A DNA stretch of 64,000 nt from Bacteroidia bacterium (lineage in GTDB: Bacteria; Bacteroidota; Bacteroidia; NS11-12g; UBA9320). The stretch lies in assembly GCA_018402155.1 (NCBI GenBank), contig JAGYJG010000001.1, positions 1,066,198-1,130,197 on the forward strand. Direction: 5' to 3'. Shown here piece after piece: positions 1 through 64,000 of the stretch. Numbering within the stretch: the first letter of the stretch is position 1; every line of letters begins with the position of its first letter. Made by a program: the position numbers and the translations under genes. The notes under the pieces were generated by a model that searched no databases, had not been told where the DNA came from, and saw only the letters and a list, made by a program, of their open reading frames with translations.

Positions 1-33
1 TACCCTTCCCCTAAACGGTCTTCTTTTTTTCAA
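1..33 (-). CDS. infC: translation initiation factor IF-3, first codons only (probable)
   Basis: Six bases after the thrS stop a TTG opens a frame reading M-K-K-R-R-P-F-R-G-R-V, which runs off the left edge. In Bacteroidota thrS is very commonly followed by infC, rpmI and rplT, and IF-3 proteins there begin with a short Arg/Lys-rich peptide, so this is most simply the infC start. Only 11 residues are visible, so the identity rests on gene order and the basic N-terminus and not on any domain. Confidence 0.4.
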   Translation of the reverse strand, partial: MKKRRPFRGRV

Positions 34-39
34 GTATTT

Positions 40-1971
40 TTATTCTTTCGTTAACAATGAGTTGAAATAGGTAACAAACTCATCTAAATTAAATTTGCCG
101 ACGTCACCTTCACCTTGAACTCTAACCGAAACCTGCTGATTTTCAGACTCTTCTTCCCCTACAATTATCATTACAGGAATTTTGGTCGCCCAAGCATCAC
201 GGATTTTTCGGCCAATTTTCTCAGCCCTTTCATCTACAAGGCCGCGAATATCGTTTTTATTCAGGAATTTTAAAACTTTATCTGCATATTCATGATACTT
301 TTCACTAATAGGTAAAACAGCGACCTGCTCCGGGCTCAGCCAAAGTGGAAAATTACCGGCTGTATGTTCTATTAGTATTCCTATAAATCTCTCCATACTG
401 CCAAATGGTGCGCGGTGTATCATCACAGGTCTATGTTTCTCATTGTCTGGCCCAATATAATCTAAATCAAAACGCTCCGGTAGATTATAATCTACCTGTA
501 TGGTGCCTAGCTGCCAACTTCTACCCAGCGCATCTTTTACCATAAAATCTAGTTTTGGGCCATAAAAAGCAGCTTCACCGTATTCTGTCACAGTTTCCAT
601 ATCACGCTCAGCAGTAGCCTCTATTATAGCGCGCTCAGCCTTTTCCCAATTTTCATCAGACCCAATATATTTAGCTTTATTATTTGGGTCTCGCAGTGAT
701 ATTTGTGCTGTAAATTTTTCAAAACCTAGTTTTTTGAATACGTGCATTACCAAATCAATAACATCTACAAACTCTGATTTTAGCTGGTCGGGCGTACAAA
801 AAATATGCGCATCATCCTGCGTAAAACCTCGAACACGGGTTAGTCCATTCAGCTCTCCGCTCTGCTCATAGCGATATACTGTCCCAAACTCTGCTACGCG
901 ATATGGTAATTCACGGTAGCTTTTTGGCTTAAATTTAAAAATCTCGCAGTGGTGCGGACAATTCATTGGTTTTAGCAAAAACTCCTCATCTTCATTCGGT
1001 GTTTTTATGGGTTGAAAAGAATCTTCACCGTACTTCTCGTAGTGCCCAGAGGTGATGTACAATTCTTTTTTTCCAATATGGGGGGTTACTACTTGGTGGT
1101 ATCCACGCTCTATTTGCGCTTTTCGCATAAAACTTTCTAACCGCTCGCGTATGGCAGTACCTTTGGGAAGCCACAAGGGTAGCCCCGCTCCTACTTTCTC
1201 GCTAAAGGTAAATAATTCTAGCTCTTTTCCCAGCTTTCGGTGGTCTCTTCGCTTTGCCTCTTCTAGCAGTTCTAGGTGGTCTGTTAGCATTTTTGCTTTC
1301 GGAAAAGATACCCCGTATATACGTGTCAAGGTTTTGTTTTTTTCATCTCCTCGCCAATAGGCTGCAGCCACATTTAGCAGTTTGACCGCTTTTATATCTT
1401 TCGTATTGGGGATGTGTGGTCCTCTGCACAAATCAGTAAAGCTCCCTTGTGTATAAAAAGTGATGCTGCCGTCTTCTAGTCCATCTATCAATTCAAGCTT
1501 GTACTCGTCGCCTTTTTCTGAAAAGTACTGCGTGGCGTAAGTTTTACTCACTTCTGTTCTTATGTAGTCATTACCTTGACTAGCCAGTTCTTTCATTTTC
1601 TTTTCTACCTGCTCGAAATCATTGGAGGAAAAACTATGCTCACCAAAATCGACATCGTAGTAAAAGCCATTATCTATGGCCGGTCCTATGCCAAGTTTCA
1701 CCCCAGGGTATAGCGCTTCTAGAGCTTCGGCAAGCAGGTGAGAGCTACTGTGCCAAAATGTTTTTTTACCATCTAAATCATCAAATTTGAGCAAGGCAAG
1801 TCTAGAGTCCTCATTTATTGGTCTGTTCAAATCCCATACCTCATCATTTACTTTCGCACTTACTATGACACGGGCAAGTCCTTCACTTATACTTTTCGCC
1901 ACCTCTATGGCGGTACTTCCTTTTGGCACTTCGCGCACCGAGGCATCTGGTAATGTTATATTTATATTCAA
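40..1971 (-). CDS. thrS: threonyl-tRNA synthetase
   Basis: Charges tRNA-Thr with threonine in the cytoplasm. The 643-residue product has the full family layout: TGS domain (about 1-62), editing domain with H74-x3-H78 and the CRGPH segment near 182, class II catalytic core with the zinc-ligand region MNCPHH, motif 2 (around [13 protein letters not shown]) and motif 3 ([11 protein letters not shown]), and a C-terminal anticodon-binding domain beginning near VAVLPIS. The start is a TTG at 1971: the reading N-I-N-I-T-L-P-D matches the normal ThrRS N-terminus and no in-frame ATG lies upstream before the preceding gene. It follows the TPR lipoprotein gene by 29 bases on the same strand and probably shares its transcript, with infC expected downstream. 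Confidence 0.97.
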
Positions 1972-2000
1972 TCTGCTGTTATTTAGCGGTTTGCTGTATG

Positions 2001-3023
2001 TTATAATTTGCCAAGGCGAGCAAGCCCTTCTTTAGCGAGTGCAAAATTAGGGTCTATTTGCAAACATTTAGTATAATTTTCAATTGCTTGCGGTATATTG
2101 CCCTTAAGCTCCATACATTGTCCTATTCTATTATAGGATTTTGCCCCATCTGGCAAGAGTCTCACAGCTATCTTGAAGTGGTTTATTGCCTGATCATAGC
2201 TTCCTAGTTTTGCCAAAATGTTGCCTGCATTATAGTAGGCATTAAAACTTGTAGGATTGGCCTCTATCGTCTTTTGATAATCATTCATCGCTTTTTCATC
2301 GTCACCCATCTTCTGATGAAGCAATCCCCTTGAATAATATGCCTCACTACTTAGTGGGTCCGTGTTTATAGCTATTTCATAGTTTTCAAGTGCTTTATCG
2401 TTATTGCCTTTTTCCTCGTAAAGCATAGCGAGCTGTAGACTGCTATTATAATCCGATCCTAGTAAATTTATGGTCTTTTCAAAGAAATCTATAGACACAG
2501 CAGTGTCTCCAGCTTCTTTGTAGAGCATTGCACTATAAAAATGACCTTGAGCGTGCTGCGGACTTAAATTTAGGAGTTTACCAAACCTTATTTTTGCCTT
2601 GTCAAATTGGCGTACGAAGTATAAAAATTGTGCTGTTTTAAATATCGCATTAACATCATTTGGATTTACTTTTTCGGCCATTTCATAGTTTTCCAATGCT
2701 TTGGTTGTTTCATCATTGGCAAAGTAAGCATCACCCAGCAAGTAGTAGTAGTCGCACTTGTCGCCGTTTAGTGCTATCGCACTTTGATAGTCTAATATTG
2801 CTAGTTGGTGCCGTTTTTCTTTATTAAGGACCTCTGCACGCTGTATATAGTATTCCTCATTTTCTGGATTTTTATCTATTTTCTTACTCCATTCTCGTGC
2901 CTCTAAACTCAGGGTAGTATCTGAAGCTAGACTAGCTGTGTTAGTGCTAAACCAATGACAGCCGGTAGTAGATATTCCGTAAAAAAATAAAACCCCCAAC
3001 GCCATAAAAAAACTATTTTTCAT
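2001..3023 (-). CDS. TPR-repeat lipoprotein or exported protein
   Basis: A 340-residue protein with an N-terminal hydrophobic signal ending in T-T-G-C (near residue 22, a weak lipobox), followed by about eight tandem tetratricopeptide repeats covering nearly all of the rest (recurrent A-x-x-x-Y-x-x-A and D-P/N-P patterns). TPR solenoids bind proteins; the partner cannot be predicted. The ATG at 3023 is supported by a TACCTTCG -7 box at 3038-3031, seven bases upstream. It is the first gene of the TPR-thrS run, but a functional link to tRNA charging is not implied. Confidence 0.85.
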
Positions 3024-3752
3024 AAAGATGCGAAGGTAAATAAAATGTGGATTGGATGGTATTCAATTGGCTTTTCATTTTTTATGCTGGGTAAATATCC
3101 TTACAACGAAGCTATTTTTTTGGTTAAATTCGGTTTTCGTATTGAAACTACAATATTAATACTGGTATTTGTGTGTATTTTGGCTACATACAAAAAGCCT
3201 ACCGCACAAATAGTGCACCTGCAAACAACCGGACAGAAAAAAGTAACTTAAACTATTATAAAAAGTCTAAATATAAAAAGTGAGTACATCGGCATAAAAC
3301 TATTTGAAGATTAGCAAGTGCGTACCGTTTGAAAGCCGAACAAGAAAAATGGTATATTTCTATTGTGGATGTAATTACAATGCTTACCTAAAGTATAAAT
3401 CCTATTGGCAGCAAATGAAACAAGACTAGTAGATGAAGGGAATGAAACCGCAATGAATTGTCACGGTTTAAAAATGCGGTAAGATACAGCCGTCACAGAA
3501 TAGCTTTTTCGCCTCCTCCAATCCATCCCACAGCACATTATTGAAATGTATAAATTCAACATGTTTCTACTTATTACAATCAGACTTGATTCAGAATTAC
3601 ATTTTGATGGACTTATCACCTAATAAAATCCGTTCAGATTCTACCCGATAGATATGTCTGCAAAGACCTTTATTTCACTATTTTGGAATTCTATACATTT
3701 TTTTTGAGAAAAGAGAGGTGAAATATGCCGAAGCTTTCTACTTTTGAACACT
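3024..3752. other. gene-free gap between TPR gene and hmgA
   Basis: About 730 bases with no convincing gene. A 68-codon frame (3045-3251, plus) is hydrophobic, but its start lies just outside the divergent -7 box and it has no family resemblance. The rest is broken by stops in all frames. No tRNA cloverleaf, terminator with a T-tract or long repeat was seen. It could be a decayed gene. Confidence 0.4.
3031..3038 (-). promoter_or_regulatory. -7 promoter box of the TPR gene
   Basis: Minus-strand TACCTTCG fits the Bacteroidota -7 consensus TAnnTTTG with one change and sits seven bases before the ATG, so the 5' leader would be only a few bases. No clear TTTG -33 element was seen. Confidence 0.45.
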
Positions 3753-4907
3753 ATGCCACACTACCACAAGCTAGGAACCATACCACCTAAAAGACACACG
3801 CAGTTTCGTAGACCAGACGGACAACTATATGCTGAAGAACTTTTTAGTACTGAAGGGTTTAGCAACAGCTATAGCCTGCTATATCATCACTACCCTCCTA
3901 CTGCTATACTCAAAGTGGACAAACCCATAGACCTGAAACCAGAGTTGGCTGGAGATATTGAAATGCTTCACCGCAGTTTTAAAAACTTTGACGTAGCTCC
4001 CAAAGACGACTATCTAGAAAGTAGAGTAATACTACTAACCAACAGTGATTTGCAGATCTGTATGTCTTGTCCGCGTAAAAGTATGACTGACTATTTTTAT
4101 AAAAATGGTGACAGCGATGAGGTAATATTTGTACACCAGGGCAGTGGCACCTGCCGTACAAACTACGGCGAGCTAAAATTTACATATGGAGACTACCTCA
4201 TAGTGCCACGTGGAGTGATATACCAAATGGAATTTGATACTGAAGACAATAAACTGCTGATAACAGAGAGCCACAGCCCTATACTATACCCCAGAAAATA
4301 TGTGAGTAAAACTGGGCAGTTGCTGGAGCACTCGCCCTATTGTGAGCGTGACATACAACAACCCAAAAACCTACAAACCGTCATACAAGAAGGTGAGTTT
4401 TTGATAAAAACCAAAAAAGAAGATAAACTCTATCCATATACCTACAAGTATCATCCGTTTTGCTTGATAGGATGGGACGGCACCCATTACCCGTTTATTT
4501 TCAGTATTCACGATTTTGAGCCCATAACAGGACGCATACACCTTCCCCCTCCAATACACCAAACTTTTGAAGGACACAACTTCGTGATTTGCAGTTTTGT
4601 ACCTCGCCTTTTTGATTATCACCCGCTGAGCATACCAGCACCGTATTGGCATAGCAATATTGATAGCGATGAAGTGATGTACTATGTAGATGGACAGTTT
4701 ATGAGCAAAGGCCATGTAGAAAAAGGCCAAATGAGCTTGCACCCTGGCGGTATACCACACGGTCCTACACCCGGAGCACAAGAGGCTAGCATTGGCAAAA
4801 AAGAAACGGGAGAATTGGCTGTTATGATAGATACTTTCAAACCGCTACGGGTGACAAAAGCTGCGCTCGACTTAGAGATAAAAGACTATCACCTCCATTG
4901 GCTATAG
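3753..4907 (+). CDS. hmgA: homogentisate 1,2-dioxygenase
   Basis: Cleaves the aromatic ring of homogentisate to maleylacetoacetate, the central step of tyrosine/phenylalanine catabolism. The 384-residue cupin protein opens with the family signature YHKLGTIPPKRHTQFR and carries the C-terminal iron-site regions (HSNIDSDEVMYY, then HPGGIPHGPTPG). This is the compact bacterial form, shorter than the human enzyme. The start is the ATG at 3753; a TTG three codons earlier (3744) is possible but less likely by family alignment. It stands alone: no hydroxyphenylpyruvate dioxygenase or fumarylacetoacetase is adjacent. Confidence 0.95.
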   Translation: MPHYHKLGTIPPKRHTQFRRPDGQLYAEELFSTEGFSNSYSLLYHHYPPTAILKVDKPIDLKPELAGDIEMLHRSFKNFDVAPKDDYLESRVILLTNSDLQICMSCPRKSMTDYFYKNGDSDEVIFVHQGSGTCRTNYGELKFTYGDYLIVPRGVIYQMEFDTEDNKLLITESHSPILYPRKYVSKTGQLLEHSPYCERDIQQPKNLQTVIQEGEFLIKTKKEDKLYPYTYKYHPFCLIGWDGTHYPFIFSIHDFEPITGRIHLPPPIHQTFEGHNFVICSFVPRLFDYHPLSIPAPYWHSNIDSDEVMYYVDGQFMSKGHVEKGQMSLHPGGIPHGPTPGAQEASIGKKETGELAVMIDTFKPLRVTKAALDLEIKDYHLHWL

Positions 4908-5032
4908 AGCACACCTCATAGGAAATAAAAAAGGACTGCAATGTGGCTAATAATTATACCACAAGTAAAATACGTGATTTATTAATTTTAATTAAAAAAA
5001 AAACGACTATCTGAGAGGTATACAAAATGACC

Positions 5033-5632
5033 TTAATCTACTCCTAGGTATTTGTGGGTTTGTAGACTAATTTGCCAATCAGGGTGTTGTAAAACGTAGT
5101 CAAAAATTATTTTTTCTGTCACTTTTCGCTTGTCCCATTCTGGTTGCAAAAAGAGTTTGCATGAGTGAGGCACCATATTTTGATGTGTTTCTGCCCAGGC
5201 AATGTCACTCTTGTTAAATACTACTACTTTTAGTTCATCTGCCATACTAGCGGCCTCTGCTATAGGTGCTTTAAATTTTTTGGGTGAAAATGTAACCCAA
5301 TCAAAAAAACCAATAAGCGGGTAGGCACCACTTGTCTCTATATGTATACTAAAGCCTTCTTTTCTAAATGCATTGGTTATTGCGGTAAGGTCATACATTG
5401 CAGGCTCACCGCCGGTGAGTATAAGAATTTTACTGGGATATTTTAACGCTTCTACTAGCAGAAAATCAACAGACAAATGCGGATGAATACTTGCGTCCCA
5501 ACTTTCTTTCACATCACACCAAACGCAGCCTACATCGCACCCTCCTAACCGAATAAAAAAGGCGGATTTGCCTGCATGTACTCCTTCTCCTTGAATAGAG
5601 TAGAAGTATTCCATTACGGGAAAAACGGTCAT
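5033..5632 (-). CDS. queE: 7-carboxy-7-deazaguanine synthase (radical SAM)
   Basis: Rearranges 6-carboxytetrahydropterin to 7-carboxy-7-deazaguanine in queuosine/preQ0 biosynthesis. The 199-residue protein has the N-terminal YSIQGEG motif for this family, the radical-SAM cysteines in GGCDVGCVWC (C-x3-C-x2-C) and the GGEP motif (LTGGEPAM) that contacts SAM. The start ATG (5632) overlaps the folD stop in an ATGA arrangement, so the two genes are translationally coupled. Other queuosine genes are not in this window. Confidence 0.93.
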   Translation of the reverse strand: MTVFPVMEYFYSIQGEGVHAGKSAFFIRLGGCDVGCVWCDVKESWDASIHPHLSVDFLLVEALKYPSKILILTGGEPAMYDLTAITNAFRKEGFSIHIETSGAYPLIGFFDWVTFSPKKFKAPIAEAASMADELKVVVFNKSDIAWAETHQNMVPHSCKLFLQPEWDKRKVTEKIIFDYVLQHPDWQISLQTHKYLGVD

Positions 5633-6504
5633 AGCTCTAATTTCTTTTTATAGCTTTTTAGTGTGTTGTGCAGCAGTCCGTAGCGCGTCATAGGTCCTAC
5701 ACCTCCAGGCACCGGAGTTATTGCACTACATTTTTCTTTTACGCTGTCATAGTCTACATCACCTTTTAGCTTATAGCCTGTAATGTTGTCCGCCTCTACA
5801 CGAGTTATTCCTACATCTATAACAGTAGCGCCTTCTTTAACCATATCTGCTCTCAAAAAACCAGGTAATCCCACTGCCACTATCACAATATCTGCGATTT
5901 TGGTATGTGCAGCAACATCTGTGGTATAGCGATGGCAAATGGTGACTGTTGCATCTCTTCCACCTTGGCTCATAAGTATGCTCATAGGTCTACCCACTAT
6001 ATTGCTTCGACCTATTACTACACAGTGTTTTCCCCTTGTTTCTATTCCATATTCCTCAAGCAATACAAGTACACCAAAAGGAGTTGCACTTATGTAGGTG
6101 TCCTCATTTATAGTAAGCTTACCCACATTTACAGTATGAAATCCGTCTACATCTATAGCTGGATTTATGCTTTCTATAATTTTATTGGCATTTATATGTT
6201 TAGGTACGGGCAACTGCACGATGAGTCCATCTATGTTCTCATTATTATTGATGGTATCTATCAAGCTTAGCAGCGCTTCTTCTGTGGTATCAGCTGGAAG
6301 CTGGTGTACAGTAGATTGAAAACCGACAAACTCACAATCCTTTTCTTTGCTGGCCACGTAGGTCTGGCTTGCACCATCCTCGCCCACAAGTATAGCTGCT
6401 AGGTGAGGAGCACGATGACCTTCTGCCAGTAGTGCTGCTACTTCCTCCTTCACCTTGCCTCGTAGCGATATAGCGAGTGCTTTTCCATCCAATATTGTTG
6501 TCAT
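5629..6504 (-). CDS. folD: methylenetetrahydrofolate dehydrogenase / cyclohydrolase
   Basis: Bifunctional one-carbon enzyme interconverting 5,10-methylene-, 5,10-methenyl- and 10-formyl-tetrahydrofolate. About 291 residues, with the substrate motif YVASKEKDCEFVG, the QLPVP loop, the nucleotide-binding VIGRSNIVGRP segment, and the C-terminal ITPVPGGVGPMT signature. The start is placed at the ATG at 6504 (MTTILDGK) and not at an upstream in-frame ATG (6561): a perfect TATTTTTG box at 6519-6512 lies seven bases before it, and the upstream residues do not belong to the family. First gene of the folD-queE pair. Confidence 0.95.
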   Translation of the reverse strand: MTTILDGKALAISLRGKVKEEVAALLAEGHRAPHLAAILVGEDGASQTYVASKEKDCEFVGFQSTVHQLPADTTEEALLSLIDTINNNENIDGLIVQLPVPKHINANKIIESINPAIDVDGFHTVNVGKLTINEDTYISATPFGVLVLLEEYGIETRGKHCVVIGRSNIVGRPMSILMSQGGRDATVTICHRYTTDVAAHTKIADIVIVAVGLPGFLRADMVKEGATVIDVGITRVEADNITGYKLKGDVDYDSVKEKCSAITPVPGGVGPMTRYGLLHNTLKSYKKKLEL

Positions 6505-6511
6505 GAGCCGG

Positions 6512-6519
6512 CAAAAATA
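6512..6519 (-). promoter_or_regulatory. -7 promoter box of folD-queE
   Basis: Minus-strand TATTTTTG matches TAnnTTTG exactly and lies seven bases upstream of the folD ATG. It decides the folD start and predicts a nearly leaderless mRNA. Confidence 0.5.
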
Positions 6520-6563
6520 TAACATATTATTGCTATTTTGAAGTCTAGCACAGAACTTCATCG

Positions 6564-6571
6564 TATTTTTG
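6564..6571 (+). promoter_or_regulatory. -7 promoter box of the 6582 lipoprotein gene
   Basis: Plus-strand TATTTTTG, an exact match to TAnnTTTG, ends ten bases before the ATG at 6582. It lies 45 bases from the divergent folD box, so the two promoters share a short intergenic region. Confidence 0.5.
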
Positions 6572-6581
6572 CCCTACATAC

Positions 6582-7277
6582 ATGAAAATTATCGGATTTT
6601 ATATCCTCCTATTCTTTGTAGCCCTTAGTTGCAAGAAAAATGAGATAGTACCCAATATTGATCATAGTTCAAAATACTACCCATTGGATACAGGGTATAC
6701 TTGGATATATTCGGTTGACAGTATTATTATGTACGGAAATGAAACAAAAGATACAGACACTCTTACCTACCTTGTGAAAAACCGTATCGTAAGTACGACC
6801 ATAGATGCTACTGGTACTTTAAATTACGTGGTAGAAAAAAGCATACAAACCGCTAAAACCAACCGTTTTGTATTCAACACCTTATTTACTATACGTAAAA
6901 CGCCCCTAGAGGTGGTATACAATGTTAACGACGCACGCATACCAATATTGATATTTCCAATCATCAGGTCAAAAGAATGGAACGGCAATATCTACAGCCA
7001 AAAAGATGAATGGAATATAGCTACGAGTAGTACTTATGAAGTAGAATGCAGGTATACAGAGGTGCATAAGCCACACTCAGTAAATGGCATTATGTATGAC
7101 AGCACCAGTAAAGTAACCCGACTTAAAGAAGAAAACGCAATAAATAGCCGATATGCTACGGAAGTGTACGCGGCCAATGTAGGTTTAGTTTCTAAATATT
7201 TTGAAAACATAGCCAACCAAAGCGACACTAAAGGTAGCAAATACACTTATGCACTTATATCATTTGAAAAATACTAA
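6582..7277 (+). CDS. hypothetical lipoprotein
   Basis: 231 residues starting with a lipoprotein signal ending A-L-S-C (Cys17) followed by KKNE. The mature part is predicted beta-rich, beginning YYPLDTGYTWIYSVDS, a pattern common to Bacteroidota lipoproteins of unknown function that begin with Y-P-L-x-x-G-x-x-W. No catalytic motif was recognised. The downstream subtilase gene starts 53 bases later on the same strand and may be cotranscribed. Confidence 0.75.
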   Translation: MKIIGFYILLFFVALSCKKNEIVPNIDHSSKYYPLDTGYTWIYSVDSIIMYGNETKDTDTLTYLVKNRIVSTTIDATGTLNYVVEKSIQTAKTNRFVFNTLFTIRKTPLEVVYNVNDARIPILIFPIIRSKEWNGNIYSQKDEWNIATSSTYEVECRYTEVHKPHSVNGIMYDSTSKVTRLKEENAINSRYATEVYAANVGLVSKYFENIANQSDTKGSKYTYALISFEKY

Positions 7278-7329
7278 TGTGCCACAAATTCACTAAAAAA
7301 AAGTAGCCCTCCACATATAATATAACGAA

Positions 7330-9009
7330 ATGAAATTCTACAAACTATCCTTAACCCTTTTAAGTAGCGCCTTGTATTGCACTACTATTTTTGCTCAAAC
7401 CAATACCTACTTGGTACAGTTTGTAGACAAAGAGCTAAAAGCGGATCCCAATGCGGTGCTAAGCCCAAAAAGTATAGACCGACGGGCAAAATTCAACATT
7501 CCTTTTACAGAAGAAGATTACCCGATAAATGTAGATTACATAGGTGCTTTGACAAAGTTAGACTCTACCTACTTGCGCTATACCCTAAAATGGCGCAACG
7601 GAGTAGTAGTAAACAGTACAAAAGAGGATTCTGCTCGTATAGCTGAACTTGTATTTGTAAAAAAAGTGTCTTATGTTGGTCAATCTGAACGCGCTATTGA
7701 GGTAGAAAACCCAGGTTTTGTAACGCCGGTATTGAAACTTAAAGAGAGCAGTATGAATACCAAAAATCTATCTAAAGATGACTACGGAGTAGCCTATACA
7801 CAAAACCAACAAATACAAGCAACGGATATGCATCTAGCAGGTTTTGATGGAAGTGGTGTTGTGGTGGCCATATTTGATGCCGGTTTTAATGCGATAGATA
7901 AAATTCCTTCCTTTTTGAAACATCAAGCAAATGGGCTCTTGACTTTTGGCTACGATGTAGCAGGCCTCGATAATGTACTCAATATAAAATACAACCACGG
8001 CACAGCGGTAACCTCAAGTGCAGGCGGGTACGATTTCGGAAAATACATAGGAAGTGCACCAAAAGCACAGTATATACTATTTAGAACAGAATATGAGGCT
8101 TCCGAGTATCCAATAGAGGAGCTAAACTGGTGTAAGGCAGCCGAACTTGCAGATAGTATCGGCGTAGATATCATTTCATCATCACTTGGCTACAACCAGT
8201 TTGATGATAAATCGCTTAGCTACTCTCATAAAAATTTAGACGGTAAAACTACCTACATCAGCCACGGTGCTCGTATTGCATCGCAAAAAGGAATAATTGT
8301 GCTCAATAGTGCTGGCAATTCGGGAGACAATGCTTGGCGAAAAATAGGTACCCCTGCAGATGTAGCCGCAGTGCTATCCGTAGGCGCCGTAGACGCAAAA
8401 GGAAAACCGGGCAGATTTACCAGCCACGGATACAATGCCCTAGGCGAAATAAAACCCGATATAGCCGCTATGGGAGTTTTGGCCTCTGTGGCTAGTCCCA
8501 AAGGCTCTTACTACCAAGGCTACGGCACTAGCTACTCTACACCAATTGCTGCTGGTGGGGTAGCTTGTTTGGTGCAGGCTTTTCCTGATGTGCATCCCGA
8601 AATCCTCAAAAAAGCTATTCGCCTAACTGCTAGCCATTCTCAGCACCCAGATTCGCTGAGGGGCTATGGTATAGCACAGTTTCTCACCGCTAAAGAATAC
8701 CTCAGTATGAGCCTAGTAAATTCACCAAAACAATTGCTTTCTCCTACTCAAAATGCCGTAAATATCTATACAGGAAATGCACTCAGCATTGAGTATGAAG
8801 TGTTGCAGCACAAAAAGTTTCTTTTGATATTTACTACAAAGAAAAAAGTGGCGCAAAGGCAAGATACCTGTCAAAATGGATTTTTCAGAATAAACCTTAA
8901 AGAAATTGGGTTAAAATGCTCAAAGCAATATACCTTAAAAGTAGTTTTGACTTCTCCAAATGAAACCTACCCATTAAAAAAGACCGACATATATAACTGC
9001 CAAAAGTAA
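7330..9009 (+). CDS. exported S8 subtilisin-like serine peptidase
   Basis: 559 residues with a signal peptide ending near IFAQ. The subtilase catalytic triad is visible in order: Asp in VVVAIFDAGFN (about 183), His in YNHGTAVTSS (about 224), Ser in GYGTSYSTPIAAGG (about 399), with the oxyanion Asn region at LNSAGNSGDN. An N-terminal propeptide-like segment (about 25-145) precedes the catalytic domain. The tail after residue 460 is a small beta-rich region, but it does not show the usual T9SS sorting-domain pattern (YPNP and terminal KLVK-like motif), so the route of export and retention is unclear. Probably degrades extracellular or periplasmic proteins. Confidence 0.9.
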   Translation: MKFYKLSLTLLSSALYCTTIFAQTNTYLVQFVDKELKADPNAVLSPKSIDRRAKFNIPFTEEDYPINVDYIGALTKLDSTYLRYTLKWRNGVVVNSTKEDSARIAELVFVKKVSYVGQSERAIEVENPGFVTPVLKLKESSMNTKNLSKDDYGVAYTQNQQIQATDMHLAGFDGSGVVVAIFDAGFNAIDKIPSFLKHQANGLLTFGYDVAGLDNVLNIKYNHGTAVTSSAGGYDFGKYIGSAPKAQYILFRTEYEASEYPIEELNWCKAAELADSIGVDIISSSLGYNQFDDKSLSYSHKNLDGKTTYISHGARIASQKGIIVLNSAGNSGDNAWRKIGTPADVAAVLSVGAVDAKGKPGRFTSHGYNALGEIKPDIAAMGVLASVASPKGSYYQGYGTSYSTPIAAGGVACLVQAFPDVHPEILKKAIRLTASHSQHPDSLRGYGIAQFLTAKEYLSMSLVNSPKQLLSPTQNAVNIYTGNALSIEYEVLQHKKFLLIFTTKKKVAQRQDTCQNGFFRINLKEIGLKCSKQYTLKVVLTSPNETYPLKKTDIYNCQK

Positions 9010-9127
9010 TTTATCAATACTGCTTTTTTAGTATTGCAGACTTCTTGAATTTTATATTAATTTAAGTCTTTACGGCACTATACTCGCATTTGAATACTAT
9101 TGAGATGCAAATTTTTGAAATCGTATT

Positions 9128-9159
9128 TGAGATACTATATTATGAAGTATAGTATCTCA
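9128..9159. terminator. strong inverted repeat between convergent genes
   Basis: A perfect 12-base inverted repeat (TGAGATACTATA at 9128-9139, its complement at 9148-9159) with an 8-base loop. It lies between the stops of the subtilase (plus) and the large adhesin-like gene (minus). It lacks an adjacent T-run, so it may be a factor-independent terminator of unusual form or an mRNA 3'-end stabiliser. Confidence 0.45.
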
Positions 9160-9238
9160 TGAAGAAATTATTTCTTTCGTTTTTTATGGGACACCTACCT
9201 CCCAAAATACGATTTATTTAAAATTAGCACTGAAATGT

Positions 9239-12200
9239 TTATAGTTTCACTACCTGCTTGGTAAGTTGACCATCTGTGGTAGCAATGTTCACAAAGTACG
9301 TTCCTGCTGCCATTTTTTCTAAAGACACAGCAATATGATTACTCTGTAATCCAACTTTTTTCAATACCACTTCTCCTAAATCATTGGAGACCGTCACCTC
9401 CCGTATTTGTATATCTGAGCGTAATACAAAAGAGTGCGATACCGGATTGGGGTATACCTCTACCCTACTTGGATCCAATTCTGCAAGGCTAGCTCCCTGC
9501 ACAAAATTAAATACCGTGATCACAGTATCGTTAAAAGCTACTTGGTCTGCATCAAACAAAACCCGAAAAATAGCTGTAGCCTCTGCTGGTGAAGCATATG
9601 TCAGTGTGCTATCAAACGCGACTTCTAAAATTTGTCCTGTAGGTATGCTTATCGTTTTAGAACGCTCATATATGGTATTGGCACCTACTTTTATCTCACA
9701 AATTACGGCAGCATTATTTATATCATTCAACCCTGCATTTCGAAAAATAGCTACTGGCTTAAAAAGACTTCCTTTCAGTATATTTTCACCATTTGCAGGT
9801 CCATCAGCTCTCAGTACTTCCATATCATTTCGCTTAGCTACTACAAAAGTAGAGGCAAAGACATTATTGGCTAGATTATCGTCCGTATTCAATACTTCAC
9901 TGCGCATGGTAAATATGCCACCATCGTTTGAAGACCAGGTTTTATTGGTATTAAGGTTGAATTGCACATTGGCCGCCATAGCAGGAGGGCTCACTGTATC
10001 TGCAAATAAGCGCAAGCCCGCTTGGTCCAAAATGTGTACAGCTACTCGGACATTTTTGACCGTATCTATACCGCTATTTAGCAAGGCGTACCGTGGCCTT
10101 ATTTCTTGGTCTATTTCTATGGTATCTGTTGGCAGTAGGTGTCCTAACACGCCTAGGTCCACGCGAAAGCGAAGTATGTAGCTACTTCGAAGCGTGTCTG
10201 AGGCCTGTCTTTCGTCTTCGCCAATCCATGTATTGGTTACAGTTAGGAAAAAATCTCCCAAAGTACTGAAGTCCAATGCTTTGAAAACTATTGTGTCAAT
10301 CTCACCTTTCACTAGCGACACATTCACTTGATCAGTATAAATGACTGTTCCTGTGTTATTTTCAATGCTAGCTGCTACAGGTGCATTCTCAATATCATTT
10401 AGCCCAGCATTGAACACTACTGCTCGCACATTATCGCTCGGTGTATTTAAGGGCAGTATTCCTTTGGGATTTAATACTGCCACAAGGCGTAAATCGTTGC
10501 CAGTAACCACGCTAAAATGGTTGGTAATGGTATCATTTTCGGGTACCTGATCATCTGCTGTAGACACTCTAGCGGTGAACGTATAGCTGCCGAGAGAATC
10601 TAATAGCATAGGTTTGAACAGTGCTTGTCTAAGGCTCAAAGATGGTAAAGAGCTATGTATAGAGTCATAGTATAGTACATCTCCCTGCATATTATGAATA
10701 GAGGCTTCTACTACTATGGAGTCTTGATTATTTAGACCATCGTTGCGAAAGCTGACGAAGGGTCTCATCGATGCATTTTTTGCAAACTGCTGTCCGTCTA
10801 TGGGTCTAGCTACAGTAGAAATGAGCACATCGTCGCGTTTTTCGCCTACAATGGGGTTTATATATGCAGTATCATTTACCCTAAAGCTATCAGTTGCCAA
10901 ATCGGTAAACACACGAAGCACAAAGTCTCCATTGGTAGCGAGGTAGGTAGTATCGAAAGCGAAAATACGTGAAGACAGCGCATCAAGGTCGATCAGTTTA
11001 GATTGTGTGTATATCACTTCGCTTTTGGTATTAAGCAACTGTAAAATAACAGGCATATCTGTTTGTGATATTATACCGTAATTTGCCAAGCGCACTACTA
11101 CCTGCAAAGGATCTCGCTGCATAGTAAACTTATCATTAGTCTGAGGCGAAAAAACTTGGTCTACGGCCACATCATATTCTTTGAAAAAGGTAAATTCTAT
11201 TGTTGCTTGGTTATTGTCTATTACACTATCTAGAGGTGCTTCTGCGGTTACTCTAAATCTATAATTACCTAACCTAAATTTTGATACTTTTCCAAAATTA
11301 ACAACAGCGGTATCTTCTGCTGGCAAAGAGATAATTACAGTTCGGTTTTCTTCCAATGTATTGAACTGATTGAACAATTGCCCTCGCACGATAAAGGATG
11401 CTTGGTTTTGATAGCCAAAATTTATAATACGTGCAATGAGGTCAATAGAATCGGTGTCGCTATACAGTAAACTATCTCCGGCAAGTGGTGACACAAAATC
11501 AAGTACAGCCACATCATTAGCTACTTGTAGGCGAGGACGTACATTAAAATTAAAATTAAATCCTGGATTAAAATTAGTCCAAGTAGTATCTCCGGCGGGT
11601 GCTGTAAAATAAAACGTGTGAGGACGTATGGGATTCTCTTCTTGAAAGGTAAAGGAAACATTAGTAGTACTTGTTTGGCGGATACCTACAAAATAACCAT
11701 TGCTAACGGCTATACGAGGTAATACTGGCATTATAAATGTACCTGTTACCGATTGAGACGTATCTGAAACAAAAAGCTCCGTACCTGGTAATCCATTGGT
11801 GCCGTCGTCATCCCACACTACAAGCTGAAAAGGCTGATTTGCGCGGCCAAAATCCACAGCAATCTGATTGATATAAGATGTACCTTCTACATAAAATTTT
11901 GCCACAAAATCACCTGTACTTCCATTGAAACCAATACCACCACTAGATCCCGAAAACGGATCGTTGTGCGAGTATACATTGTAATTTACTGTGCGTATTT
12001 TAACTAAGCTGTCATTATCTGGATTATCATCTGCTTCTACCTGTACGGTAAGTGATTCTGTCCCAATATTTTGTGCAAAATAGGATGGAAATTTGACCAT
12101 TACTTGGGCGTAAGGCGGCACTTGACTCACCTCTACGCTATCCAAATAGCTATTTGCCCCACGCACATTAAGGTACACTTTTTGGGTTTGTATAGTGTCC

Positions 12201-12958
12201 ATGCCCAAATTAGTAACTAGAGCTTTTATAGTATCGGCTCTGCGCATAAGAACAGGTATAGTCCCCAAGCAGTATATTTTATTTACTTCCAAATCTTTTC
12301 TGTGATTTGGATGATACAGTTTTAGAGTAGGTTTTATGAGTGAATTTCTGTTGGTGATACTATCTATCCCATTATTACTGATATTGAATAAGAACTTAGA
12401 TTCATTGGCAGATATAAATGCGGGGACAGACGTACCATTTTCAACATTCCATTGAAAGATACCCGTTTGATTGGTGCTTTGTATATATTCAACCAGAACT
12501 TTGAGATGTACATTTCCGCCGATAGTGTCCCATCTATAAGGCTGCACAAAAGGGAAAAACACTTCTTTAGGCTGATTTCCTATTCTGATTTTCGGATTGC
12601 CGTTATATACTTCTACCATGGCTATTCGCGACGCACTATCCCAGTTTAAAGGAGTAGCACCAAAATCAGCATTGTTTGTAGCAGCTATCAAAATACGCAT
12701 ATTGGCATTACCTCTCATAGAATCAAACGCATTATAAAAAAAGGACAAACCACGCAGAGTATCGCCGTGTTGCAAATTATCGAGCGATGCCTCAGGGTAG
12801 GTAAATGCGAATTTAGAATAATAACTAGAGGTTGTGTCGGTGCGAAGTGGACCAAAATTAGCACTGCCAAAAAAACCAGTGCCTATCTGAGTGTACTGAG
12901 CAAATCCATTAAAAAAGGATACGGTTAAAACAAGAGTGGAAAGTATTTTTTTTACCAT
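9239..12958 (-). CDS. large T9SS-secreted protein with CARDB-like repeats
   Basis: 1239 residues: signal peptide (to about FNGFAQ), an N-terminal beta-rich region, then a long array of roughly 100-residue Ig-like/CARDB modules, each of the form N-x-G-x-x-x-x-x-x-V ... G-x-Y-x-F-x-A-x-V ... D-N-D. The C-terminus (last 75 residues) is a type A T9SS sorting domain, beginning VYPNPVSH and ending G-T-Y-F-V-N-I ... TKQVVKL. Such proteins are secreted through the PorU/PorV attachment complex and act as adhesins or scaffolds; the ligand is unknown. The ATG at 12958 is seven bases below a perfect TATTTTTG box. Confidence 0.9.
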   Translation of the reverse strand: MVKKILSTLVLTVSFFNGFAQYTQIGTGFFGSANFGPLRTDTTSSYYSKFAFTYPEASLDNLQHGDTLRGLSFFYNAFDSMRGNANMRILIAATNNADFGATPLNWDSASRIAMVEVYNGNPKIRIGNQPKEVFFPFVQPYRWDTIGGNVHLKVLVEYIQSTNQTGIFQWNVENGTSVPAFISANESKFLFNISNNGIDSITNRNSLIKPTLKLYHPNHRKDLEVNKIYCLGTIPVLMRRADTIKALVTNLGMDTIQTQKVYLNVRGANSYLDSVEVSQVPPYAQVMVKFPSYFAQNIGTESLTVQVEADDNPDNDSLVKIRTVNYNVYSHNDPFSGSSGGIGFNGSTGDFVAKFYVEGTSYINQIAVDFGRANQPFQLVVWDDDGTNGLPGTELFVSDTSQSVTGTFIMPVLPRIAVSNGYFVGIRQTSTTNVSFTFQEENPIRPHTFYFTAPAGDTTWTNFNPGFNFNFNVRPRLQVANDVAVLDFVSPLAGDSLLYSDTDSIDLIARIINFGYQNQASFIVRGQLFNQFNTLEENRTVIISLPAEDTAVVNFGKVSKFRLGNYRFRVTAEAPLDSVIDNNQATIEFTFFKEYDVAVDQVFSPQTNDKFTMQRDPLQVVVRLANYGIISQTDMPVILQLLNTKSEVIYTQSKLIDLDALSSRIFAFDTTYLATNGDFVLRVFTDLATDSFRVNDTAYINPIVGEKRDDVLISTVARPIDGQQFAKNASMRPFVSFRNDGLNNQDSIVVEASIHNMQGDVLYYDSIHSSLPSLSLRQALFKPMLLDSLGSYTFTARVSTADDQVPENDTITNHFSVVTGNDLRLVAVLNPKGILPLNTPSDNVRAVVFNAGLNDIENAPVAASIENNTGTVIYTDQVNVSLVKGEIDTIVFKALDFSTLGDFFLTVTNTWIGEDERQASDTLRSSYILRFRVDLGVLGHLLPTDTIEIDQEIRPRYALLNSGIDTVKNVRVAVHILDQAGLRLFADTVSPPAMAANVQFNLNTNKTWSSNDGGIFTMRSEVLNTDDNLANNVFASTFVVAKRNDMEVLRADGPANGENILKGSLFKPVAIFRNAGLNDINNAAVICEIKVGANTIYERSKTISIPTGQILEVAFDSTLTYASPAEATAIFRVLFDADQVAFNDTVITVFNFVQGASLAELDPSRVEVYPNPVSHSFVLRSDIQIREVTVSNDLGEVVLKKVGLQSNHIAVSLEKMAAGTYFVNIATTDGQLTKQVVKL

Positions 12959-12965
12959 CGGTGCT

Positions 12966-12973
12966 CAAAAATA
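12966..12973 (-). promoter_or_regulatory. -7 promoter box of the CARDB protein gene
   Basis: Minus-strand TATTTTTG ends seven bases before the ATG at 12958, the same spacing as for folD and the TPR gene. Confidence 0.5.
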
Positions 12974-13032
12974 AGGAAAATACCTAATGTTGCTCATTTT
13001 TATACTTATAAATGATAATTTACCGCCATAAT

Positions 13033-15126
13033 ATGATAGGTCGCTATTTTGTATCTTTAGCTATTTTACCATTGATGCTAAGCCATTGCACACCAAATAA
13101 AATAAAAAACATGCACCCACACACCAACGAATTAATAAACGAGACAAGTCCATACTTGCTACAACACGCCAATAATCCCGTAGAATGGCACGCTTGGAAC
13201 ACTCAAAATTTGGAAGAAGCCAAAACACTTGGAAAACCATTACTGATAAGTATAGGATACAGCAGCTGCCACTGGTGCCATGTAATGGAACATGAAAGTT
13301 TTGTAAATGAGAAAATAGCCGAATACATGAATCAGCATTTTTATTGTATAAAAGTAGACCGTGAAGAGAGACCAGACGTGGATGCTATATACATGACTGC
13401 CGCCAATATCATAACAGGCAGCGGAGGATGGCCATTAAATTGTTTTGCATTACCAGACGGAAGACCTTTTCATGCGGGAACCTACTACCCACCAAACGGC
13501 TGGCTAAAACTGCTAGAAACTGTGGAACAACAATACCAAACGAATAGAGCTAAACTTGAAGAATATGCTGCACAACTAACGCAAGGAATACGTTTACAAG
13601 AAACCGCCATAAGCGACACCAAAAGTGAAAAACTGCAAGCAGAAGTATTAATACAAGCAGTAGAAGGATGGAAAAAAAATTGGGATATGGAGGACGGTGG
13701 AATGGCTAAAGCCCCGAAATTTCCAATGCCCACCAATTATGACTTTTTATTGAGCTACTCCCACCACATCAACGACACATATACCAATGAATTTTTACAT
13801 ACCACACTCCATAAAATGGCCTTGGGAGGTATTTTTGACCAAATAGGTGGTGGTTTTAGCCGATACAGCGTAGACGGCAGTTGGAAAGTACCCCATTTTG
13901 AAAAAATGACTTATGACAATGCACAGCTTTTGAGCTTGTATGCCAAAGCATACAAGCAAAATAAAAATCCCGAATATCTCAATGTAATAACAAAAATAGT
14001 AGCTTGGTTAGAACGTGAGATGCTTGACCCTAAAGGCATGTTTTATGCTGCACTAGATGCCGATAGTGAAGGAGTAGAAGGCAAGTATTATGTGTGGAAG
14101 ACCGAAGAGGTAAAAAAGCTTTTGGGAAAAGATTTTGAGCTAGCACAACGCTATTACCACTTGGGCAAAGAAGGTCTTTGGGAGCACAATAATAATATCT
14201 TACTCCGTAAATATACGGATCATGAATTTGCTAAAAATGAAAAAATGAGCGAAATAGAACTCGCTGGTAAATTAACGACTATACAAAATATCCTGCTCAC
14301 TGAACGAAGCAAAAGAGTGCGCCCCGGACTAGATGATAAATGCCTAACTTCTTGGAATGCCCTACTCGTAGTAGGACTACTAGATGCTTACAAAGCCACC
14401 CAAAACAAAAAATACAAAACACTTGCAATCAACTGTTTGGAGTCTATACTGGGCTATCAAAAGCAAGAAAATAATCTGTGGCATACTTATAAAAAAGGAA
14501 GGTCCACAATAACTGCCATGCTTGATAGTTACGCTTTTTTGACCCAAGCATGTTTAGAGGCATTTTATATCACTGGAAAAGCGGTATACTACACACATGC
14601 CACTGAACTCACCACCCAGGCTTTAGACAAGTTTTATGATGCCGAAAAGGAACTATTTTACTTTAATGAAACAAATGAACTTATCATCAGAACCACGGAG
14701 GTATATGACAATGTGATACCCGCCACCAACTCTGTAATGGTACATAATCTCACCCAAATAGGTCTACTACAAGCCAATACTGCATACCTAGAACTAGCAG
14801 AAATTATGCTTGGAAAAATACAAAGCAACATACTAACCTACACTAGTGGCCACAGCAATTGGGCACGAGCACACCTTATGTACACTTACCCCTTTTTTGA
14901 AATTATGGTGGTAGGAGAAAATGCAACCCAAATAGCTGCAGAGCTACAGCAGCTAGACCTTACTAACTGCATCATAGCCTTCTCCCAAAAATCATCTGAT
15001 CTACCTATGTTTTTAAACAGGTTTGATCCCGAAAAAACATCAATATACGTTTGCAACCAAGGAGCGTGCCAACGGCCTGTAAAAACCATAGAAGAAGTGC
15101 TAAAAATAATTCAACCAAAAAAATAA
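13033..15126 (+). CDS. DUF255 thioredoxin-domain / glycoside-hydrolase-like protein (YyaL family)
   Basis: About 697 residues. The N-terminal thioredoxin-like DUF255 domain has the family motif [16 protein letters not shown] and the C-x-x-C pair in [14 protein letters not shown]; it is followed by a six-hairpin (alpha/alpha) toroid like that of cellobiose epimerases and GH88/N-acylglucosamine epimerases ([25 protein letters not shown]). Homologues are widespread (spermatogenesis-associated protein 20, YyaL) but the reaction is not established. Three starts are possible: ATG at 13012, 13033 (adds a hydrophobic leader ending L-S-H-C, a poor lipobox because His precedes Cys) or 13111 (cytoplasmic form). 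The leader reads like a signal sequence, so 13033 is preferred. Confidence 0.85.
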
Positions 15127-15322
15127 TACAAAAACTAGATTATATGTAGCGCCAGGATAATTATCTAAATATGAGCAAGCCAGTAAAAAAAATAATTACG
15201 ATGGGAAATTACGAAAATTATGGAAAATAAAATGGTTACAAATTGCCAGCAATGCTCAGGTGACAAAGCGAAAAGAAATTCAATCAAAAAAACATTTTAG
15301 GATGTATAGGTGTATTTAAAAT

Positions 15323-15997
15323 ATGCGTCTTGGTATATTTCTAGTTTTGATTGGAATACTTTTGGCGGGTTATGGATATACCATGCCAAAATATACAAAT
15401 GAAGTAGCGTATATGCTCGAGGTAGACAAAATAGGAATCGTGGATTCCGCCAAGCATTTTTATACTATTCAAAGTAAATATCTTACGCCGAAGTATATCT
15501 ATCTTGATTATGCAGCTTGTTTTATAATTGCCGGCTTACTGACCTTTATAGCAGCCAGGTTGGGTAAAGCAAAACTTCGAAGTCCAAAAACTAAATTTGC
15601 GGTTGTTCTTATTGGACTAGTTGCTATAGCATTATCTCTTTTAGCCTTTTATACTGCCGAATGGATAATTACGTATCGAAATCTTTTTCCCCCTTGGACT
15701 GAACACTTTATGCCTGAGACCAAAACATTTAAGAAGATAGCCATTTTTTTTTCTACTTGGTTTATTGTACACGGATTAGCAATGCGCAAAGACTTTAAAA
15801 CTGAGCAGAAATTTAGTTCACTTTCACTAGACTTTGTTATGATAGGTCTATTGAGTTCTACAATAATGGCTGGTGCTTTTGTAACTATTGCACTTATTGG
15901 TGGGGAGCCTTTATATGCTATACCAGCTATTTTGTGGTTTTACTTTCATCTAAGTATATTAGCAGGTAAGCAGAGTACAAGACGCATAGAGTCGTAA
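15323..15997 (+). CDS. hypothetical membrane protein
   Basis: 224 residues with about five hydrophobic segments (around residues 3-20, 56-76, 90-108, 135-150 and two near 173-215). No recognised motif. A non-coding stretch of about 195 bases separates it from the DUF255 gene, and it converges on the MBL hydrolase gene. Family and function are unknown. Confidence 0.6.
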   Translation: MRLGIFLVLIGILLAGYGYTMPKYTNEVAYMLEVDKIGIVDSAKHFYTIQSKYLTPKYIYLDYAACFIIAGLLTFIAARLGKAKLRSPKTKFAVVLIGLVAIALSLLAFYTAEWIITYRNLFPPWTEHFMPETKTFKKIAIFFSTWFIVHGLAMRKDFKTEQKFSSLSLDFVMIGLLSSTIMAGAFVTIALIGGEPLYAIPAILWFYFHLSILAGKQSTRRIES

Positions 15998-16055
15998 AAA
16001 AGTACTAAAACCTCGAATTTTACAATCCCATGAAACAGAAGATGCTTAGCTCATT

Positions 16056-16817
16056 TCAGATGATAACCACAAGCCTATCGTATGATAAATACATATTTTC
16101 AGGCAACTGAGCCTGTACAATCTCGTGTAATCCCATTTGGTGGCTCATATGAATGAAATAAGTTTGCTCTGCTCCCACTTCTTTGGCCACCTCTATGGCT
16201 TGGGCTAAACTGAAATGAGATATATGTTCACTTTGACGTAAAGCACTAATTACTAAAATTTTACTTCCGAATAGTTTACGTTTTTCTTCGGCAGATATGA
16301 AATTTACGTCTGTCACATACGAAAAATCTCCTATGCGATAGCCGAAAACCGGAAGTTTATAATGCATCACCTTAATAGGTGTCAAAATAAGATCTCCAAT
16401 ATGAAAGGGTTTAGCATCTATGATATGAAGATTTAGGCTAGGAACACCAGGATATTTATTCTCAGAAAATGCATAATGAAAATCACGTTTTAGGGCTTCT
16501 TCAACGTTTGGAGTAGCATAAACTTCCATGGGCATTTTGGTCTTCCAATTAAAACCACGTATATCGTCAAAGCCAGCAATATGGTCTTTATGCTCATGAG
16601 TAAAAACAACCGCATCCAATTTAAGAATACCTTCACGCAGCATTTGATAGCGGAAATCCGGGCCAGTATCTATAATTAATGTAGTACTTTCAGATTCTAC
16701 CAAGACACTGCTTCGTAGTCTTTTGTCTTTTTTATCTACAGATTTACAAACCTTACAATCGCAAGTTATTATGGGTACACCTTGCGAAGTTCCAGTACCC
16801 AAAAATGTAATTTTCAA
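16056..16817 (-). CDS. metallo-beta-lactamase-fold hydrolase (PhnP/RNase Z-like)
   Basis: About 253 residues. Starts KITFLGTGTSQGVPII, the family opening, with a Cys-rich zinc loop (CDCKVCKS), the metal-binding HEHKDH motif, and later His in HYKLPV, aspartate in SYVTDVNF and C-terminal FIHMSHQMG. Members related to PhnP are phosphodiesterases acting on small cyclic phosphates, while RNase Z acts on tRNA; the substrate here is not decided. The TTG at 16817 is preferred to an ATG 27 codons upstream: a perfect TATATTTG box ends six bases before the TTG and the longer N-terminus is foreign to the family. Confidence 0.88.
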   Translation of the reverse strand: MKITFLGTGTSQGVPIITCDCKVCKSVDKKDKRLRSSVLVESESTTLIIDTGPDFRYQMLREGILKLDAVVFTHEHKDHIAGFDDIRGFNWKTKMPMEVYATPNVEEALKRDFHYAFSENKYPGVPSLNLHIIDAKPFHIGDLILTPIKVMHYKLPVFGYRIGDFSYVTDVNFISAEEKRKLFGSKILVISALRQSEHISHFSLAQAIEVAKEVGAEQTYFIHMSHQMGLHEIVQAQLPENMYLSYDRLVVII

Positions 16818-16823
16818 CTGGAG

Positions 16824-16831
16824 CAAATATA
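16824..16831 (-). promoter_or_regulatory. -7 promoter box of the MBL hydrolase gene
   Basis: Minus-strand TATATTTG, exact TAnnTTTG match, six bases before the TTG start at 16817. Transcription would begin at or within a base or two of the TTG. Confidence 0.5.
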
Positions 16832-17073
16832 CTACCAAATGGCTACAAGCCACCACTTGGATATCCCGCTTAAATATTTTTTTTAGCAGGTTGTACATTA
16901 CCGAAACAGGACATAATTTTCAAATTCACGGTAATAATATCACCTAGCAGTCATCTGTTACAGGTACTTTACCCTCCTCAAAATATGATTTTAGGTAAAA
17001 ATTTATACCGTTATGATGCGAAAACAAAGCCCAATTAACATCCTTGATATGGGCGAAATAATTGAAATAATAG

Positions 17074-17081
17074 TACCTTCG
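17074..17081 (+). promoter_or_regulatory. -7 promoter box of the CCA-enzyme operon
   Basis: Plus-strand TACCTTCG, the same variant as at the TPR gene, ends five bases before the GTG start at 17087, suggesting a leaderless transcript for the three-gene tRNA operon. Confidence 0.45.
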
Positions 17082-17086
17082 TCGCT

Positions 17087-18493
17087 GTGTTCGAAAAACA
17101 GCTATCACACCATATTTTCAAGACTGTATCTGAGGAATCGGGCAGATTGGGGTATAAGACGTATGTGGTAGGGGGCTATGTGAGAGACATTTACTTAAAG
17201 CGCCATTCTAAAGATGTAGATTTTGTAACTGTAGGCAGTGGTATAGCACTAGCTAGTGCAGTACAAAAACGATTGAAAGGGTCTCACTTAAGTGTATTTA
17301 AAAATTTTGGCACAGCCCAAATAAAAACAGACGAATGGGAATTTGAGTTTGTAGGTGCGCGCAAAGAATCGTACGATAGAAGCAGCCGAAATCCTAAGGT
17401 AGAGGATGGAAGTTTTGAAGATGACATACACCGCAGGGATTTTACTATAAATACTTTGGCCATAAGTTTAACTCCGGAAAACTACGGTGAGTTGATAGAT
17501 ATTTTTGGAGGATTAAAGGATTTACATCAGGGCGTTATCAGAACACCGCTTGACCCGCAGATTACGTTTAGTGATGACCCTTTGCGTATGATGCGCGCAG
17601 CTAGATTTGCCACGCAACTCAATTTCAAAATAGAGGACAAAACATATCAAGCACTTATCAAGGAGTCTCATAGATTGGCTATTATTTCTCAAGAACGTAT
17701 TACGGATGAGTTAAATAAAATAATTTTAGCGAAACAGCCTAGCGTTGGATTCAAAATATTGTTTAACACCAAATTACTTCACCAGTTTTTTCCAGAGTTG
17801 GTAAAACTATATGGTGTAGAGATACGCGAAGGTAAGAGCCACAAAGATAATTTTTACCACACGCTACAAGTGCTAGACCAAACCTGTGAAAAGACGGGGG
17901 ATTTGTGGGTGCGCTGGGCGGCTATACTTCACGACATAGCCAAACCGCCCACCAAACGTTTTGTGCCAGGCGAGGGTTGGACTTTTCACGGCCACGAGGA
18001 CAAAGGTTCTAGAATGGTAAAACCAATTTTCAGGAGATTAAAACTGCCTCTTGGAGAGGATATGCGAAAAGTAACCAATTTAGTAAAACTGCACTTAAGG
18101 CCTATTGCGCTCACTAAAGAATGCATAACCGACTCTGCCGTGAGAAGACTAATTTTTGATGCAGGAGAGGATTTGGAAGACCTCATTCTTTTATGCAAAA
18201 GTGATATTACGACAAAAAATAAAGCAAAAGAAGTTCGTTTTTTAGCTAATTTGATAAATGTAGAACAAAATATTGCTACCGTAGAGGAGCGCGATAGAAT
18301 ACGTAACTGGCAACCACCTATAGATGGACAAGAAATAATGAACCTCTTTGGTATAGGGCCTAGTAGAGAAATAGGAGAAATAAAATCAGCATTAAAAGAA
18401 GCCATACTAGACGGTAAAATTACCAACAAGTATGACGAAGCACTTTTATTTGTATTAGAAAAAGGAAAACAATTAGGTTTGCAAAAGCAATGA
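17087..18493 (+). CDS. cca: CCA tRNA nucleotidyltransferase / poly(A) polymerase family with HD domain
   Basis: Adds or repairs the 3' CCA end of tRNAs. 468 residues: class II nucleotidyltransferase head with GGYVRD (about 27-32) and the carboxylate pair in SKDVDFVTVG, the RRDFTINTLA motif, an RNA-binding middle region (PLRMMRAARFATQL) and an HD phosphohydrolase domain (ILHDIAKPPTKRF, then FHGHEDKG). The start is a GTG at 17087. The stop overlaps the next ATG (ATGA at 18490-18493), so it is coupled to the following gene. Confidence 0.93.
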   Translation: MFEKQLSHHIFKTVSEESGRLGYKTYVVGGYVRDIYLKRHSKDVDFVTVGSGIALASAVQKRLKGSHLSVFKNFGTAQIKTDEWEFEFVGARKESYDRSSRNPKVEDGSFEDDIHRRDFTINTLAISLTPENYGELIDIFGGLKDLHQGVIRTPLDPQITFSDDPLRMMRAARFATQLNFKIEDKTYQALIKESHRLAIISQERITDELNKIILAKQPSVGFKILFNTKLLHQFFPELVKLYGVEIREGKSHKDNFYHTLQVLDQTCEKTGDLWVRWAAILHDIAKPPTKRFVPGEGWTFHGHEDKGSRMVKPIFRRLKLPLGEDMRKVTNLVKLHLRPIALTKECITDSAVRRLIFDAGEDLEDLILLCKSDITTKNKAKEVRFLANLINVEQNIATVEERDRIRNWQPPIDGQEIMNLFGIGPSREIGEIKSALKEAILDGKITNKYDEALLFVLEKGKQLGLQKQ

Positions 18494-19110
18494 GTTTGGT
18501 ATTTAGATTTAAAGTTACTTTTGAAGAAGTAGACGATGTAGAGCGTATAATAGACGTAGGAGCAAAAAATACGTTTAGAGATTTTCACAACACCTTACAA
18601 GAGGCTATCGGTTTTGACAAGAAGCGTTCCGCCTCTTTTTACAAAGCCAACGACTCTTGGAGAGGTGATGAAGAGTTTTGTACAGACCCAAAACCAAACG
18701 CAAAGGCAGCCGGTGCTAGTGAGCTGGGTAAATTCATAGACGATCCACACCAAAAATTTTTGTACAACTATGACGCTGCTGAAGGAGATTGGCATCTTCG
18801 TGCAGAGGTTATAAAACTCTTTAGAGCCGAAGTAGGCACAATTTATCCTTGTGTGGTAAAGAGTATAGGAATTGCTCCAAAGCAGTTTACTGACCCAAAA
18901 ACCATCATTAATGACCCTAGTGCCAAGCTTTTTAAAGAAGCAGATAGCCTTATAGAGGGACTGCATGACGAATTTGATGATGAAGATGAAGACGACGATG
19001 AAGATGAAGACAAAAAATACGAAAAAGACGAATTCAACCTTTTTGGAGAAGAGATAGATGAATCCGAAATAGACGAATCACAAATAAATGACGGAGAACC
19101 TATTGACTAA
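18490..19110 (+). CDS. pRiA4b ORF-3-like protein with acidic tail
   Basis: 206 residues. The N-terminal 150 residues match the plasmid pRiA4b ORF-3-like family (IS1096 passenger TnpR family, PF07929): RFKVTFEEVDDVERIIDVGA, FHNTLQEAIGFD, FLYNYDAAEGDWHLR. The last 60 residues are extremely Asp/Glu-rich (DDEDEDDDEDED near 165) and likely disordered. The biochemical role of the family is unknown. The gene overlaps cca by 4 bases upstream and miaA by 23 bases downstream, so all three are cotranscribed; context suggests a tRNA- or RNA-related role, by inference only. No transposon is present despite the family's name. Confidence 0.85.
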   Translation: MSLVFRFKVTFEEVDDVERIIDVGAKNTFRDFHNTLQEAIGFDKKRSASFYKANDSWRGDEEFCTDPKPNAKAAGASELGKFIDDPHQKFLYNYDAAEGDWHLRAEVIKLFRAEVGTIYPCVVKSIGIAPKQFTDPKTIINDPSAKLFKEADSLIEGLHDEFDDEDEDDDEDEDKKYEKDEFNLFGEEIDESEIDESQINDGEPID

Positions 19111-19999
19111 AAATCTAATAGTGATAGCTGGGCCTACTGCAGTGGGCAAAACAGATTTTGCAATAAAAGTGGCGCAGCATTTTGATACTGAGATTATTTC
19201 ATGTGACTCTAGACAGCTTTACAAAGAACTGAAAATAGGTGTAGCTAGGCCATCTCAGCAAGAGCTAGCCACAGTACCACACCACTTCATAGCTACACAT
19301 AGTATACACCTAAACTATGATGCTGGATCCTATGCGAGAGACGTAAATGCTACATTAAAAAAACTCTTCAAAAAGCATAACACTGTAATTATGACCGGAG
19401 GAACTGGCCTATACATAAAAGCGGCTACTGAAGGGCTAGACGCACTTCCACCACAAAATGAACAACTACGCCAACAACTCAAGTTTATTTTGAATACAGA
19501 AGGTTTAATTGCATTGCAAGAAATTGGAGAACGTGCAGGTGTTTCAGCTGAAAAAGTTGATTTTGAAAATCCTCAACGATTGATGCGAGCTATAGAAATA
19601 GCACAAACAGATGCCGATGCTATTCCACAAAAAACTGAAGAAAAAAACTATACTGCATCTTATTTCTACCTAGATAAAGATAGAACTGAGCTCTATGAAC
19701 GTATCAATAATCGTGTAGACAAAATGATACGTGACGGTTTTGAAGAAGAAGCAAAACAAGTCTATGCCAATAAAGACCTAAATGCACTAAATACAGTTGG
19801 GTATAAAGAATTTTTTAATTATTTTGAAGGCGTTTGGACCAAAGAAAAAGCCATAGAAAAGATGAAACAGCACACCAGAAATTATGCAAAAAGACAGCTA
19901 ACTTGGTTCAGAAACCAAGGAAACTACACCAAAACATCTTCTTTATTGCCCGTGTTTTTAAAAGATTTGGAGAGTACTCTTGCAGCAGAGCAAAAGTGA
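19088..19999 (+). CDS. miaA: tRNA dimethylallyltransferase
   Basis: Transfers a dimethylallyl group to A37 of tRNAs reading UNN codons. 303 residues, normal length; P-loop GPTAVGKT (about 13-20), DSRQLYKEL (about 39-47), the GGTGLYIKA motif and a C-terminal RQLTWFRNQ segment that contacts tRNA. It starts inside the 3' end of the acidic-tail gene (23-base overlap), so it is translated from the same operon as cca. Confidence 0.96.
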   Translation: MTENLLTKNLIVIAGPTAVGKTDFAIKVAQHFDTEIISCDSRQLYKELKIGVARPSQQELATVPHHFIATHSIHLNYDAGSYARDVNATLKKLFKKHNTVIMTGGTGLYIKAATEGLDALPPQNEQLRQQLKFILNTEGLIALQEIGERAGVSAEKVDFENPQRLMRAIEIAQTDADAIPQKTEEKNYTASYFYLDKDRTELYERINNRVDKMIRDGFEEEAKQVYANKDLNALNTVGYKEFFNYFEGVWTKEKAIEKMKQHTRNYAKRQLTWFRNQGNYTKTSSLLPVFLKDLESTLAAEQK

Positions 20000-20125
20000 T
20001 TTTGATAGTATTACTACTGACAAAAAATATACCCGAATACTACCAAAGGGTAAGTAAACCTAGTAAAATCATAGTGTAGTGTCGCAAACAACCAATAAAT
20101 CGTGAAAACACGTTTAAAAGTAAGT

Positions 20126-20587
20126 TTACCTCACCTCAAATAATTCTATATCGAAAGCTAAAACAGCGTGAGAAGGTATCTGTCTAGATGGAGAATTTGC
20201 ACCATAGGCCAAGTGAGAGGGTATAAATAATCTTCCCGCCCCTCCCTCACTTAGTTTTGGTATACCAATTTGCCATCCTTTTATAACTGCACCAAGCGAA
20301 AAGGTAGACTTTTCTCCTCTATCATAGCTACTATCAAAAATGGTACCGTCTAGTAGATAGCCTTTATAGTGCACAGTTACTTGATTAGCTATATTAGGCT
20401 GCTGCCCTGGACCTTCTTCCGTTATTATGTAATAAAGTCCTTCTTCTGTTTTCTCAGCAGTTAGTCCATTGTCTACAAGATAAGCGCGTATAGTCTCGTC
20501 ATCTCTTACTGTAAAATCTTCCTCTTCTTTTTTGCAGCCATTTGCAAAAATTGCCGCACCGATCAATAGTAGTATTAATTGTTTCAT
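20126..20587 (-). CDS. FKBP-type peptidyl-prolyl isomerase, lipoprotein
   Basis: 153 residues. Signal peptide ends A-N-G-C (Cys18), so it is probably a membrane-anchored lipoprotein, followed by a single FKBP domain (VTVHYKGYLLDGTIFDSSYDR; FSLGAVIKGWQIGI; FIPSHLAYG). It catalyses proline cis-trans isomerisation during folding of envelope proteins. Last gene of the operon 23577-20126, six bases after the DUF5723 stop, suggesting that it helps fold or assemble the barrel and lipoprotein encoded upstream. Confidence 0.93.
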   Translation of the reverse strand: MKQLILLLIGAAIFANGCKKEEEDFTVRDDETIRAYLVDNGLTAEKTEEGLYYIITEEGPGQQPNIANQVTVHYKGYLLDGTIFDSSYDRGEKSTFSLGAVIKGWQIGIPKLSEGGAGRLFIPSHLAYGANSPSRQIPSHAVLAFDIELFEVR

Positions 20588-20593
20588 AAATGA

Positions 20594-21964
20594 TTATTTT
20601 CGTTTGTTTCTCTTTTCGTATCGTCTTCTTCCAATGGTATGATTCCAACCAAATCGTAAGTTCATCACGTTTTGGTATCCGCCCACAGAACCCAAAAGAT
20701 TGTCTCCCACAAAGTAAATTTGCTCTGGCCCTAGATTAATTGAAAATCCTAAGCCTACATTCACAAAATTATCTCGCGAAATAGTGTAGCTACCACTGAG
20801 TGCGATTATACGTCTTATTTTTGAATTCCAAGATAAAGTAAGTGCTGGATATAAGGTGCGGTTATAAAAACTTCCATAAAGTAAAACCCCAGCATTGTGG
20901 CGGTCGTTTAACCGCACGTTTCCACCCAAATAAAACTCCCCTAGCAAACTAGTAGTAAAAGAATTTGTGGAGGTATCTAATGCAAATACACTCAATAATG
21001 TGTCTGCTAACCCTTTAAATCCAGTCTCTCCTTTAATAGAATCACCGCTGTAGCTCCGAATATCGACTCCATTGTATCCCAATGTCGCTCCAGGATTTCT
21101 TGAATTTACATTGATGGTGTAGTCATTCCATTTCACCATTCCTAAATCTACTACGCTGGCAGTTAGAGATATTCTATTGGTTAAATCAAAAGATACCCCA
21201 ATATCTATCCCTACACCTCCATTCTTTGGGCTGCCTAGTATAGCCACTGTAGGGTCAGTGATGCCCAGTGTAGAATCCAAAATAGGTGTACTTGCATTTA
21301 TTTCTATATCTGCCCGCACTTTATAAGCAAAAGTATTGGAGTCCGTAGAAAATATGAGATCGTTTTTGTTTGTACTGATAACATTGAGCCCTCGCACATA
21401 TTTGACTCTAGACCCTATTCGAAGCTTATCACCGATAAAACTTCTGCTATAACCAACTGCAAACTCTCTTGTATGCAGCATATCAAAACCAAAATTAAAA
21501 TCAAACTCTTGTCCTAAATTGCCACCGCCATTGCCTTCCAATGCCACTTTAAAGAGGTCTGTTGGAAAATCAATACGTGTCTTTATTTTCTCTGTTATGC
21601 TTGCAGTAAACATACTCTTGCGTAGTCTAAAACCAAAATTAAACCATTCTTGGTTGAGACCAAAATGAACGAATGCCCCTTTGTTCATCGACTCTCCGAG
21701 TGCTGTAAGATTCAATGTATACTTGCCCCTACTATTTGTCTGAATAGCATTATTGAAATCTGACATACGAAAGGAATTACTTGCAAAATGAGCGTCTACG
21801 GATGAAAGCGCCGGCATACCAAAATACCACTTGCAGTCAGGAACAAACGCAGGATTTACAGATAATCTTTGCGGTATAGGTTCCATATTGTAAAGCGTCA
21901 TATTACTTTGTGCATAAACTAACTGGGAGCAAAATAAAACGAATGCTGTTAGTAGTTTATTCAT
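20594..21964 (-). CDS. DUF5723 outer-membrane beta-barrel protein
   Basis: 456 residues with a signal peptide ending VYAQ and then the DUF5723 opening (MTLYNMEPIPQRLSVNPAFVP). The rest is alternating hydrophobic/polar strands typical of FadL/PorV-like outer-membrane barrels, ending in a strand plus a short Lys/Arg-rich tail (RRRYEKRNKRK). Function unknown. Its ATG overlaps the stop of the upstream lipoprotein gene (ATGA), and the FKBP gene follows by six bases: a tight envelope operon. Confidence 0.85.
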   Translation of the reverse strand: MNKLLTAFVLFCSQLVYAQSNMTLYNMEPIPQRLSVNPAFVPDCKWYFGMPALSSVDAHFASNSFRMSDFNNAIQTNSRGKYTLNLTALGESMNKGAFVHFGLNQEWFNFGFRLRKSMFTASITEKIKTRIDFPTDLFKVALEGNGGGNLGQEFDFNFGFDMLHTREFAVGYSRSFIGDKLRIGSRVKYVRGLNVISTNKNDLIFSTDSNTFAYKVRADIEINASTPILDSTLGITDPTVAILGSPKNGGVGIDIGVSFDLTNRISLTASVVDLGMVKWNDYTINVNSRNPGATLGYNGVDIRSYSGDSIKGETGFKGLADTLLSVFALDTSTNSFTTSLLGEFYLGGNVRLNDRHNAGVLLYGSFYNRTLYPALTLSWNSKIRRIIALSGSYTISRDNFVNVGLGFSINLGPEQIYFVGDNLLGSVGGYQNVMNLRFGWNHTIGRRRYEKRNKRK

Positions 21965-23577
21965 TGATTTAATCGTTGCTCTATCAATACTTTTGCTTGT
22001 ATCCCAAACTGTAGTAGCAAGTCGTAGGTACTATAAAACTTCACATCAGTTTGCTTGCCTACATCAAATGGTGTATTAAGCATAGCGCGTATGCGTATTC
22101 TGTTCGAATTCTCGAAATTCGCAATATTGGCGGCCATCAAAGTTATATCTGTTGTTTTCGGGTTTGGATTTATAACATTCCCTTTTGCATCTATATTGGC
22201 ACTTGGCAGTATGAGAGGATCCTTAACAATGAGTGAGTCTAGCACAGTATTGGATATGCTGTCTTCAAAATACACTTGCATAGCTATATCTACAGGGAAG
22301 CCATTTTCAGTATATATCCGAAAAAGTACTTCTTGTATATCAGACAGATTAGCCAAATCTAACGAAAACGGCTGGCTCTCCTCCAGAGCAAAATCACGTG
22401 CAGTTCCATTTAGCGGTATTTCTACGGCTGTGCGCACAGCAACTCTACTTCTGTCGAGCAGCCATTGTCGTTGGTTAGTATTTGTACTTTGCACCTCTAC
22501 TTGATAAGCTGTTTTGAAAGGCCTATTATTTATATAATCACTTAAATTTCCACTTGTTTTATTGAGTTTAAAAGAGTCTTTTTTCGATAAACCCACTTCC
22601 GAAAAATCCAGCAATGGAAAAGGTATCGGACTAGGGAAATCAGTGAACGAAACTATATTCCCATCACTATTTATACCGTCAAATTGCAGTACTTTGGCTG
22701 CCAGAGGTACACCCGTTGAGTTAGAAAAAACAAACCCAACTTTTGCATCCACCAGTGTAAAACTTCCAAGATTACGATTTTTGAACAAATTAATTGAAAG
22801 CGTATCCTGTGAATTAGAAAAATACAAGGTTTTAAAAACACCATCTACCCTACTATACCCTTGATTTAGCATAGTAGCATTATAGGAAATACTTTCTACC
22901 GGTTTTATGCTATTTGTCCCCCTTTTGGTGATTATCATTTCTATTTGAACGCTAATTTCACTGTGTCCTTGTATGGTTTGGGTGAAATCTATCTCTAGTC
23001 CATTTAGATTTAGGCTTGTGTTTCCAGTATTAGGTAATGCGTTATCTGTGGCTGACACCTTAGGTTCAAAAACCGAAGAGCCTGTAGTGGCATTTCGAAG
23101 TTTCATTTTTAACAATACATCATGTTCTAAGGTAGTAGATAACCCTAAATTGAATGAACCTTGTTTTAGTAAAAGCTTGTGCAACTCATTTTCTCCAAAA
23201 TTATATATGAGCTCTCGTTCATAAATGATGGTAACAGAGCCAGAGGAATTTAGTGTAGTAAGTTGGTCAGCCGTAAGTGTAAAAGTTTCACTAAAGTTCT
23301 GATTATTTAACGCAAGTACATCTTCAGCTTTATTACTTACAAAATCGTCAGAGTAAACTAAGGTAAGTCCTCCGTCACTTTCTATTCTCAGGTACTGATC
23401 AGTATTTACATCATCCAATAGATCGTTCAGTTTTAAACGAGAATAAACCAAGGGAACCGCAATGGTTGGATTCCACTTTATAGCTTCCAATTTTCTTACC
23501 TTTTCTACCGTATCAGTAATATCTGAAATGCACGAACCAAGAATGAGAATTATGGCCAAAGAGCTTACTAGTTTCAT
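21961..23577 (-). CDS. large lipoprotein of unknown function
   Basis: 538 residues from the ATG at 23577 (MKLVSSLAII). A signal with Leu-Gly-Ser-Cys (Cys16) marks a lipoprotein. The mature protein is beta-rich with no motif I recognise; it begins WNPTIAVPLVYSRLKLNDLLDD, a conserved opening in Bacteroidota proteins adjacent to DUF5723 genes. The upstream ATG at 23637 is rejected because a TATTTTTG -7 box (23607-23600) lies downstream of it and the 20 extra residues destroy the signal peptide. First gene of the three-gene operon. Confidence 0.8.
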   Translation of the reverse strand: MKLVSSLAIILILGSCISDITDTVEKVRKLEAIKWNPTIAVPLVYSRLKLNDLLDDVNTDQYLRIESDGGLTLVYSDDFVSNKAEDVLALNNQNFSETFTLTADQLTTLNSSGSVTIIYERELIYNFGENELHKLLLKQGSFNLGLSTTLEHDVLLKMKLRNATTGSSVFEPKVSATDNALPNTGNTSLNLNGLEIDFTQTIQGHSEISVQIEMIITKRGTNSIKPVESISYNATMLNQGYSRVDGVFKTLYFSNSQDTLSINLFKNRNLGSFTLVDAKVGFVFSNSTGVPLAAKVLQFDGINSDGNIVSFTDFPSPIPFPLLDFSEVGLSKKDSFKLNKTSGNLSDYINNRPFKTAYQVEVQSTNTNQRQWLLDRSRVAVRTAVEIPLNGTARDFALEESQPFSLDLANLSDIQEVLFRIYTENGFPVDIAMQVYFEDSISNTVLDSLIVKDPLILPSANIDAKGNVINPNPKTTDITLMAANIANFENSNRIRIRAMLNTPFDVGKQTDVKFYSTYDLLLQFGIQAKVLIEQRLNQ

Positions 23578-23607
23578 TACATTTGCCCAACAACAGCCAC
23601 AAAAATA
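23578..23607. promoter_or_regulatory. overlapping divergent promoter boxes
   Basis: Plus-strand TACATTTG (23578-23585) fits the -7 consensus for the DUF423 gene (ATG 23611). Minus-strand TATTTTTG (23607-23600) fits the -7 consensus for the lipoprotein operon (ATG 23577). The two transcripts would start within 30 bases and their promoters must overlap face to face. Confidence 0.5.
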
Positions 23608-23610
23608 AGC

Positions 23611-24012
23611 ATGAAAGACCAAATTACGATAAAACATTTAAAAGCTGGAGCCTACTTGTGTGCTTTATATGTGGTACTAGGTGCATTTGGCGCTCACGGT
23701 TTAGAAAATAAATTAACAGATACTCAGCTGGCTACCTATCATACAGGCTTGCGCTACCTTATTGTACATTCAATTGCCCTAATCCTTACCAATTTTACAT
23801 ATCAACTATGGAGAACAAAAAAAATGTACTCCAACTACTTTTTTTATGGGGGTATTGTATTGTTTTCGTTTAGCTTACTTGTACATGCGTGCAAAGATCT
23901 TTTGGGCATACACATCAACGTATTTGCTATGCTTGCTCCTTTGGGAGGATTGAGCTACGTAGCTGGTTGGATATTTTATGCCCTTACTATTGGCAAAAAA
24001 CAAGAAACATAA
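23611..24012 (+). CDS. DUF423 small membrane protein
   Basis: 133 residues with four transmembrane helices. The DUF423 family signature is the opening segment (LGAFGAHGLENKL) and the later GGIVLFSFSLL and APLGGLSYVAGW segments. The family (E. coli YgdD-like) has no established function. It is followed three bases later by sixA, probably in one transcript. Confidence 0.9.
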   Translation: MKDQITIKHLKAGAYLCALYVVLGAFGAHGLENKLTDTQLATYHTGLRYLIVHSIALILTNFTYQLWRTKKMYSNYFFYGGIVLFSFSLLVHACKDLLGIHINVFAMLAPLGGLSYVAGWIFYALTIGKKQET

Positions 24013-24014
24013 TC

Positions 24015-24503
24015 ATGAAACACCTACTACTGATGCGCCACGCAAAAAGCGATTGGGAAAATACACAACTCACAGACCATGAGCGCCCGCTTAACGAACG
24101 TGGCCAAAGAGACGCGCTACTAATGGCTCAAAAAATAAAAGCATACGGAGTACTACCTGATCTGATGCTAGTCTCTGATGCCCAACGTACCAGAGAAACA
24201 TGGCTAATTATAAACGAGCACCTAGGCAGCCCACAAACAAAATTTGATAAGCAGTTTTATATGGCATCTCCTGCTACTATTATTCGAAAGCTAAAAATGA
24301 TAGATAACTTGGTAGATACTGTTTTGTTGCTCGCTCACAATCCTGGCATAACGGAGGTATTCTATGATTTAGCCAATATCTCCATAGACAATGTGCCTAC
24401 AGCAGGAGTTGGCTGCCTGAGACTGCACACCGATAAATTTTTTGAAATAGAAAAATGTAAAAAAGATTTAGTTTACTTTTCGTATCCCAAAGACAGCTTT
24501 TAA
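24015..24503 (+). CDS. sixA: SixA-family histidine phosphatase
   Basis: 162 residues starting MKHLLLMRHAKSDW. The phosphoglycerate-mutase-like RHG-type catalytic motif (RHAKS) is followed by ERPLNERGQRDA and a second catalytic His in LLAHNPGI. SixA dephosphorylates phosphohistidine on signalling or phosphotransferase proteins. The start at 24015 follows the DUF423 stop by two bases; a longer upstream frame is an artefact of overlap with DUF423. Its stop overlaps the stop of the convergent lipoprotein gene at a TTAA. Confidence 0.9.
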   Translation: MKHLLLMRHAKSDWENTQLTDHERPLNERGQRDALLMAQKIKAYGVLPDLMLVSDAQRTRETWLIINEHLGSPQTKFDKQFYMASPATIIRKLKMIDNLVDTVLLLAHNPGITEVFYDLANISIDNVPTAGVGCLRLHTDKFFEIEKCKKDLVYFSYPKDSF

Positions 24504-25357
24504 TAAGAATAAATAAAGGTTCTACCGTTTGCAGTGATACTCACGGTATTGTCACAAGGACTGTCTTTATGAGGATCAAAATCAATCAGAATTTTGGATG
24601 CACTGGAATTTGACACAACGTCTACTAGTCCGTTTTTGATAAATTGAGCGCAGTTTAATTCATAGTGTTTTATTAATGGCTCTACGATTTTGAAAGTCAA
24701 TTGAGTATTATTTGTTTCAATTGTCATTACACCAGAGAAGCTAAGTTTATCATTTAGAAGATTTTTGCCTTGTTTTTCTAAGCAAATAATAGAGAGTCTG
24801 GCAGCCATGACTACTGTTTCTTTTTCATTAAAAACAACATTCAGATTGCCACAATCTAATTTTAACTCGTCATTGCTAATGCGCTGTATTTGTATACTAC
24901 CTGTCATAGCAGCCATTTCTTTTCCATTACCAGAATAGAATGCGTCATCTTCGTCGAAGCGTATTGTCAACTTAGCATCTAGTTCATCATATGGTTTGTT
25001 TAGTGAAAGATGTATTTTCCCAGCCCTATATTTGTTGTCTTTGCAAAGTAATCCGCAAGGTTCTATTCCTCTGGCTCCAAAATCAATTACTGCTTCAATG
25101 CCATTTCCGTCTGTAAAATCACCATCTATGAGGGTTATTTTTGCGTCTTCAGGCAAAAAAGATTCCTCTTTTCTTAGAAAAAAGTCAGAAGTAGATGTGA
25201 AATCTTCACTAATATCGAAGGTAGAAATAACCTCTGAAACAGCACGTAATGCTATTTCAGTATCCGCGCTAGATTCAGGAACTACAACAGTGGATTTTTC
25301 ATCACAGGCCGAAAAAGAAAGGACCAACATGAGTGCTATGTAAACGGCTATTTTCAC
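24500..25357 (-). CDS. hypothetical lipoprotein
   Basis: 285 residues from a GTG at 25357. Signal peptide ends F-S-A-C (Cys18). The mature part contains two similar blocks that begin with Asp-rich statements such as KITLIDGDFTDGNGIEAVIDFG and GLVDVVSNSSASKILIDFD, and a C-terminal CDNTVSITANGRT. No domain is recognised. A candidate TACTTTTG box lies upstream around 25380. It is convergent with sixA. Confidence 0.75.
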   Translation of the reverse strand: MKIAVYIALMLVLSFSACDEKSTVVVPESSADTEIALRAVSEVISTFDISEDFTSTSDFFLRKEESFLPEDAKITLIDGDFTDGNGIEAVIDFGARGIEPCGLLCKDNKYRAGKIHLSLNKPYDELDAKLTIRFDEDDAFYSGNGKEMAAMTGSIQIQRISNDELKLDCGNLNVVFNEKETVVMAARLSIICLEKQGKNLLNDKLSFSGVMTIETNNTQLTFKIVEPLIKHYELNCAQFIKNGLVDVVSNSSASKILIDFDPHKDSPCDNTVSITANGRTFIYSY

Positions 25358-25407
25358 TGGTTTTAAAACAAGATTACAAAAGTAGTACGAGTTCGGAGCT
25401 TTTAATT

Positions 25408-25415
25408 TAGCTTTG
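25408..25415 (+). promoter_or_regulatory. candidate -7 promoter box of priA
   Basis: Plus-strand TAGCTTTG matches TAnnTTTG; the priA TTG is 28 bases downstream, leaving a leader of about 20 bases. Confidence 0.4.
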
Positions 25416-25443
25416 AATCATTTTAGCAGATAAATTACACAAA

Positions 25444-27906
25444 TTGGACACTTATGAGCTTCGGCAGACACTTTTTGTAGAGGTATTACTCCCTCTCAAC
25501 CTAAAAAACACCTTTACATATCGCGTTCCTTTTGAGCTAAATGAGGAAGTAGTGATAGGAAAGCGAGTATCTGTGCCTTTTGGTAAAAAAGGTGTAATGG
25601 CAGGTTTAATTTATGCCATTAGCGAAATTCCACCAAAAAGTTATGAAGCAAAATATATCTTTGATATAGTAGACAGCGAACCCATAGTAAGTGAGCAACA
25701 ACTTGAATTCTGGACGTGGATGTCACGCTACTATATGACATCACTTGGGCTTGTATACAATGCCGCGATGCCAGCAGGTTTAAAAATGGAAGGCGAATCG
25801 AAAATGATACTACAACCCGAATTTGACAGCACCACCACCTTAGATCCCAAAGAAATACTAATAGTAGAAAGTATTCGTGCTAATAAAGAATTTAGTATCA
25901 GTCAAGCAGCAGCGGTACTCAAAATACCGCGTATACACAAATATGTAAAATCGCTTTATATGAAAGGAGCTATTTTACTAAAAGAAGATATACAAGAAAC
26001 CTACAAACCCAAGGTAGTGAGCTATCTGCGTATGAGTAATGAGGTACAGGAGAATAATGCCCTAAATGACCTTTTTGACCAACTCGAGAAAAGAGCAAAA
26101 AAACAACTTCAAGCGGTTATGACCTTTATCTCAAAATATAGTATAACTGGAGAATGTGAAAAAACTGAGCTAGCCAAACAAGGTGCCAGTAATGCAGCCA
26201 TAAACACATTAATAGATAAAGGTGTTTTCACTGTAGAGCAACGAGAGAAATCACGTATTACTTTTAGCGAAGGAGCTGCTGCCCCCGAAGATTTGCAACC
26301 CACGCAATTGCTTGCCTACGAAGCCATTCAACAAGCCTTTTTGGAACGAAAACCAGCTTTACTTTATGGGGTAACCAGCAGCGGAAAAACTCACATCTAC
26401 ACTCATTTTATAAAAGAATACTTACAAAAAGGTAAACAAATACTCTACTTACTGCCCGAGATAGCGCTCACGAGCCAGCTTATCGGTAGGCTTGCCGCCT
26501 ACTTCGGGGACCAATTGGTGGTATCTCACTCTAAGTTTAGTAACAATGAACGAGTAGAGGTATACCAAGCCATAGCCGACAATAAACCGCTGCTAGTAGT
26601 AGGTACCCGAAGTGCTATTTTCCAGCCGTTTGGTAATCTCGGACTTATTATAGTGGATGAAGAGCACGAGGGTAGTTTTAAACAAAACGAACCTGCACCG
26701 CGCTTTCACGCTAGAGACTGCGCTATGTACCTAGCCGCCAAAAGTAAAAGTCACGTTATACTGGGTAGTGCTACTCCACAGGTAGAATCGTTTTATAATG
26801 CCCAGCACGGAAAATACGCCTTCATCCCCCTCACAGAACGCTACAAAGGAGCGATAATGCCGCATATTCATGTGGTAGATATGCAGCAACAAAAGAAACA
26901 AAAACGTTTACGAGGTATTTTTAGTGATACACTTCTAAATGCCATATCAGATGCAAAATCTAAGGGCAAGCAGACCATACTTTTCCAAAATAAAAAAGGG
27001 TATGTCCCTGTATTAGAATGCAATGTATGTGCGTGGACACCCAAGTGTGAAAACTGCGATATCTCACTGACTTTTTATAAATATCAAGATAATTTGAGGT
27101 GCCACTATTGCGGCTATACACATAAAGTAATCAATGAGTGCGCTATGTGTGGCAACAAAGGAATAGAACTTATAGGCTACGGCACAGAGCGTATAGAAGA
27201 TGAGCTAGAATTGTATTTACCAGACCTGAAAATTAAACGGCTAGACTACAACACTACGCGCCTAAAAAATGCCCATAGTAAGATTATTGATGAATTTGCA
27301 AATGGAGAAATCGATGTGCTAATCGGTACTCAAATGATTGCTAAAGGCTTAGATTTTGAAAACGTGACCACTGTGGGCATATTAAATGCAGACCACTTGA
27401 TTAACTTCCCAGATTTTAGAGCAAACGAACGAGCATACAGTCTCATCACGCAGGTGGCTGGCAGAGCAGGACGCAGAACTGAACAAGGAATGGTGTATAT
27501 ACAAACCTCCAAACCAGATCATTTTATAATTGAAAAAATTGTAGAAAATGACTACCGAGGAATGTATGAAAGAGAACTTGTGGAACGTAAAGAATTTGAC
27601 TACCCTCCCTTTTACAGACTCATAAAAATACAACTAAAACACAAGGACGCACTGTTATTGTACAAACTAGGATATGTAGCTAAGTCTCACTTTGCAAATT
27701 ATTTTGGGGATAAAATGTTGGGACCTGAAAAACCATATGTCAGTAAAATACGCAATTGGTACCTACTAAATTTTGTTATAAAAATAGAAAATAGCGGAGT
27801 AGTACTTAAAGAACAAAAACACAAACTAGCTGCAGCAGTAGAAGCACTGCTCAAAAATTTAGATTTCAGACAAGCCAAAATTGTAATAGATGTAGACCCC
27901 ATGTAA
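25444..27906 (+). CDS. priA: primosomal replication restart helicase PriA
   Basis: Restarts stalled replication forks by loading the primosome. 820 residues: N-terminal DNA-binding region, Walker A in LLYGVTSSGKTHIY, a DEEH box in IIVDEEHEGSFKQ, a zinc module with eight Cys (LECNVCAWTPKCENC; LRCHYCG; ECAMCG), and C-terminal helicase motifs (GTQMIAKGLDFENV, QVAGRAGR). The start is a TTG at 25444 (reads M-D-T-Y-E-L-R); no ATG in frame is close. Full length for the family. Confidence 0.96.
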   Translation: MDTYELRQTLFVEVLLPLNLKNTFTYRVPFELNEEVVIGKRVSVPFGKKGVMAGLIYAISEIPPKSYEAKYIFDIVDSEPIVSEQQLEFWTWMSRYYMTSLGLVYNAAMPAGLKMEGESKMILQPEFDSTTTLDPKEILIVESIRANKEFSISQAAAVLKIPRIHKYVKSLYMKGAILLKEDIQETYKPKVVSYLRMSNEVQENNALNDLFDQLEKRAKKQLQAVMTFISKYSITGECEKTELAKQGASNAAINTLIDKGVFTVEQREKSRITFSEGAAAPEDLQPTQLLAYEAIQQAFLERKPALLYGVTSSGKTHIYTHFIKEYLQKGKQILYLLPEIALTSQLIGRLAAYFGDQLVVSHSKFSNNERVEVYQAIADNKPLLVVGTRSAIFQPFGNLGLIIVDEEHEGSFKQNEPAPRFHARDCAMYLAAKSKSHVILGSATPQVESFYNAQHGKYAFIPLTERYKGAIMPHIHVVDMQQQKKQKRLRGIFSDTLLNAISDAKSKGKQTILFQNKKGYVPVLECNVCAWTPKCENCDISLTFYKYQDNLRCHYCGYTHKVINECAMCGNKGIELIGYGTERIEDELELYLPDLKIKRLDYNTTRLKNAHSKIIDEFANGEIDVLIGTQMIAKGLDFENVTTVGILNADHLINFPDFRANERAYSLITQVAGRAGRRTEQGMVYIQTSKPDHFIIEKIVENDYRGMYERELVERKEFDYPPFYRLIKIQLKHKDALLLYKLGYVAKSHFANYFGDKMLGPEKPYVSKIRNWYLLNFVIKIENSGVVLKEQKHKLAAAVEALLKNLDFRQAKIVIDVDPM

Positions 27907-28242
27907 TTCAGAGCTACATAGCTCTGATATTGGTGCAAAATAACAACGCTAACAAAACAACGACGAACCTACTTTTGGTTAGTAACTTGTAAAATTACTA
28001 TTTACTGCTCAAGCAGCAGGTTAATAGTCTGCTCCACTTTTCCTTACCCGGTATTAGTGTAATAGCAAGATTTCTTGTCTCAAAACATAAATTAGAGTAT
28101 CTCCTGACTTTATTGGCGTGCCCTATTTGATCCGAAACATGTTCAAAAAATCATTTTGCAAAGCTGGTTGTGTTATGATATGACTTATAAAAATAATCGA
28201 AAACAAGATTATAAGTAGTAGATTAGCAGCCTTAAATAAAAT
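27907..28242. other. gene-free gap after priA, with a hairpin
   Basis: 336 bases without a convincing gene. A perfect inverted repeat with 9-base arms (27908-27916 and 27919-27927; TCAGAGCT/AGCTCTGA stem) lies immediately after the priA stop and could be the mRNA end, though no T-run follows. Nothing else was recognised. Confidence 0.4.
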
Positions 28243-28662
28243 ATGAAGTATTTATTCTCATTTATAGTACTGTTATCTTCAGTACTGTGCATAGCTCAAA
28301 ACAGCAGCGCCAAACTAGCAGGCTATTGGCACGCCACGTGCGTAGTAGAGCAGGCCATCAATGATGGAGTATCTTTTTGTAAAATCTGCCCCATAGCCAT
28401 GAATACCAACAATGAGGAGATTAAAGTAGCTTCTGTAATATTCAATTTTAATAATAAAAAACTAACTATTATCAGCCCTACGGATAAGACAACTACAGAT
28501 ATACAATACACTAGCCAAACGAATCTTTTGACTTTTGCACTGCAAGAAATTCGGTATGATTTCAAACTATTAGTAGTGGAAGATGCAAAAAAAATAATAT
28601 TAAAAAATCAAGATGGACAACTAATTTATCTTGAGCGCAAAGATTTTGAACCCACCAACTAA
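28243..28662 (+). CDS. small exported protein of unknown function
   Basis: 139 residues with a signal peptide ending CIAQ. The mature protein starts KLAGYWHAT and contains two Cys (FCKICP), resembling calycin/lipocalin-like small exported proteins of Bacteroidota. Function unknown. The next gene (DUF1573) begins 38 bases later on the same strand. Confidence 0.65.
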   Translation: MKYLFSFIVLLSSVLCIAQNSSAKLAGYWHATCVVEQAINDGVSFCKICPIAMNTNNEEIKVASVIFNFNNKKLTIISPTDKTTTDIQYTSQTNLLTFALQEIRYDFKLLVVEDAKKIILKNQDGQLIYLERKDFEPTN

Positions 28663-28700
28663 GCAACTAATAATACACCAAATTGGTCTAAGCAAATAAG

Positions 28701-29072
28701 ATGAAAAAAATAATTGCCACACTACTTTTTTTTATAAGTGCAGTAAGCTTCGCACAGGTAGGCCCTCAGGCCACATTTCAAAAAAAATTAATAGTACTCG
28801 AAGATGTTTTAGAAGGCACCGTTGTTCGTGTAGTTTGGCACTTTACCAATACTGGAGATGCACCACTACTCATAAACAGCGCAGTACCATCATGCGGATG
28901 TACTGATGTTATTTTCCCAAAAAAAGCCGTTGCTCCTGGTGCACAAGATTCTATTGTAGCTACTTTTGATACTACAGACAGGCCATTGTTTAATGCAAAA
29001 GGTATCAATATGACGAGCAACGCCGGAGAAATCTCTTTGGTATTTGAAGTAATGGTGCACGCTAAGGAATAA
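28701..29072 (+). CDS. DUF1573 exported protein
   Basis: 123 residues with a signal peptide ending SFAQ. DUF1573 is a single immunoglobulin-like (ASH/MSP-type) domain common in Bacteroidota; the signature is FTNTGDAPLLINSAVPSCGCTDVIFP followed by a G-x-x-D-S-I segment. Role unknown; often attached to the cell surface or periplasm. Confidence 0.88.
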   Translation: MKKIIATLLFFISAVSFAQVGPQATFQKKLIVLEDVLEGTVVRVVWHFTNTGDAPLLINSAVPSCGCTDVIFPKKAVAPGAQDSIVATFDTTDRPLFNAKGINMTSNAGEISLVFEVMVHAKE

Positions 29073-29196
29073 ATCTTGCAGTAGAAGGCACCCAGATTAC
29101 CATTGTAAACATGCGGTTATATAGCAGCCAAAATGTTTAACTTGAGTTATAAGTCGGATTTTTACTCTTTTCTGTTTTCTAACGACTTACAAATTC

Positions 29197-29204
29197 TATT
29201 TTTG
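29197..29204 (+). promoter_or_regulatory. -7 promoter box of sucC
   Basis: Plus-strand TATTTTTG, exact TAnnTTTG match, ends ten bases before the sucC ATG (29215). Confidence 0.5.
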
Positions 29205-29214
29205 CAGCCATATT

Positions 29215-30405
29215 ATGAACATACACGAGTATCAAGCCAAAGAAATTCTAAAATCATACGGAGTCGCTATACAAGAAGGTATAGTAATAGATAAAAAAGA
29301 AGATGCACTAGCAGCAGGTGCAAAATTGCGTGAACAAACAGGCACCGACTGGATGGTCGTAAAAGCCCAGATACACGCAGGTGGGCGTGGTAAAGGTGGA
29401 GGAGTAAAACTTGCCAAAAATGATAAAGAACTGCAACAGGTAGTAAATGATATACTGGGTATGACATTAATCACGCCTCAAACTAGTGCTGCGGGTAAAT
29501 TAGTGAGTAAAGTACTGTTAGCTCAAGATGTATACTACCCAGGGGCAAACGAACCTGATGAGTATTATATGAGCGTATTACTAGACCGAACTACAGGCCA
29601 AAATGTAATTATATATACTACTGAAGGTGGTATGGATATAGAACAAGTAGCTCACGATACTCCAGAGAAAATACACAAAGAATTTATTGACCCTGCTCTT
29701 GGTCTACAAGGTTTTCAAGCTCGGAAAATAGCCTTCAACCTGGGCCTAAGCGGTAATGCATTCAAAGAAATGACCAAATTTGTATCGGCTTTATACAGAG
29801 CATACGTTGAAACTGATTCTGCTATGTTTGAAATAAATCCGGTGCTAAAAACATCAGATGACAAAATAATTGCGGTAGACAGTAAAGTAACTTTAGACGA
29901 TAATGCTCTTTATAGACATAAAGATTTTGCCGCACTGAGAGACGAGAGCGAAGAAGATCCTACAGAAGTAGAGGCAAAAAAACATGACCTCAACTTTATA
30001 AAATTAGATGGTAACGTAGGATGTATGGTAAATGGTGCAGGACTAGCTATGGCCACCATGGACATTATAAAACTAAGTGGTGGAGAACCAGCAAATTTCT
30101 TGGACGTAGGGGGAGGAGCAAATGCTACAACTGTAGAAGCAGGTTTTAGAATTATACTAAAAGACCCTAACGTAAAGGCTATACTTATAAATATCTTTGG
30201 AGGCATCGTACGTTGTGATAGAGTAGCTAATGGAGTAGTGGAAGCATACAAATCTATTGGTGAAATAAATGTGCCAATTATTGTAAGATTACAGGGTACA
30301 AATGCTGAGGAAGCTAAAAAAATAATAGACGAGAGTGGACTAAAAGTAGAGTCTGCTATTGTACTCCAAGAGGCTGCAGACAAAGTAAAAGCGGTGTTAG
30401 CCTAA
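29215..30405 (+). CDS. sucC: succinate-CoA ligase (ADP-forming) beta subunit
   Basis: TCA-cycle enzyme forming succinate and ATP from succinyl-CoA. 396 residues with the family opening MNIHEYQAKEILKSYG, an N-terminal ATP-grasp domain (GGRGKGGGVKLA) and the C-terminal CoA-ligase domain with NIFGGIVRCD and AILINIFGG. The alpha-subunit gene sucD is not adjacent, so the two are unlinked here. Confidence 0.97.
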   Translation: MNIHEYQAKEILKSYGVAIQEGIVIDKKEDALAAGAKLREQTGTDWMVVKAQIHAGGRGKGGGVKLAKNDKELQQVVNDILGMTLITPQTSAAGKLVSKVLLAQDVYYPGANEPDEYYMSVLLDRTTGQNVIIYTTEGGMDIEQVAHDTPEKIHKEFIDPALGLQGFQARKIAFNLGLSGNAFKEMTKFVSALYRAYVETDSAMFEINPVLKTSDDKIIAVDSKVTLDDNALYRHKDFAALRDESEEDPTEVEAKKHDLNFIKLDGNVGCMVNGAGLAMATMDIIKLSGGEPANFLDVGGGANATTVEAGFRIILKDPNVKAILINIFGGIVRCDRVANGVVEAYKSIGEINVPIIVRLQGTNAEEAKKIIDESGLKVESAIVLQEAADKVKAVLA

Positions 30406-30410
30406 AAATT

Positions 30411-31040
30411 ATGGCGGATTTTATTGAAATACTTCCGCACAACATCAATCAAAAATACATTGATAAAATAGTAAAAGTCCTCCAATCGGGAGGACTTGTT
30501 ATTTTACCTACGGATTCTATATACGCAGTAGCTGGAGACTTGTATCATAGAGAATCTATGGAAAAACTTTGCAAACAACTGGGTAAAAAACCAAACAAGG
30601 CCGAACTTTCTATTCTTTGCGACTCCCTCAGCACAGTAGCTGACTACACTACTCCTATTGGCAATAGTACTTTTAAGTTGATGAACAGAGTACTGCCCGG
30701 CCCATTTACCTTTGTGTTAAAAGCCAGTGGCTTAATCCCCAATTTTTTCAAACGAAACAAAAAAACCATTGGTATTCGGATACCAAATAACAGTATTTGC
30801 CAAGCAGTTATTGCTACATTGGGCCATCCACTAGTATCTTCATCTATTCATGCTGAAGACGAAATACAAAAATACCTAACAGAACCTGAGCAAATTTTTG
30901 AGGAATGGGACAGCAAGGTTGCCATAATAGTAAGTGGTGGAGCTGGTGGAAATGTAGGCACCACCGTAATTGATGCTACCGAAAATCAACTAGAAATCAT
31001 TCGCGAAGGTCTGGGAATAGATCAAATCATTGATGCCTAA
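30411..31040 (+). CDS. YciO/Sua5 family protein (threonylcarbamoyl-AMP synthase-like)
   Basis: 209 residues; the Sua5/YciO fold with GGLVILPTDSIYAVAGD, KRNKKTIGIRIPNN and LPGPFTFVLKA. Sua5/TsaC makes threonylcarbamoyl-AMP for t6A37 on tRNA; the YciO branch has weaker activity and an uncertain role. The short length and absence of the Sua5 C-terminal domain favour TsaC/YciO. It starts five bases after sucC and is likely cotranscribed. Confidence 0.85.
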   Translation: MADFIEILPHNINQKYIDKIVKVLQSGGLVILPTDSIYAVAGDLYHRESMEKLCKQLGKKPNKAELSILCDSLSTVADYTTPIGNSTFKLMNRVLPGPFTFVLKASGLIPNFFKRNKKTIGIRIPNNSICQAVIATLGHPLVSSSIHAEDEIQKYLTEPEQIFEEWDSKVAIIVSGGAGGNVGTTVIDATENQLEIIREGLGIDQIIDA

Positions 31041-31072
31041 TTAGGGTAAAATTTGAATCTATTCTACCCTAA
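31041..31072. terminator. hairpin between convergent yciO-like and peptidase genes
   Basis: Eight-base arms (TTAGGGTA at 31041-31048 and its complement at 31065-31072) immediately after the YciO stop, with a 16-base loop and no T-tract. A candidate terminator for the plus-strand transcript only. Confidence 0.3.
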
Positions 31073-31110
31073 GTGAAAGCCAAATAAGTAGAGCAAATCT
31101 TCTCGTCTTT

Positions 31111-33129
31111 TTACCATATTTTAATACGCGTAGAATCTACTTTATGCATAGCACCAGATTTGCAAGTCCCAAAGGCTTCATAATACGGCTCAAAATTAAC
31201 TAATGGACCTATCACACGATATTCTGCAGGCGAATGCACATCGCTTTTAAGTCGGTTTATCATTTCCTCTTCATTGATGTTTCCTTTCCATACATTAGCC
31301 CAGCCAAGGAAGAAACGCTGCTGCCAAGAAAATCCATCTATAGACTCAGGCATATTACCAGAATACTGCTTTTGTAATGCTTCGTAGGCTAAAGTAACAC
31401 CACCCAAATCTGCTATATTTTCTCCCATAGTCATCTTTCCGTTGACGTACATACTATCTACAGGAGAGTAGCTATCGTACTGCTCACCCAGTTTTTGTGC
31501 TAGTTTGTCAAACTTAGCTCTGTCCTCCTCAGTCCACCACGAATTTAGGTTTCCGTCCCAATCAAACTTACTACCTTGATCATCAAATCCATGAGAAAAC
31601 TCATGACCTATGACCGCACCGATTCCGCCATAATTTATGGCATGATCAAAATCTTTATGAAAAAACGGCGGCTGCAATATACCCGCTGGAAAAACAATTT
31701 CATTGTTGCTAGATGAATAATATGCATTTACCGTTTGTGGGCTCATACCCCAATCTGTTTTGTCTACAGGCTTACCTAGTTTATCTAGCATATCAGCATA
31801 GCCAAATTGACGTGAGTTTATTATATTTTGTAGATAACTGTGGTCTACTATATCTAGTTTACTATAGTCTTGCCACTTATCTGGGTAGCCTACTTTATAT
31901 GTAAAAGCATTCAATTTTTTTAAAGCTTTTTCTTTGGTAGCATCGCTCATCCACTCCAATGCTTGTATTCTATCTTTATAAGCCGAGCGCAGATTTTCTA
32001 TCATTGCAGACATATAGGCCTTGCTTTCTTCATCAAAGTATTCTTTTACAAAGAGTTTGCCTAACGGCTCTCCCAAAACGCCATTCATGGCACTAAATAC
32101 TCTTTCGTTTCGTGGTTTCATCGTATTGGTACCGCGTAATTTGGTACTATAAAAAGCAAAGTTTTCACGTTCTAAGTCGTGGCTTAAATAATTGGCAAAA
32201 CTGGTAATTGTATTCCACTTAAGGTAATTTTTCCAATGATTTAGGTCCTCCGATACTAGGAGCTTGTTTAGCGCATCGAAAAATGAAGGCTGCCCAACAA
32301 TAATAGTATCGAAAGCGCCAAATCCCCTCCCTGTTGCTATTGCTTTGACGGGCAGTATATCTAGGCTACTGTCCCACTCATCAAGGTTCTTTTTATTGTA
32401 TCGTTTATCTGGGTCTCTGAGGTCTAGTCTGCTCCAGCTAATGGCTGCTATTTTAGTTTCTAGCGCTAGTATATCAGCTCCTACCTCTTGCGGCATTCCA
32501 GTCAACACAAACATCTGGTCGATGTGTTTTACATAGGCTTGGCGAATGTCAATAAACTTATCATTGTCTTGTAAGTAAAAATCTCTGTCTGGTAAATTTA
32601 ATCCGCTTTGGCTTGCATACACAGTATTCATTTTACTGTTTTTGCTGTCCGCACCTACATAAAGGCCTATAGGGGTACTCACTCCTACAGGAGCTAATGA
32701 GCCAAATAATTTAACTATATCTTCGACAGTATTTGCAGCATCAATCTTGCTCAAAAGTGTCTGTATACCAGCAACACCAGCTGCATTTATGGCAGCAGTA
32801 TCCATCGCAGCGTTATAAAAATCACGAATCATCTGCTCGTCTGTCCCTTTTTGGGCTTTCATATTTTTACGCACTACTTCTACTATTTTCATTAATTTTT
32901 GTCGATTTTCTTCGTTTAAAATATTAAACGCCATCCATCTACTTTCCGTTTCGGGTATTGGATTATTTGCCCTCCATCCTCCGATGGCATACTGATAAAA
33001 ATTGTCACACGGATGCACAGTACTATCGATAAACGAAGTATCAAAGGCGACTACCTTTTCGTTAGAATTGGTTTTTGTAGTGCACGCCGCTAGGGCAAAC
33101 ACAGCTAGCATAAAGACGGTATTTTTCAT
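31111..33129 (-). CDS. pepO: M13 family zinc metallopeptidase, lipoprotein
   Basis: Neprilysin-type oligopeptidase. About 672 residues from the ATG at 33129: signal peptide ending LAAC (lipobox) followed by TTKTNSNE. M13 hallmark sequences: VHPCDNFYQYAIGGW, the zinc HExxH in VIGHEFSHGFDDQGSKFD, the third ligand Glu in GENIADLGG, and a C-terminal PEYRVIGPLVNFEPYYEAFG. Anchored in the membrane, it would cleave short peptides in the periplasm or outside. The 31-residue longer frame is rejected: TTTATTTG, a -7 box with one change, ends five bases before 33129. Confidence 0.93.
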   Translation of the reverse strand: MKNTVFMLAVFALAACTTKTNSNEKVVAFDTSFIDSTVHPCDNFYQYAIGGWRANNPIPETESRWMAFNILNEENRQKLMKIVEVVRKNMKAQKGTDEQMIRDFYNAAMDTAAINAAGVAGIQTLLSKIDAANTVEDIVKLFGSLAPVGVSTPIGLYVGADSKNSKMNTVYASQSGLNLPDRDFYLQDNDKFIDIRQAYVKHIDQMFVLTGMPQEVGADILALETKIAAISWSRLDLRDPDKRYNKKNLDEWDSSLDILPVKAIATGRGFGAFDTIIVGQPSFFDALNKLLVSEDLNHWKNYLKWNTITSFANYLSHDLERENFAFYSTKLRGTNTMKPRNERVFSAMNGVLGEPLGKLFVKEYFDEESKAYMSAMIENLRSAYKDRIQALEWMSDATKEKALKKLNAFTYKVGYPDKWQDYSKLDIVDHSYLQNIINSRQFGYADMLDKLGKPVDKTDWGMSPQTVNAYYSSSNNEIVFPAGILQPPFFHKDFDHAINYGGIGAVIGHEFSHGFDDQGSKFDWDGNLNSWWTEEDRAKFDKLAQKLGEQYDSYSPVDSMYVNGKMTMGENIADLGGVTLAYEALQKQYSGNMPESIDGFSWQQRFFLGWANVWKGNINEEEMINRLKSDVHSPAEYRVIGPLVNFEPYYEAFGTCKSGAMHKVDSTRIKIW

Positions 33130-33313
33130 GTATGCAAATAAAGCAGAGAAAACGCATTTATAAAAATAGGTGCTGCTATACATGGTCTTTATGACTTTAT
33201 GATTCGCATTGGTTATCAGCAAGCACTTACTCAGCCGTGTCTATCGGCAGAAAAACACATACCTATTCGCGCCAACAAATATTGCGCTAATCCGTTTATC
33301 TCATAATCAACTC

Positions 33314-33757
33314 ATGAACATCACACTGCACGCTGAAGTAAAAGGAAACTACCGCGAAATAATGGCTGCATTTGACCGCGAACTGTTTGAAGCATTAAAA
33401 CCGCCAAGGGGCAAGATGGATATAGTTGAATTTACTGGCTCAAAAAAAGGCGATAACGTGCACTTGAGATTTGGTAGACCTATAAATTCAGATTGGATAA
33501 GCGAAATAATAGAAGATAACCAAACCGATACACAAGCTTGGTTTATAGATGTAGGCACTACCCTACCGTGGCCTTTAGCCTCGTGGACGCATAGGCACAG
33601 CGTGCAAAAAGTAACAGAGCACCGCTCTATTATCATAGATGATATGACCTTTACTGGGCGAAATTGGCTGCTAACTATCTTACTATACCCTGTTATTCTT
33701 ATTGGATTTTATCCCAGAAAAAAAATATACCAACAGTATTTCAATCAGCGATTTTAG
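33314..33757 (+). CDS. SRPBCC-fold ligand-binding protein
   Basis: About 147 residues starting MNITLHAEVKGNYREIM. The helix-grip START/SRPBCC pattern (RELFEALKPPRGKMDIVEF ... GRPINSDWISEI ... FIDVGTTLPWPLASWTHRHSVQ) is typical of the family, which binds hydrophobic ligands or assists polyketide/lipid chemistry. A short hydrophobic C-terminus (LLTILLYPVILIGFYP) may associate with membrane. It is divergent from the M13 gene and upstream of the FAD enzyme, 121 bases apart, so lipid or carotenoid-related work is possible but inferred. Confidence 0.7.
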   Translation: MNITLHAEVKGNYREIMAAFDRELFEALKPPRGKMDIVEFTGSKKGDNVHLRFGRPINSDWISEIIEDNQTDTQAWFIDVGTTLPWPLASWTHRHSVQKVTEHRSIIIDDMTFTGRNWLLTILLYPVILIGFYPRKKIYQQYFNQRF

Positions 33758-33801
33758 TAGCATAATATAAGGAACATCTCCCATTTTGAGTTACAGATCT
33801 A

Positions 33802-33834
33802 TTTGGAATTTGACCTTTACAAAAGCTATCTTTG
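33802..33834 (+). promoter_or_regulatory. promoter of the FAD amine-oxidase-like gene
   Basis: TTTG at 33802-33805 and TATCTTTG at 33827-33834 are separated by 21 bases, fitting the TTTG-N19-21-TAnnTTTG Bacteroidota primary sigma promoter. The gene begins at 33879. Confidence 0.6.
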
Positions 33835-33878
33835 CACCACCTACTTTTTAGAAAAACACTAAACATTTATCTATAAAC

Positions 33879-35111
33879 ATGATACATACCATCATTGTAG
33901 GAGCAGGAGTTTCGGGACTTATAGCCGCAATTGAATTGGAGAAAGCAGGCTATCAGCCTACCATACTAGAGGCTACAGACCGCATAGGTGGAAGAGTAAA
34001 AACGGATATACTCCACGGTTATCCTGCAGACCACGGATTTCAGGTATTACTTACTCAATATCCCGAAGTCCAGCGTTACTTGGATTTAGATAAGCTAAAC
34101 TTAATTTCATTTTTGCCCGGAAGCGTCATATACAAAAACGGTAAAGCCCAAACAATAGGTGACCCACAACGAAACTTTTCTTTTCTTTGGCCCACTATAT
34201 TGGCCAATAGCGGCACTTGGCTAGATAAGCTTCTTATCTTAAAACTTACGAATAAGCTCAAAAAGAAGAATATAGATGCTATTTTTAAGTCCCCCGAAAA
34301 AACTACACGGCACTATTTAGAGGATTTTGGCTTTTCGACACGCATCATTCACAATTTTTTCCAGCCATTTTTTGCAGGTATATACTTGGAAGAAAATCTC
34401 AACACATCTAGCCGTATGTTTGAGTTCGTTTATAAAATGTTTGGTACGGGACTCGCAGCACTGCCGCGCAACGGTATGCAAGCTATACCAAAACAGCTAC
34501 TAGGCCGACTTACTAAAACCACCGTGCGCTTCAATGAAGAAGTAAAATACATAGAACCACAAAAAATAGTGCTTAAATCGGGCGTAGTATTGGAGGCAGA
34601 GCACATCATAATAGCCACAGATCCAACCTCATTTTTACCAAATACTATACGCAAAACTCATGAATGGAAATCATGCGTAAACTTGTATTTTGAGGCATCA
34701 AAATCTGTATTAAACAGTGCAATCATAGGCTTGGTGCCATCTAATGATGTTTTGATTAACAATTTTCATTTTTTGAACGATTTATTTGACAACCCCACGC
34801 ACACCGGAGCTATAGTTTCGGTAACAGTAATAAACGACCATGGACTATGCGATGACGAACTGCAAATGCAGGTACAAAAAGAACTTAAAAATTACTGCAA
34901 TATAACTGTTGGAAAACACCTCAAAACACATCGCATTCAAAAAGCTTTACCACAGCACAATACGCTGTTATATGCACCCACTGCCGAGCAAGTTAACCTA
35001 AGCAATGGCATCTACTGCTGCGGAGATTATCTCGCCAATGGGTCGCTAAACGCAGCTATGGCAAGTGGACGTATTGCAGCTGAGCAAGTGCTAACTAAAA
35101 TGCAAAATTAA
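33879..35111 (+). CDS. FAD-dependent amine oxidase / phytoene desaturase-like enzyme
   Basis: 410 residues. N-terminal FAD-binding GxGxxG (IIVGAGVSGLIAAIELEKAG) with ILEATDRIGGRVKTD, and a C-terminal FAD-binding YCCGDYLANGSLNAAMASGRIAAEQ. Matches the NAD(P)/FAD amine-oxidase superfamily, in which protoporphyrinogen oxidase and phytoene desaturase belong; these would be membrane-associated. No carotenoid cluster (crtB, crtI) is nearby, so substrate is undecided. Confidence 0.85.
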   Translation: MIHTIIVGAGVSGLIAAIELEKAGYQPTILEATDRIGGRVKTDILHGYPADHGFQVLLTQYPEVQRYLDLDKLNLISFLPGSVIYKNGKAQTIGDPQRNFSFLWPTILANSGTWLDKLLILKLTNKLKKKNIDAIFKSPEKTTRHYLEDFGFSTRIIHNFFQPFFAGIYLEENLNTSSRMFEFVYKMFGTGLAALPRNGMQAIPKQLLGRLTKTTVRFNEEVKYIEPQKIVLKSGVVLEAEHIIIATDPTSFLPNTIRKTHEWKSCVNLYFEASKSVLNSAIIGLVPSNDVLINNFHFLNDLFDNPTHTGAIVSVTVINDHGLCDDELQMQVQKELKNYCNITVGKHLKTHRIQKALPQHNTLLYAPTAEQVNLSNGIYCCGDYLANGSLNAAMASGRIAAEQVLTKMQN

Positions 35112-35339
35112 ACGTGTATAAAAAAAATAAATTCAACCTGCTACTTGCACGTTCATAATAAACTGAAATATGGTAGTCTGAATTTAGTCCTAAGACTCTT
35201 AAAACTTAAGGTAACATTTAAGTTGTCTTTTAGTCTATTCAACTGGGATAATTTGGTTTAGTAATCGAGCTAAAGATAGTCATTTTTCCTGGTTAATGTT
35301 CTCACCAAAATGCAAAAACGTGTAGGTATAACTATACGC

Positions 35340-36557
35340 CTAAAACCGCTCAATATAATCCATATTAAACTTTGGGTAGTTCAATGCCGTACTTAGCTGA
35401 ATGGCCTTTTCTTTTGAGTTCAGATTAGTATGAATTTTATAATCAATCAGATAATAGAAAAAACTCAACATTCCTTTATAACTAAATCTAAAATCATTCA
35501 TATTTATTTCTTTAAGTGATTGAGCAGCTATATTATAGTGTTTAGATTTGTAAAATTTTAAGGCTTTTAATAAGAAATAAACTTGAAAATAATGTATACT
35601 TCTGAATTTTGTATCTGTTATAAAATAAGACATTTTAGTTTGAATAAAATCATATAAAATAAAGTTTGAGGATAAAATAGAAGCCACCATAGGCTCATAA
35701 AGATGGTCAAGCTGGATATTCTCAATAGAGTCCAACGGTATTTCTGAAGCTTCATTATGATACAAATGAATACTTAATATTCGACCTTTTAGTATAGGGT
35801 GGAAATCACTAATTTCTGACATATCAATTAAAAGCTCCTCCGCTTTTAGATCCTTATTATTCAAGTAATCACGTAAAACTAGTAAAGAATTTTTGAAGGC
35901 TAACTGTTGTTTTGAAGTTGCTTTGAACTTTAAGTATTCTAAATAATATGAATTCAGAGACGAGTAGTCTACAAAGACCTCAAAAACATATTTATTAAAA
36001 AAAAAATCAGAATACAGAATCTTCCATTCTTTTTTTGATAATGTAATTTTTCTAAAAAGTATTCCTATCGAATTCCCGATTACGAATATTTCATCATATG
36101 AAAAAGAATACTGCTCAAAATTCATTTGCCTTAAAGCAGAACAAAGTTGCTTTATGTGTTTTGATAATAAACCATATCTACAAACTTGAATAATGTAGTT
36201 TAATCGCAAATTAAAATTTTTATTCAAATCATTGAAATAAGAGGATACAGTATCAGGATTAAATTCGCCGAGTATGTCAAACGTTCTTAAATTTAGATTA
36301 AAATACATTATTTGCGGATTGAACGAGGAAAAATGGTCAAATGAAAGGTATCCAATGTACTTGCACAAAATGTCTAGGGTGGAAGTTCTAGGTTTACAAT
36401 GTTGCTTTTCAATTTCAAAAAATCGTCTCAACGTATTATAGTTTATATAATCACCGGTTTCAATTTCAATGAGACGAGATAGGTATTCACAATCTCCTCT
36501 ATTCAAAATTTCTTTTCCCACTTTAAAAAAAATTTGTTCTTTTAATTGCTGAATCAT
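35340..36557 (-). CDS. hypothetical protein with an HTH-like N-terminus and helical body
   Basis: 405 residues from the ATG at 36557. The first 75 residues (LSRLIEIETGDYINYNTLR; LDILCKYIGYLSFDHF) follow a pattern seen in many Bacteroidota proteins with a putative helix-turn-helix-like module, T-L-R-R-F ... T-L-D-x-L-x-x-Y-x-G-Y. The remainder is predicted alpha-helical and resembles a TPR-like solenoid; no enzyme motif was found. The gene is very AT-rich. An ATG 37 codons upstream is rejected as out of family and lacking a signal. Confidence 0.6.
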   Translation of the reverse strand: MIQQLKEQIFFKVGKEILNRGDCEYLSRLIEIETGDYINYNTLRRFFEIEKQHCKPRTSTLDILCKYIGYLSFDHFSSFNPQIMYFNLNLRTFDILGEFNPDTVSSYFNDLNKNFNLRLNYIIQVCRYGLLSKHIKQLCSALRQMNFEQYSFSYDEIFVIGNSIGILFRKITLSKKEWKILYSDFFFNKYVFEVFVDYSSLNSYYLEYLKFKATSKQQLAFKNSLLVLRDYLNNKDLKAEELLIDMSEISDFHPILKGRILSIHLYHNEASEIPLDSIENIQLDHLYEPMVASILSSNFILYDFIQTKMSYFITDTKFRSIHYFQVYFLLKALKFYKSKHYNIAAQSLKEINMNDFRFSYKGMLSFFYYLIDYKIHTNLNSKEKAIQLSTALNYPKFNMDYIERF

Positions 36558-36685
36558 TTTAATATGTATCAATTGTGTATCAAATGTATGAAAAATAGTT
36601 TTTATACTTGCATTATTAATAATCTTATAACCTACAAATGGTAAGAGTTTATACAAGGCACAACACAAAAGGCTTACTCACAAGT

Positions 36686-37012
36686 ATGAATGAGCAAAAA
36701 TCGCACGTAAGGCGTTTAAAATCCATGCCCCCCACACCGAAGAAGAATATTTGCTTAAAACAGCTAAAAAATGCACTTATGGGTATAATGCAACATGACA
36801 ACAGGTTTGCATGTCAAAAAATAGCAAAAATATGTTCTTCGTCCTTCAGTATACTAAAGTCATTAAAACACGCTAAGTTAGTCCTCTTTAGTTCTCCTAA
36901 TCCGCAGATAAGAAGGGAAAAAACTATCCAAAAAACGTTTTTGACAAAATTAGAACCTATGTACCTTGTTGCAGACATTTTCTTTAACAACAAAAAAACA
37001 AGATTGGAATAA
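36686..37012 (+). CDS. doubtful small basic ORF
   Basis: A 108-residue frame from an ATG at 36686 (MNEQKSHVRRLKSMPP...), rich in Lys and Arg, in the low-GC patch. It precedes the CFI-box gene by 44 bases. No similarity is recognised and it may be spurious. Confidence 0.25.
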   Translation: MNEQKSHVRRLKSMPPTPKKNICLKQLKNALMGIMQHDNRFACQKIAKICSSSFSILKSLKHAKLVLFSSPNPQIRREKTIQKTFLTKLEPMYLVADIFFNNKKTRLE

Positions 37013-37056
37013 ACTAGCCACCAACTATTGCATTTGAGAGTATAAATCCATAAACA

Positions 37057-38097
37057 ATGAAACTACAAGCTGACAAATGTGCTATTTGCAGTAGTGAAAT
37101 AACACTACTTGAGAGCAATAATTCACGAATTTGCAGTTATTGTGATACATCTAGTGTTGTTAAAAAAGCAATTGAACACCAAATAAAGACCATTTCTTTA
37201 GACGCTAATAATTTATTTTTTTCGATAAATTCAAGTATAGAAAACAATAAACTAGAGCAAGCAGTAAGTACTATTAATCAATTATTGGAGATAGATCCTA
37301 AAAATCCGTATACCTGGATACTTAAAGGTAAAGTGGCATTTTTAAAAATCACTAACGACATGACAAGAGCGCCATCAGACCCAGATGGATCAGATGATTC
37401 TGTTCTTAGTATTAATTTACACACTATTTTAAATGAAGGTTTTACAACAGCAATAAAACTCGCCGAAGGGAATTCAGAAATTAGAAGTACCATTGGTTTT
37501 GAATTACATAACGCCATAAAAAACTGTTCTAGAGCAATCATAGATGCCAAGGAGACCAATTTTTTTTATGGTACAACAAAATATGAGAATGCTACCAAAG
37601 AAAGAAAACTTCATTGGTTAACACTTCTCAAACAGTCCATTGAAATAGAGAAAAAAGCTGAAGAGTTTAAAGAGTCATTTGATATTGCTTACAATGTGAA
37701 ATATATTTTGGCAATGGTTGAAGGAACTTGGGTTCCAGGATCTACTAATTATAAACTTTCAAAAAAATTAGATGAATGGAACAGTAATTTACAATCGAAA
37801 TATGCTATCGAATATGAAAAAAGAGCTGAGAAAAGTAAAATTGAGGGCAAACGCAGTGAATGCTTTCTAGCAAGCGCTGCAATGGGAGATTACAATCACC
37901 CAATCGTAAAGGATTTAAGATTATTTCGAGACAATTGGCTTATGAAAAGAAATTGGGGTATTAACTTTATCGGGTGGTATCATTCTTATAGTCCAAGAGC
38001 TGCGCAGCTGATTGCTAAATCATCATTTCTTCGTACGATTACATTTATTTTGGTTATTAAACCACTACACCTAATCACAAAAATAGTACAGCGGTAA
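37057..38097 (+). CDS. zinc-ribbon / TPR protein with C-terminal CFI-box domain
   Basis: 346 residues, three parts. The N-terminus is a zinc ribbon (C8-x2-C11 in CAICSSE and C27-x2-C30 in ICSYCDT). A helical middle (about 40-270) includes a TPR-like LEIDPKNPYTWILKGKVAF. The last 75 residues (ECFLASAAMGDYNHPIVKD, LRLFRDNWL, WYHSYSPRAAQLIAKS, VIKPL) match the CFI-box-CTERM tail: a Cys-Phe-[IL]-A-[TS]-A-A box, an L-R-x-F-R-D segment, the aromatic-Y-x-x-S-P segment and a final hydrophobic stretch. The tail's function is unproved; its conserved Cys suggests modification or processing. Starts at an ATG; no signal peptide. Confidence 0.75.
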   Translation: MKLQADKCAICSSEITLLESNNSRICSYCDTSSVVKKAIEHQIKTISLDANNLFFSINSSIENNKLEQAVSTINQLLEIDPKNPYTWILKGKVAFLKITNDMTRAPSDPDGSDDSVLSINLHTILNEGFTTAIKLAEGNSEIRSTIGFELHNAIKNCSRAIIDAKETNFFYGTTKYENATKERKLHWLTLLKQSIEIEKKAEEFKESFDIAYNVKYILAMVEGTWVPGSTNYKLSKKLDEWNSNLQSKYAIEYEKRAEKSKIEGKRSECFLASAAMGDYNHPIVKDLRLFRDNWLMKRNWGINFIGWYHSYSPRAAQLIAKSSFLRTITFILVIKPLHLITKIVQR

Positions 38098-38610
38098 AAC
38101 CGTGTATCAATTAGTGTAAAAAACACCAAACGGAATTTATAAAACGATGCTAGTCATCTGAAAATAACTGTTTTTTTGCCCATATTTTTTATGGCTGTTG
38201 CAAGTCATATTAGCTTCCCTAAGACTAGTACTTTTAAGAAGTGAAAAAATGTAATTAAACTTAACAGCACAAAAAAAAGAAATAGTGCGTTTATACCGCA
38301 TCAACTCCCAATCTTTTTTATTTTTTCTATAAAAACCACCAGCCACTGTTACCGCCAGAAGAATATCTATATGTATTCTAATAGCCTTGTTTTAGAACTT
38401 TCATATATAGTGCCATCTTTTCTAGTTATATGATAAAAGTCACAAAGCAACAATGTTGGATTTCCAAGGCAACACTGCTGGGCTATAGTTTGCCTTATTG
38501 TCGTTTTGCATTAATAAAACCTCGTACTTTAATAGTCAAGTCCATAAAAAAGACCTTCATTGGGATGAAGGTCTTTTTTACAAAGCAACGTTATTTATAT
38601 CGATAAAAAT
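38098..38610. other. gap between CFI-box gene and S46 peptidase gene
   Basis: 513 bases without a gene I can support. It contains a 7-base hairpin (AAGGCAA 38466-38472 with its complement 38490-38496) and, at the right end, a strong terminator (38547-38580). An unannotated small RNA ending at that terminator cannot be excluded. The rest is AT-rich with no recognisable motif. Confidence 0.4.
38547..38580. terminator. bidirectional rho-independent terminator
   Basis: A perfect inverted repeat: AAAAAAGACCTTCAT (38547-38561), loop TGGG, and its complement (38566-38580). Because the arms begin and end in A/T runs, it has a T-tract on either strand. It lies 30 bases past the S46 peptidase stop (minus strand) and would also stop plus-strand transcripts. 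Confidence 0.85.
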
Positions 38611-40794
38611 TTATCGAGCAAGTGTCATTTCATCTACAATATGTTTTGCCCCTGCAAGCTTGTCTATGCACCAAAGTACGTAGCGTATATCAACAGATAT
38701 TGTTCTTTGCAATGCAGGTTCGAAAGCAATATCTCCACTCATAGCCTCCCAATTACCATCAAAAGCTAAGCCTATGAGCTCGCCATTTGCATTTATCACT
38801 GGGCTACCAGAGTTTCCTCCTGTGATGTCATGGTTAGTCAAAAAACATATTTGAAGGTCTTCGCCATCTTTTGCATACTGACCATAGTCTTTTTTTCTGG
38901 CGGCAGCTAGGTAATTGGCTGGCAAATCAAATTCGTGATCTCCTGGTTGGTATTTTTCTAATACCCCTGCCATAGTCGTAAAATGCTTATACATCATAGC
39001 ATCTCCTGGCGAATAGTCTAATACTTGACCATAGGTGAATCGCATTGAACTATTCGCATTTGGTGCAAAAAGTTTATCTGGGTGCATTTCAAAAAGAGCG
39101 GCTTTGTAGAGCCTATCTGCGGTAGCTCTGCTTTGTTCTGCTTCAGCAAACATAGCTTGCAAATCATTGATATAATAATCGAGCATTATACCTGAAAACA
39201 TCACACCAAGGTCTTTTTTCAGTTTTTTGCCGCTTGGTTTTGCCAAGAACGCCTCTGCTTTAGCTTGGTTTACGAGTATAGACTTGTCAAAAATATTAGC
39301 TACTAGTTTATTAATATCTCCTTTGTATTTAGACAAAAGTGCATTGAAATCAGCTGGTCGCTGATCTGCTGGTATATCACTTACATAATACCCTATCATA
39401 GCCTCCGCCACTTCTTTATCTATTGGCGCATAGTAGTCCTTAAAATTAGAGGGAGTACTTTCTATCATACGTGTAATGGTGGCGTCTATCTGTTTCTGAA
39501 CCAAATCTTTACCTTCTTTTTCAGTCTCCAAGGCTTCGTAAATTCCTTTTAGGCGATGAAAACCAAAGCCATACTTGACAAACTCTATACCGTATATGGC
39601 TTCCATCCAATAGGTTTCTGCCAGTATTTTTTTGTCGTATATCTTATAAGCATTTTCATACATAGTGAGCACTTTGCCGTATTTATCTTTGCGCCCTTGG
39701 TCCCCTTGCTCTACCCACTGCTGAAAATCTCTTTCTTCTCCTTGTTTTTTTTCTTCTACATTTAGTCGTTTTAGTCCTCTTGTTTGCCCCATAAAATACT
39801 TCCAGTAGTTGGCTACTTGTGCATGCTTGGCTGCATACATGAGGTCTACCGCTTCGTTTTGTGTTTGGTATTTTTCATACACATCTAGCTTGGTCCTTCT
39901 TATTTTAACCCGAGCTGGTTGGTCTATATCTGTGGCATTTTTCACCCCAAAAGAAGACAGGTATCGGTCTGTAGACCCAGGAAAACCCCAAATCATAGCA
40001 AAATCTTCTTTTTCTACACCTTTCATACTCACCGGAAGATGATGCTTTGGAGTGTAAGGTACGTTGTCTTCACTATACGTTTTAGTTGCTTTATTGTCTT
40101 TGCTTGCGTATACGCGAAACATAGAAAAATCTCCGGTATGGCGTGGCCACATCCAGTTGTCGGTATCTCCTCCGTATTTCCCTACACTTTCTGGCGGTGT
40201 ACCTACTAGGCGCACATCACCAAAGGTTTCATAGATATAAGCATAGTACTTGTTTCCACTAAACATTTCTTTTATGTCAACATCATAAGCACCTTCTTCT
40301 GATCGTTCTTTTTTAATAGCCGAAGAGTTTTTTGCCACTGCTTCATCGCGTATGCTACCTGTTATATCATCACCTATGCCATTGAGCACCTCACTGGTAA
40401 TATCATCTATTCGTACCAAAAAGGATACTGAAAATCCCGCATTCAATTCTTCAGAATGATTCTTAGCCCAAAACCCGTTTTTAAGGTGATTCGCTGTTGT
40501 AGTACTTAGCTTTTGAATGGCGCTATAGCCACAATGGTGGTTGGTCAAAATAAGTCCTTTACTTGAGATGATTTCGCCTGTACAAAAACCTGAACCCAAA
40601 CGCACAATAGCATCTTTCATACTGCTAGAATTGATACTGTACAGCTGCTCAGGTGTCATTTTTAGCCCCAAACGCTGCATTTCTTCATAGTTGTCTGTGA
40701 GCAGTGCAGGTATCCACATACCTTCATCTGCCTTTGCAGTATTGCCACTCACTAGAGCAACCACACTTAAAATAATTATATATACTTTTTTCAT
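38611..40794 (-). CDS. S46 dipeptidyl peptidase, DPP7-type
   Basis: Removes dipeptides from the N-terminus of peptides in the periplasm for amino-acid catabolism. 727 residues with a signal peptide ending near AKADEG. S46 triad: His in ILTNHHCGYSA (86/87), Asp in GDTDNWMWPRHTGDFSMF, Ser in TGGNSGSPV. The specificity residue 18 positions after the catalytic Ser is Gly (LAFDGNWEAMSGD), as in DPP7, and not the Arg of DPP11; hydrophobic P1 residues are expected. It ends at a strong terminator. Confidence 0.95.
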   Translation of the reverse strand: MKKVYIIILSVVALVSGNTAKADEGMWIPALLTDNYEEMQRLGLKMTPEQLYSINSSSMKDAIVRLGSGFCTGEIISSKGLILTNHHCGYSAIQKLSTTTANHLKNGFWAKNHSEELNAGFSVSFLVRIDDITSEVLNGIGDDITGSIRDEAVAKNSSAIKKERSEEGAYDVDIKEMFSGNKYYAYIYETFGDVRLVGTPPESVGKYGGDTDNWMWPRHTGDFSMFRVYASKDNKATKTYSEDNVPYTPKHHLPVSMKGVEKEDFAMIWGFPGSTDRYLSSFGVKNATDIDQPARVKIRRTKLDVYEKYQTQNEAVDLMYAAKHAQVANYWKYFMGQTRGLKRLNVEEKKQGEERDFQQWVEQGDQGRKDKYGKVLTMYENAYKIYDKKILAETYWMEAIYGIEFVKYGFGFHRLKGIYEALETEKEGKDLVQKQIDATITRMIESTPSNFKDYYAPIDKEVAEAMIGYYVSDIPADQRPADFNALLSKYKGDINKLVANIFDKSILVNQAKAEAFLAKPSGKKLKKDLGVMFSGIMLDYYINDLQAMFAEAEQSRATADRLYKAALFEMHPDKLFAPNANSSMRFTYGQVLDYSPGDAMMYKHFTTMAGVLEKYQPGDHEFDLPANYLAAARKKDYGQYAKDGEDLQICFLTNHDITGGNSGSPVINANGELIGLAFDGNWEAMSGDIAFEPALQRTISVDIRYVLWCIDKLAGAKHIVDEMTLAR

Positions 40795-40882
40795 TGTTTT
40801 TTAAAGTGCTACAAATCTCATTTTTATTGTAAATTATCCTACTATAAATGGATAAAATCATCTAATTAATAGATTTTAGTAA

Positions 40883-42208
40883 CTAAGGCACCAAAGGAAA
40901 TAGAAAAATATCTTTGTATAACTGCCACTGCATACTGTCCCAATGCAAAATACCTAATCGGTATTGGTACTGCTGTAAAACCCCATTGAGTACAAAAAAT
41001 AAGAAAAAAGGTGCAACTAGTAAAAAGTGTTTTGTTCTGAGATGCTGCAATAAAATAGCCAAAGGTATCATCCATAAAACATAATACTCTACCATAACCC
41101 GTGTACCAAGGGTCCCACCATACCACCACATATGCCAACTGGAAAGGATATACACATGAGTGAGCATAGATACGCACCACCACACCGCCTGAAACCTATT
41201 GCGTAGAAACCACACGAGAATACCTAGTAAGCTAAGGAGATACAGCGGCGTGTAAACAAAAAAACCTTTGCGTATGCTAAACAAAAAATCAATGATATGG
41301 GGCTCAGCTATATGAAAACCTTCCCCGATGTATGCGTAAATAAACCATTGGCCTAATTGTATTTTATAGATAACAAGTTGAATGGAAACCATGGCAAAAA
41401 AAACAACAACGCCGACTGTAAGTGAAAGTGCAGAGCACAATTTATTTTTTATAAAAAGTACGAAGTTGGACCATGAATCAAAAAATACTGGCAAAAATGC
41501 CACTATAAAGAGATTGCTTGGGCGAATGAGGACAATAAAGCCAAGTAAAAAACCTAATAATGACGCTAGCTGCCACCCTCCACGAAGTTTAAATTGTATA
41601 AAAAAATAAAGAAATGCAGCTATAAAAGCTGCCGAATATGAATGAGACATGCCACTCTCCCAAGCTGTGTAGTAAAACCAATTGGTACCAAAATAAGATC
41701 CTAGTACTACTGCAATTTTCACCCATGAATGTATCCTAAAGTAATCTAAAACCTTACCCAAAAATAGCATAGCTATAAGCAAGTAGCAAAGTGAAGCTAT
41801 AACTACCCACGAGTGATACCAAGCGGTATATCCATCACTATCCCAGCCGGCAGCCAGCGAAATACTATGAGCCACCAAGAAAAATGGAGAATAAGCTACA
41901 GCCGTACCTGCGTAGTACTTGGTATACATTCTTTTTTTATCTAACTTGTAGCGGTAGTCTGTGTAGCGAGTTTCGGTATGTTTTTCATATTCTACCGTAT
42001 CATTAAAATTAAAATTGAGGTCGTTGTAAATGAATATCCCTGCCAAATGAGCGTAGTATCCCTTGGCATCAGAAATAACTACATTGTGTTTGAGTGTGGG
42101 ATGAGTGAAGCGCGCAAATACAACAAATACAAGCGAAATAAAAAAACATATGAGCACCCAAAAGTTGTACATACGCAAAATATGGGGAGCAGAGCTATGG
42201 GCAGACAT
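40883..42208 (-). CDS. GT-C-type membrane glycosyltransferase-like protein
   Basis: About 441 residues with 10 or more hydrophobic segments and a soluble loop after the first helix (VVISDAKGYYAHLAGIF) bearing an Asp, as in polyprenol-phosphate-sugar dependent GT-C transferases (PMT/GT39-like). Aromatic-rich helices follow. Likely transfers a sugar onto lipid or protein on the outer face of the inner membrane. The ATG at 42208 (MSAHSSAPH) is chosen over one at 42262, which runs into the region upstream of the divergent CBS gene. Substrate unknown. Confidence 0.7.
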   Translation of the reverse strand: MSAHSSAPHILRMYNFWVLICFFISLVFVVFARFTHPTLKHNVVISDAKGYYAHLAGIFIYNDLNFNFNDTVEYEKHTETRYTDYRYKLDKKRMYTKYYAGTAVAYSPFFLVAHSISLAAGWDSDGYTAWYHSWVVIASLCYLLIAMLFLGKVLDYFRIHSWVKIAVVLGSYFGTNWFYYTAWESGMSHSYSAAFIAAFLYFFIQFKLRGGWQLASLLGFLLGFIVLIRPSNLFIVAFLPVFFDSWSNFVLFIKNKLCSALSLTVGVVVFFAMVSIQLVIYKIQLGQWFIYAYIGEGFHIAEPHIIDFLFSIRKGFFVYTPLYLLSLLGILVWFLRNRFQAVWWCVSMLTHVYILSSWHMWWYGGTLGTRVMVEYYVLWMIPLAILLQHLRTKHFLLVAPFFLFFVLNGVLQQYQYRLGILHWDSMQWQLYKDIFLFPLVP

Positions 42209-42280
42209 TTGTTTAGACAATATTCGGTGTAAAGGGTGGAATATCAAAAAAAGATATACCATAGGGGCAAATTACTTCCT

Positions 42281-42288
42281 TACATTTG
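42281..42288 (+). promoter_or_regulatory. -7 promoter box of the CBS gene
   Basis: Plus-strand TACATTTG, exact TAnnTTTG match, ends five bases before the ATG at 42294, implying a leaderless mRNA. Confidence 0.5.
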
Positions 42289-42293
42289 CAGTG

Positions 42294-43658
42294 ATGTATT
42301 ATAAAGACATTCTAGAAACCATAGGAAACACGCCGCTTGTAAAACTAAACAAGGTAACCGCCGAGCTACCCTGCTTGGTTTTAGCCAAAATAGAGGCAAC
42401 AAACCCGGGCAACTCGGTAAAAGATCGAATGGCACTAAAAATGATACTAGATGCCGAAGCAGATGGAAGATTAAAACCAGGAGGAACAATAGTAGAAGGA
42501 ACTAGTGGCAATACTGGTATGGGTTTAGCCATAGCGGCTGTGGTCAAAGGATACAACTGTATTTTTGTAACTACAGACAAGCAAAGCAAAGAAAAAGTAG
42601 ACGCACTAAAGGCTGTAGGTGCAGAGGTAATTGTGTGCCCTACAGATGTAGATCCAAAAGATCCACGCTCCTACTACTCAGTATCCAAAAGACTAGGAGA
42701 TGAAATTCCCAATGCGTGGTACGTAAACCAATATGATAACCCAAGTAATACTGTGGCTCACTACGAAAGTACCGGCCCAGAAATATGGGAACAGACTGAA
42801 GGTAAAATCACTCACTTTGTAGTAGGTGTAGGCACTGGGGGTACCATAAGCGGTGTAGGAAAATATCTAAAAGAAAAGAACCCAAACATACAATGCTGGG
42901 GCATAGATACCTACGGATCTGTTTTTAAAAAATATAAGGAAACTGGCATATTTGACGAAAAAGAAATATACCCTTACATCACCGAAGGTATAGGAGAAGA
43001 CATCTTGCCTGAAAATGTAGATTTTGACGTGATAGACCACTTCGAAAAGGTAACAGACAAAGATGGGCTACTGTGGCAAAGAAAAATAGCTAAAGAAGAG
43101 GGAATATTGGCAGGGAATAGTGCAGGAAGTGCAGTTAAAGGTATTTTACAATGCGCACATATGCTAAAACCTACAGACGTAGTAGTAGTTCTTTTTCACG
43201 ACCACGCTACCCGCTATTTGGGTAAAGCTTTTAATGATGAATGGATGAAAGAACGTGGATTTTTGGATAACAAGCCACAAACTGCTGAAGACATGATTAG
43301 CGGACATAGGCACTTGCCTATGCTCACTGTGAGAGAATCCGAAGATGTGAAAGTAGCTTTCGACCTTATGGAAAAACACCAAATATCTCAACTACCTGTA
43401 ATCAATAGCAAAGGCGAATTTGTCGGATCTATAAATGACAACCACCTCTTGGCCCAGTTGTTAAAAAACCCGACGCTAGCTGCTTGTAAAATAGCCGAAA
43501 TTATGCAGGCTGCTTTTCCTATTGTAGCTGCTTCAACAGAGATAAACCATCTATCTAAACTTATAAACAAGGATAACCCAGCGGTGCTGGTAAAAGAACT
43601 TAGCGGAACTGTACATATATTGACCAAGTATGACTTGATTGGTGCACTATCGTGTTGA
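42294..43658 (+). CDS. cystathionine beta-synthase (pyridoxal-phosphate, CBS-domain)
   Basis: Condenses serine (or O-acetylserine) and homocysteine in transsulfuration, or acts as a cysteine synthase. 454 residues: opening MYYKDILETIGNTPLVKLNKV, the PLP-lysine region GNSVKDRMALKMI, the substrate loop TSGNTGMGLA, the phosphate loop GTGGTISG, and C-terminal tandem CBS domains (about 335-454: MLTVRESEDVKVAFDLMEK; VGSINDNHLLAQLL). A 63-residue longer frame is rejected because the TACATTTG box lies inside it and the family starts here. Pairs of CBS domains suggest regulation by an adenine nucleotide or SAM. Confidence 0.93.
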   Translation: MYYKDILETIGNTPLVKLNKVTAELPCLVLAKIEATNPGNSVKDRMALKMILDAEADGRLKPGGTIVEGTSGNTGMGLAIAAVVKGYNCIFVTTDKQSKEKVDALKAVGAEVIVCPTDVDPKDPRSYYSVSKRLGDEIPNAWYVNQYDNPSNTVAHYESTGPEIWEQTEGKITHFVVGVGTGGTISGVGKYLKEKNPNIQCWGIDTYGSVFKKYKETGIFDEKEIYPYITEGIGEDILPENVDFDVIDHFEKVTDKDGLLWQRKIAKEEGILAGNSAGSAVKGILQCAHMLKPTDVVVVLFHDHATRYLGKAFNDEWMKERGFLDNKPQTAEDMISGHRHLPMLTVRESEDVKVAFDLMEKHQISQLPVINSKGEFVGSINDNHLLAQLLKNPTLAACKIAEIMQAAFPIVAASTEINHLSKLINKDNPAVLVKELSGTVHILTKYDLIGALSC

Positions 43659-43727
43659 TTTAGGCTAGAAATGTGATTGTTGTGGGCAGTTTCTTTTGAC
43701 TAACTATACAAACTGTATCACCTCAGA

Positions 43728-44117
43728 TTACTTCCGTACATAGGTATCTGCAAAACAATCAGCGCAATTTTTGAGATATAAACTAATAGTATCTTGACCC
43801 CAAAAATTCAAATTCAAAGGACCTATTTCATTTTCAAGCTCCAACTCGTATTCATTGGCCGTAACGTAGGAAATCTCAAAACTTCCTTTGCCATCTTTTT
43901 GGTTATCCGCACATTTTCTAAATTTCCCATTTTCCTTAAAAATAATCTGCTTGGTAAAATCCACGTCTTTGGCACGTATGGTAGAACCAGCAATCCCTCC
44001 TGAGCTTACTACCCACTCCCATTCGCCCACTATTTTTGCTGCTTCTAGTGTTGGAAAATCTGTTTTCTGACAAGAAAGAAAAACAAGCACAAACAATATC
44101 ATAGAATTGAATCTCAT
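43728..44117 (-). CDS. lipocalin-like lipoprotein
   Basis: 129 residues from an ATG at 44117 (MRFNSMILFVLVFLSC), whose signal ends at a lipobox L-S-C. The mature protein shows the lipocalin-like pattern EAAKIVGEWEWVVSSGG ... KQIIFKENGKFRKC ... FEISYVTANEYELE, ending with a pair of Cys (CADCFADTYV). Ligand unknown. It is followed on the same strand by the aldolase gene, which is separate. Confidence 0.72.
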   Translation of the reverse strand: MRFNSMILFVLVFLSCQKTDFPTLEAAKIVGEWEWVVSSGGIAGSTIRAKDVDFTKQIIFKENGKFRKCADNQKDGKGSFEISYVTANEYELELENEIGPLNLNFWGQDTISLYLKNCADCFADTYVRK

Positions 44118-44243
44118 GAATTCAAAAAATTTTTTAAAAATCATAAAACGAATCTCTAATAATACCACTATAAAGAAATCACTGCTAAGGAAAAATGACT
44201 AAAATATTGCTTTGAATGATCTTTATGCTTTTCTAGAAAGCTA

Positions 44244-45311
44244 CTACAGGGAATTGACATTATTTAAATCAGAAAATGCCTGTTCTAATCTCTTATTGTA
44301 TGTCAATTCGCCCTCTCTCACCCACTTGCGTGGATCGTAATATTTTTTGTTTGGAATATCGTCTCCATCCGGGTTACCTATTTGACTGCTTACGTAGTCT
44401 TTGTTGGCAAGCATATAATCTCTTACTCCCTCGGTAAAAGCGTATTGAGTATCGGTATCAATGTTCATTTTTATAACTCCGTAGGAAATCCCCTCACGAA
44501 TTTCTTCCAGAGTAGATCCACTGCCACCATGAAAAACAAAATCTACTGGATTGTGTCCTGTATTAAATTTCTCTTGCACATGATCCTGCGAGTTTTTTAA
44601 GATAATGGGTGTCAGTTTCACATTTCCTGGCTTATAAACACCGTGTACATTACCAAAGGCAGCTGCTACGGTAAATCTCGGACTTACTTTCATTAGTTCT
44701 TCGTATGCATAAGCTACTTCACTGGGTTGTGTGTACAGTTTGCTGCTGTCTACATCACTATTGTCTACTCCGTCTTCTTCACCTCCGGTTATACCCAATT
44801 CTATTTCTAGTGTCATACCCATTTTACTCATTCGCTCTAGGTATTTTTTACAAATTTCTATATTTTCTTCTATAGGCTCTTCTGATAAATCGAGCATATG
44901 CGAGCTGTAAAGTGGCTTCCCAGTTTCAGCAAAGTATTGTTCACTAGCATCAAGCAAACCGTCTATCCAAGGAAGCAATTTTTTTGCGGCGTGGTCTGTA
45001 TGTAAAATCACAGTAGCTCCGTATGCCTCTGCGAGTTGATGCACATATTTGGCACCTGCTATGCCACCAGCTATGGCAGATTTTTCATTTTCATTGCTCA
45101 GACCTTTTCCAGCAAAAAACTGTGCGCCTCCGTTGCTAAATTGAATAATTACGGGTGATTTTAGTTTAGCTGCTGTTTCTAGTACACCGTTTACCGTACT
45201 GCTGCTAGTCACATTCACTGCTGGCAGAGCATAATTATTTGCTTTTGCATGTTGAAATATTGCTTGTACTTCATCTCCAGTAGCTACTCCTGATTTTATG
45301 TTATGGCTCAT
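44244..45311 (-). CDS. fbaA: fructose-bisphosphate aldolase class II
   Basis: Zinc-dependent glycolytic aldolase. 355 residues; catalytic Asp and zinc-binding residues in ATVILHTDHAAKKLLPW, the zinc-ligand helix LTLEIELGITGGEEDGVD, and the substrate loops FGNVHGVYKPGNVK and FHGGSGSTLEEI. Full length for the E. coli-type class II enzyme. A -7 box (TAAATTTG, 45345-45338) with an upstream ATTG at 19 bases precedes the gene. Confidence 0.97.
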   Translation of the reverse strand: MSHNIKSGVATGDEVQAIFQHAKANNYALPAVNVTSSSTVNGVLETAAKLKSPVIIQFSNGGAQFFAGKGLSNENEKSAIAGGIAGAKYVHQLAEAYGATVILHTDHAAKKLLPWIDGLLDASEQYFAETGKPLYSSHMLDLSEEPIEENIEICKKYLERMSKMGMTLEIELGITGGEEDGVDNSDVDSSKLYTQPSEVAYAYEELMKVSPRFTVAAAFGNVHGVYKPGNVKLTPIILKNSQDHVQEKFNTGHNPVDFVFHGGSGSTLEEIREGISYGVIKMNIDTDTQYAFTEGVRDYMLANKDYVSSQIGNPDGDDIPNKKYYDPRKWVREGELTYNKRLEQAFSDLNNVNSL

Positions 45312-45337
45312 TTTGGGTTTTTGATTTTATTGTTGGG

Positions 45338-45345
45338 CAAATTTA
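45338..45345 (-). promoter_or_regulatory. -7 promoter box of fbaA
   Basis: Minus-strand TAAATTTG matches TAnnTTTG; an ATTG 19 bases upstream could be the -33 element. The leader to the ATG (45311) is about 20 bases. Confidence 0.5.
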
Positions 45346-45415
45346 AGTTTTTCTTATTGTAAGGCAATTTTAGGTGTATACAAAAGGTTTTTTTTAATAC
45401 TGACTTCTTTTTAAT

Positions 45416-47233
45416 TTAGTCGAATGTTTGCAAGTCTACTAGTTTTTTGTAGGTACCTCCTTGAGCCATTAGTGCTGCGTGTGTTCCTTGCTCTATTATT
45501 TCTCCTCGGTCTAATACCACTATTTTATCAGCGTTTTGTATGGTACTGAGTCTGTGTGCTATCACTATGCTGGTGCGGTCTTTCATAACGTTTTCTAATG
45601 CATTTTGAACCATTTTTTCGCTTTCGGTATCTAGTGCACTAGTGGCTTCATCCAGTATCAGTATGGGCGGCTCCCCTGCTACTGCTCTAGCTATGCTCAT
45701 GCGCTGCCGTTGACCACCACTGAGGTTCATTCCTTTTTCGCCTAAATTGGTATTATAACTTTCTGGCAATTCGCGTATAAATTGGTGCGCATTTGCAACT
45801 TTTGCAGCATCCATTATTTGATCACCACTCAGATAAAAATCACCCATTTTTATATTATTGGCTGCCGTATCATTGAATAAAATAGCATCTTGAGTTACTA
45901 TTCCCATCATATTGCGTAGTGAGTTTAATGCTATATGCTGAATATTTATGCCATCTATCGTAATAGAGCCACTTGTCAACTCGTGAAAACGTGGAATTAA
46001 ATCTACTAATGTAGATTTTCCACCTCCGCTACTACCTACTAGAGCTACAGTTTCTCCTTTTTGTATAGTTAAATTGATATTTTTGAGCACCAGAGGGCCG
46101 TCACCATAGGCAAAATTTACATTATTTAATTGTATGGCAGTAGTGAAAGCGGGTGCTACCTTACCCGAAGTATCTTTTTCTGTATCTGCTGCGAGTACGT
46201 CGTTTATTCTATCGAGGGATGCAGCACCTTTTTTTAACCTAAAAAACGCCTCTGAGATTGCTTTAGCCGGTGGAATTAACTGAGAAAAAACAGCAATATA
46301 CCCTATGAGGAACTCTCCGGTAAGTGCTGAGTCTGCGTGCAATATTAGCGAACCACTGTATATTAAAATACTACTCATTACTATACTTGCCATAAACTCA
46401 CTGAGTGGCGAGGCCAAAAACTCCTTTCTATTTAGTTTGACCATTAGTCTAAAATGCTCATCATTCAAGGTTTGAAAACGCTGTTCTTTATCTTTTCCAG
46501 CGGCAAATGCCTTGATTATTTTGATACCGTGCAAACTCTCTTCAAGGTGAGAAAGCACCTCTCCCATTTTTTCTTGGCCAAGTTGTGCAGCATGTTTGAG
46601 CTTTTTGCCTACTCTACTTATCAGATAACCACTAATAGGTAGCACAATCACTACAAATAGCGTGAGTTGATAGCTTATAAAAAATAATGTAACCAATGGT
46701 ATTAATATGGCTACCGGATGTTTAAAGTAAAGCTCTATAACTCCTAGCAAACTCCATTCTACCTCTTTCACATCATTGGTAAATCGAGAAATAGTGTCAC
46801 CTCTTTTTTCTTTGTTAAAATAACCCAAGGGTAGTTTTAAAATATGTTTGTACAACCTCTCTCTGATATCGCGCACAACAGCACTGCGTACGTAAGCTAA
46901 ATTGTAAAAAGAGAGGTAAAGAAAAATATTTTTTAAAAAAAAGGCAATGACAATTCCAATAGAAAAATAAACCAATGCATCAAACTTGCCCCAATGGGCT
47001 ATTTTCAGGCTCATTTCATAGTCCAAAAATTTCAAAAAGGTGGAAGGATTACTACTAAATGTAACGGGAATCAGTGCTGCGTTTTCTTTTCTGAAAATGA
47101 CTTTCAAGAAAGGAATAACCATACCTATACTCAGTACATTGAAAATAGCTGTAAGTATATTGAATACAAAAAACTGAGTAAGCTGAGAAGTGTATCCTCT
47201 GGCTAGTTTGAATATGTCTTTAAACTTAATCAA
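45416..47233 (-). CDS. ABC transporter, fused permease/ATPase (MsbA-like)
   Basis: 605 residues from a TTG at 47233. Six-helix exporter domain (about 1-330), then an ATPase with Walker A GSSGGGKST, signature LSGGQRQRM and Walker B ILILDEATSALD, and switch His in VIAHRLSTIQ. It is like MsbA and lipid/drug exporters; the substrate cannot be told from sequence. A TATCTTCG box lies four bases upstream of the TTG. The gene follows the BtuG-like gene by 29 bases but has its own predicted promoter. Confidence 0.93.
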   Translation of the reverse strand: MIKFKDIFKLARGYTSQLTQFFVFNILTAIFNVLSIGMVIPFLKVIFRKENAALIPVTFSSNPSTFLKFLDYEMSLKIAHWGKFDALVYFSIGIVIAFFLKNIFLYLSFYNLAYVRSAVVRDIRERLYKHILKLPLGYFNKEKRGDTISRFTNDVKEVEWSLLGVIELYFKHPVAILIPLVTLFFISYQLTLFVVIVLPISGYLISRVGKKLKHAAQLGQEKMGEVLSHLEESLHGIKIIKAFAAGKDKEQRFQTLNDEHFRLMVKLNRKEFLASPLSEFMASIVMSSILIYSGSLILHADSALTGEFLIGYIAVFSQLIPPAKAISEAFFRLKKGAASLDRINDVLAADTEKDTSGKVAPAFTTAIQLNNVNFAYGDGPLVLKNINLTIQKGETVALVGSSGGGKSTLVDLIPRFHELTSGSITIDGINIQHIALNSLRNMMGIVTQDAILFNDTAANNIKMGDFYLSGDQIMDAAKVANAHQFIRELPESYNTNLGEKGMNLSGGQRQRMSIARAVAGEPPILILDEATSALDTESEKMVQNALENVMKDRTSIVIAHRLSTIQNADKIVVLDRGEIIEQGTHAALMAQGGTYKKLVDLQTFD

Positions 47234-47237
47234 GATG

Positions 47238-47245
47238 CGAAGATA
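47238..47245 (-). promoter_or_regulatory. -7 promoter box of the ABC exporter
   Basis: Minus-strand TATCTTCG (one mismatch to TAnnTTTG) ends four bases before the TTG start at 47233; transcription would begin at or beside the start codon. Confidence 0.45.
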
Positions 47246-47262
47246 ATCGCATCCGCATAAAC

Positions 47263-48288
47263 CTACGGAAAAAAGAAAAAACCTGCGATGATTCCTGCTT
47301 CAAATTGGTCTAAAATTTCTCCATCTTTATCGTATCTCCGCACCACACTTCTACTCACAAAGTCCTTGCTATCAGAAACGTAAACATCTCCGTTTTGGGG
47401 ATTTACAGCTATAGCAAACAGTGCTGCATCGGGCACCTCTTGCCAAAGCCTAGGTGCTTTATCCACGCCTATTTCAAATCTATATACTCCGTCTGCCAAG
47501 TAGTATAGTACGTTTTGTTGGGCGTCGTAAGTGAGTGAGGTGGGTACTCCCTGCACTTCTATTGCCTCTACAGATGGCGAGGCTCCATTGGTACTGACCT
47601 TAGTGATTTTTGCTGCTTCATTTACGCTTTCGTCACCACGGCATAGCACCCAAAGATCGCCATCGATATCTTGTACTATGCTCTCTGGTTGTTGTCCCAC
47701 TTTTAGGCTATCTTGCAGATTGTTAGTCGTTGTATTTACACTAAAAATTTTACCGGTTTCTGGAGCTGTATACCAAAATCTATTGTTTAATATCACTCCT
47801 TTTTCTGCCCAATGATTGGTTTTTATTTGTGAAATTATTGTACCAGTTTTTATATCCACTACCCAAATTATGTTAGCATACAAATCGGTCATATAGCCTG
47901 TTTCGCTATCTTTTTGGTAAAAGTATCGCGGCGAGACAAAGCCATCGTTTCTGGATATCTCTACAAAATTAGTATCTGTCACCACTAGCCTTCCAGAGTT
48001 ATTTATGATTAAATAATACGTTTGGTTTACCTTAGTTATACTCTGAAACACATTTCCCAAAGATGCTGAGTTTGCTTGTTTAAAAACCTCGTGATCTATC
48101 GATTTGGTTTGTGGGTAATAGACCGATAATGTACCCTCTCCCCAACCAAAATTTCCTTGATTGGCAATGAGCACTTGGGCGCCCTCTGCCAAAGCAGGCA
48201 CTTCCAAGTTCTCGTCTGGTGCACACGCATTCAGTAACAACCCAAAACAACCTAGCAATACTAATATACAACTATTTTTTGTACCCAT
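47263..48288 (-). CDS. BtuG-like DUF5074 beta-propeller lipoprotein
   Basis: 342 residues from the ATG at 48288. Signal peptide ends L-N-A-C (Cys22), then a seven-bladed propeller of the YncE/DUF5074 type (starts VLIANQGNFGWGEGTLSVYYP; ends GEILDQFEAGIIAGFFFFP). In Bacteroides the related surface lipoprotein BtuG captures vitamin B12 and hands it to BtuB, and this one lies in a cobalamin-riboswitch operon with a BtuB-like receptor, so a role as the cobalamin-capturing partner is strongly suggested. It is last of the four genes and overlaps the previous gene by 28 bases. Confidence 0.85.
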   Translation of the reverse strand: MGTKNSCILVLLGCFGLLLNACAPDENLEVPALAEGAQVLIANQGNFGWGEGTLSVYYPQTKSIDHEVFKQANSASLGNVFQSITKVNQTYYLIINNSGRLVVTDTNFVEISRNDGFVSPRYFYQKDSETGYMTDLYANIIWVVDIKTGTIISQIKTNHWAEKGVILNNRFWYTAPETGKIFSVNTTTNNLQDSLKVGQQPESIVQDIDGDLWVLCRGDESVNEAAKITKVSTNGASPSVEAIEVQGVPTSLTYDAQQNVLYYLADGVYRFEIGVDKAPRLWQEVPDAALFAIAVNPQNGDVYVSDSKDFVSRSVVRRYDKDGEILDQFEAGIIAGFFFFP

Positions 48289-49208
48289 TGTTGATTTTGT
48301 TGGAGAATGGTAATAATGTATGTGCCCGGAGTGTAAAAACTGCAAGGTTGCTTAGAAAAAGGATGTACTATTTTGCCTTGAATATCGCGACTACTGATTA
48401 TAGCATCGGCCCATTCGACTTTTAATTTCAGGACCTCACCACGTGCCAAAGAATTGGTTACCAAAGGATTTGCTTTACTAAAGGTTTCAGGTGTAAATAC
48501 AGAAAGCATTGCACCATTAACAATGGCCACAGCATCTAAGTCGAAACCTCCGCTAGCAAAAGGCGTAGGAAATGGATCATTAATAATACGTCCTTTGCTA
48601 TCTCTGCTGCCAAACGAATCATTTACACTACCCACTACATCTATCAGCCTAATATATTTAACCTCTTCTAGCCCTACTTCTTCTAGGTCAAATAAGGTAC
48701 CATATGGCGCTTGGTGTTTTCCGGCTAGGTTACTAATTTTCTGAGGATCAGTGTAGCCAAAATTGTCTGTTTGAAAACTAGTATCGCTCAAACTTTCACT
48801 GGCAAAACGAACAAAATCAGTTCCGTTTTGGCTTACTTCTACGTGGGCTAGCTCTAGATAGTAGCTAAAACCAACTTGAAATCCATTTTCGAATACGGCA
48901 AAGTCGTAGCCCTCATTGTTTACAATCGGCTGGTCAAAAGTTAAGGTAATAACTCCTCCATCTCCCAAGCTCACCACTTCTCCATCAAAAACTCCTAGTG
49001 CACTACTCTCTGTACCTGTGGTTGGTTTGCCGGCGGAAGTATCATTAATTTGGGCATATCCACGGATTATAGTTGCACCGGTGGCCCACGCTAAAATGCT
49101 TGCATCGTCTTTGTGCACAGACTTACTACCTGGCTCACCTCCTGCTGAATCAAATTGTGCACTACTCACTAGCGATGCTAAAAGTACGGATAACGTAATA
49201 ATCCTCAT
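48261..49208 (-). CDS. T9SS-type cell-surface protein of the cobalamin operon
   Basis: 315 residues: signal peptide ending SSAQ, then a beta-sandwich-like domain starting FDSAGGEPGSKSVHKDD and containing LSDTSFQTDNFG and DVVGSVNDSFGSRDSKG, common to Bacteroidota 'cell surface proteins' found near TonB receptors. The last 60 residues (from VLKLKVEWADAIISSRDIQG to G-T-Y-I-I-T-I-L-Q ... KIVVY) look like a T9SS type A sorting domain. Third gene of the operon; its ATG overlaps the DUF4465 stop (ATGA). Ligand probably cobalamin or a corrinoid by context, not shown. Confidence 0.75.
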   Translation of the reverse strand: MRIITLSVLLASLVSSAQFDSAGGEPGSKSVHKDDASILAWATGATIIRGYAQINDTSAGKPTTGTESSALGVFDGEVVSLGDGGVITLTFDQPIVNNEGYDFAVFENGFQVGFSYYLELAHVEVSQNGTDFVRFASESLSDTSFQTDNFGYTDPQKISNLAGKHQAPYGTLFDLEEVGLEEVKYIRLIDVVGSVNDSFGSRDSKGRIINDPFPTPFASGGFDLDAVAIVNGAMLSVFTPETFSKANPLVTNSLARGEVLKLKVEWADAIISSRDIQGKIVHPFSKQPCSFYTPGTYIITILQQNQQWVQKIVVY

Positions 49209-50851
49209 TGTTTTATAAATTTCTTGGTGGCTATTCCTTTTTCTGATTGTACGCGCACAAAGTAAATACCAGGCGTCAAATTATGCGTATTAACTGAGGT
49301 GTTTTTGGATGTAATTATGTTTTTGGCTTCAGCTATCTGCTTTCCATCTATGCCAAACAAGGTAACTGTCTGGATATTTGTTTTGGTACTGATATACAAT
49401 TCATTATGAACTGGATTTGGAAAAATAAGGATACCAGCATCCTCTTTAGGTACTGAAATGTTCCCCATAATTCGTATTCCAATATCCAGACAAAAAAATG
49501 CAGGTGTATTCATTCCCCACATTCCATTATCAGATGATTCAAGTTTGAAAACCATTTTATGAAAATCTATTGAAAAATCCTTTGCATCGTAAATTACTGC
49601 AAAATCTTTTAAAATGTAGTCGTCAGCTGAATTTTCAAATCTATAATCTGCAAGATATACCGTATCTTGCCTAATCAGTTCGTTTTTACTATTCATAAAA
49701 CGTATAAGAAGCCTAAAGTAATCCGGATCTGTGCCATCTTTACCACCAAACTTTTTACTGAACGAACTACCATTGAGCATATCTAAGTACGCGTATGTTG
49801 AATTATTTACAGAAAAAATAAGGTCTTCGTTGTTTGTAGAAAAGGTGTTAGAATCTTCACCTAGATATACTGTTCTGATCTCATTTTGCGCTCCTCCTGC
49901 CACATAAAAGTGTGACGATCCGTCTATGCAACTGAACTGATTTTCAAATCCAGGAGTGCTATCGTCTTGCATTGTACTATATGACCATCCGCTCCAACTT
50001 TCCCACATCGAATTAAATTTATTTGCAAAATGATATGGGCCGGCTTGTATACCTCCGGCCATGTCTCTTCCATTGTAAAAAGTATCCATCGGCATCGTAA
50101 AAAATGGAGAATTGTAATTTGAAAGTTCTACTGACCCATTGAAATCATCCATGCAAAAATATTTGGGCGTATTGAGCCCAAATGAGCCCATATCACTTCC
50201 TTGGTAATGAAAACTAATACTATCTACCACAGCATCCTTTGGTAAATCGTTATTGAATTCTACAAATGTCCAATCCTTGATTATATAATCTTTACTATTA
50301 TCTTGGAATCTATAATCGGCCAAGTAAAAAACGGTGGTATCTATCAATTTACCAGCCAAATAAGAGCGAATAATTAAGCGCAGAAAATCGGGATCGTTCC
50401 CGCTATCTCCGCCAAATTTTTTACTAAACCCGCTGCCATTTTTCATGTCATAATAGGCGTAAGTAGTGTTGTTGAAATAGGCTCCTCTTATGGGTGAAGC
50501 TACATCCAATTTGATATAAGCCCCATCACCTGTACTCACCATATAGTTAGGGGTATGGCTGACGCCATGTCCAGATATGGCACTGTACTGATTGGTAAAT
50601 CCCTGTGTCACATTATCGGTCATATTGCTAAGCGCCCAGCCACTCCAACTGCTCCATATGTCATTGTAAGTATTGGCAAAAAGCCGCCCATAGTGAGTAA
50701 ATCCTTTATGGCCTGATACTCCATTGTCAAAAGTATCAGTCTTGGCAAGCGGCAAATTATCAAAGGTGGAATATACCGTTTCGTGATTTAATTGTGCCAA
50801 AAGGCTCTGAGCTATTGTAATAGCTAAAAGAGTTAGTTTTTTTCTTTTCAT
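49205..50851 (-). CDS. double DUF4465 protein with T9SS sorting domain
   Basis: 548 residues from the ATG at 50851 (MKRKKLTLLA). After a signal peptide (SLLAQ) come two tandem copies of DUF4465: copy 1 begins KTDTFDNG (about residue 40) with IWSSWSGWALSNM, and copy 2 begins PMDTFYNG (about 250) with MWESWSGWSYSTM; each ends in a similar YLADYRFxxxxxDYI-lKD segment and a CMDD or CLDI Cys. The C-terminus (about 470-548) has ILIFPNPVHN and ends G-I-Y-F-V-R-V ... KKFIKQ, a T9SS sorting domain. Start overlaps the receptor stop (ATGA). Confidence 0.88.
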   Translation of the reverse strand: MKRKKLTLLAITIAQSLLAQLNHETVYSTFDNLPLAKTDTFDNGVSGHKGFTHYGRLFANTYNDIWSSWSGWALSNMTDNVTQGFTNQYSAISGHGVSHTPNYMVSTGDGAYIKLDVASPIRGAYFNNTTYAYYDMKNGSGFSKKFGGDSGNDPDFLRLIIRSYLAGKLIDTTVFYLADYRFQDNSKDYIIKDWTFVEFNNDLPKDAVVDSISFHYQGSDMGSFGLNTPKYFCMDDFNGSVELSNYNSPFFTMPMDTFYNGRDMAGGIQAGPYHFANKFNSMWESWSGWSYSTMQDDSTPGFENQFSCIDGSSHFYVAGGAQNEIRTVYLGEDSNTFSTNNEDLIFSVNNSTYAYLDMLNGSSFSKKFGGKDGTDPDYFRLLIRFMNSKNELIRQDTVYLADYRFENSADDYILKDFAVIYDAKDFSIDFHKMVFKLESSDNGMWGMNTPAFFCLDIGIRIMGNISVPKEDAGILIFPNPVHNELYISTKTNIQTVTLFGIDGKQIAEAKNIITSKNTSVNTHNLTPGIYFVRVQSEKGIATKKFIKQ

Positions 50852-52731
50852 GATTTTAAGGGTATGGTATAATTTAAATTTATTTTGATTACACGTCCAG
50901 GAATTGGGGTACGCGGCTGCGTGTAATAAGTTGTATTCGCAAGGTTCGCAGCAACAGCTCCTATACGCCATTTTTTAACTGTATAAAAACCGCCAGCTTC
51001 TAGCAACAAATAAGGTGATAGATACTCCCTATTGTCGCTAGCAGTAAAATTGTAACCGACATACTGCTGGTTGATGTATAAACTAAAGTGTTCGGTAATG
51101 ATAGTAAGTGTGCTGTTTTGAGTGATACTTGGCGTAAAAATAAGCTGCTTACCATTTCTGCTGTCTTCACGTACATACCTGTATGTAGCGCTCACCCCAT
51201 GCACGTTTGCTTGTGCTACAAGTTTCATTTTGCTGAATGTAGCAGTGTAAGAAGCGTCCCATACAGCGCCTAACACGTTTACATGTGCTAAATTTTCGGG
51301 TCTTATTTCGGGAAATCCCGACCATTGAATCCAGTTGGTATAGGTAGCAATATGCGGATTTATACTTAATTTAAATTTTTCAATTTCATATTTCAGTGTT
51401 ACGTCTGCCCGGTATCCTTGCTCTGGCTGTAAGTCTGCCCTACCACGTGCTGTACCCGGTTGATACCAAAATAGCTCATTAAGTACGGGCAGCCTAAATA
51501 CCTTACGAACACTAGCTATGACACTGTACTCTTTGGTGAGTGCCCTGTGCAAATTCAGAGATGCGTTGGTCACCCATCTATTATCGAAATAAATAGCAGT
51601 TTGATGATATGCTAATTTTCCATATTTAAATATTTTGGATACGTTCATTTGCGGCAGCCAGCGATTCCAAGTAGCATTTTCTTTTAGCGCCTCAGAGGTA
51701 TAGTTTGCATGATTATTAGCTATAGCCAAACTAAGAGAATACCCTTTTTTGAAATAGCCCGTACCATTGAGCGTAGTATTAGTATTAAAAACGGAACTAT
51801 TAGTAGCAATACCTCGAGGCACATCCTCAAAACCAATGTCTTCTTGCCATAGCTGATTGTCCAAGTTTAACACCCACCTAGCACCAATTTTCCACTGTAG
51901 AGTATTTACAGCCATAGCATTTTTGTCTGTTTGTTTAGCCTCTCCTACTTGACCCAAGGCAGGTGGTATTCCTCTATTAGCAGCTTGTAGGTAAACCGTA
52001 TTTTTCCACACCAACTTCGAATTTATGTCATAGCGTATTGTTTGTATAACACTCCATCTTTCAAAGTCTGTATTAGTCTGTAGGCTGTCCAAAAAACCAT
52101 ATCTACCCAAACCAATGAGATTGGGAGAAATGGCTGAAACTGCACTTATAGCGTAGTTTAAACGTTTTATCCGCTTGGCGTAATTGATATACGTATTTTT
52201 TTCGCCAAGAGTACTACCACCTATCGTAGCAGATAGGTTTGATGTAGCACTAGGGCTTTCTAGAACTATAGCAGCCCCAGCATTTACCATGCCGACGATA
52301 GGCTCAGTTTCGGTGTCAATAGTCAACTTACTAAAATGTGCAGCACCTAGTAAACTGAGGTCAAAACTTCCATTCATGCTGCTTTGAATATTGGCACCAT
52401 TGAGCACTATTGGAGTGTGCATAGAGCCTAGCCCCTTGTATGATAGTGTACTAAGCGAACCAGCTCCTCCACTACGTATAAAAATACCACTTTGCTTTTG
52501 AAGTAACTCAGAGAGATTCATAGCTGGATTGGCTTTTAATAGGGTTTCAGATACTAGTTGCCTGCTTGTCAATGTTTTTGGAGAAAATACTACCACAGAG
52601 TCCAAATGCTCTGGTAGTGCAAGAGGTGCAGCATTTGTATTAATAGGAAAATATGAGACACTATCATTCACCTGAGTATACCCCAGCATTTGGAGCAAGC
52701 AAATAGATATAGTAGCGAGCGCTATTTTCAA
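50848..52731 (-). CDS. btuB: TonB-dependent receptor, BtuB-like (cobalamin)
   Basis: About 627 residues from a TTG at 52731 that begins a signal peptide (K-I-A-L-A-T-I-S-I-C-L-L-Q-M-L-G-Y-T-Q). The plug domain holds VVVFSPKTLTSRQLV and LNGANIQSS; a C-terminal barrel ends PRTPIPGRVIKINLNYTI. This resembles BtuB and siderophore receptors. An ATG at 52986 is rejected: it is inside the riboswitch and would add 85 unlikely residues, and the terminator hairpin (52780-52831) lies between it and 52731. The riboswitch predicts repression by adenosylcobalamin. No TonB box was picked out. Confidence 0.85.
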   Translation of the reverse strand: MKIALATISICLLQMLGYTQVNDSVSYFPINTNAAPLALPEHLDSVVVFSPKTLTSRQLVSETLLKANPAMNLSELLQKQSGIFIRSGGAGSLSTLSYKGLGSMHTPIVLNGANIQSSMNGSFDLSLLGAAHFSKLTIDTETEPIVGMVNAGAAIVLESPSATSNLSATIGGSTLGEKNTYINYAKRIKRLNYAISAVSAISPNLIGLGRYGFLDSLQTNTDFERWSVIQTIRYDINSKLVWKNTVYLQAANRGIPPALGQVGEAKQTDKNAMAVNTLQWKIGARWVLNLDNQLWQEDIGFEDVPRGIATNSSVFNTNTTLNGTGYFKKGYSLSLAIANNHANYTSEALKENATWNRWLPQMNVSKIFKYGKLAYHQTAIYFDNRWVTNASLNLHRALTKEYSVIASVRKVFRLPVLNELFWYQPGTARGRADLQPEQGYRADVTLKYEIEKFKLSINPHIATYTNWIQWSGFPEIRPENLAHVNVLGAVWDASYTATFSKMKLVAQANVHGVSATYRYVREDSRNGKQLIFTPSITQNSTLTIITEHFSLYINQQYVGYNFTASDNREYLSPYLLLEAGGFYTVKKWRIGAVAANLANTTYYTQPRTPIPGRVIKINLNYTIPLKS

Positions 52732-52779
52732 TGCATTAGCATAATTAAAACTGCAACAAACAGAGCAGCATCGGAGTAT

Positions 52780-52831
52780 AAAAAGACAAGAAAAGCAGAC
52801 GCAAGCGTATGAATCTCCAATCGCTTTTCTT
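52780..52831 (-). terminator. terminator-like hairpin after the cobalamin riboswitch
   Basis: On the minus strand, arms AAGAAAAGC (52831-52823) and GCTTTTCTT (52796-52788) form a 9-bp stem followed by GTCTTTTT (52787-52780). This lies between the aptamer and the btuB TTG start (52731), so it could be the expression platform of a transcriptional riboswitch. The loop of 26 nt can form an inner hairpin (ACGC-AA-GCGT on the plus strand). Confidence 0.5.
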
Positions 52832-52854
52832 CCCGAAAGCATACTGAGTATAAT

Positions 52855-53022
52855 TGGCATAAGCAGGTCTTCTGACTTAGTTCCTAGTGTTGTAGTCCTT
52901 CCCACTCGCCGCAGCGAGCAGTGGATAGATGATAAACACACTATTAACAGAACAATACAGCTGCGGGTACAGTGGAGGTTTTTCACCTCTCTTCCCTTAA
53001 CTTTGCACGTGCAATAGTAGGC
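52855..53022 (-). ncRNA. cobalamin (B12) riboswitch
   Basis: Reading on the minus strand: GGGAAGAGAGGTGAAAAACC, then CCCGCAGCTG, then a central GGGAAGG segment, and finally AGAAGACCTGCTT. These are the conserved segments of the cobalamin aptamer in the right order and at normal spacing (about 170 nt). Boundaries are approximate because P1 is not resolved. It controls the four-gene operon downstream: with adenosylcobalamin bound, expression of the receptor genes is expected to fall. Confidence 0.95.
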
Positions 53023-53116
53023 AAAAAAAATATGACAAAATACAGTGTGGAAATATCGTCTATTTTATGATTATTTGCATTGCTATTTTAATTTAGTCTA
53101 AATAAATAAAAACATT

Positions 53117-53695
53117 ATGATACGAGAACGCATTAAAACAGAAACTGCTAAACATCACGAGGCTGTAGAAGCCGTAGGATACAGTGGCCAAATAATGAGT
53201 GGTAAACTGACTTTAGAAGAGTATAAAAAACTTATTATCACAAATCTGGCACTCAATAAAGCATTTGAAGCACAATGGAACAATCTTCCATTCGATGTAC
53301 CAAATTCCCTACTCCTAGATCAACGTCGAAAAACAGAAGCTTTAGAAAAAGATGCAACAATACTTGGTGTATCCATACCCGAAAAAAATAGTACTTCATT
53401 CCCAACTTCCTCATATGCTACATTTTTGGGTACGTTATATGTTTTTGAGGGTAGTACACTTGGAGGTGCCATTATTTACAAGCATCTTAAACAAAACACA
53501 AACCTTAAGCATATAAAAGATTTTTATTTTTATACTTGCTATGGTGAGAGCTTGGGCAGCTTGTGGAAAGTTTTTTTAGAGCACCTTACACAATTAGAAG
53601 ATGAAGAGCAAATAGATTCAGCAATATCTGCTGCGAAAGCCACTTTTGATCAAACAAAAGATGCTTTTTCCACAATAAATGAAAATGCTTTGTAA
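53117..53695 (+). CDS. heme oxygenase (biliverdin-producing)
   Basis: Cleaves heme to biliverdin, iron and CO. 192 residues, the usual length; proximal His in ETAKHHEAVE (about 14-15) and the distal helix LYVFEGSTLGGAIIYKHL, typical of bacterial heme oxygenases. It is divergent from the cobalamin operon. Iron recovery from heme or biliverdin supply to a phytochrome are both possible; no phytochrome or heme-uptake genes are adjacent. Confidence 0.92.
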   Translation: MIRERIKTETAKHHEAVEAVGYSGQIMSGKLTLEEYKKLIITNLALNKAFEAQWNNLPFDVPNSLLLDQRRKTEALEKDATILGVSIPEKNSTSFPTSSYATFLGTLYVFEGSTLGGAIIYKHLKQNTNLKHIKDFYFYTCYGESLGSLWKVFLEHLTQLEDEEQIDSAISAAKATFDQTKDAFSTINENAL

Positions 53696-53727
53696 TTTCT
53701 TTTTAGAAAAAGTACAAACTACTACAA

Positions 53728-53735
53728 TATATTTG
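53728..53735 (+). promoter_or_regulatory. -7 promoter box of efp
   Basis: Plus-strand TATATTTG, exact TAnnTTTG match, ends five bases before the ATG at 53741. The mRNA should be leaderless or have only a base or so before the ATG. Confidence 0.55.
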
Positions 53736-53740
53736 CGTCG

Positions 53741-54301
53741 ATGGCAACAACACAAGACTTATCAAGAGGTATGTTTCTACGATATAATGGCCAATTGTGC
53801 CAAGTAGTAGACTACCAGCATACCATGCCTGGTAAAGGCGGAGCTTTTTATCAAGTAAAAATGAAAAATGCAATCACCGGTAAATCTATTGAAAATAGAT
53901 TTAGAAGCGGCGAAACCATTGAGGATGTCCGCGTAGAACTTATAGAAATGCAATATTTATACAAAGATGGCAACAATTTAGTTCTCATGAATACAGAAAC
54001 CTATGAGCAAGTGGCTATACCCGAAACTATGATAGGAGACCAAATGAAATTTATCAAAGAAGAGATGATACTCAGCATATATTTTGATGAAGGAAATCCC
54101 ATAATGGCAGATGCCCCAAACCACGTTGTTTTAGAAATAACTTATAGTGAGCCAGGCGTAAAAGGAGACACCGCAAACAATCCTCTAAAACCAGCCACTT
54201 TAGAAACTGGGGCTATCGTGAATGTACCTCTTTTTGTAGACAGTGGCGAAAAAATAAAAGTAGATACACGCACCGGCGAATACGTAGAGCGAGTGCGTTA
54301 A
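53741..54301 (+). CDS. efp: translation elongation factor P
   Basis: Rescues ribosomes stalled on polyproline. 186 residues, full length, with domains: KOW-like N-terminal (DLSRGMFLRYNGQLCQVV), the loop bearing the tip residue Lys32 (MPGKGGAF), OB domain (LIEMQYLYKDGNNLVLMN) and C-terminal OB domain (GAIVNVPLFVDSGEKIKVDTRTGEYVERV). Gly-Lys-Gly-Gly at the tip resembles EF-Ps modified at Lys; modification here is not shown. Immediately follows heme oxygenase but has its own promoter box. Confidence 0.97.
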   Translation: MATTQDLSRGMFLRYNGQLCQVVDYQHTMPGKGGAFYQVKMKNAITGKSIENRFRSGETIEDVRVELIEMQYLYKDGNNLVLMNTETYEQVAIPETMIGDQMKFIKEEMILSIYFDEGNPIMADAPNHVVLEITYSEPGVKGDTANNPLKPATLETGAIVNVPLFVDSGEKIKVDTRTGEYVERVR

Positions 54302-54537
54302 AAAAATAACACAAGGAAAAAATAAAAAGGCATAAATTAATTATCTAGACGTGTTTTTTAACCATAAAACTGATTCTGGAATATACCTACAATAAATACG
54401 AGCGAAATAGTTCAATAATGTATGCTTATCTCAATATATGTGCACATTGCAAATCGATTTCAACTACTCCACTTAATATTTATTTAACATTAAAAAAAGC
54501 TTGAGGCAAACTGCACGTCGTCATTTTGCAACCATTA

Positions 54538-57345
54538 ATGAATAAATCAATCGCAATAATCGCCGCATTAATAGCCTTTTCTACTAATCTATTTGCTGGC
54601 ACCTTTACTGGAAAAGTTTTAGAAGAAGGCACAAACGAAGCGTTAATAGGCGCCACAGTGAGTTTAAAAAACACCACATTTTACGCCTTTGCTGGGCTTA
54701 ATGGAGATTTTAAAATAAAAGATGTACCTCCGGGCACCTATACAGTAGTGGTAACTTACCTTTCTTATAGTACCATAACGCAAACACTTAAAATAGGCAG
54801 TGCTGAAGTAAACAAAACGTTTTTTATGCAAAGTGAAACCACTAGCTTGGGCGATGTAAGGGTAGTAGCTGTGCGAAGAGGGGAAACAGAGGCTGGGGCG
54901 CGCACAGAAGAGCGCAAAGCAGATAACGTAATAAACATTATATCGGCAAAAGCCATAGAAATATCTCCAGATATAACAGTAGCCAACGTGGTGCAACGAG
55001 TATCTGGCCTCACAGTAGAGCGAAATTCTAATGGGGATGGGCAATATGCCATTGTAAGAGGAATGGATAAACGCTATAATTACACTCTTGTAAATGGCAT
55101 AAAAATACCTTCACCAGATAATGAAAACCGGTATGTGCCGCTTGATATTTTTCCATCTGACTTGCTCAGTAGATTAGTGGTAAGCAAATCTTTAACACCA
55201 GATATGGAAGGCGATGCAGTAGGTGGAGTGGTAGATATGAAATTAAAAGAAGCACCCAACAGCAGAGTTTTTAAAGTAAGCTTAGGCACGGGATACAATG
55301 AAGCTTTTTTTAACACCAGATACAATAAATTTAGTAGAAATACTATTTGGCGAACGCCACCACGAGAGCAGTTAGGTAAAATCATAACGGCGGAAGAATT
55401 GGATTACGACCACTTTGACTTAGAGCGAGTACAAGCATTACCAAATCTTTTTGCAAGTGCAGTTTTGGGCAATCGTTTTATGGATAATCGACTTGGTGTA
55501 ATTGTAGCGGGTAGTTATCAAAACTCTTTTCGTTCTTCGGAACGCACCGAGTTTGGGGTGTCAGAAAATAACAGAGGCCAAGAAATACCGCAGATTTCGC
55601 AAGTACAGGACCGAATATACTCGATACAACAAAATAGAAGTGGTGTATTTAATAAAATAGATTTTAGGCAAAATAACCGAAATCACTTTTTCTTAACCAC
55701 AGCCTACATGCGTATGCAAAACAACGAATCTCGGCTAGTAGAAATAGATGAATTGCGCGGCATTGTAAATCCAACATTAGAATACAACTCTAGAAATCAA
55801 GTAAACATACAGCAGGTACTCAATACTACACTGCAGGGGAAACACGAAATTTTCAAGCCGTTGAATGTAGATTGGTCATTGGTATACTCCTATGCACAGC
55901 AAGATATGCCAGACAACTCCATGATTCGCTTAGTTAAAAATTATGATACAGGAGAACCGCGTTGGATTATGGGAGAAAACTTTACACGTATATGGGAGGC
56001 AAATTCAGATCAGGACATTTCAGCATACTATAACATAACCTACAATACTGCCATCGCAGACCAAAGTATAGAGTTGAAATACGGTGGCTTACAGCGTATC
56101 AAAAACAGACAAAATTCATATGATTTATACTCATTCAAGCCTAGGCCAGGTATACAAGAGTATGATGTATTTAACTCGTCTTTAGCTGATATAACGTGGA
56201 GAACCACGGGAGGATCGGGTACCAGCACGCACGTACTAAACTACGAATCGTATGAAAACATTTTTGCCAACTACATGCAATTTAAATTCACGCGATGGAA
56301 TACGAATTTTATAGGGGGAGTGCGTGCAGAACACACACAGCAAGGCTTTGTGACACAAGACCTAAACTACCCAGAAGGAGAGCAAGTATATTGGTCATTT
56401 TTACCGAGCTTGCACATAAAATATTCGCCAAACACTAAAACCAACTGGAGAGGTTCTTATTTCAGATCTATTTCTAGACCAAGTTTTTTAGAAATTATAC
56501 CGTATAGAAGACCTTTTAGCGAGGAAATTTTTGCTAGAGCAGGAAACCCGAATATTAAGCATGCAGAAGCGCACAGTCTGGATGCACGTTATGAGTTTTT
56601 TCCAAAACCTACAGAACAACTATTAGTTGGCGCGTTTTACAAATTTATAAATAATCCCATAGAATATGCCGTAATACCAGGGAACACAGAACTCAACGAG
56701 CAAGATAGAGCAGCATTGATGCCAGTCAATTTTGAGAGTGCAAGTAACTATGGAGTAGAAATGGACTATACCAAGTTTTTTAACCAATTTGGTATTAAGG
56801 CGAATTACACTTTTACCCTGAGCACGATAGAGTCTATGAAAAGAACCTGGGGAAGAGTAACTGCAGAAAATATTAACCAAGTTTCAGATTTGCAAAAAGA
56901 AACAGACAATATAGGTATAGGTGACAGCACCTTCATATCTGTACCACAGCTTCGCCCACTACAAGGCCAATCTATGCACCTTGGCAACATATCTCTATTG
57001 TACAAAAACCAAAAAATGGGGCTAGACGCACAGCTTTCTATGGTATATACCGGTGAGCGTATCGCAATAGTTTCTGTAGGTTTAGATAATGACATTTGGC
57101 AAAAAGCATTTACCCAACTAGATTTTTCGGTAGACAAAACCTGGGGCAAAATAGACCAATTTACATTATTCTGTAAAATCAACAATATTCTAAATTCTCC
57201 ATTTGAAATGTACATCAAAAAACAACATCAGGAGGATTTTAGAATAAACGAAGAGATACAACCAAATGGTAATACCGAAACACGCATGCGCTATGACTTA
57301 TACAATAGAAACTATATGCTCGGAATAAGGTACAGCTTGAAATAA
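54538..57345 (+). CDS. TonB-dependent receptor with N-terminal carboxypeptidase-like domain
   Basis: 935 residues from the ATG at 54538. Signal peptide (NLFAG), a CarboxypepD_reg-like domain (about 20-100: GKVLEEGTNEALIGATVSLK, PPGTYTVVVTYLSY), plug domain (SAKAIEISPDITVANVVQRV, YAIVRGMDKRYNYTLVNG) and 22-strand barrel ending YNRNYMLGIRYSLK. SusC-type large receptors import glycans, peptides or other large ligands, but no SusD partner follows; the substrate is unknown. A TTG four codons upstream (54526) is inside a TCATTTTG box, so ATG 54538 is used. Confidence 0.9.
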   Translation: MNKSIAIIAALIAFSTNLFAGTFTGKVLEEGTNEALIGATVSLKNTTFYAFAGLNGDFKIKDVPPGTYTVVVTYLSYSTITQTLKIGSAEVNKTFFMQSETTSLGDVRVVAVRRGETEAGARTEERKADNVINIISAKAIEISPDITVANVVQRVSGLTVERNSNGDGQYAIVRGMDKRYNYTLVNGIKIPSPDNENRYVPLDIFPSDLLSRLVVSKSLTPDMEGDAVGGVVDMKLKEAPNSRVFKVSLGTGYNEAFFNTRYNKFSRNTIWRTPPREQLGKIITAEELDYDHFDLERVQALPNLFASAVLGNRFMDNRLGVIVAGSYQNSFRSSERTEFGVSENNRGQEIPQISQVQDRIYSIQQNRSGVFNKIDFRQNNRNHFFLTTAYMRMQNNESRLVEIDELRGIVNPTLEYNSRNQVNIQQVLNTTLQGKHEIFKPLNVDWSLVYSYAQQDMPDNSMIRLVKNYDTGEPRWIMGENFTRIWEANSDQDISAYYNITYNTAIADQSIELKYGGLQRIKNRQNSYDLYSFKPRPGIQEYDVFNSSLADITWRTTGGSGTSTHVLNYESYENIFANYMQFKFTRWNTNFIGGVRAEHTQQGFVTQDLNYPEGEQVYWSFLPSLHIKYSPNTKTNWRGSYFRSISRPSFLEIIPYRRPFSEEIFARAGNPNIKHAEAHSLDARYEFFPKPTEQLLVGAFYKFINNPIEYAVIPGNTELNEQDRAALMPVNFESASNYGVEMDYTKFFNQFGIKANYTFTLSTIESMKRTWGRVTAENINQVSDLQKETDNIGIGDSTFISVPQLRPLQGQSMHLGNISLLYKNQKMGLDAQLSMVYTGERIAIVSVGLDNDIWQKAFTQLDFSVDKTWGKIDQFTLFCKINNILNSPFEMYIKKQHQEDFRINEEIQPNGNTETRMRYDLYNRNYMLGIRYSLK

Positions 57346-57456
57346 CTGCATTAATATAAAATTAATAAAAAGACAACCTTAATTTAACTAATATAACTGA
57401 CATAAGTCCTTACTCTTGTAACATAAATAAGAACGATAATACTTAAAAATCACAAA

Positions 57457-58737
57457 ATGAAAAAAATTAATTTACTAAACATCTTATTCATTGCTTCCGC
57501 TTTTTTGACAGCCATGAATTTTACATCTTGTAAAGATGATGACACCGTTGAACCGGAAGTAGAACAAGGAGGCGGCGACTTGTCTGGCGAGGTTACTGGA
57601 ACTTTAAAAAAAGGGACTTATGTTATCAAGTCAACAATAACTGTTCCTGTAGGAGGTACATTAACCCTTGAGCCAGGAGTTATATTCGAATTTGATGGTG
57701 ATGGACTATCTCCAGCAACTAGTCCAGAAATAAATCTTCTTGGAAATCTAGTAGCTAAGGGAACTGCTGAAAATCCAATTTTGTTCACAGTACCCGCAGA
57801 CAGAAGAGATCCTAAAAATGCTTATGACGGTCTTTGGGGTGGAATACAAGGTTCTGCTACAACTGAGTTTTTAGTTTTGCAACACTGTATTGTAGAATAC
57901 TGTGGTGGACCAGCAGATGGTAACCGTCCAGATTTGTACGATGCAGGAGATGCTAGGTTTGCTATTCATTTCGGAAACCCTAATGGAACTATGATTTTTG
58001 ACCATTCTATTCTAAGACACACAGCAGACGACGGCCTTCGTCCTCAAGGTGGTGGAAAATTTGCAATAACCTACAGCCAGTTTTACAACATTGGTGAGAC
58101 AGGTGGAGAAGGAATTAACTTCAAAGATGGATCTGTAGGAGATGTATGTTATAACCTTTTTTATGGCGTAGCTACTAACGGAAGCAAGCCAGCAGGAAAA
58201 GGTGACGGCGTACCTCAAACAAATATCAATAACTACAACAACACTTTTATCAACTGTGGTTTCAGAAGAGTGCAGTCTGGTAGAGGTGGATCTATAAACT
58301 ACGAGGGCGGTGCTAAAGGAAATAGCTTTAACAACATAATAGTGAACTGTAGATTTGGCATAAGAATGAGAGGAGACAAATTGCCAGAAGTAGCCAATAC
58401 AAAATATGGCTACACCATGTATTACGCTACAGATGCTGACGACAAAGACAACTTTTTTCCTTCTACTGACGTAGATGGAGACGGAAACAGAGTAACTAGT
58501 GAGCAACCTGGTGATATTTTAAACCAAGATCCTCAATTTGTAAACTACGCTGTTTCTACAAGTAAATTAACTGCTATGCCTGCTAATGGAGCTAACTTTA
58601 AACTAAAAGCTTCATCTCCAGGTAAAGGAAAAGGTACTACCAATGTGACACCTGTGCACACTAGCTTAAGCGGCGGTGGGGTTACGGTAACCCTTCCTGC
58701 ACCTTCTGCGGATTTTGGAGCATACGGTGCTGAATAA
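57457..58737 (+). CDS. right-handed beta-helix lipoprotein
   Basis: 426 residues; signal peptide ending T-S-C (Cys26), followed by KDDDTVEPEVEQGGGD, then a parallel beta-helix with repeats such as GVIFEFDGDG, VEYCGGPADG, FDHSILRHTADDGLR and a NTFINCGFRRVQSGRGG segment. It resembles polysaccharide-binding or -cleaving helix proteins, but catalytic residues are not assigned. No T9SS sorting domain. It is 111 bases after the receptor and ends in a terminator at 58763-58795, so it may be an abundant surface partner of the receptor. Confidence 0.82.
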   Translation: MKKINLLNILFIASAFLTAMNFTSCKDDDTVEPEVEQGGGDLSGEVTGTLKKGTYVIKSTITVPVGGTLTLEPGVIFEFDGDGLSPATSPEINLLGNLVAKGTAENPILFTVPADRRDPKNAYDGLWGGIQGSATTEFLVLQHCIVEYCGGPADGNRPDLYDAGDARFAIHFGNPNGTMIFDHSILRHTADDGLRPQGGGKFAITYSQFYNIGETGGEGINFKDGSVGDVCYNLFYGVATNGSKPAGKGDGVPQTNINNYNNTFINCGFRRVQSGRGGSINYEGGAKGNSFNNIIVNCRFGIRMRGDKLPEVANTKYGYTMYYATDADDKDNFFPSTDVDGDGNRVTSEQPGDILNQDPQFVNYAVSTSKLTAMPANGANFKLKASSPGKGKGTTNVTPVHTSLSGGGVTVTLPAPSADFGAYGAE

Positions 58738-58762
58738 AAATTTATTTTAAATTGTATAATTT

Positions 58763-58795
58763 TAAGGCTCCATTGAAAAATGGGGCCTTATTTTT
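58763..58795 (+). terminator. rho-independent terminator with GAAA loop
   Basis: A 12-bp stem, TAAGGCTCCATT (58763-58774) with AATGGGGCCTTA (58779-58790), closed by a GAAA tetraloop and followed by TTTTT (58791-58795). One G-U pair. It ends the beta-helix transcript; any read-through feeds the propeller genes. Confidence 0.85.
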
Positions 58796-58815
58796 GTCAA
58801 AAATATAAGACATCC

Positions 58816-59775
58816 TTGAAACATAAACTCACACACCTTTGGCTATTTTGTATTATACTACTAGTATCTGCTTGCCAAGATGATGAAACTCCTCATGCAG
58901 AAACGGAAAATAACCAAACTTCTATCATATTTGAGTCTACGTATTCCAGATTTGACATTGTACAAAACGATGAATTCGAATGGAAAACATCAGATACCAT
59001 TGACTATAATTTGAGAGAAATCTCTGGAATAGTAAGTAGCAGAAAAAACAATAATTTGGTCTATGTACACGAAGACTCGGGAAATGGAGCGGTTGTTTTT
59101 GTATATACAAAAAATGGTATTTTCAAGGGAACACTTCGCCTAACTGGGGTAACTAATAGAGACTGGGAAGATATAGCCATAGGACCAGGTCCCATAGATG
59201 GGGAAACATATATCTATGTAGGCGATATAGGAGACAATGGCGCAATAAGAGCCTCTTGTAGGATATATAGATTTGTTGAGCCCATCTTTTCAGCCAATGA
59301 CTTGACCTCTACTTTCGCTAAAAACATAAGCGATTTTGATATAATAGACTATCAGTATCCAGATGGTGCTCGCGATGCTGAAGCACTTTTAATTGATCAA
59401 AAATCAAAGGATTTAATCCTAGTGAGTAAAAGGGACCCACTGGTACAGGTGTACTCCCTACCCTATCCACAAAAAATAGGCGAAATGAGTACAGCAACCT
59501 TTCACGGTAAACTACCACTAAAGAGAATTTTAGCTGGCGATATATCTGCAGACAATAAAGAGATTCTACTAAAAAATGATGGAACTATCTACCACTGGTT
59601 TACGGAGGGAGACAATATCGTGAAAACACTTTTTCACCAACAACCCACTGCCCTAGCATATATACCGGAGGAACAAGGAGAGGCCGTTGGATGGGATGAA
59701 AATGGCTATTTCACCATCAGCGAGTCTAGGTCTAGCGCCGCACCCGTGTTATATTATTACCAAAGAAAACCCTGA
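58816..59775 (+). CDS. beta-propeller lipoprotein
   Basis: 319 residues from the TTG at 58816 (MKHKLTHLWLF), with a signal peptide ending V-S-A-C (Cys20) and DDETPHAE. Repeating propeller-type strands include NNLVYVHEDSGNGAVVFVY, RDWEDIAIGPGPIDGETYIYVGDIGD and YPDGARDAEALLIDQKSKDLILVSKRD. The Asp/Glu-rich motifs could bind metal. The ATG at 58780 is rejected because it sits in the upstream terminator stem and removes the signal. Function unknown; it follows the receptor/beta-helix pair and precedes a DUF6929-like gene. Confidence 0.72.
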   Translation: MKHKLTHLWLFCIILLVSACQDDETPHAETENNQTSIIFESTYSRFDIVQNDEFEWKTSDTIDYNLREISGIVSSRKNNNLVYVHEDSGNGAVVFVYTKNGIFKGTLRLTGVTNRDWEDIAIGPGPIDGETYIYVGDIGDNGAIRASCRIYRFVEPIFSANDLTSTFAKNISDFDIIDYQYPDGARDAEALLIDQKSKDLILVSKRDPLVQVYSLPYPQKIGEMSTATFHGKLPLKRILAGDISADNKEILLKNDGTIYHWFTEGDNIVKTLFHQQPTALAYIPEEQGEAVGWDENGYFTISESRSSAAPVLYYYQRKP

Positions 59776-59804
59776 AATATACCAGCCACTCACCTCAAAT
59801 TATA

Positions 59805-60800
59805 ATGATAAAACTACAAAAAATTTTCAACGAGTATCGTCAAGAATTGCGTACAATAAAGCATTTTGTTAGTCTACTTATAGTTTCATCTACTTTTGCC
59901 GCTTGCCAAAGTACAGGCAAATCCGACGCTACACTTACCATACTAGATGTGCACCAATACAGCGAAATGCCAGGCGGCTCAGGTATTTTAAAAATTAACG
60001 ACTTATACTACGCCATAGGAGATAATTCTCCATTTTTATTTACACTCGATAGTCAATTTTCCATCACCAGTAAAACAGCCATAGCGGATACAAATGTGCT
60101 AAAAAACCACACCATACCCAAAACTCAAAAACTTGATTTTGAAGCTGTAACAAAAATAAATAACAATGAAATAATCATTTTCGGTTCAGGATCTAAATCG
60201 CCACAAAGAGATATTTTTATTCGTATTTTTTTGAAAGACAGCATACAACACGAGAGTTACAGCTTAGTAGATTTTTACACAGAACTAAAGTCGTTAACAA
60301 GTATGAAAAATGCAGAGCTGAACATAGAGGGTGTTGCTTTTTGGAACGGTAAGCTTTCCTTGTTTAACAGAACTAACAATCTAATTTTTACGTTAGAATA
60401 TAGTAATTTTTTGGCTTACTTAAACCATGAGCAAGCTTCTCCCACTATAGATATTACACACGTAGACTTACCAAAAATTAATGGAATGCCGTCGGGTTTT
60501 TCTGGTGCAGAAGTACTCGTTGATGAAAACCAAATAGTATTTACCTCATCTGTAGAAGCAGCAGACAATGCCTACAACGACGGTGAAATATTGGGAAGTT
60601 TTATAGGTTTTTTAGATATTAGTACAGGAAATATCAAACCTACTAAAGACATTTTCAGAATTCCTGAGTACAAAACTCCCTTAAAAGTGGAATCGGTAGC
60701 CTACCACGAAAAGGTAGACCATAAAACATCGAACTACGTGCTAATAGTAGACAATGACGATGATAAGTCGCTAATAGTAACACTAAGCGTATCCCGTTAA
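59805..60800 (+). CDS. DUF6929-like beta-propeller protein
   Basis: 331 residues from the ATG at 59805, or about 317 from a TTG at 59847, which would give a compact signal (M-R-T-I-K-H-F) ending A-A-C. The propeller strands (YAIGDNSPFLFTLDSQFS, LDFEAVTKINNNEIIIFGSG, NIEGVAFWNGKLSLFNRTNN) match DUF6929 proteins, compared with phytase-like propellers; the activity is unverified. It lies 29 bases after the previous lipoprotein, likely cotranscribed. Confidence 0.7.
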   Translation: MIKLQKIFNEYRQELRTIKHFVSLLIVSSTFAACQSTGKSDATLTILDVHQYSEMPGGSGILKINDLYYAIGDNSPFLFTLDSQFSITSKTAIADTNVLKNHTIPKTQKLDFEAVTKINNNEIIIFGSGSKSPQRDIFIRIFLKDSIQHESYSLVDFYTELKSLTSMKNAELNIEGVAFWNGKLSLFNRTNNLIFTLEYSNFLAYLNHEQASPTIDITHVDLPKINGMPSGFSGAEVLVDENQIVFTSSVEAADNAYNDGEILGSFIGFLDISTGNIKPTKDIFRIPEYKTPLKVESVAYHEKVDHKTSNYVLIVDNDDDKSLIVTLSVSR

Positions 60801-60972
60801 TTTATTTGGCTGTATAAAAATAGTCAATCTAGATTTATTTTTGAGGTAAGAGAGCTGTAAAAAGTGGTATGTGCTTATTAGAAAAAGACCAAGAGAAGGA
60901 AAATTCTCATCTTCCGTGGAGAAACTTAAGTAAATTTTTCTGAAAAGCAGTGTGCATTTTACTCACAAGCTT

Positions 60973-62301
60973 TCACAGCATTTCGTTAGCCAAATTGGCT
61001 AGCTCGCTACGCTCGCCTTTTTCTAGATTCACATGACAAAATAGTCTGTGGTTTTTCACCTTATCTATGAGATAAGACAATCCGTTGCTTTCAGCATCTA
61101 GGTACGGTGTATCTATTTGGTTTATATCACCCGTAAATACGATTTTAGTATTTTCGCCTGCACGGGTTACAATGGTCTTTATTTCATGCGGTGTAAGATT
61201 TTGAGCTTCGTCCACTATAAAAAACACATTACTGAGTGTTCGACCTCTAATATATGCTAGCGGTGCAATAGCAATTTTCTCTTGCTGCACCATATCATTT
61301 ATTCTTTTAAACTCTGTATCGGTCTCTTTATACTGACTTTTAATAAACTTCAAATTATCCCAAATAGGTTGCATATAAGGATCTATTTTGGCATTAGCAT
61401 CTCCAGGTAAAAAACCAATATCCTTATTGCTAAGTGATACAATAGGCCGGGTGATATATATTTGATGAAAACTACTGCGCTGCTCTAATGCTGCGGCTAC
61501 TGCCATTAGTGTTTTCCCTGTACCCGCTACACCGCGAAGTGTTATTAGTTTTATTTCAGGATCTAGCAGTGCATGCATAGCAAACGCCTGCTCTGCATTG
61601 CGTGGTTTTATTTTGTATACAGTTTGTTTTTCCACGCGCTCTACAACTTCCTCGGCAGAGTTATAAAAGCCTAAAGCAGATTTTCGACCACTGTTCATTA
61701 TCAGAAAATGATTGAACGGAAACTTCACGTCACTCACTAATGATGCAGGTATTTTTGTATCAACAAATAATTTATCTATGACCGCTACAGGCAAACTTTC
61801 TACCACAGTTTTACCGGTATACAATTTGTCTACATCCTTTATCTTTCCAGTGAGATAGTCTTCGGCCTGCAGCGTAAATGCCTTTGCTTTCACACGAAGG
61901 CAAATATCTTTAGACACTAAAATTACTTTATATTTTGGATACTCTTGCTGCAAAGACAAGGCTGCATTTATAATTTTATTATCGTTTTTGTAATCGTCAA
62001 AAGTATCCGCTGCATTATTTTTAAGATTATCTATTTCTTTGACTACCTTAATTCTGCCCTTGCTCTGTCCTCCTATTTTTACCCAATTGTCAAGCAAAGA
62101 ATCAGTTGAAACAGAATTTAAAAACCGAATAAAACTTCGGGCTTCGTAGTTTTTGGAATCACCTCCTTTTTTGAAGGTATCTAATTCTTCTAATACTTGT
62201 ATAGGCAATGCTACGTCATTGTCTTCGAAGTGATGGACAGATTGATGATCAAAGAGTATAACAGAGGTGTCTAATACAAATATTTTTTTTGCTTTTGGCA
62301 T
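60973..62301 (-). CDS. PhoH family PIN-domain ATPase
   Basis: 442 residues: N-terminal PIN RNase domain (FVLDTSVILFDHQ, aspartates in YKNDNKIINAA and LVSKD) and a C-terminal PhoH/RecD-like P-loop ATPase (TLRGVAGTGKTLMAVAAAL, FIVDEAQNLTPHE, FTGDINQID). PhoH2-type fusions are RNA helicase/nucleases, sometimes linked to stress and phosphate limitation. Encoded alone on the minus strand. Confidence 0.92.
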   Translation of the reverse strand: MPKAKKIFVLDTSVILFDHQSVHHFEDNDVALPIQVLEELDTFKKGGDSKNYEARSFIRFLNSVSTDSLLDNWVKIGGQSKGRIKVVKEIDNLKNNAADTFDDYKNDNKIINAALSLQQEYPKYKVILVSKDICLRVKAKAFTLQAEDYLTGKIKDVDKLYTGKTVVESLPVAVIDKLFVDTKIPASLVSDVKFPFNHFLIMNSGRKSALGFYNSAEEVVERVEKQTVYKIKPRNAEQAFAMHALLDPEIKLITLRGVAGTGKTLMAVAAALEQRSSFHQIYITRPIVSLSNKDIGFLPGDANAKIDPYMQPIWDNLKFIKSQYKETDTEFKRINDMVQQEKIAIAPLAYIRGRTLSNVFFIVDEAQNLTPHEIKTIVTRAGENTKIVFTGDINQIDTPYLDAESNGLSYLIDKVKNHRLFCHVNLEKGERSELANLANEML

Positions 62302-62620
62302 ATCCTTTTAAATTGTTTGCTAAAGTAGTATTGGAATAATTAATATGGCGCTATGTGACTTACTTGTAAATAAACTATAACAAACCGCCTCAAAGAAAAA
62401 ATAAAAAGTTTGTTGCACTTATGAGTTGAACACAGCATATAATTGGTTTCAAAATAATTATCAAAAATCCATTTTAAACAACGAATGTACATTTATAATT
62501 GAGCATAAAACAGGTACCTCAAAATAGATAAAGAAATGATAACATTCAGATAAGTTTGTGGATTGATCGACAGTTGAATAAATTTGACACCCAGTAAAAA
62601 CACCTTTTAAAAAAGTAATT
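62302..62620. other. gap between phoH and GNAT gene
   Basis: 319 bases with no gene I can support. A TAATTTTG box at 62616-62623 overlaps the candidate TTG start of the GNAT. AT-rich, no clear terminator or repeat. Confidence 0.4.
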
Positions 62621-63085
62621 TTGCTCCTAGAACAAAAAAAAATAACGATACGAGCGGCCACTCCAGCAGATATTTCTGCACTCTTGCAACTTGTACACGA
62701 ATTGGCCGTGTATGAAAAGGCACCGCATGAGGTAACCAATACGAAAGAAATGATGTTAAAAGATGGATTTGGCGAGCATAAAATATTTGACGCATTTGTA
62801 GCTGAATACGCAGGTAGAATCATAGGCGCCGCCATCACCTACTACCGCTACAGCACCTGGAAAGGAAAGTGCCTCTATTTAGAAGATCTGATAGTGACCG
62901 AAAATTATCGCAGAATTGGTGCTGGGAAACTACTATTTGACTATTGTATTGCATTTGGCAAAGAGACAAACTGCCTGCGAATGGTTTGGCAAGTGCTAGA
63001 TTGGAATACCCCTGCTATTGATTTTTATAAAGCTTATGGGGCTCAACTAGACGAACAGTGGATAAATGGAACACTAGACCTATGA
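62621..63085 (+). CDS. GNAT-family N-acetyltransferase
   Basis: 154 residues; IRAATPADISALLQLVHELAVYEKAPHEV is the Bacteroidota GNAT signature, with the acetyl-CoA-binding RRIGAGKLLFDY segment (about 105). Acceptor is unknown. The start is uncertain: the TTG at 62621 is part of a TAATTTTG box, and no other ATG/GTG/TTG lies before the family region, so a rare codon (ATA) is also possible. Stop overlaps the ATG of the next gene (ATGA, 63082-63085). Confidence 0.8.
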   Translation: MLLEQKKITIRAATPADISALLQLVHELAVYEKAPHEVTNTKEMMLKDGFGEHKIFDAFVAEYAGRIIGAAITYYRYSTWKGKCLYLEDLIVTENYRRIGAGKLLFDYCIAFGKETNCLRMVWQVLDWNTPAIDFYKAYGAQLDEQWINGTLDL

Positions 63086-64000
63086 ACCGAAACCAATTGA
63101 TATGGTCTTCTATACTTGTGATAAATCTTGTACTCGTTTACCTCAACCAAAGTACGTGGGATGACGGCGACAGTATATTACATTACTTGGAGGCTCACCA
63201 AGCTTGGTCTTCACCCTCCTATTTTATGAATATGTGGTCTAAACCAGTTTTCATACTCTTGGCCTCTCCATTTGCAGTTTGGGGATGGTGGGGTATGAAA
63301 TTATTTAATATCATCTGCGCTATGGTTACTGCATACCTAACAAAACGGCTATTTGATCACTATGGATTTAATGGGTGGTGGGGTGTCTTTTTATCGTTTT
63401 TTGCTTATTCGTTTTTTTTGGTACAATCCTCCGGCCTTACTGAACCGCTTTTTATGCTAGGCCTAACCGCCATTGTATATCTAGAGCATCGTGAAAAAAC
63501 GAGTTGGTCTTTAACTATACTATCATTTCTTCCATTTGTTCGGTCAGAAGGATATATAATAGCCCTAGTTCTACTTGCTTATTTATTGATTACAAAAAAA
63601 TGGAAGTATCTTCCTTTTGCCTTTACAGGAACCTTTCTATACGGTATAGCAGGCATAGTTGCCTTTGATGATTTTTTATGGATGTTTCATCAAAATCCAT
63701 ATGCCGGTACAGAGGTAAAATATGGTAGTGGCCCAATATTCCACTTTGTAGAACAGCTTCCATACCTCATTGGTTTACCCATTTTTGTTTTGTTTTTTTT
63801 AGGTGTGTACCGCGGTGGAATGCTTTTTTTTAAAGGAAAGGTTAAGATAAAGGAATTTTTTCTAATTTATGGCATAACCTTAGGATATATTTCCGCCCAC
63901 AGTATATTTTGGACATACGGTATGTTTCATAGTTTTGGAATGAGTAGGGTACTGGTAGTTATTATTCCTCTGATTGCTTTTATAGCTTACAGAGGTTTAG
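63082..64000 (+). CDS. GT-C-type membrane protein, truncated by the window end
   Basis: 306 codons visible, no stop before the end. It starts MNRNQLIWSSILVINLVLVYL, then a periplasmic loop with a DDGDS motif (residues 28-32) after the first helix, the location of the catalytic acidic pair in GT-C glycosyltransferases, followed by eight or more hydrophobic helices. It is a likely polyprenol-phosphate-sugar-dependent glycosyltransferase (mannosyltransferase-like); acceptor unknown. Its ATG overlaps the GNAT stop, suggesting coupled expression. Confidence 0.7.
   Translation, partial: MNRNQLIWSSILVINLVLVYLNQSTWDDGDSILHYLEAHQAWSSPSYFMNMWSKPVFILLASPFAVWGWWGMKLFNIICAMVTAYLTKRLFDHYGFNGWWGVFLSFFAYSFFLVQSSGLTEPLFMLGLTAIVYLEHREKTSWSLTILSFLPFVRSEGYIIALVLLAYLLITKKWKYLPFAFTGTFLYGIAGIVAFDDFLWMFHQNPYAGTEVKYGSGPIFHFVEQLPYLIGLPIFVLFFLGVYRGGMLFFKGKVKIKEFFLIYGITLGYISAHSIFWTYGMFHSFGMSRVLVVIIPLIAFIAYRGL

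Follow-up and report, generated by a model that had tools for sequence, protein, structure and literature searches.

Organization of the locus

We analysed a window of 64,000 nucleotides from the genome of Bacteroidia bacterium GCA_018402155.1 (contig JAGYJG010000001.1); positions are those of this window unless a locus of another genome is named. The window carries a B12-riboswitch operon of four overlapping genes, all on the minus strand, with the following features.

52845-53048, minus strand: cobalamin riboswitch RF00174 (70.2 bits; gathering score 31.5)
50848-52842, minus strand: BtuB-like TonB-dependent receptor (Plug domain and PDB matches to B12 transporters)
49205-50851, minus strand: tandem DUF4465 (BtuJ-type) protein with a T9SS tail (Pfam, TIGR04183 and PDB matches)
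50141-50656, minus strand: DUF4465 domain 1 (147 bits; HI-loop motif NTPKY)
49484-50008, minus strand: DUF4465 domain 2 (114 bits; HI-loop motif NTPAF, with Phe for Tyr)
49208-49426, minus strand: T9SS type-A C-terminal sorting domain of the DUF4465 protein (TIGR04183, 53.3 bits, cut-off 23; Pfam Por_Secre_tail, 51 bits)
48261-49208, minus strand: P2, predicted surface protein with a BtuH-like domain and a T9SS-type tail (AlphaFold2 model, family profile)
48510-49154, minus strand: predicted BtuH-like domain of P2 (AlphaFold2 pLDDT mostly above 94; match to 7biz, Z 13.1)
48264-48473, minus strand: putative T9SS type-A-like tail of P2 (fold match to 8glk_D; TIGR04183 matches in the family)
47263-48288, minus strand: BtuG-family seven-bladed propeller lipoprotein (DUF5074, 70.8 bits; PDB match to BtuG)

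An earlier note on this DNA had described a B12 riboswitch followed by four genes joined by two ATGA overlaps and one 28-base overlap, and this gene set was found. The ATGA overlaps lie at 50848-50851 (receptor and DUF4465 genes) and 49205-49208 (DUF4465 gene and P2), and the 28-base overlap at 48261-48288 (P2 and the BtuG gene). The riboswitch is the sole copy of RF00174 in the whole 2.49 Mb genome. The first ATG past it is at 52842, the exact start of the receptor gene being uncertain, and the receptor stop is at 50848. A heme-oxygenase-family gene (53117-53695) and then a gene reading as elongation factor P occupy 53117-54301, both divergent from the operon.

The receptor and the BtuG-family lipoprotein

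The receptor contains a TonB Plug domain (38 bits with Pfam). Its score against TIGR01779, the BtuB equivalog (TonB-B12), was 38.2 bits where the cut-off is 599.7 bits, and we therefore name it BtuB-like only, on the basis of its operon context and of a comparison with PDB sequences, in which every match was a B12 transporter (8bmx_C at the top, E = 5e-13). The closest solved relatives of the propeller protein are the BtuG proteins of Bacteroides (8p97_B, E = 6e-43), and it has a lipobox, LLNA-Cys22. Judged by its sequence, the last gene of the operon is a BtuG. The proposed pairing of a BtuB-like receptor with a BtuG-like DUF5074 lipoprotein propeller in one riboswitch operon is upheld.

The tandem DUF4465 protein

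The second gene encodes two DUF4465 domains (247 bits overall with Pfam) behind a Sec signal without a lipobox. Its C-terminal sorting domain was called above cut-off by the profile search, so that the double DUF4465 protein with a sorting domain stands as it had been described from the sequence. DUF4465 is the BtuJ family. B12 binding has been demonstrated for eight distant members, one of which comes from Fluviicola taffensis (PMC13398666), and BtuJ1 and BtuJ2 of B. thetaiotaomicron bind B12 very tightly (PMC12751083). Comparison with the PDB gave matches to the B12-binding proteins 9hmu (E = 3e-19) and 9i2l (E = 9e-9). The conserved tyrosine of the HI-loop motif NTPxY is kept in domain 1 and is a phenylalanine in domain 2, as it is in about one fifth of related domains.

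P2, a BtuH-like protein

The third protein, P2, has a Sec signal without a lipobox and matched no Pfam family. It belongs to a large family, with at least 552 relatives in the genome collection, and the family is strongly conserved, 44 columns being invariant among 20 sequences. The AlphaFold2 model of P2, made from 71 sequences, has a mean pLDDT of 90.9. The best solved match to the fold of the modelled N-terminal domain is the B12-binding domain of BtuH2 (7biz; Z 13.1, 2.7 A, 153 residues, 19% identity), the next is the BtuH domain of BtuG1 (8blw_B, Z 11.7), and CBM32 domains follow at 10 or below. The sequence profiles point to the same family: the broad P2 profile matched a single chain among the PDB sequences, residues 395-497 of 8blw_B, which are the BtuH domain of BtuG1 (E = 1.6e-5), and hhalign aligned P2 with the BtuH relatives collected here over 59 columns (95.5%, E = 1.4e-8). 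By profile and by model, P2 is thus a short BtuH-like protein, distant from BtuH itself.

Eight B12-contact residues have been reported for BtuH2, of which Asn399 and Phe401 contact the phosphate and the lower ligand of B12 (PMC8941943). In the hhalign alignment these two residues align with an invariant and a nearly invariant residue of P2, while the other six, including the corrin-contacting Trp, Tyr and His, had no alignable counterpart in P2. From the modelled fold and the profile matches, P2 likely binds B12.

It could instead be that P2 belongs to the B12 regulon as a carbohydrate-binding-like or structural surface protein that does not bind B12, and that only the DUF4465 protein captures the vitamin. 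The galactose-binding-like fold of P2 is common to CBM32 domains (Z about 9-10), and six of the eight BtuH2 contact residues are those just named as unalignable. There is also a precedent in BtuL, an accessory lipoprotein of the B12 loci of Bacteroides which does not bind B12 and promotes vesicle release (PMC12751083), so that membership of such a locus is by itself no proof of binding. However, both BtuH2 and the H domain of BtuG1 outrank every CBM in the fold match, and the sequence profiles tie P2 to the BtuH family only. We consider a non-binding P2 rather unlikely and keep B12 binding as the preferred reading.

An apparent match of the DUF4465 profile to P2 proteins most likely arose from contamination of that profile through the T9SS tails which both kinds of protein carry, and the DUF4465 profile used for the locus scan was rebuilt with these tails cut off. 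We also noted that 21 of the 71 members of the P2 family match NF033170 (LIC_13355 lipoprotein family), and that family may be related to the P2 domain as a lipoprotein version of it.

C-terminal tails of the putative capture proteins

In the T9SS, PorV collects type-A tails and PorU processes them, after which the protein is attached to A-LPS or set free (PMC12618676); the sortase PorU is encoded in this genome (NF033707, 1173 bits). The tail of the window copy of P2 scored 14.4-16.1 bits against TIGR04183 over its last 25 or so residues, below the cut-off of 23, and was not called by Pfam. In the P2 family, TIGR04183 matched 63 of the 71 members at E ≤ 0.001, and the modelled tail of the window copy (residues 228-297) matched the T9SS domain of NucA (8glk_D; Z 8.2, 2.0 A, 68 residues). 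The sorting domain which the earlier note had assigned to P2 is therefore backed by its family and its predicted fold and is missed by the single-sequence HMM; on these grounds the tail is probably of the T9SS type.

Recurrence of the arrangement in related loci

The named genome collection was scanned for P2, and we examined the best 80 loci. In 61 of them, the receptor, BtuG and/or DUF4465 profiles matched on the same strand no more than 7 kb away, and the gene order receptor - DUF4465 - P2 - BtuG repeats in genomes of the same family; because the same order recurs in relatives, the arrangement is not due to chance. A strong cobalamin riboswitch match was present at 51 of the 80 loci, where about 0.4 would be expected if each genome is assumed to have one riboswitch. 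This count was made with the covariance model, since a search by text pattern recovered just three of eight known riboswitches besides that of the window; the model gave 52 loci, from which L095 was left out, its match of 37 bits being unconfirmed by Rfam.

Several loci depart from this order. P2 and DUF4465 are fused in one frame at some of them (for example L163, L166 and L169). In a sister family (L048-L060 and L201-L204), the riboswitch operon retains the receptor, a T9SS-tailed DUF4465 protein and BtuG, and in several of its genomes P2 lies away from this operon, alone and with no riboswitch nearby. In a MAG titled Chthonomonas, a name belonging to another phylum, a DUF4465-P2 pair joined by an ATGA overlap (L095:7150-8744) carries PEP-CTERM-like tails on both proteins, so that the pair is kept while its anchor differs. 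Two very long open frames were also seen, one of 2613 aa containing a DUF4465 domain (L137:1-7842) and one of about 1078 aa containing a P2 domain (L117:5673-8909). The genomes in which P2 stands alone speak for a P2 without B12 binding; the linkage to the riboswitch, together with the strong conservation of the family, speaks against it.

Comparison of the proteins at the 51 riboswitch-bearing loci showed that T9SS-like tails are present in 25 of the 27 DUF4465 neighbours and in none of the 51 BtuG proteins, 44 of which have a lipobox-like motif. The Fisher test of the DUF4465 and BtuG tails gave P = 2e-18, which serves just as a guide because the sequences are related. These counts support a general rule for related loci, at the level of sequence, by which BtuG is a lipoprotein while the BtuJ and BtuH-like proteins are T9SS-tailed. 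The tails, the PorU gene and this same split in related loci also favour the claim of the earlier note that the accessory proteins are routed through the T9SS and are not lipoproteins.

The tails could be non-functional as T9SS signals here, which would leave both proteins in the periplasm, and the score of the P2 tail of the window, 14-16 bits with a cut-off of 23, agrees with that. Such an outcome is hard to reconcile with the 53 bits of the DUF4465 tail, with an encoded PorU, with tails that are kept across the family and never occur in the BtuG neighbours, and with a predicted fold of the P2 tail that matches a T9SS cargo domain; we regard it as very unlikely, and T9SS export of both proteins as the better reading.

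The divergent heme-oxygenase-family gene next door could suggest that the operon serves another tetrapyrrole or a metal ligand and that the riboswitch does no more than link it to cobalamin status. This is extremely improbable, given that each of the four genes has relatives in B12-specific families and that the four-part association recurs with cobalamin riboswitches.

Proposed function of the operon

The operon is in effect btuB - btuJJ - btuH-like - btuG, and we hold with considerable confidence, as one explanation taken whole, that it is a cobalamin-scavenging outer-membrane operon with T9SS-exported capture proteins. When B12 is low in the cell, the riboswitch would permit expression of the operon, as expected from its riboswitch family. 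The barrel of the BtuB-like receptor would pair with the lipid-anchored BtuG propeller as a gated transporter whose lid is BtuG, in the manner of the 'pedal bin' by which BtuB with a BtuG lid imports B12 (PMC10404256). The tandem DUF4465 protein and P2 would be exported by Sec and then by the T9SS through their C-terminal tails, and would end up either on the cell surface, attached there by PorU, or free outside the cell. Once exported they would bind B12 tightly and hand it over to BtuG-BtuB. The riboswitch, the order of the genes, their family and fold membership, the T9SS tails, the PorU gene and the recurrence of the design were observed, and we infer B12 binding by the window copies, their secretion and the handover. 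Points that weigh against this explanation are the few BtuH2 contact residues alignable in P2, the BtuL precedent, the low score of the P2 tail, the genomes in which P2 is detached from the riboswitch operon, the Phe in domain 2 of the DUF4465 protein and the lack of a recognised BtuC-type permease.

If T9SS export ends with cleavage and release of the BtuJ-type and BtuH-type proteins, these might act as diffusible 'cobalophores', collecting B12 at a distance from the cell and bringing it back to BtuG-BtuB, a counterpart of the vesicle-borne BtuJ of B. thetaiotaomicron; we put this forward as a tentative and somewhat doubtful extension.

The genome encodes MetH and two mutase-type B12 proteins, and therefore has a demand for B12. 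Among its proteins none was recognised as a BtuC-type permease; FecCD matches considered as BtuC were rejected since the proteins read as metal ABC permeases. L035, considered as a B12 enzyme, was likewise rejected and reads as an IMP dehydrogenase.

Comparison with known systems

Like the operon described here, the B12 uptake loci of B. thetaiotaomicron (PMC6143338, PMC8941943, PMC10404256, PMC12751083) combine in a single operon a cobalamin riboswitch with a BtuB-type receptor, a BtuG lipoprotein of the propeller type, DUF4465 (BtuJ) and a domain of the BtuH type. They differ in that the BtuJ- and BtuH-type proteins are lipid-anchored there, whereas those described here have lipobox-free Sec signals and T9SS type-A tails. 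In addition, the DUF4465 domain is in tandem here, the BtuH-like protein is without the N-terminal Ig-like domains of BtuH, and the operon does not include btuFCD. A survey of the DUF4465 family (PMC13398666) reported B12 binding across the family, including the Fluviicola protein, and found that plug domains and PF16819 propellers are statistically co-located with it; its text mentions neither T9SS or sorting domains nor P2.

The sorting domain of the capture proteins belongs to the same family as that of T9SS type-A cargo (TIGR04183), and PorU is encoded here, but the type-A cargo in the literature that we found consists of proteases, hydrolases and adhesins. In the open-licence literature searched we found no B12-binding T9SS cargo, no T9SS link for BtuJ or BtuH, no account of how general such a route is and no BtuH-like identity for P2. 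The parts of the operon are of known kinds and the predicted T9SS route of the capture proteins is new with respect to that literature, in keeping with the earlier view that a B12-capture system built with T9SS proteins is a variant of the known one.

B12 capture would thereby be added to the jobs of the T9SS, and the large, unnamed P2 family gains a likely function. In gut Bacteroides, surface capture of B12 is known to be the work of lipoproteins; at this locus the capture proteins would be routed through the T9SS while the lid is still a lipoprotein. Many environmental Bacteroidota show the same split, and one MAG whose title names another phylum has a PEP-CTERM version.

Follow-up and report, generated by a model that had tools for sequence, protein, structure and literature searches.

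Related surface lipoprotein and receptor pairs

Outer-membrane phosphorus uptake in Bacteroidota is poorly understood, and the closest described systems include surface lipoproteins encoded next to TonB-dependent receptors. In Flavobacterium johnsoniae, according to the results of Lidbury et al. (PMC8115612), the PUSIV/FII locus is strongly induced on phosphate depletion, the receptor Fjoh_0545 of the phoBR operon and the lipoprotein FII (Fjoh_0546) rising by log2 8.0 and 9.9, respectively. In the same account F-type lipoproteins rank with the exoproteins that phosphate-starved Flavobacterium makes in greatest abundance, and FI-FIII are reported to be 31-36% identical to ElpS (PMC8115612). In Caulobacter crescentus ElpS (CC0170) is described as a phosphate-starvation surface lipoprotein whose gene adjoins the TonB receptor CC0171, the latter being constitutive by RT-PCR (PMC2996285). 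Literature searches on Pho boxes, PhoB in Bacteroides, ElpS and PusC/PusD turned up no description of the branch analyzed here, and a search for work tying beta-helix, TonB and phosphorus found only unrelated studies.

Organization of the locus

The locus lies in a 64,000-nucleotide stretch of a Bacteroidia genome, referred to here as the window, and comprises four co-directional genes on the forward strand, as the preliminary description had it and the listing of open reading frames bears out. A TonB-dependent receptor (54538-57345) is followed by a lipoprotein with a right-handed beta-helix (57457-58737), a beta-propeller lipoprotein (58816-59775, hereafter propeller 1) and a DUF6929 lipoprotein (59805-60800), with gaps of 111, 78 and 29 bp. 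The receptor starts at ATG 54538, its open frame extending back to TTG 54526. Base composition across the cluster is ordinary, and an Rfam scan of positions 53000-61500 returned no match. The reported absence of SusD from the cluster also stands, by both open reading frames and Pfam; two SusD genes do occur in the genome, both outside the window.

An intrinsic terminator noted earlier behind the beta-helix gene is likewise recovered on the forward strand at 58763-58790, where a 12-bp stem runs into a tail rich in T (-19 kcal/mol, z -5.2). For the early suggestion that the beta-helix lipoprotein would be the most abundant product, the one observation with a bearing concerns a related lipoprotein, FI. 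Because ATG 58780 falls within this terminator, TTG 58816 is the probable start codon of propeller 1 and the position to which the 78-bp gap is measured.

The receptor and the beta-helix lipoprotein

Pfam assigns the receptor CarbopepD_reg_2, Plug and TonB barrel domains. Its best NCBIfam match is TIGR01782 (TonB-Xanth-Caul; 3e-78, 264 bits), below the curated cut-off of 310, so that it is a clear relative of this family though under its threshold. The SusC/RagA-type model TIGR04056 gave no match at E<=1, and the 'SusC-type' label first attached to the receptor is therefore wrong; an affinity to TIGR01782 rather than SusC would also explain the absence of SusD.

The lipoprotein is 426 residues long, with a lipobox (FTSC) followed by KDDD. 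Its predicted fold agrees with the original assignment, since the model, although of modest pLDDT (69), aligns to solved right-handed beta-helices with Z 20-23 (VIA-align). The best alignments are to a PL6 alginate lyase and the AlgG epimerase (Z 23.1) and to the pectate lyase Pel9A (Z 21.9), with tailspikes and NosD in the same Z 20-23 range. Right-handed beta-helices of varied kinds thus score similarly, and the fold leaves function undecided. Foldseek found no match for this protein at E<=0.001, and sequence searches of Pfam, NCBIfam and PDB assigned no family to it or to propeller 1.

Profile comparison linked both proteins to a paralogous pair. Using hhalign, the lipoprotein matched a paralogous family of FII layout (99.3%, E 2.6e-20, 285 columns), a comparison made with that family, the Fjoh_0546 and ElpS sequences themselves lying outside it. 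The receptor matched the receptor of the paralogous pair (100%, 874 columns), and is about 24% identical to a paralogue of FII-pair type in its own genome. In Flavobacterium sp. 7A the paralogous pair is oriented divergently to PhoB- and PhoR-like genes, pstS being close by, and in another genome (G096) it lies just 5' of ppk and ppx. The pair appears to be related to FII-type pairs, its lipoprotein distantly so, by homology to the paralogous pair and by the gene layout in Flavobacterium sp. 7A.

Several likenesses and differences follow. With the FII and FI lipoproteins and receptors of PUSIV and PUSIII the pair shares a SusD-less TonB receptor adjoining a lipoprotein of pectin-lyase fold, as these are portrayed for F. 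johnsoniae (PMC8115612), and in Flavobacterium sp. 7A a homologue of the pair shows the phoBR-side layout of PUSIV; yet the pair itself forms a separate branch, with phosphatase or propeller genes downstream and no adjacent phoBR. ElpS and CC0171 resemble it in gene arrangement, a lipoprotein adjoining a TonB receptor, and their link to phosphate starvation would match its proposed role, but ElpS is described as adjoining a type II secretion system and being released (PMC2996285). PusCD and SusCD would have in common with it energized outer-membrane import and a surface lipoprotein partner, PusCD also being phosphate-linked in the published account (PMC8115612), whereas the present system has no SusD, a receptor that is not SusC and a beta-helix as partner.

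A conserved pair with changing neighbors

Gene order identifies the receptor and the beta-helix lipoprotein as the conserved core. In one scan of a species-genome collection all 42 related loci had, immediately 5' of the lipoprotein gene, a receptor of 35-42% identity, and the same arrangement holds in 11 of 11 order-level neighborhoods, two sets that overlap and whose counts are not independent. What follows the pair varies. A co-directional phosphatase-family gene lies within 3 kb downstream in 24 of the 42 loci, or in 23 when only the 37 loci are counted whose downstream sequence reaches 1.2 kb or more, belonging to calcineurin-like clusters in 14 loci, counted by cluster and including members without a Pfam phosphatase match of their own (L071, L072/L043 and L081/L044), to histidine phosphatase branch 2 in five and to purple acid phosphatases in five; an Exo_endo_phos-like cluster under the cut-off (E 0.0084) was left out of this count. 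Among 63 downstream open reading frames in an unbroken co-directional run, Pfam matched Metallophos 12 times, His_Phos_2 five times and Pur_ac_phosph_N four times, phosphatases being the top families listed. Each of these three occurs at most once among 63 control frames drawn at random from 182 in the same loci, for which 25 of 134 families are listed, including all with at least two members. A PHO4 phosphate-transporter match beside the receptor in one locus (L036) fell under the cut-off (E 3.8e-4). Five loci, L078 and four from Flammeovirga (L086-L089), lack both a phosphatase and a propeller 1 relative within 3 kb, and the locus in the window has no adjacent phosphatase gene.

Propeller 1 is an optional partner of the pair, a relative being found downstream in 13 of the 42 loci. 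Its lipobox (VSAC) is followed by QDDE, and its model (pLDDT 82.5) confirms the proposed propeller fold, aligning to six-bladed propellers, foremost YjiK (3qqz; Z 20.8, rmsd 3.0, 225 residues aligned). Despite this likeness to YjiK/SdiA-regulated propellers, identity is only 14% and propeller 1 has no Pfam match. The acid-rich motifs reported for it are genuine, in that E68, D87, D116, E118, D119, E189, D242, E289 and E303 do not vary among 11 sequences. As to a possible identity as beta-propeller phytase, the alignment to the phytase structure 3amr (Z 13.1) lies amid a crowd of other propellers and does not set a phytase apart from them. Two propeller 1 relatives with a secretion tail give weak Phytase-like matches (0.011 and 0.029).

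The fourth protein, initially called DUF6929-like, belongs firmly to that family (PF22000, 2.1e-74, 250.7 bits against a cut-off of 27), with a lipobox (FAAC) followed by QSTGK. Across the order, nine of 107 genomes carry DUF6929; in seven of the other eight, those whose flanks were read, the flanking genes include no receptor, same-family lipoprotein or propeller 1. It is not labeled as a neighbor in any of the 42 loci, in a labeling that discarded open reading frames overlapped by longer ones, and was found adjoining the pair in this genome only. Being rare in the order and located away from the pair in those seven genomes, it was rejected as a partner, and its gene would be a bystander.

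The four genes had been presented as one cluster, a view to be given up if they were not conserved together in relatives. Gene order contradicts such conservation, propeller 1 accompanying the pair in a minority of loci and DUF6929 here alone, so that by this standard the claim falls for four genes and holds for two. That the four nevertheless share a transcript and make up a single system to which both propellers are integral, as the early description implied, is very improbable: their common strand and short gaps favor such an arrangement, but the terminator separates the second gene from the third, and the scarcity of DUF6929 and its lack of linkage to the pair, both in the seven genomes whose flanks were read and across the 42 loci, argue against it.

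A candidate regulatory site

Upstream of the receptor, at 54472-54490 on the forward strand, lies a direct repeat of two YTTAAYA half-sites 11 bp apart. It is the only exact match in the genome to a degenerate motif that was itself partly derived from this site. The pattern TTAAY-N6-TTAAY, chosen after many had been tried, is found ahead of 9 of 40 receptor genes and in 5 of 158 control upstreams (p 2e-4). Scanning the own genome at up to one mismatch gave 18 sites against 26 for the reversed pattern, and two relatives gave 8 and 11 exact sites against 17 and 3 for the reversed control. These whole-genome scans showed no general tie of the motif to phosphate genes, the only standouts being pstS in Flavobacterium sp. 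7A and a metallophosphoesterase-like gene, named from its opening residues, in Mucilaginibacter OK283. As a Pho box the repeat is thus a weak candidate, suggestive only. Elsewhere in the own genome PhoU gives two matches within one 720-codon frame, and no receptor lies near PhoH in three family relatives (L165-L167).

Functional interpretation

Three of these observations, all computed directly, bear on function, namely the invariant pairing, the homology to a phoBR-adjacent pair and the phosphatase neighborhoods. Induction on phosphate depletion and the surface location of ElpS are properties of related proteins and would extend to this pair by analogy. We consider it likely that the receptor and beta-helix lipoprotein constitute a SusD-less, TonB-driven phosphorus scavenging system, a sister branch of the ElpS and F-type pairs. 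The early suggestion of SusD-less phosphorus uptake is in this sense well supported for these two proteins, by neighborhoods, homology and the published expression of a related pair, and abandoned for the four-gene unit. Organic phosphate esters and phosphorylated polymers would be the likeliest substrates, and the pair is probably an organic-phosphorus scavenger rather than a sugar-uptake system.

Uptake of a glycan, with the beta-helix acting as polysaccharide lyase, epimerase, hydrolase or glycan binder and the receptor importing an oligosaccharide, appears unlikely. Carbohydrate-active enzymes do head the structural alignments of the lipoprotein, and Lidbury et al. raise plant-cell-wall binding or hydrolysis for FI-FIII in their discussion of these proteins (PMC8115612). 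The many other kinds of beta-helix scoring alike make the fold indecisive, however, and the receptor does not belong to SusC. The 25 families listed for the 63 downstream open reading frames (34 matched) are headed by phosphatases and include neither glycoside hydrolases nor polysaccharide lyases nor SusD.

Another reading, in which propeller 1 captures a metal, siderophore or cofactor for transport by the receptor, seems quite unlikely. The vitamin B12 protein BtuG has a beta-propeller fold and offers the model for such capture. In Bacteroides BtuG is a surface partner of a TonB receptor (PMC10404256), a likeness to BtuBG that extends to the combination of receptor and surface lipoprotein, while the propeller of the present system is optional, has a YjiK-like fold and comes with no evidence for cobalamin; across the related loci it is the beta-helix lipoprotein that is constant. 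Heme in particular was suggested by a heme oxygenase-like gene upstream (53117-53695) and by a weak match of the TonB-hemin model to the receptor (1.8e-7, far under the cut-off). The EF-P locus was read in 15 further genomes of the genus (L210-L224, leaving out L225, a 43% identical match), and in all 15 EF-P is followed by other genes and not by the receptor, so the heme oxygenase neighborhood is specific to this genome and the heme link was rejected. Iron-transport families are also absent from those listed for the 63 downstream frames.

Returning to phosphorus scavenging, we infer a substrate class, a direction of transport and a regulation for this copy along the following lines. Under phosphate limitation the cell would make the receptor, together with the lipoprotein in excess, and the acidic residues behind the lipid-bearing cysteine may mark the latter for the outer surface, where its beta-helix would bind a phosphorylated substrate. 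Smaller phosphorus compounds would then be released by a partner phosphatase or phosphodiesterase, the gene for which lies just downstream in most relatives, and the receptor would move these compounds into the periplasm. In the present genome the partner enzyme could be propeller 1, which may act as an enzyme or a metal-binding partner, or else an unlinked enzyme.

A broader and doubtful, though conceivable, extension is that Bacteroidota have, as a general alternative to SusCD, a system whose TonB-Xanth-Caul-like receptor carries a surface beta-helix lipoprotein in place of SusD. Its cargo would be phosphorus compounds, and interchangeable downstream modules would set the substrate. Such modules would be calcineurin-like, purple acid or histidine phosphatases, or else an acidic propeller of YjiK-like fold working as a surface phosphoesterase of a new kind.

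The analysis removes a wrong SusC-type label and a misleading four-gene unit from the description of this locus. In a widespread sister branch whose neighbors swap one phosphatase type for another, nature has in effect run an experiment on the ligands of these lipoproteins, which makes the question of their substrate testable.

The receptor pair and its neighbours

The four genes of the preliminary description are indeed present at 54538-60800, although its SusC-type label for the first proved wrong. This receptor (54538-57345) comprises a CarbopepD_reg_2 domain, a plug and a barrel, and an NCBIfam search returned no SusC/RagA match for it, the best match being TIGR01782 TonB-Xanth-Caul (3e-78; 264 bits, below the cut-off of 310), so that the absence of a SusD is unsurprising. 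The second product is a lipoprotein (lipobox FTSC, then KDDD) whose fold model (pLDDT 69) is a right-handed beta-helix, aligning to solved beta-helices at Z 23.1, with a strong terminator (58763-58790, -19 kcal/mol, z -5.2) 3' of its gene. ATG 58780 falls within this terminator and TTG 58816 precedes a lipoprotein signal (VSAC-QDDE), the latter being the likelier start of the third gene, whose product, propeller 1, has YjiK as its closest solved fold (Z 20.8). The fourth gene encodes a DUF6929 protein. In proteins 2 and 3 the cysteine is directly followed by acidic residues that resemble the surface-export signals of Bacteroidota lipoproteins and may act as such; these are absent in protein 4.

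Full-length relatives of the lipoprotein (E<1e-40) occur in this genome and 11 others among 108 genomes of the order, and within the genus (19 genomes) in this genome only. The receptor lies directly upstream in all 11, as it does in 42/42 loci of an overlapping set obtained by scanning species genomes with the lipoprotein alignment; these are mostly metagenome-assembled, with named strains of Niastella, Mucilaginibacter, Taibaiella, Flavobacterium, Saccharicrinis, Flammeovirga and others. Two loci (L060, L066) hold two pairs each, and a Bacteroidota-like pair on a contig labelled Rhodobacteraceae (L085) probably reflects mis-binning.

Counting same-strand neighbours within 3 kb downstream of the pair, a phosphatase-cluster member was found in 24/42 loci: calcineurin-like in 14 (two clusters), histidine phosphatase branch 2 in five and purple acid phosphatase in five. 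When the count is confined to the 37 loci whose downstream sequence extends for at least 1.2 kb, 23 carry such a member and 29 either that or a propeller-1 relative; the remaining eight are four Flammeovirga, L078 and three with a weak Exo_endo_phos-like gene. In Flammeovirga (L086-L089), His_kinase and LytTR response-regulator genes take the place of the phosphatase. A Pfam scan found 12 Metallophos members in 63 downstream ORFs, restricted to unbroken co-directional runs, versus at most one in 63 control ORFs drawn at random from 182 (Fisher p 0.002, assuming one control member).

Propeller-1 relatives, either lipoproteins (~37% identity) or more distant forms (22-25%), several of the latter with a type IX secretion tail, lie downstream in 13/42 loci, seven of which also have a phosphatase, and share E68, D87, D116, E118, D119, E189, D242, E289 and E303. 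One genome (G104; L155 7496-8500) carries the propeller-1 gene without receptor or lipoprotein in surroundings otherwise like those of genome G096, as would be seen after loss of the pair. DUF6929 occurs in 9/107 genomes of the order, and flanks from seven of the eight other DUF6929 genomes gave no sign of the pair.

The EF-P locus was read in 15 further genomes of the genus, and in none of them does the receptor follow EF-P, other genes standing there; the cluster was thus inserted or rearranged in this genome, and the upstream heme oxygenase and EF-P genes are not evidence of function. Its base composition is ordinary. The heme oxygenase-like gene (53117-53695) adjoins EF-P, as in some other genomes of the genus (L215, L218, L219). 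On the minus strand, 47263-52986 encodes a TonB receptor-like protein (only the plug recognised), a DUF4465 protein that ends in a type IX tail, a 315-aa protein that matched nothing and a propeller of the DUF5074 family, a cluster that resembles Bacteroidota cobalamin-uptake loci.

Ahead of the receptor start, at a distance of 48-66 bp, are two YTTAAYA half-sites spaced 11 bp apart. The motif is enriched (9/40 receptor upstreams versus 5/158 controls), the pattern having been picked after viewing many, and genome-wide scans gave it no general support.

Proposed relation to phosphate starvation

A paralogous pair of beta-helix lipoprotein and receptor, probably the FII-type system, lies elsewhere in this genome (C1, about 444-449 kb; L033 8477-12703). 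Its gene order is reversed, downstream of a folP-looking gene, and many genomes of the genus contain relatives of it. When profiles are compared, the lipoprotein families of the two pairs align with each other (99.3%, E 2.6e-20, 285 columns), as do their receptor families (874 columns); the two pairs are homologous. The paralogous pair of Flavobacterium sp. 7A is transcribed divergently from genes resembling phoB and phoR, past which stand porin-like genes and pstS, and in G096 polyphosphate kinase and exopolyphosphatase genes follow it; Lidbury et al. describe this layout for Fjoh_0542-0546 of F. johnsoniae (PMC8115612), and through it the paralogous pair is matched to Fjoh_0545/0546. According to the same authors, phosphate depletion raises the TBDT Fjoh_0545 by log2 8.0 and lipoprotein FII (Fjoh_0546) by log2 9.9, with repression when nitrogen or iron is limiting; among the exoproteins the related FI ranks first in abundance, and FI-FIII are related to Caulobacter ElpS (PMC8115612). 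ElpS is reported to be a phosphate-starvation surface lipoprotein with an adjoining TonB receptor gene, and its secretion goes along with increased alkaline phosphatase activity (PMC2996285).

A glycan substrate for the window pair appears improbable, and a metal or cofactor, if anything, more so. The pair probably functions in the manner of the F-type pairs. On the likeliest reading, held with reasonable though not full confidence, it is a phosphorus-scavenging system sister to the ElpS and F-type pairs, in which the receptor has a beta-helix lipoprotein as its partner and no SusD.
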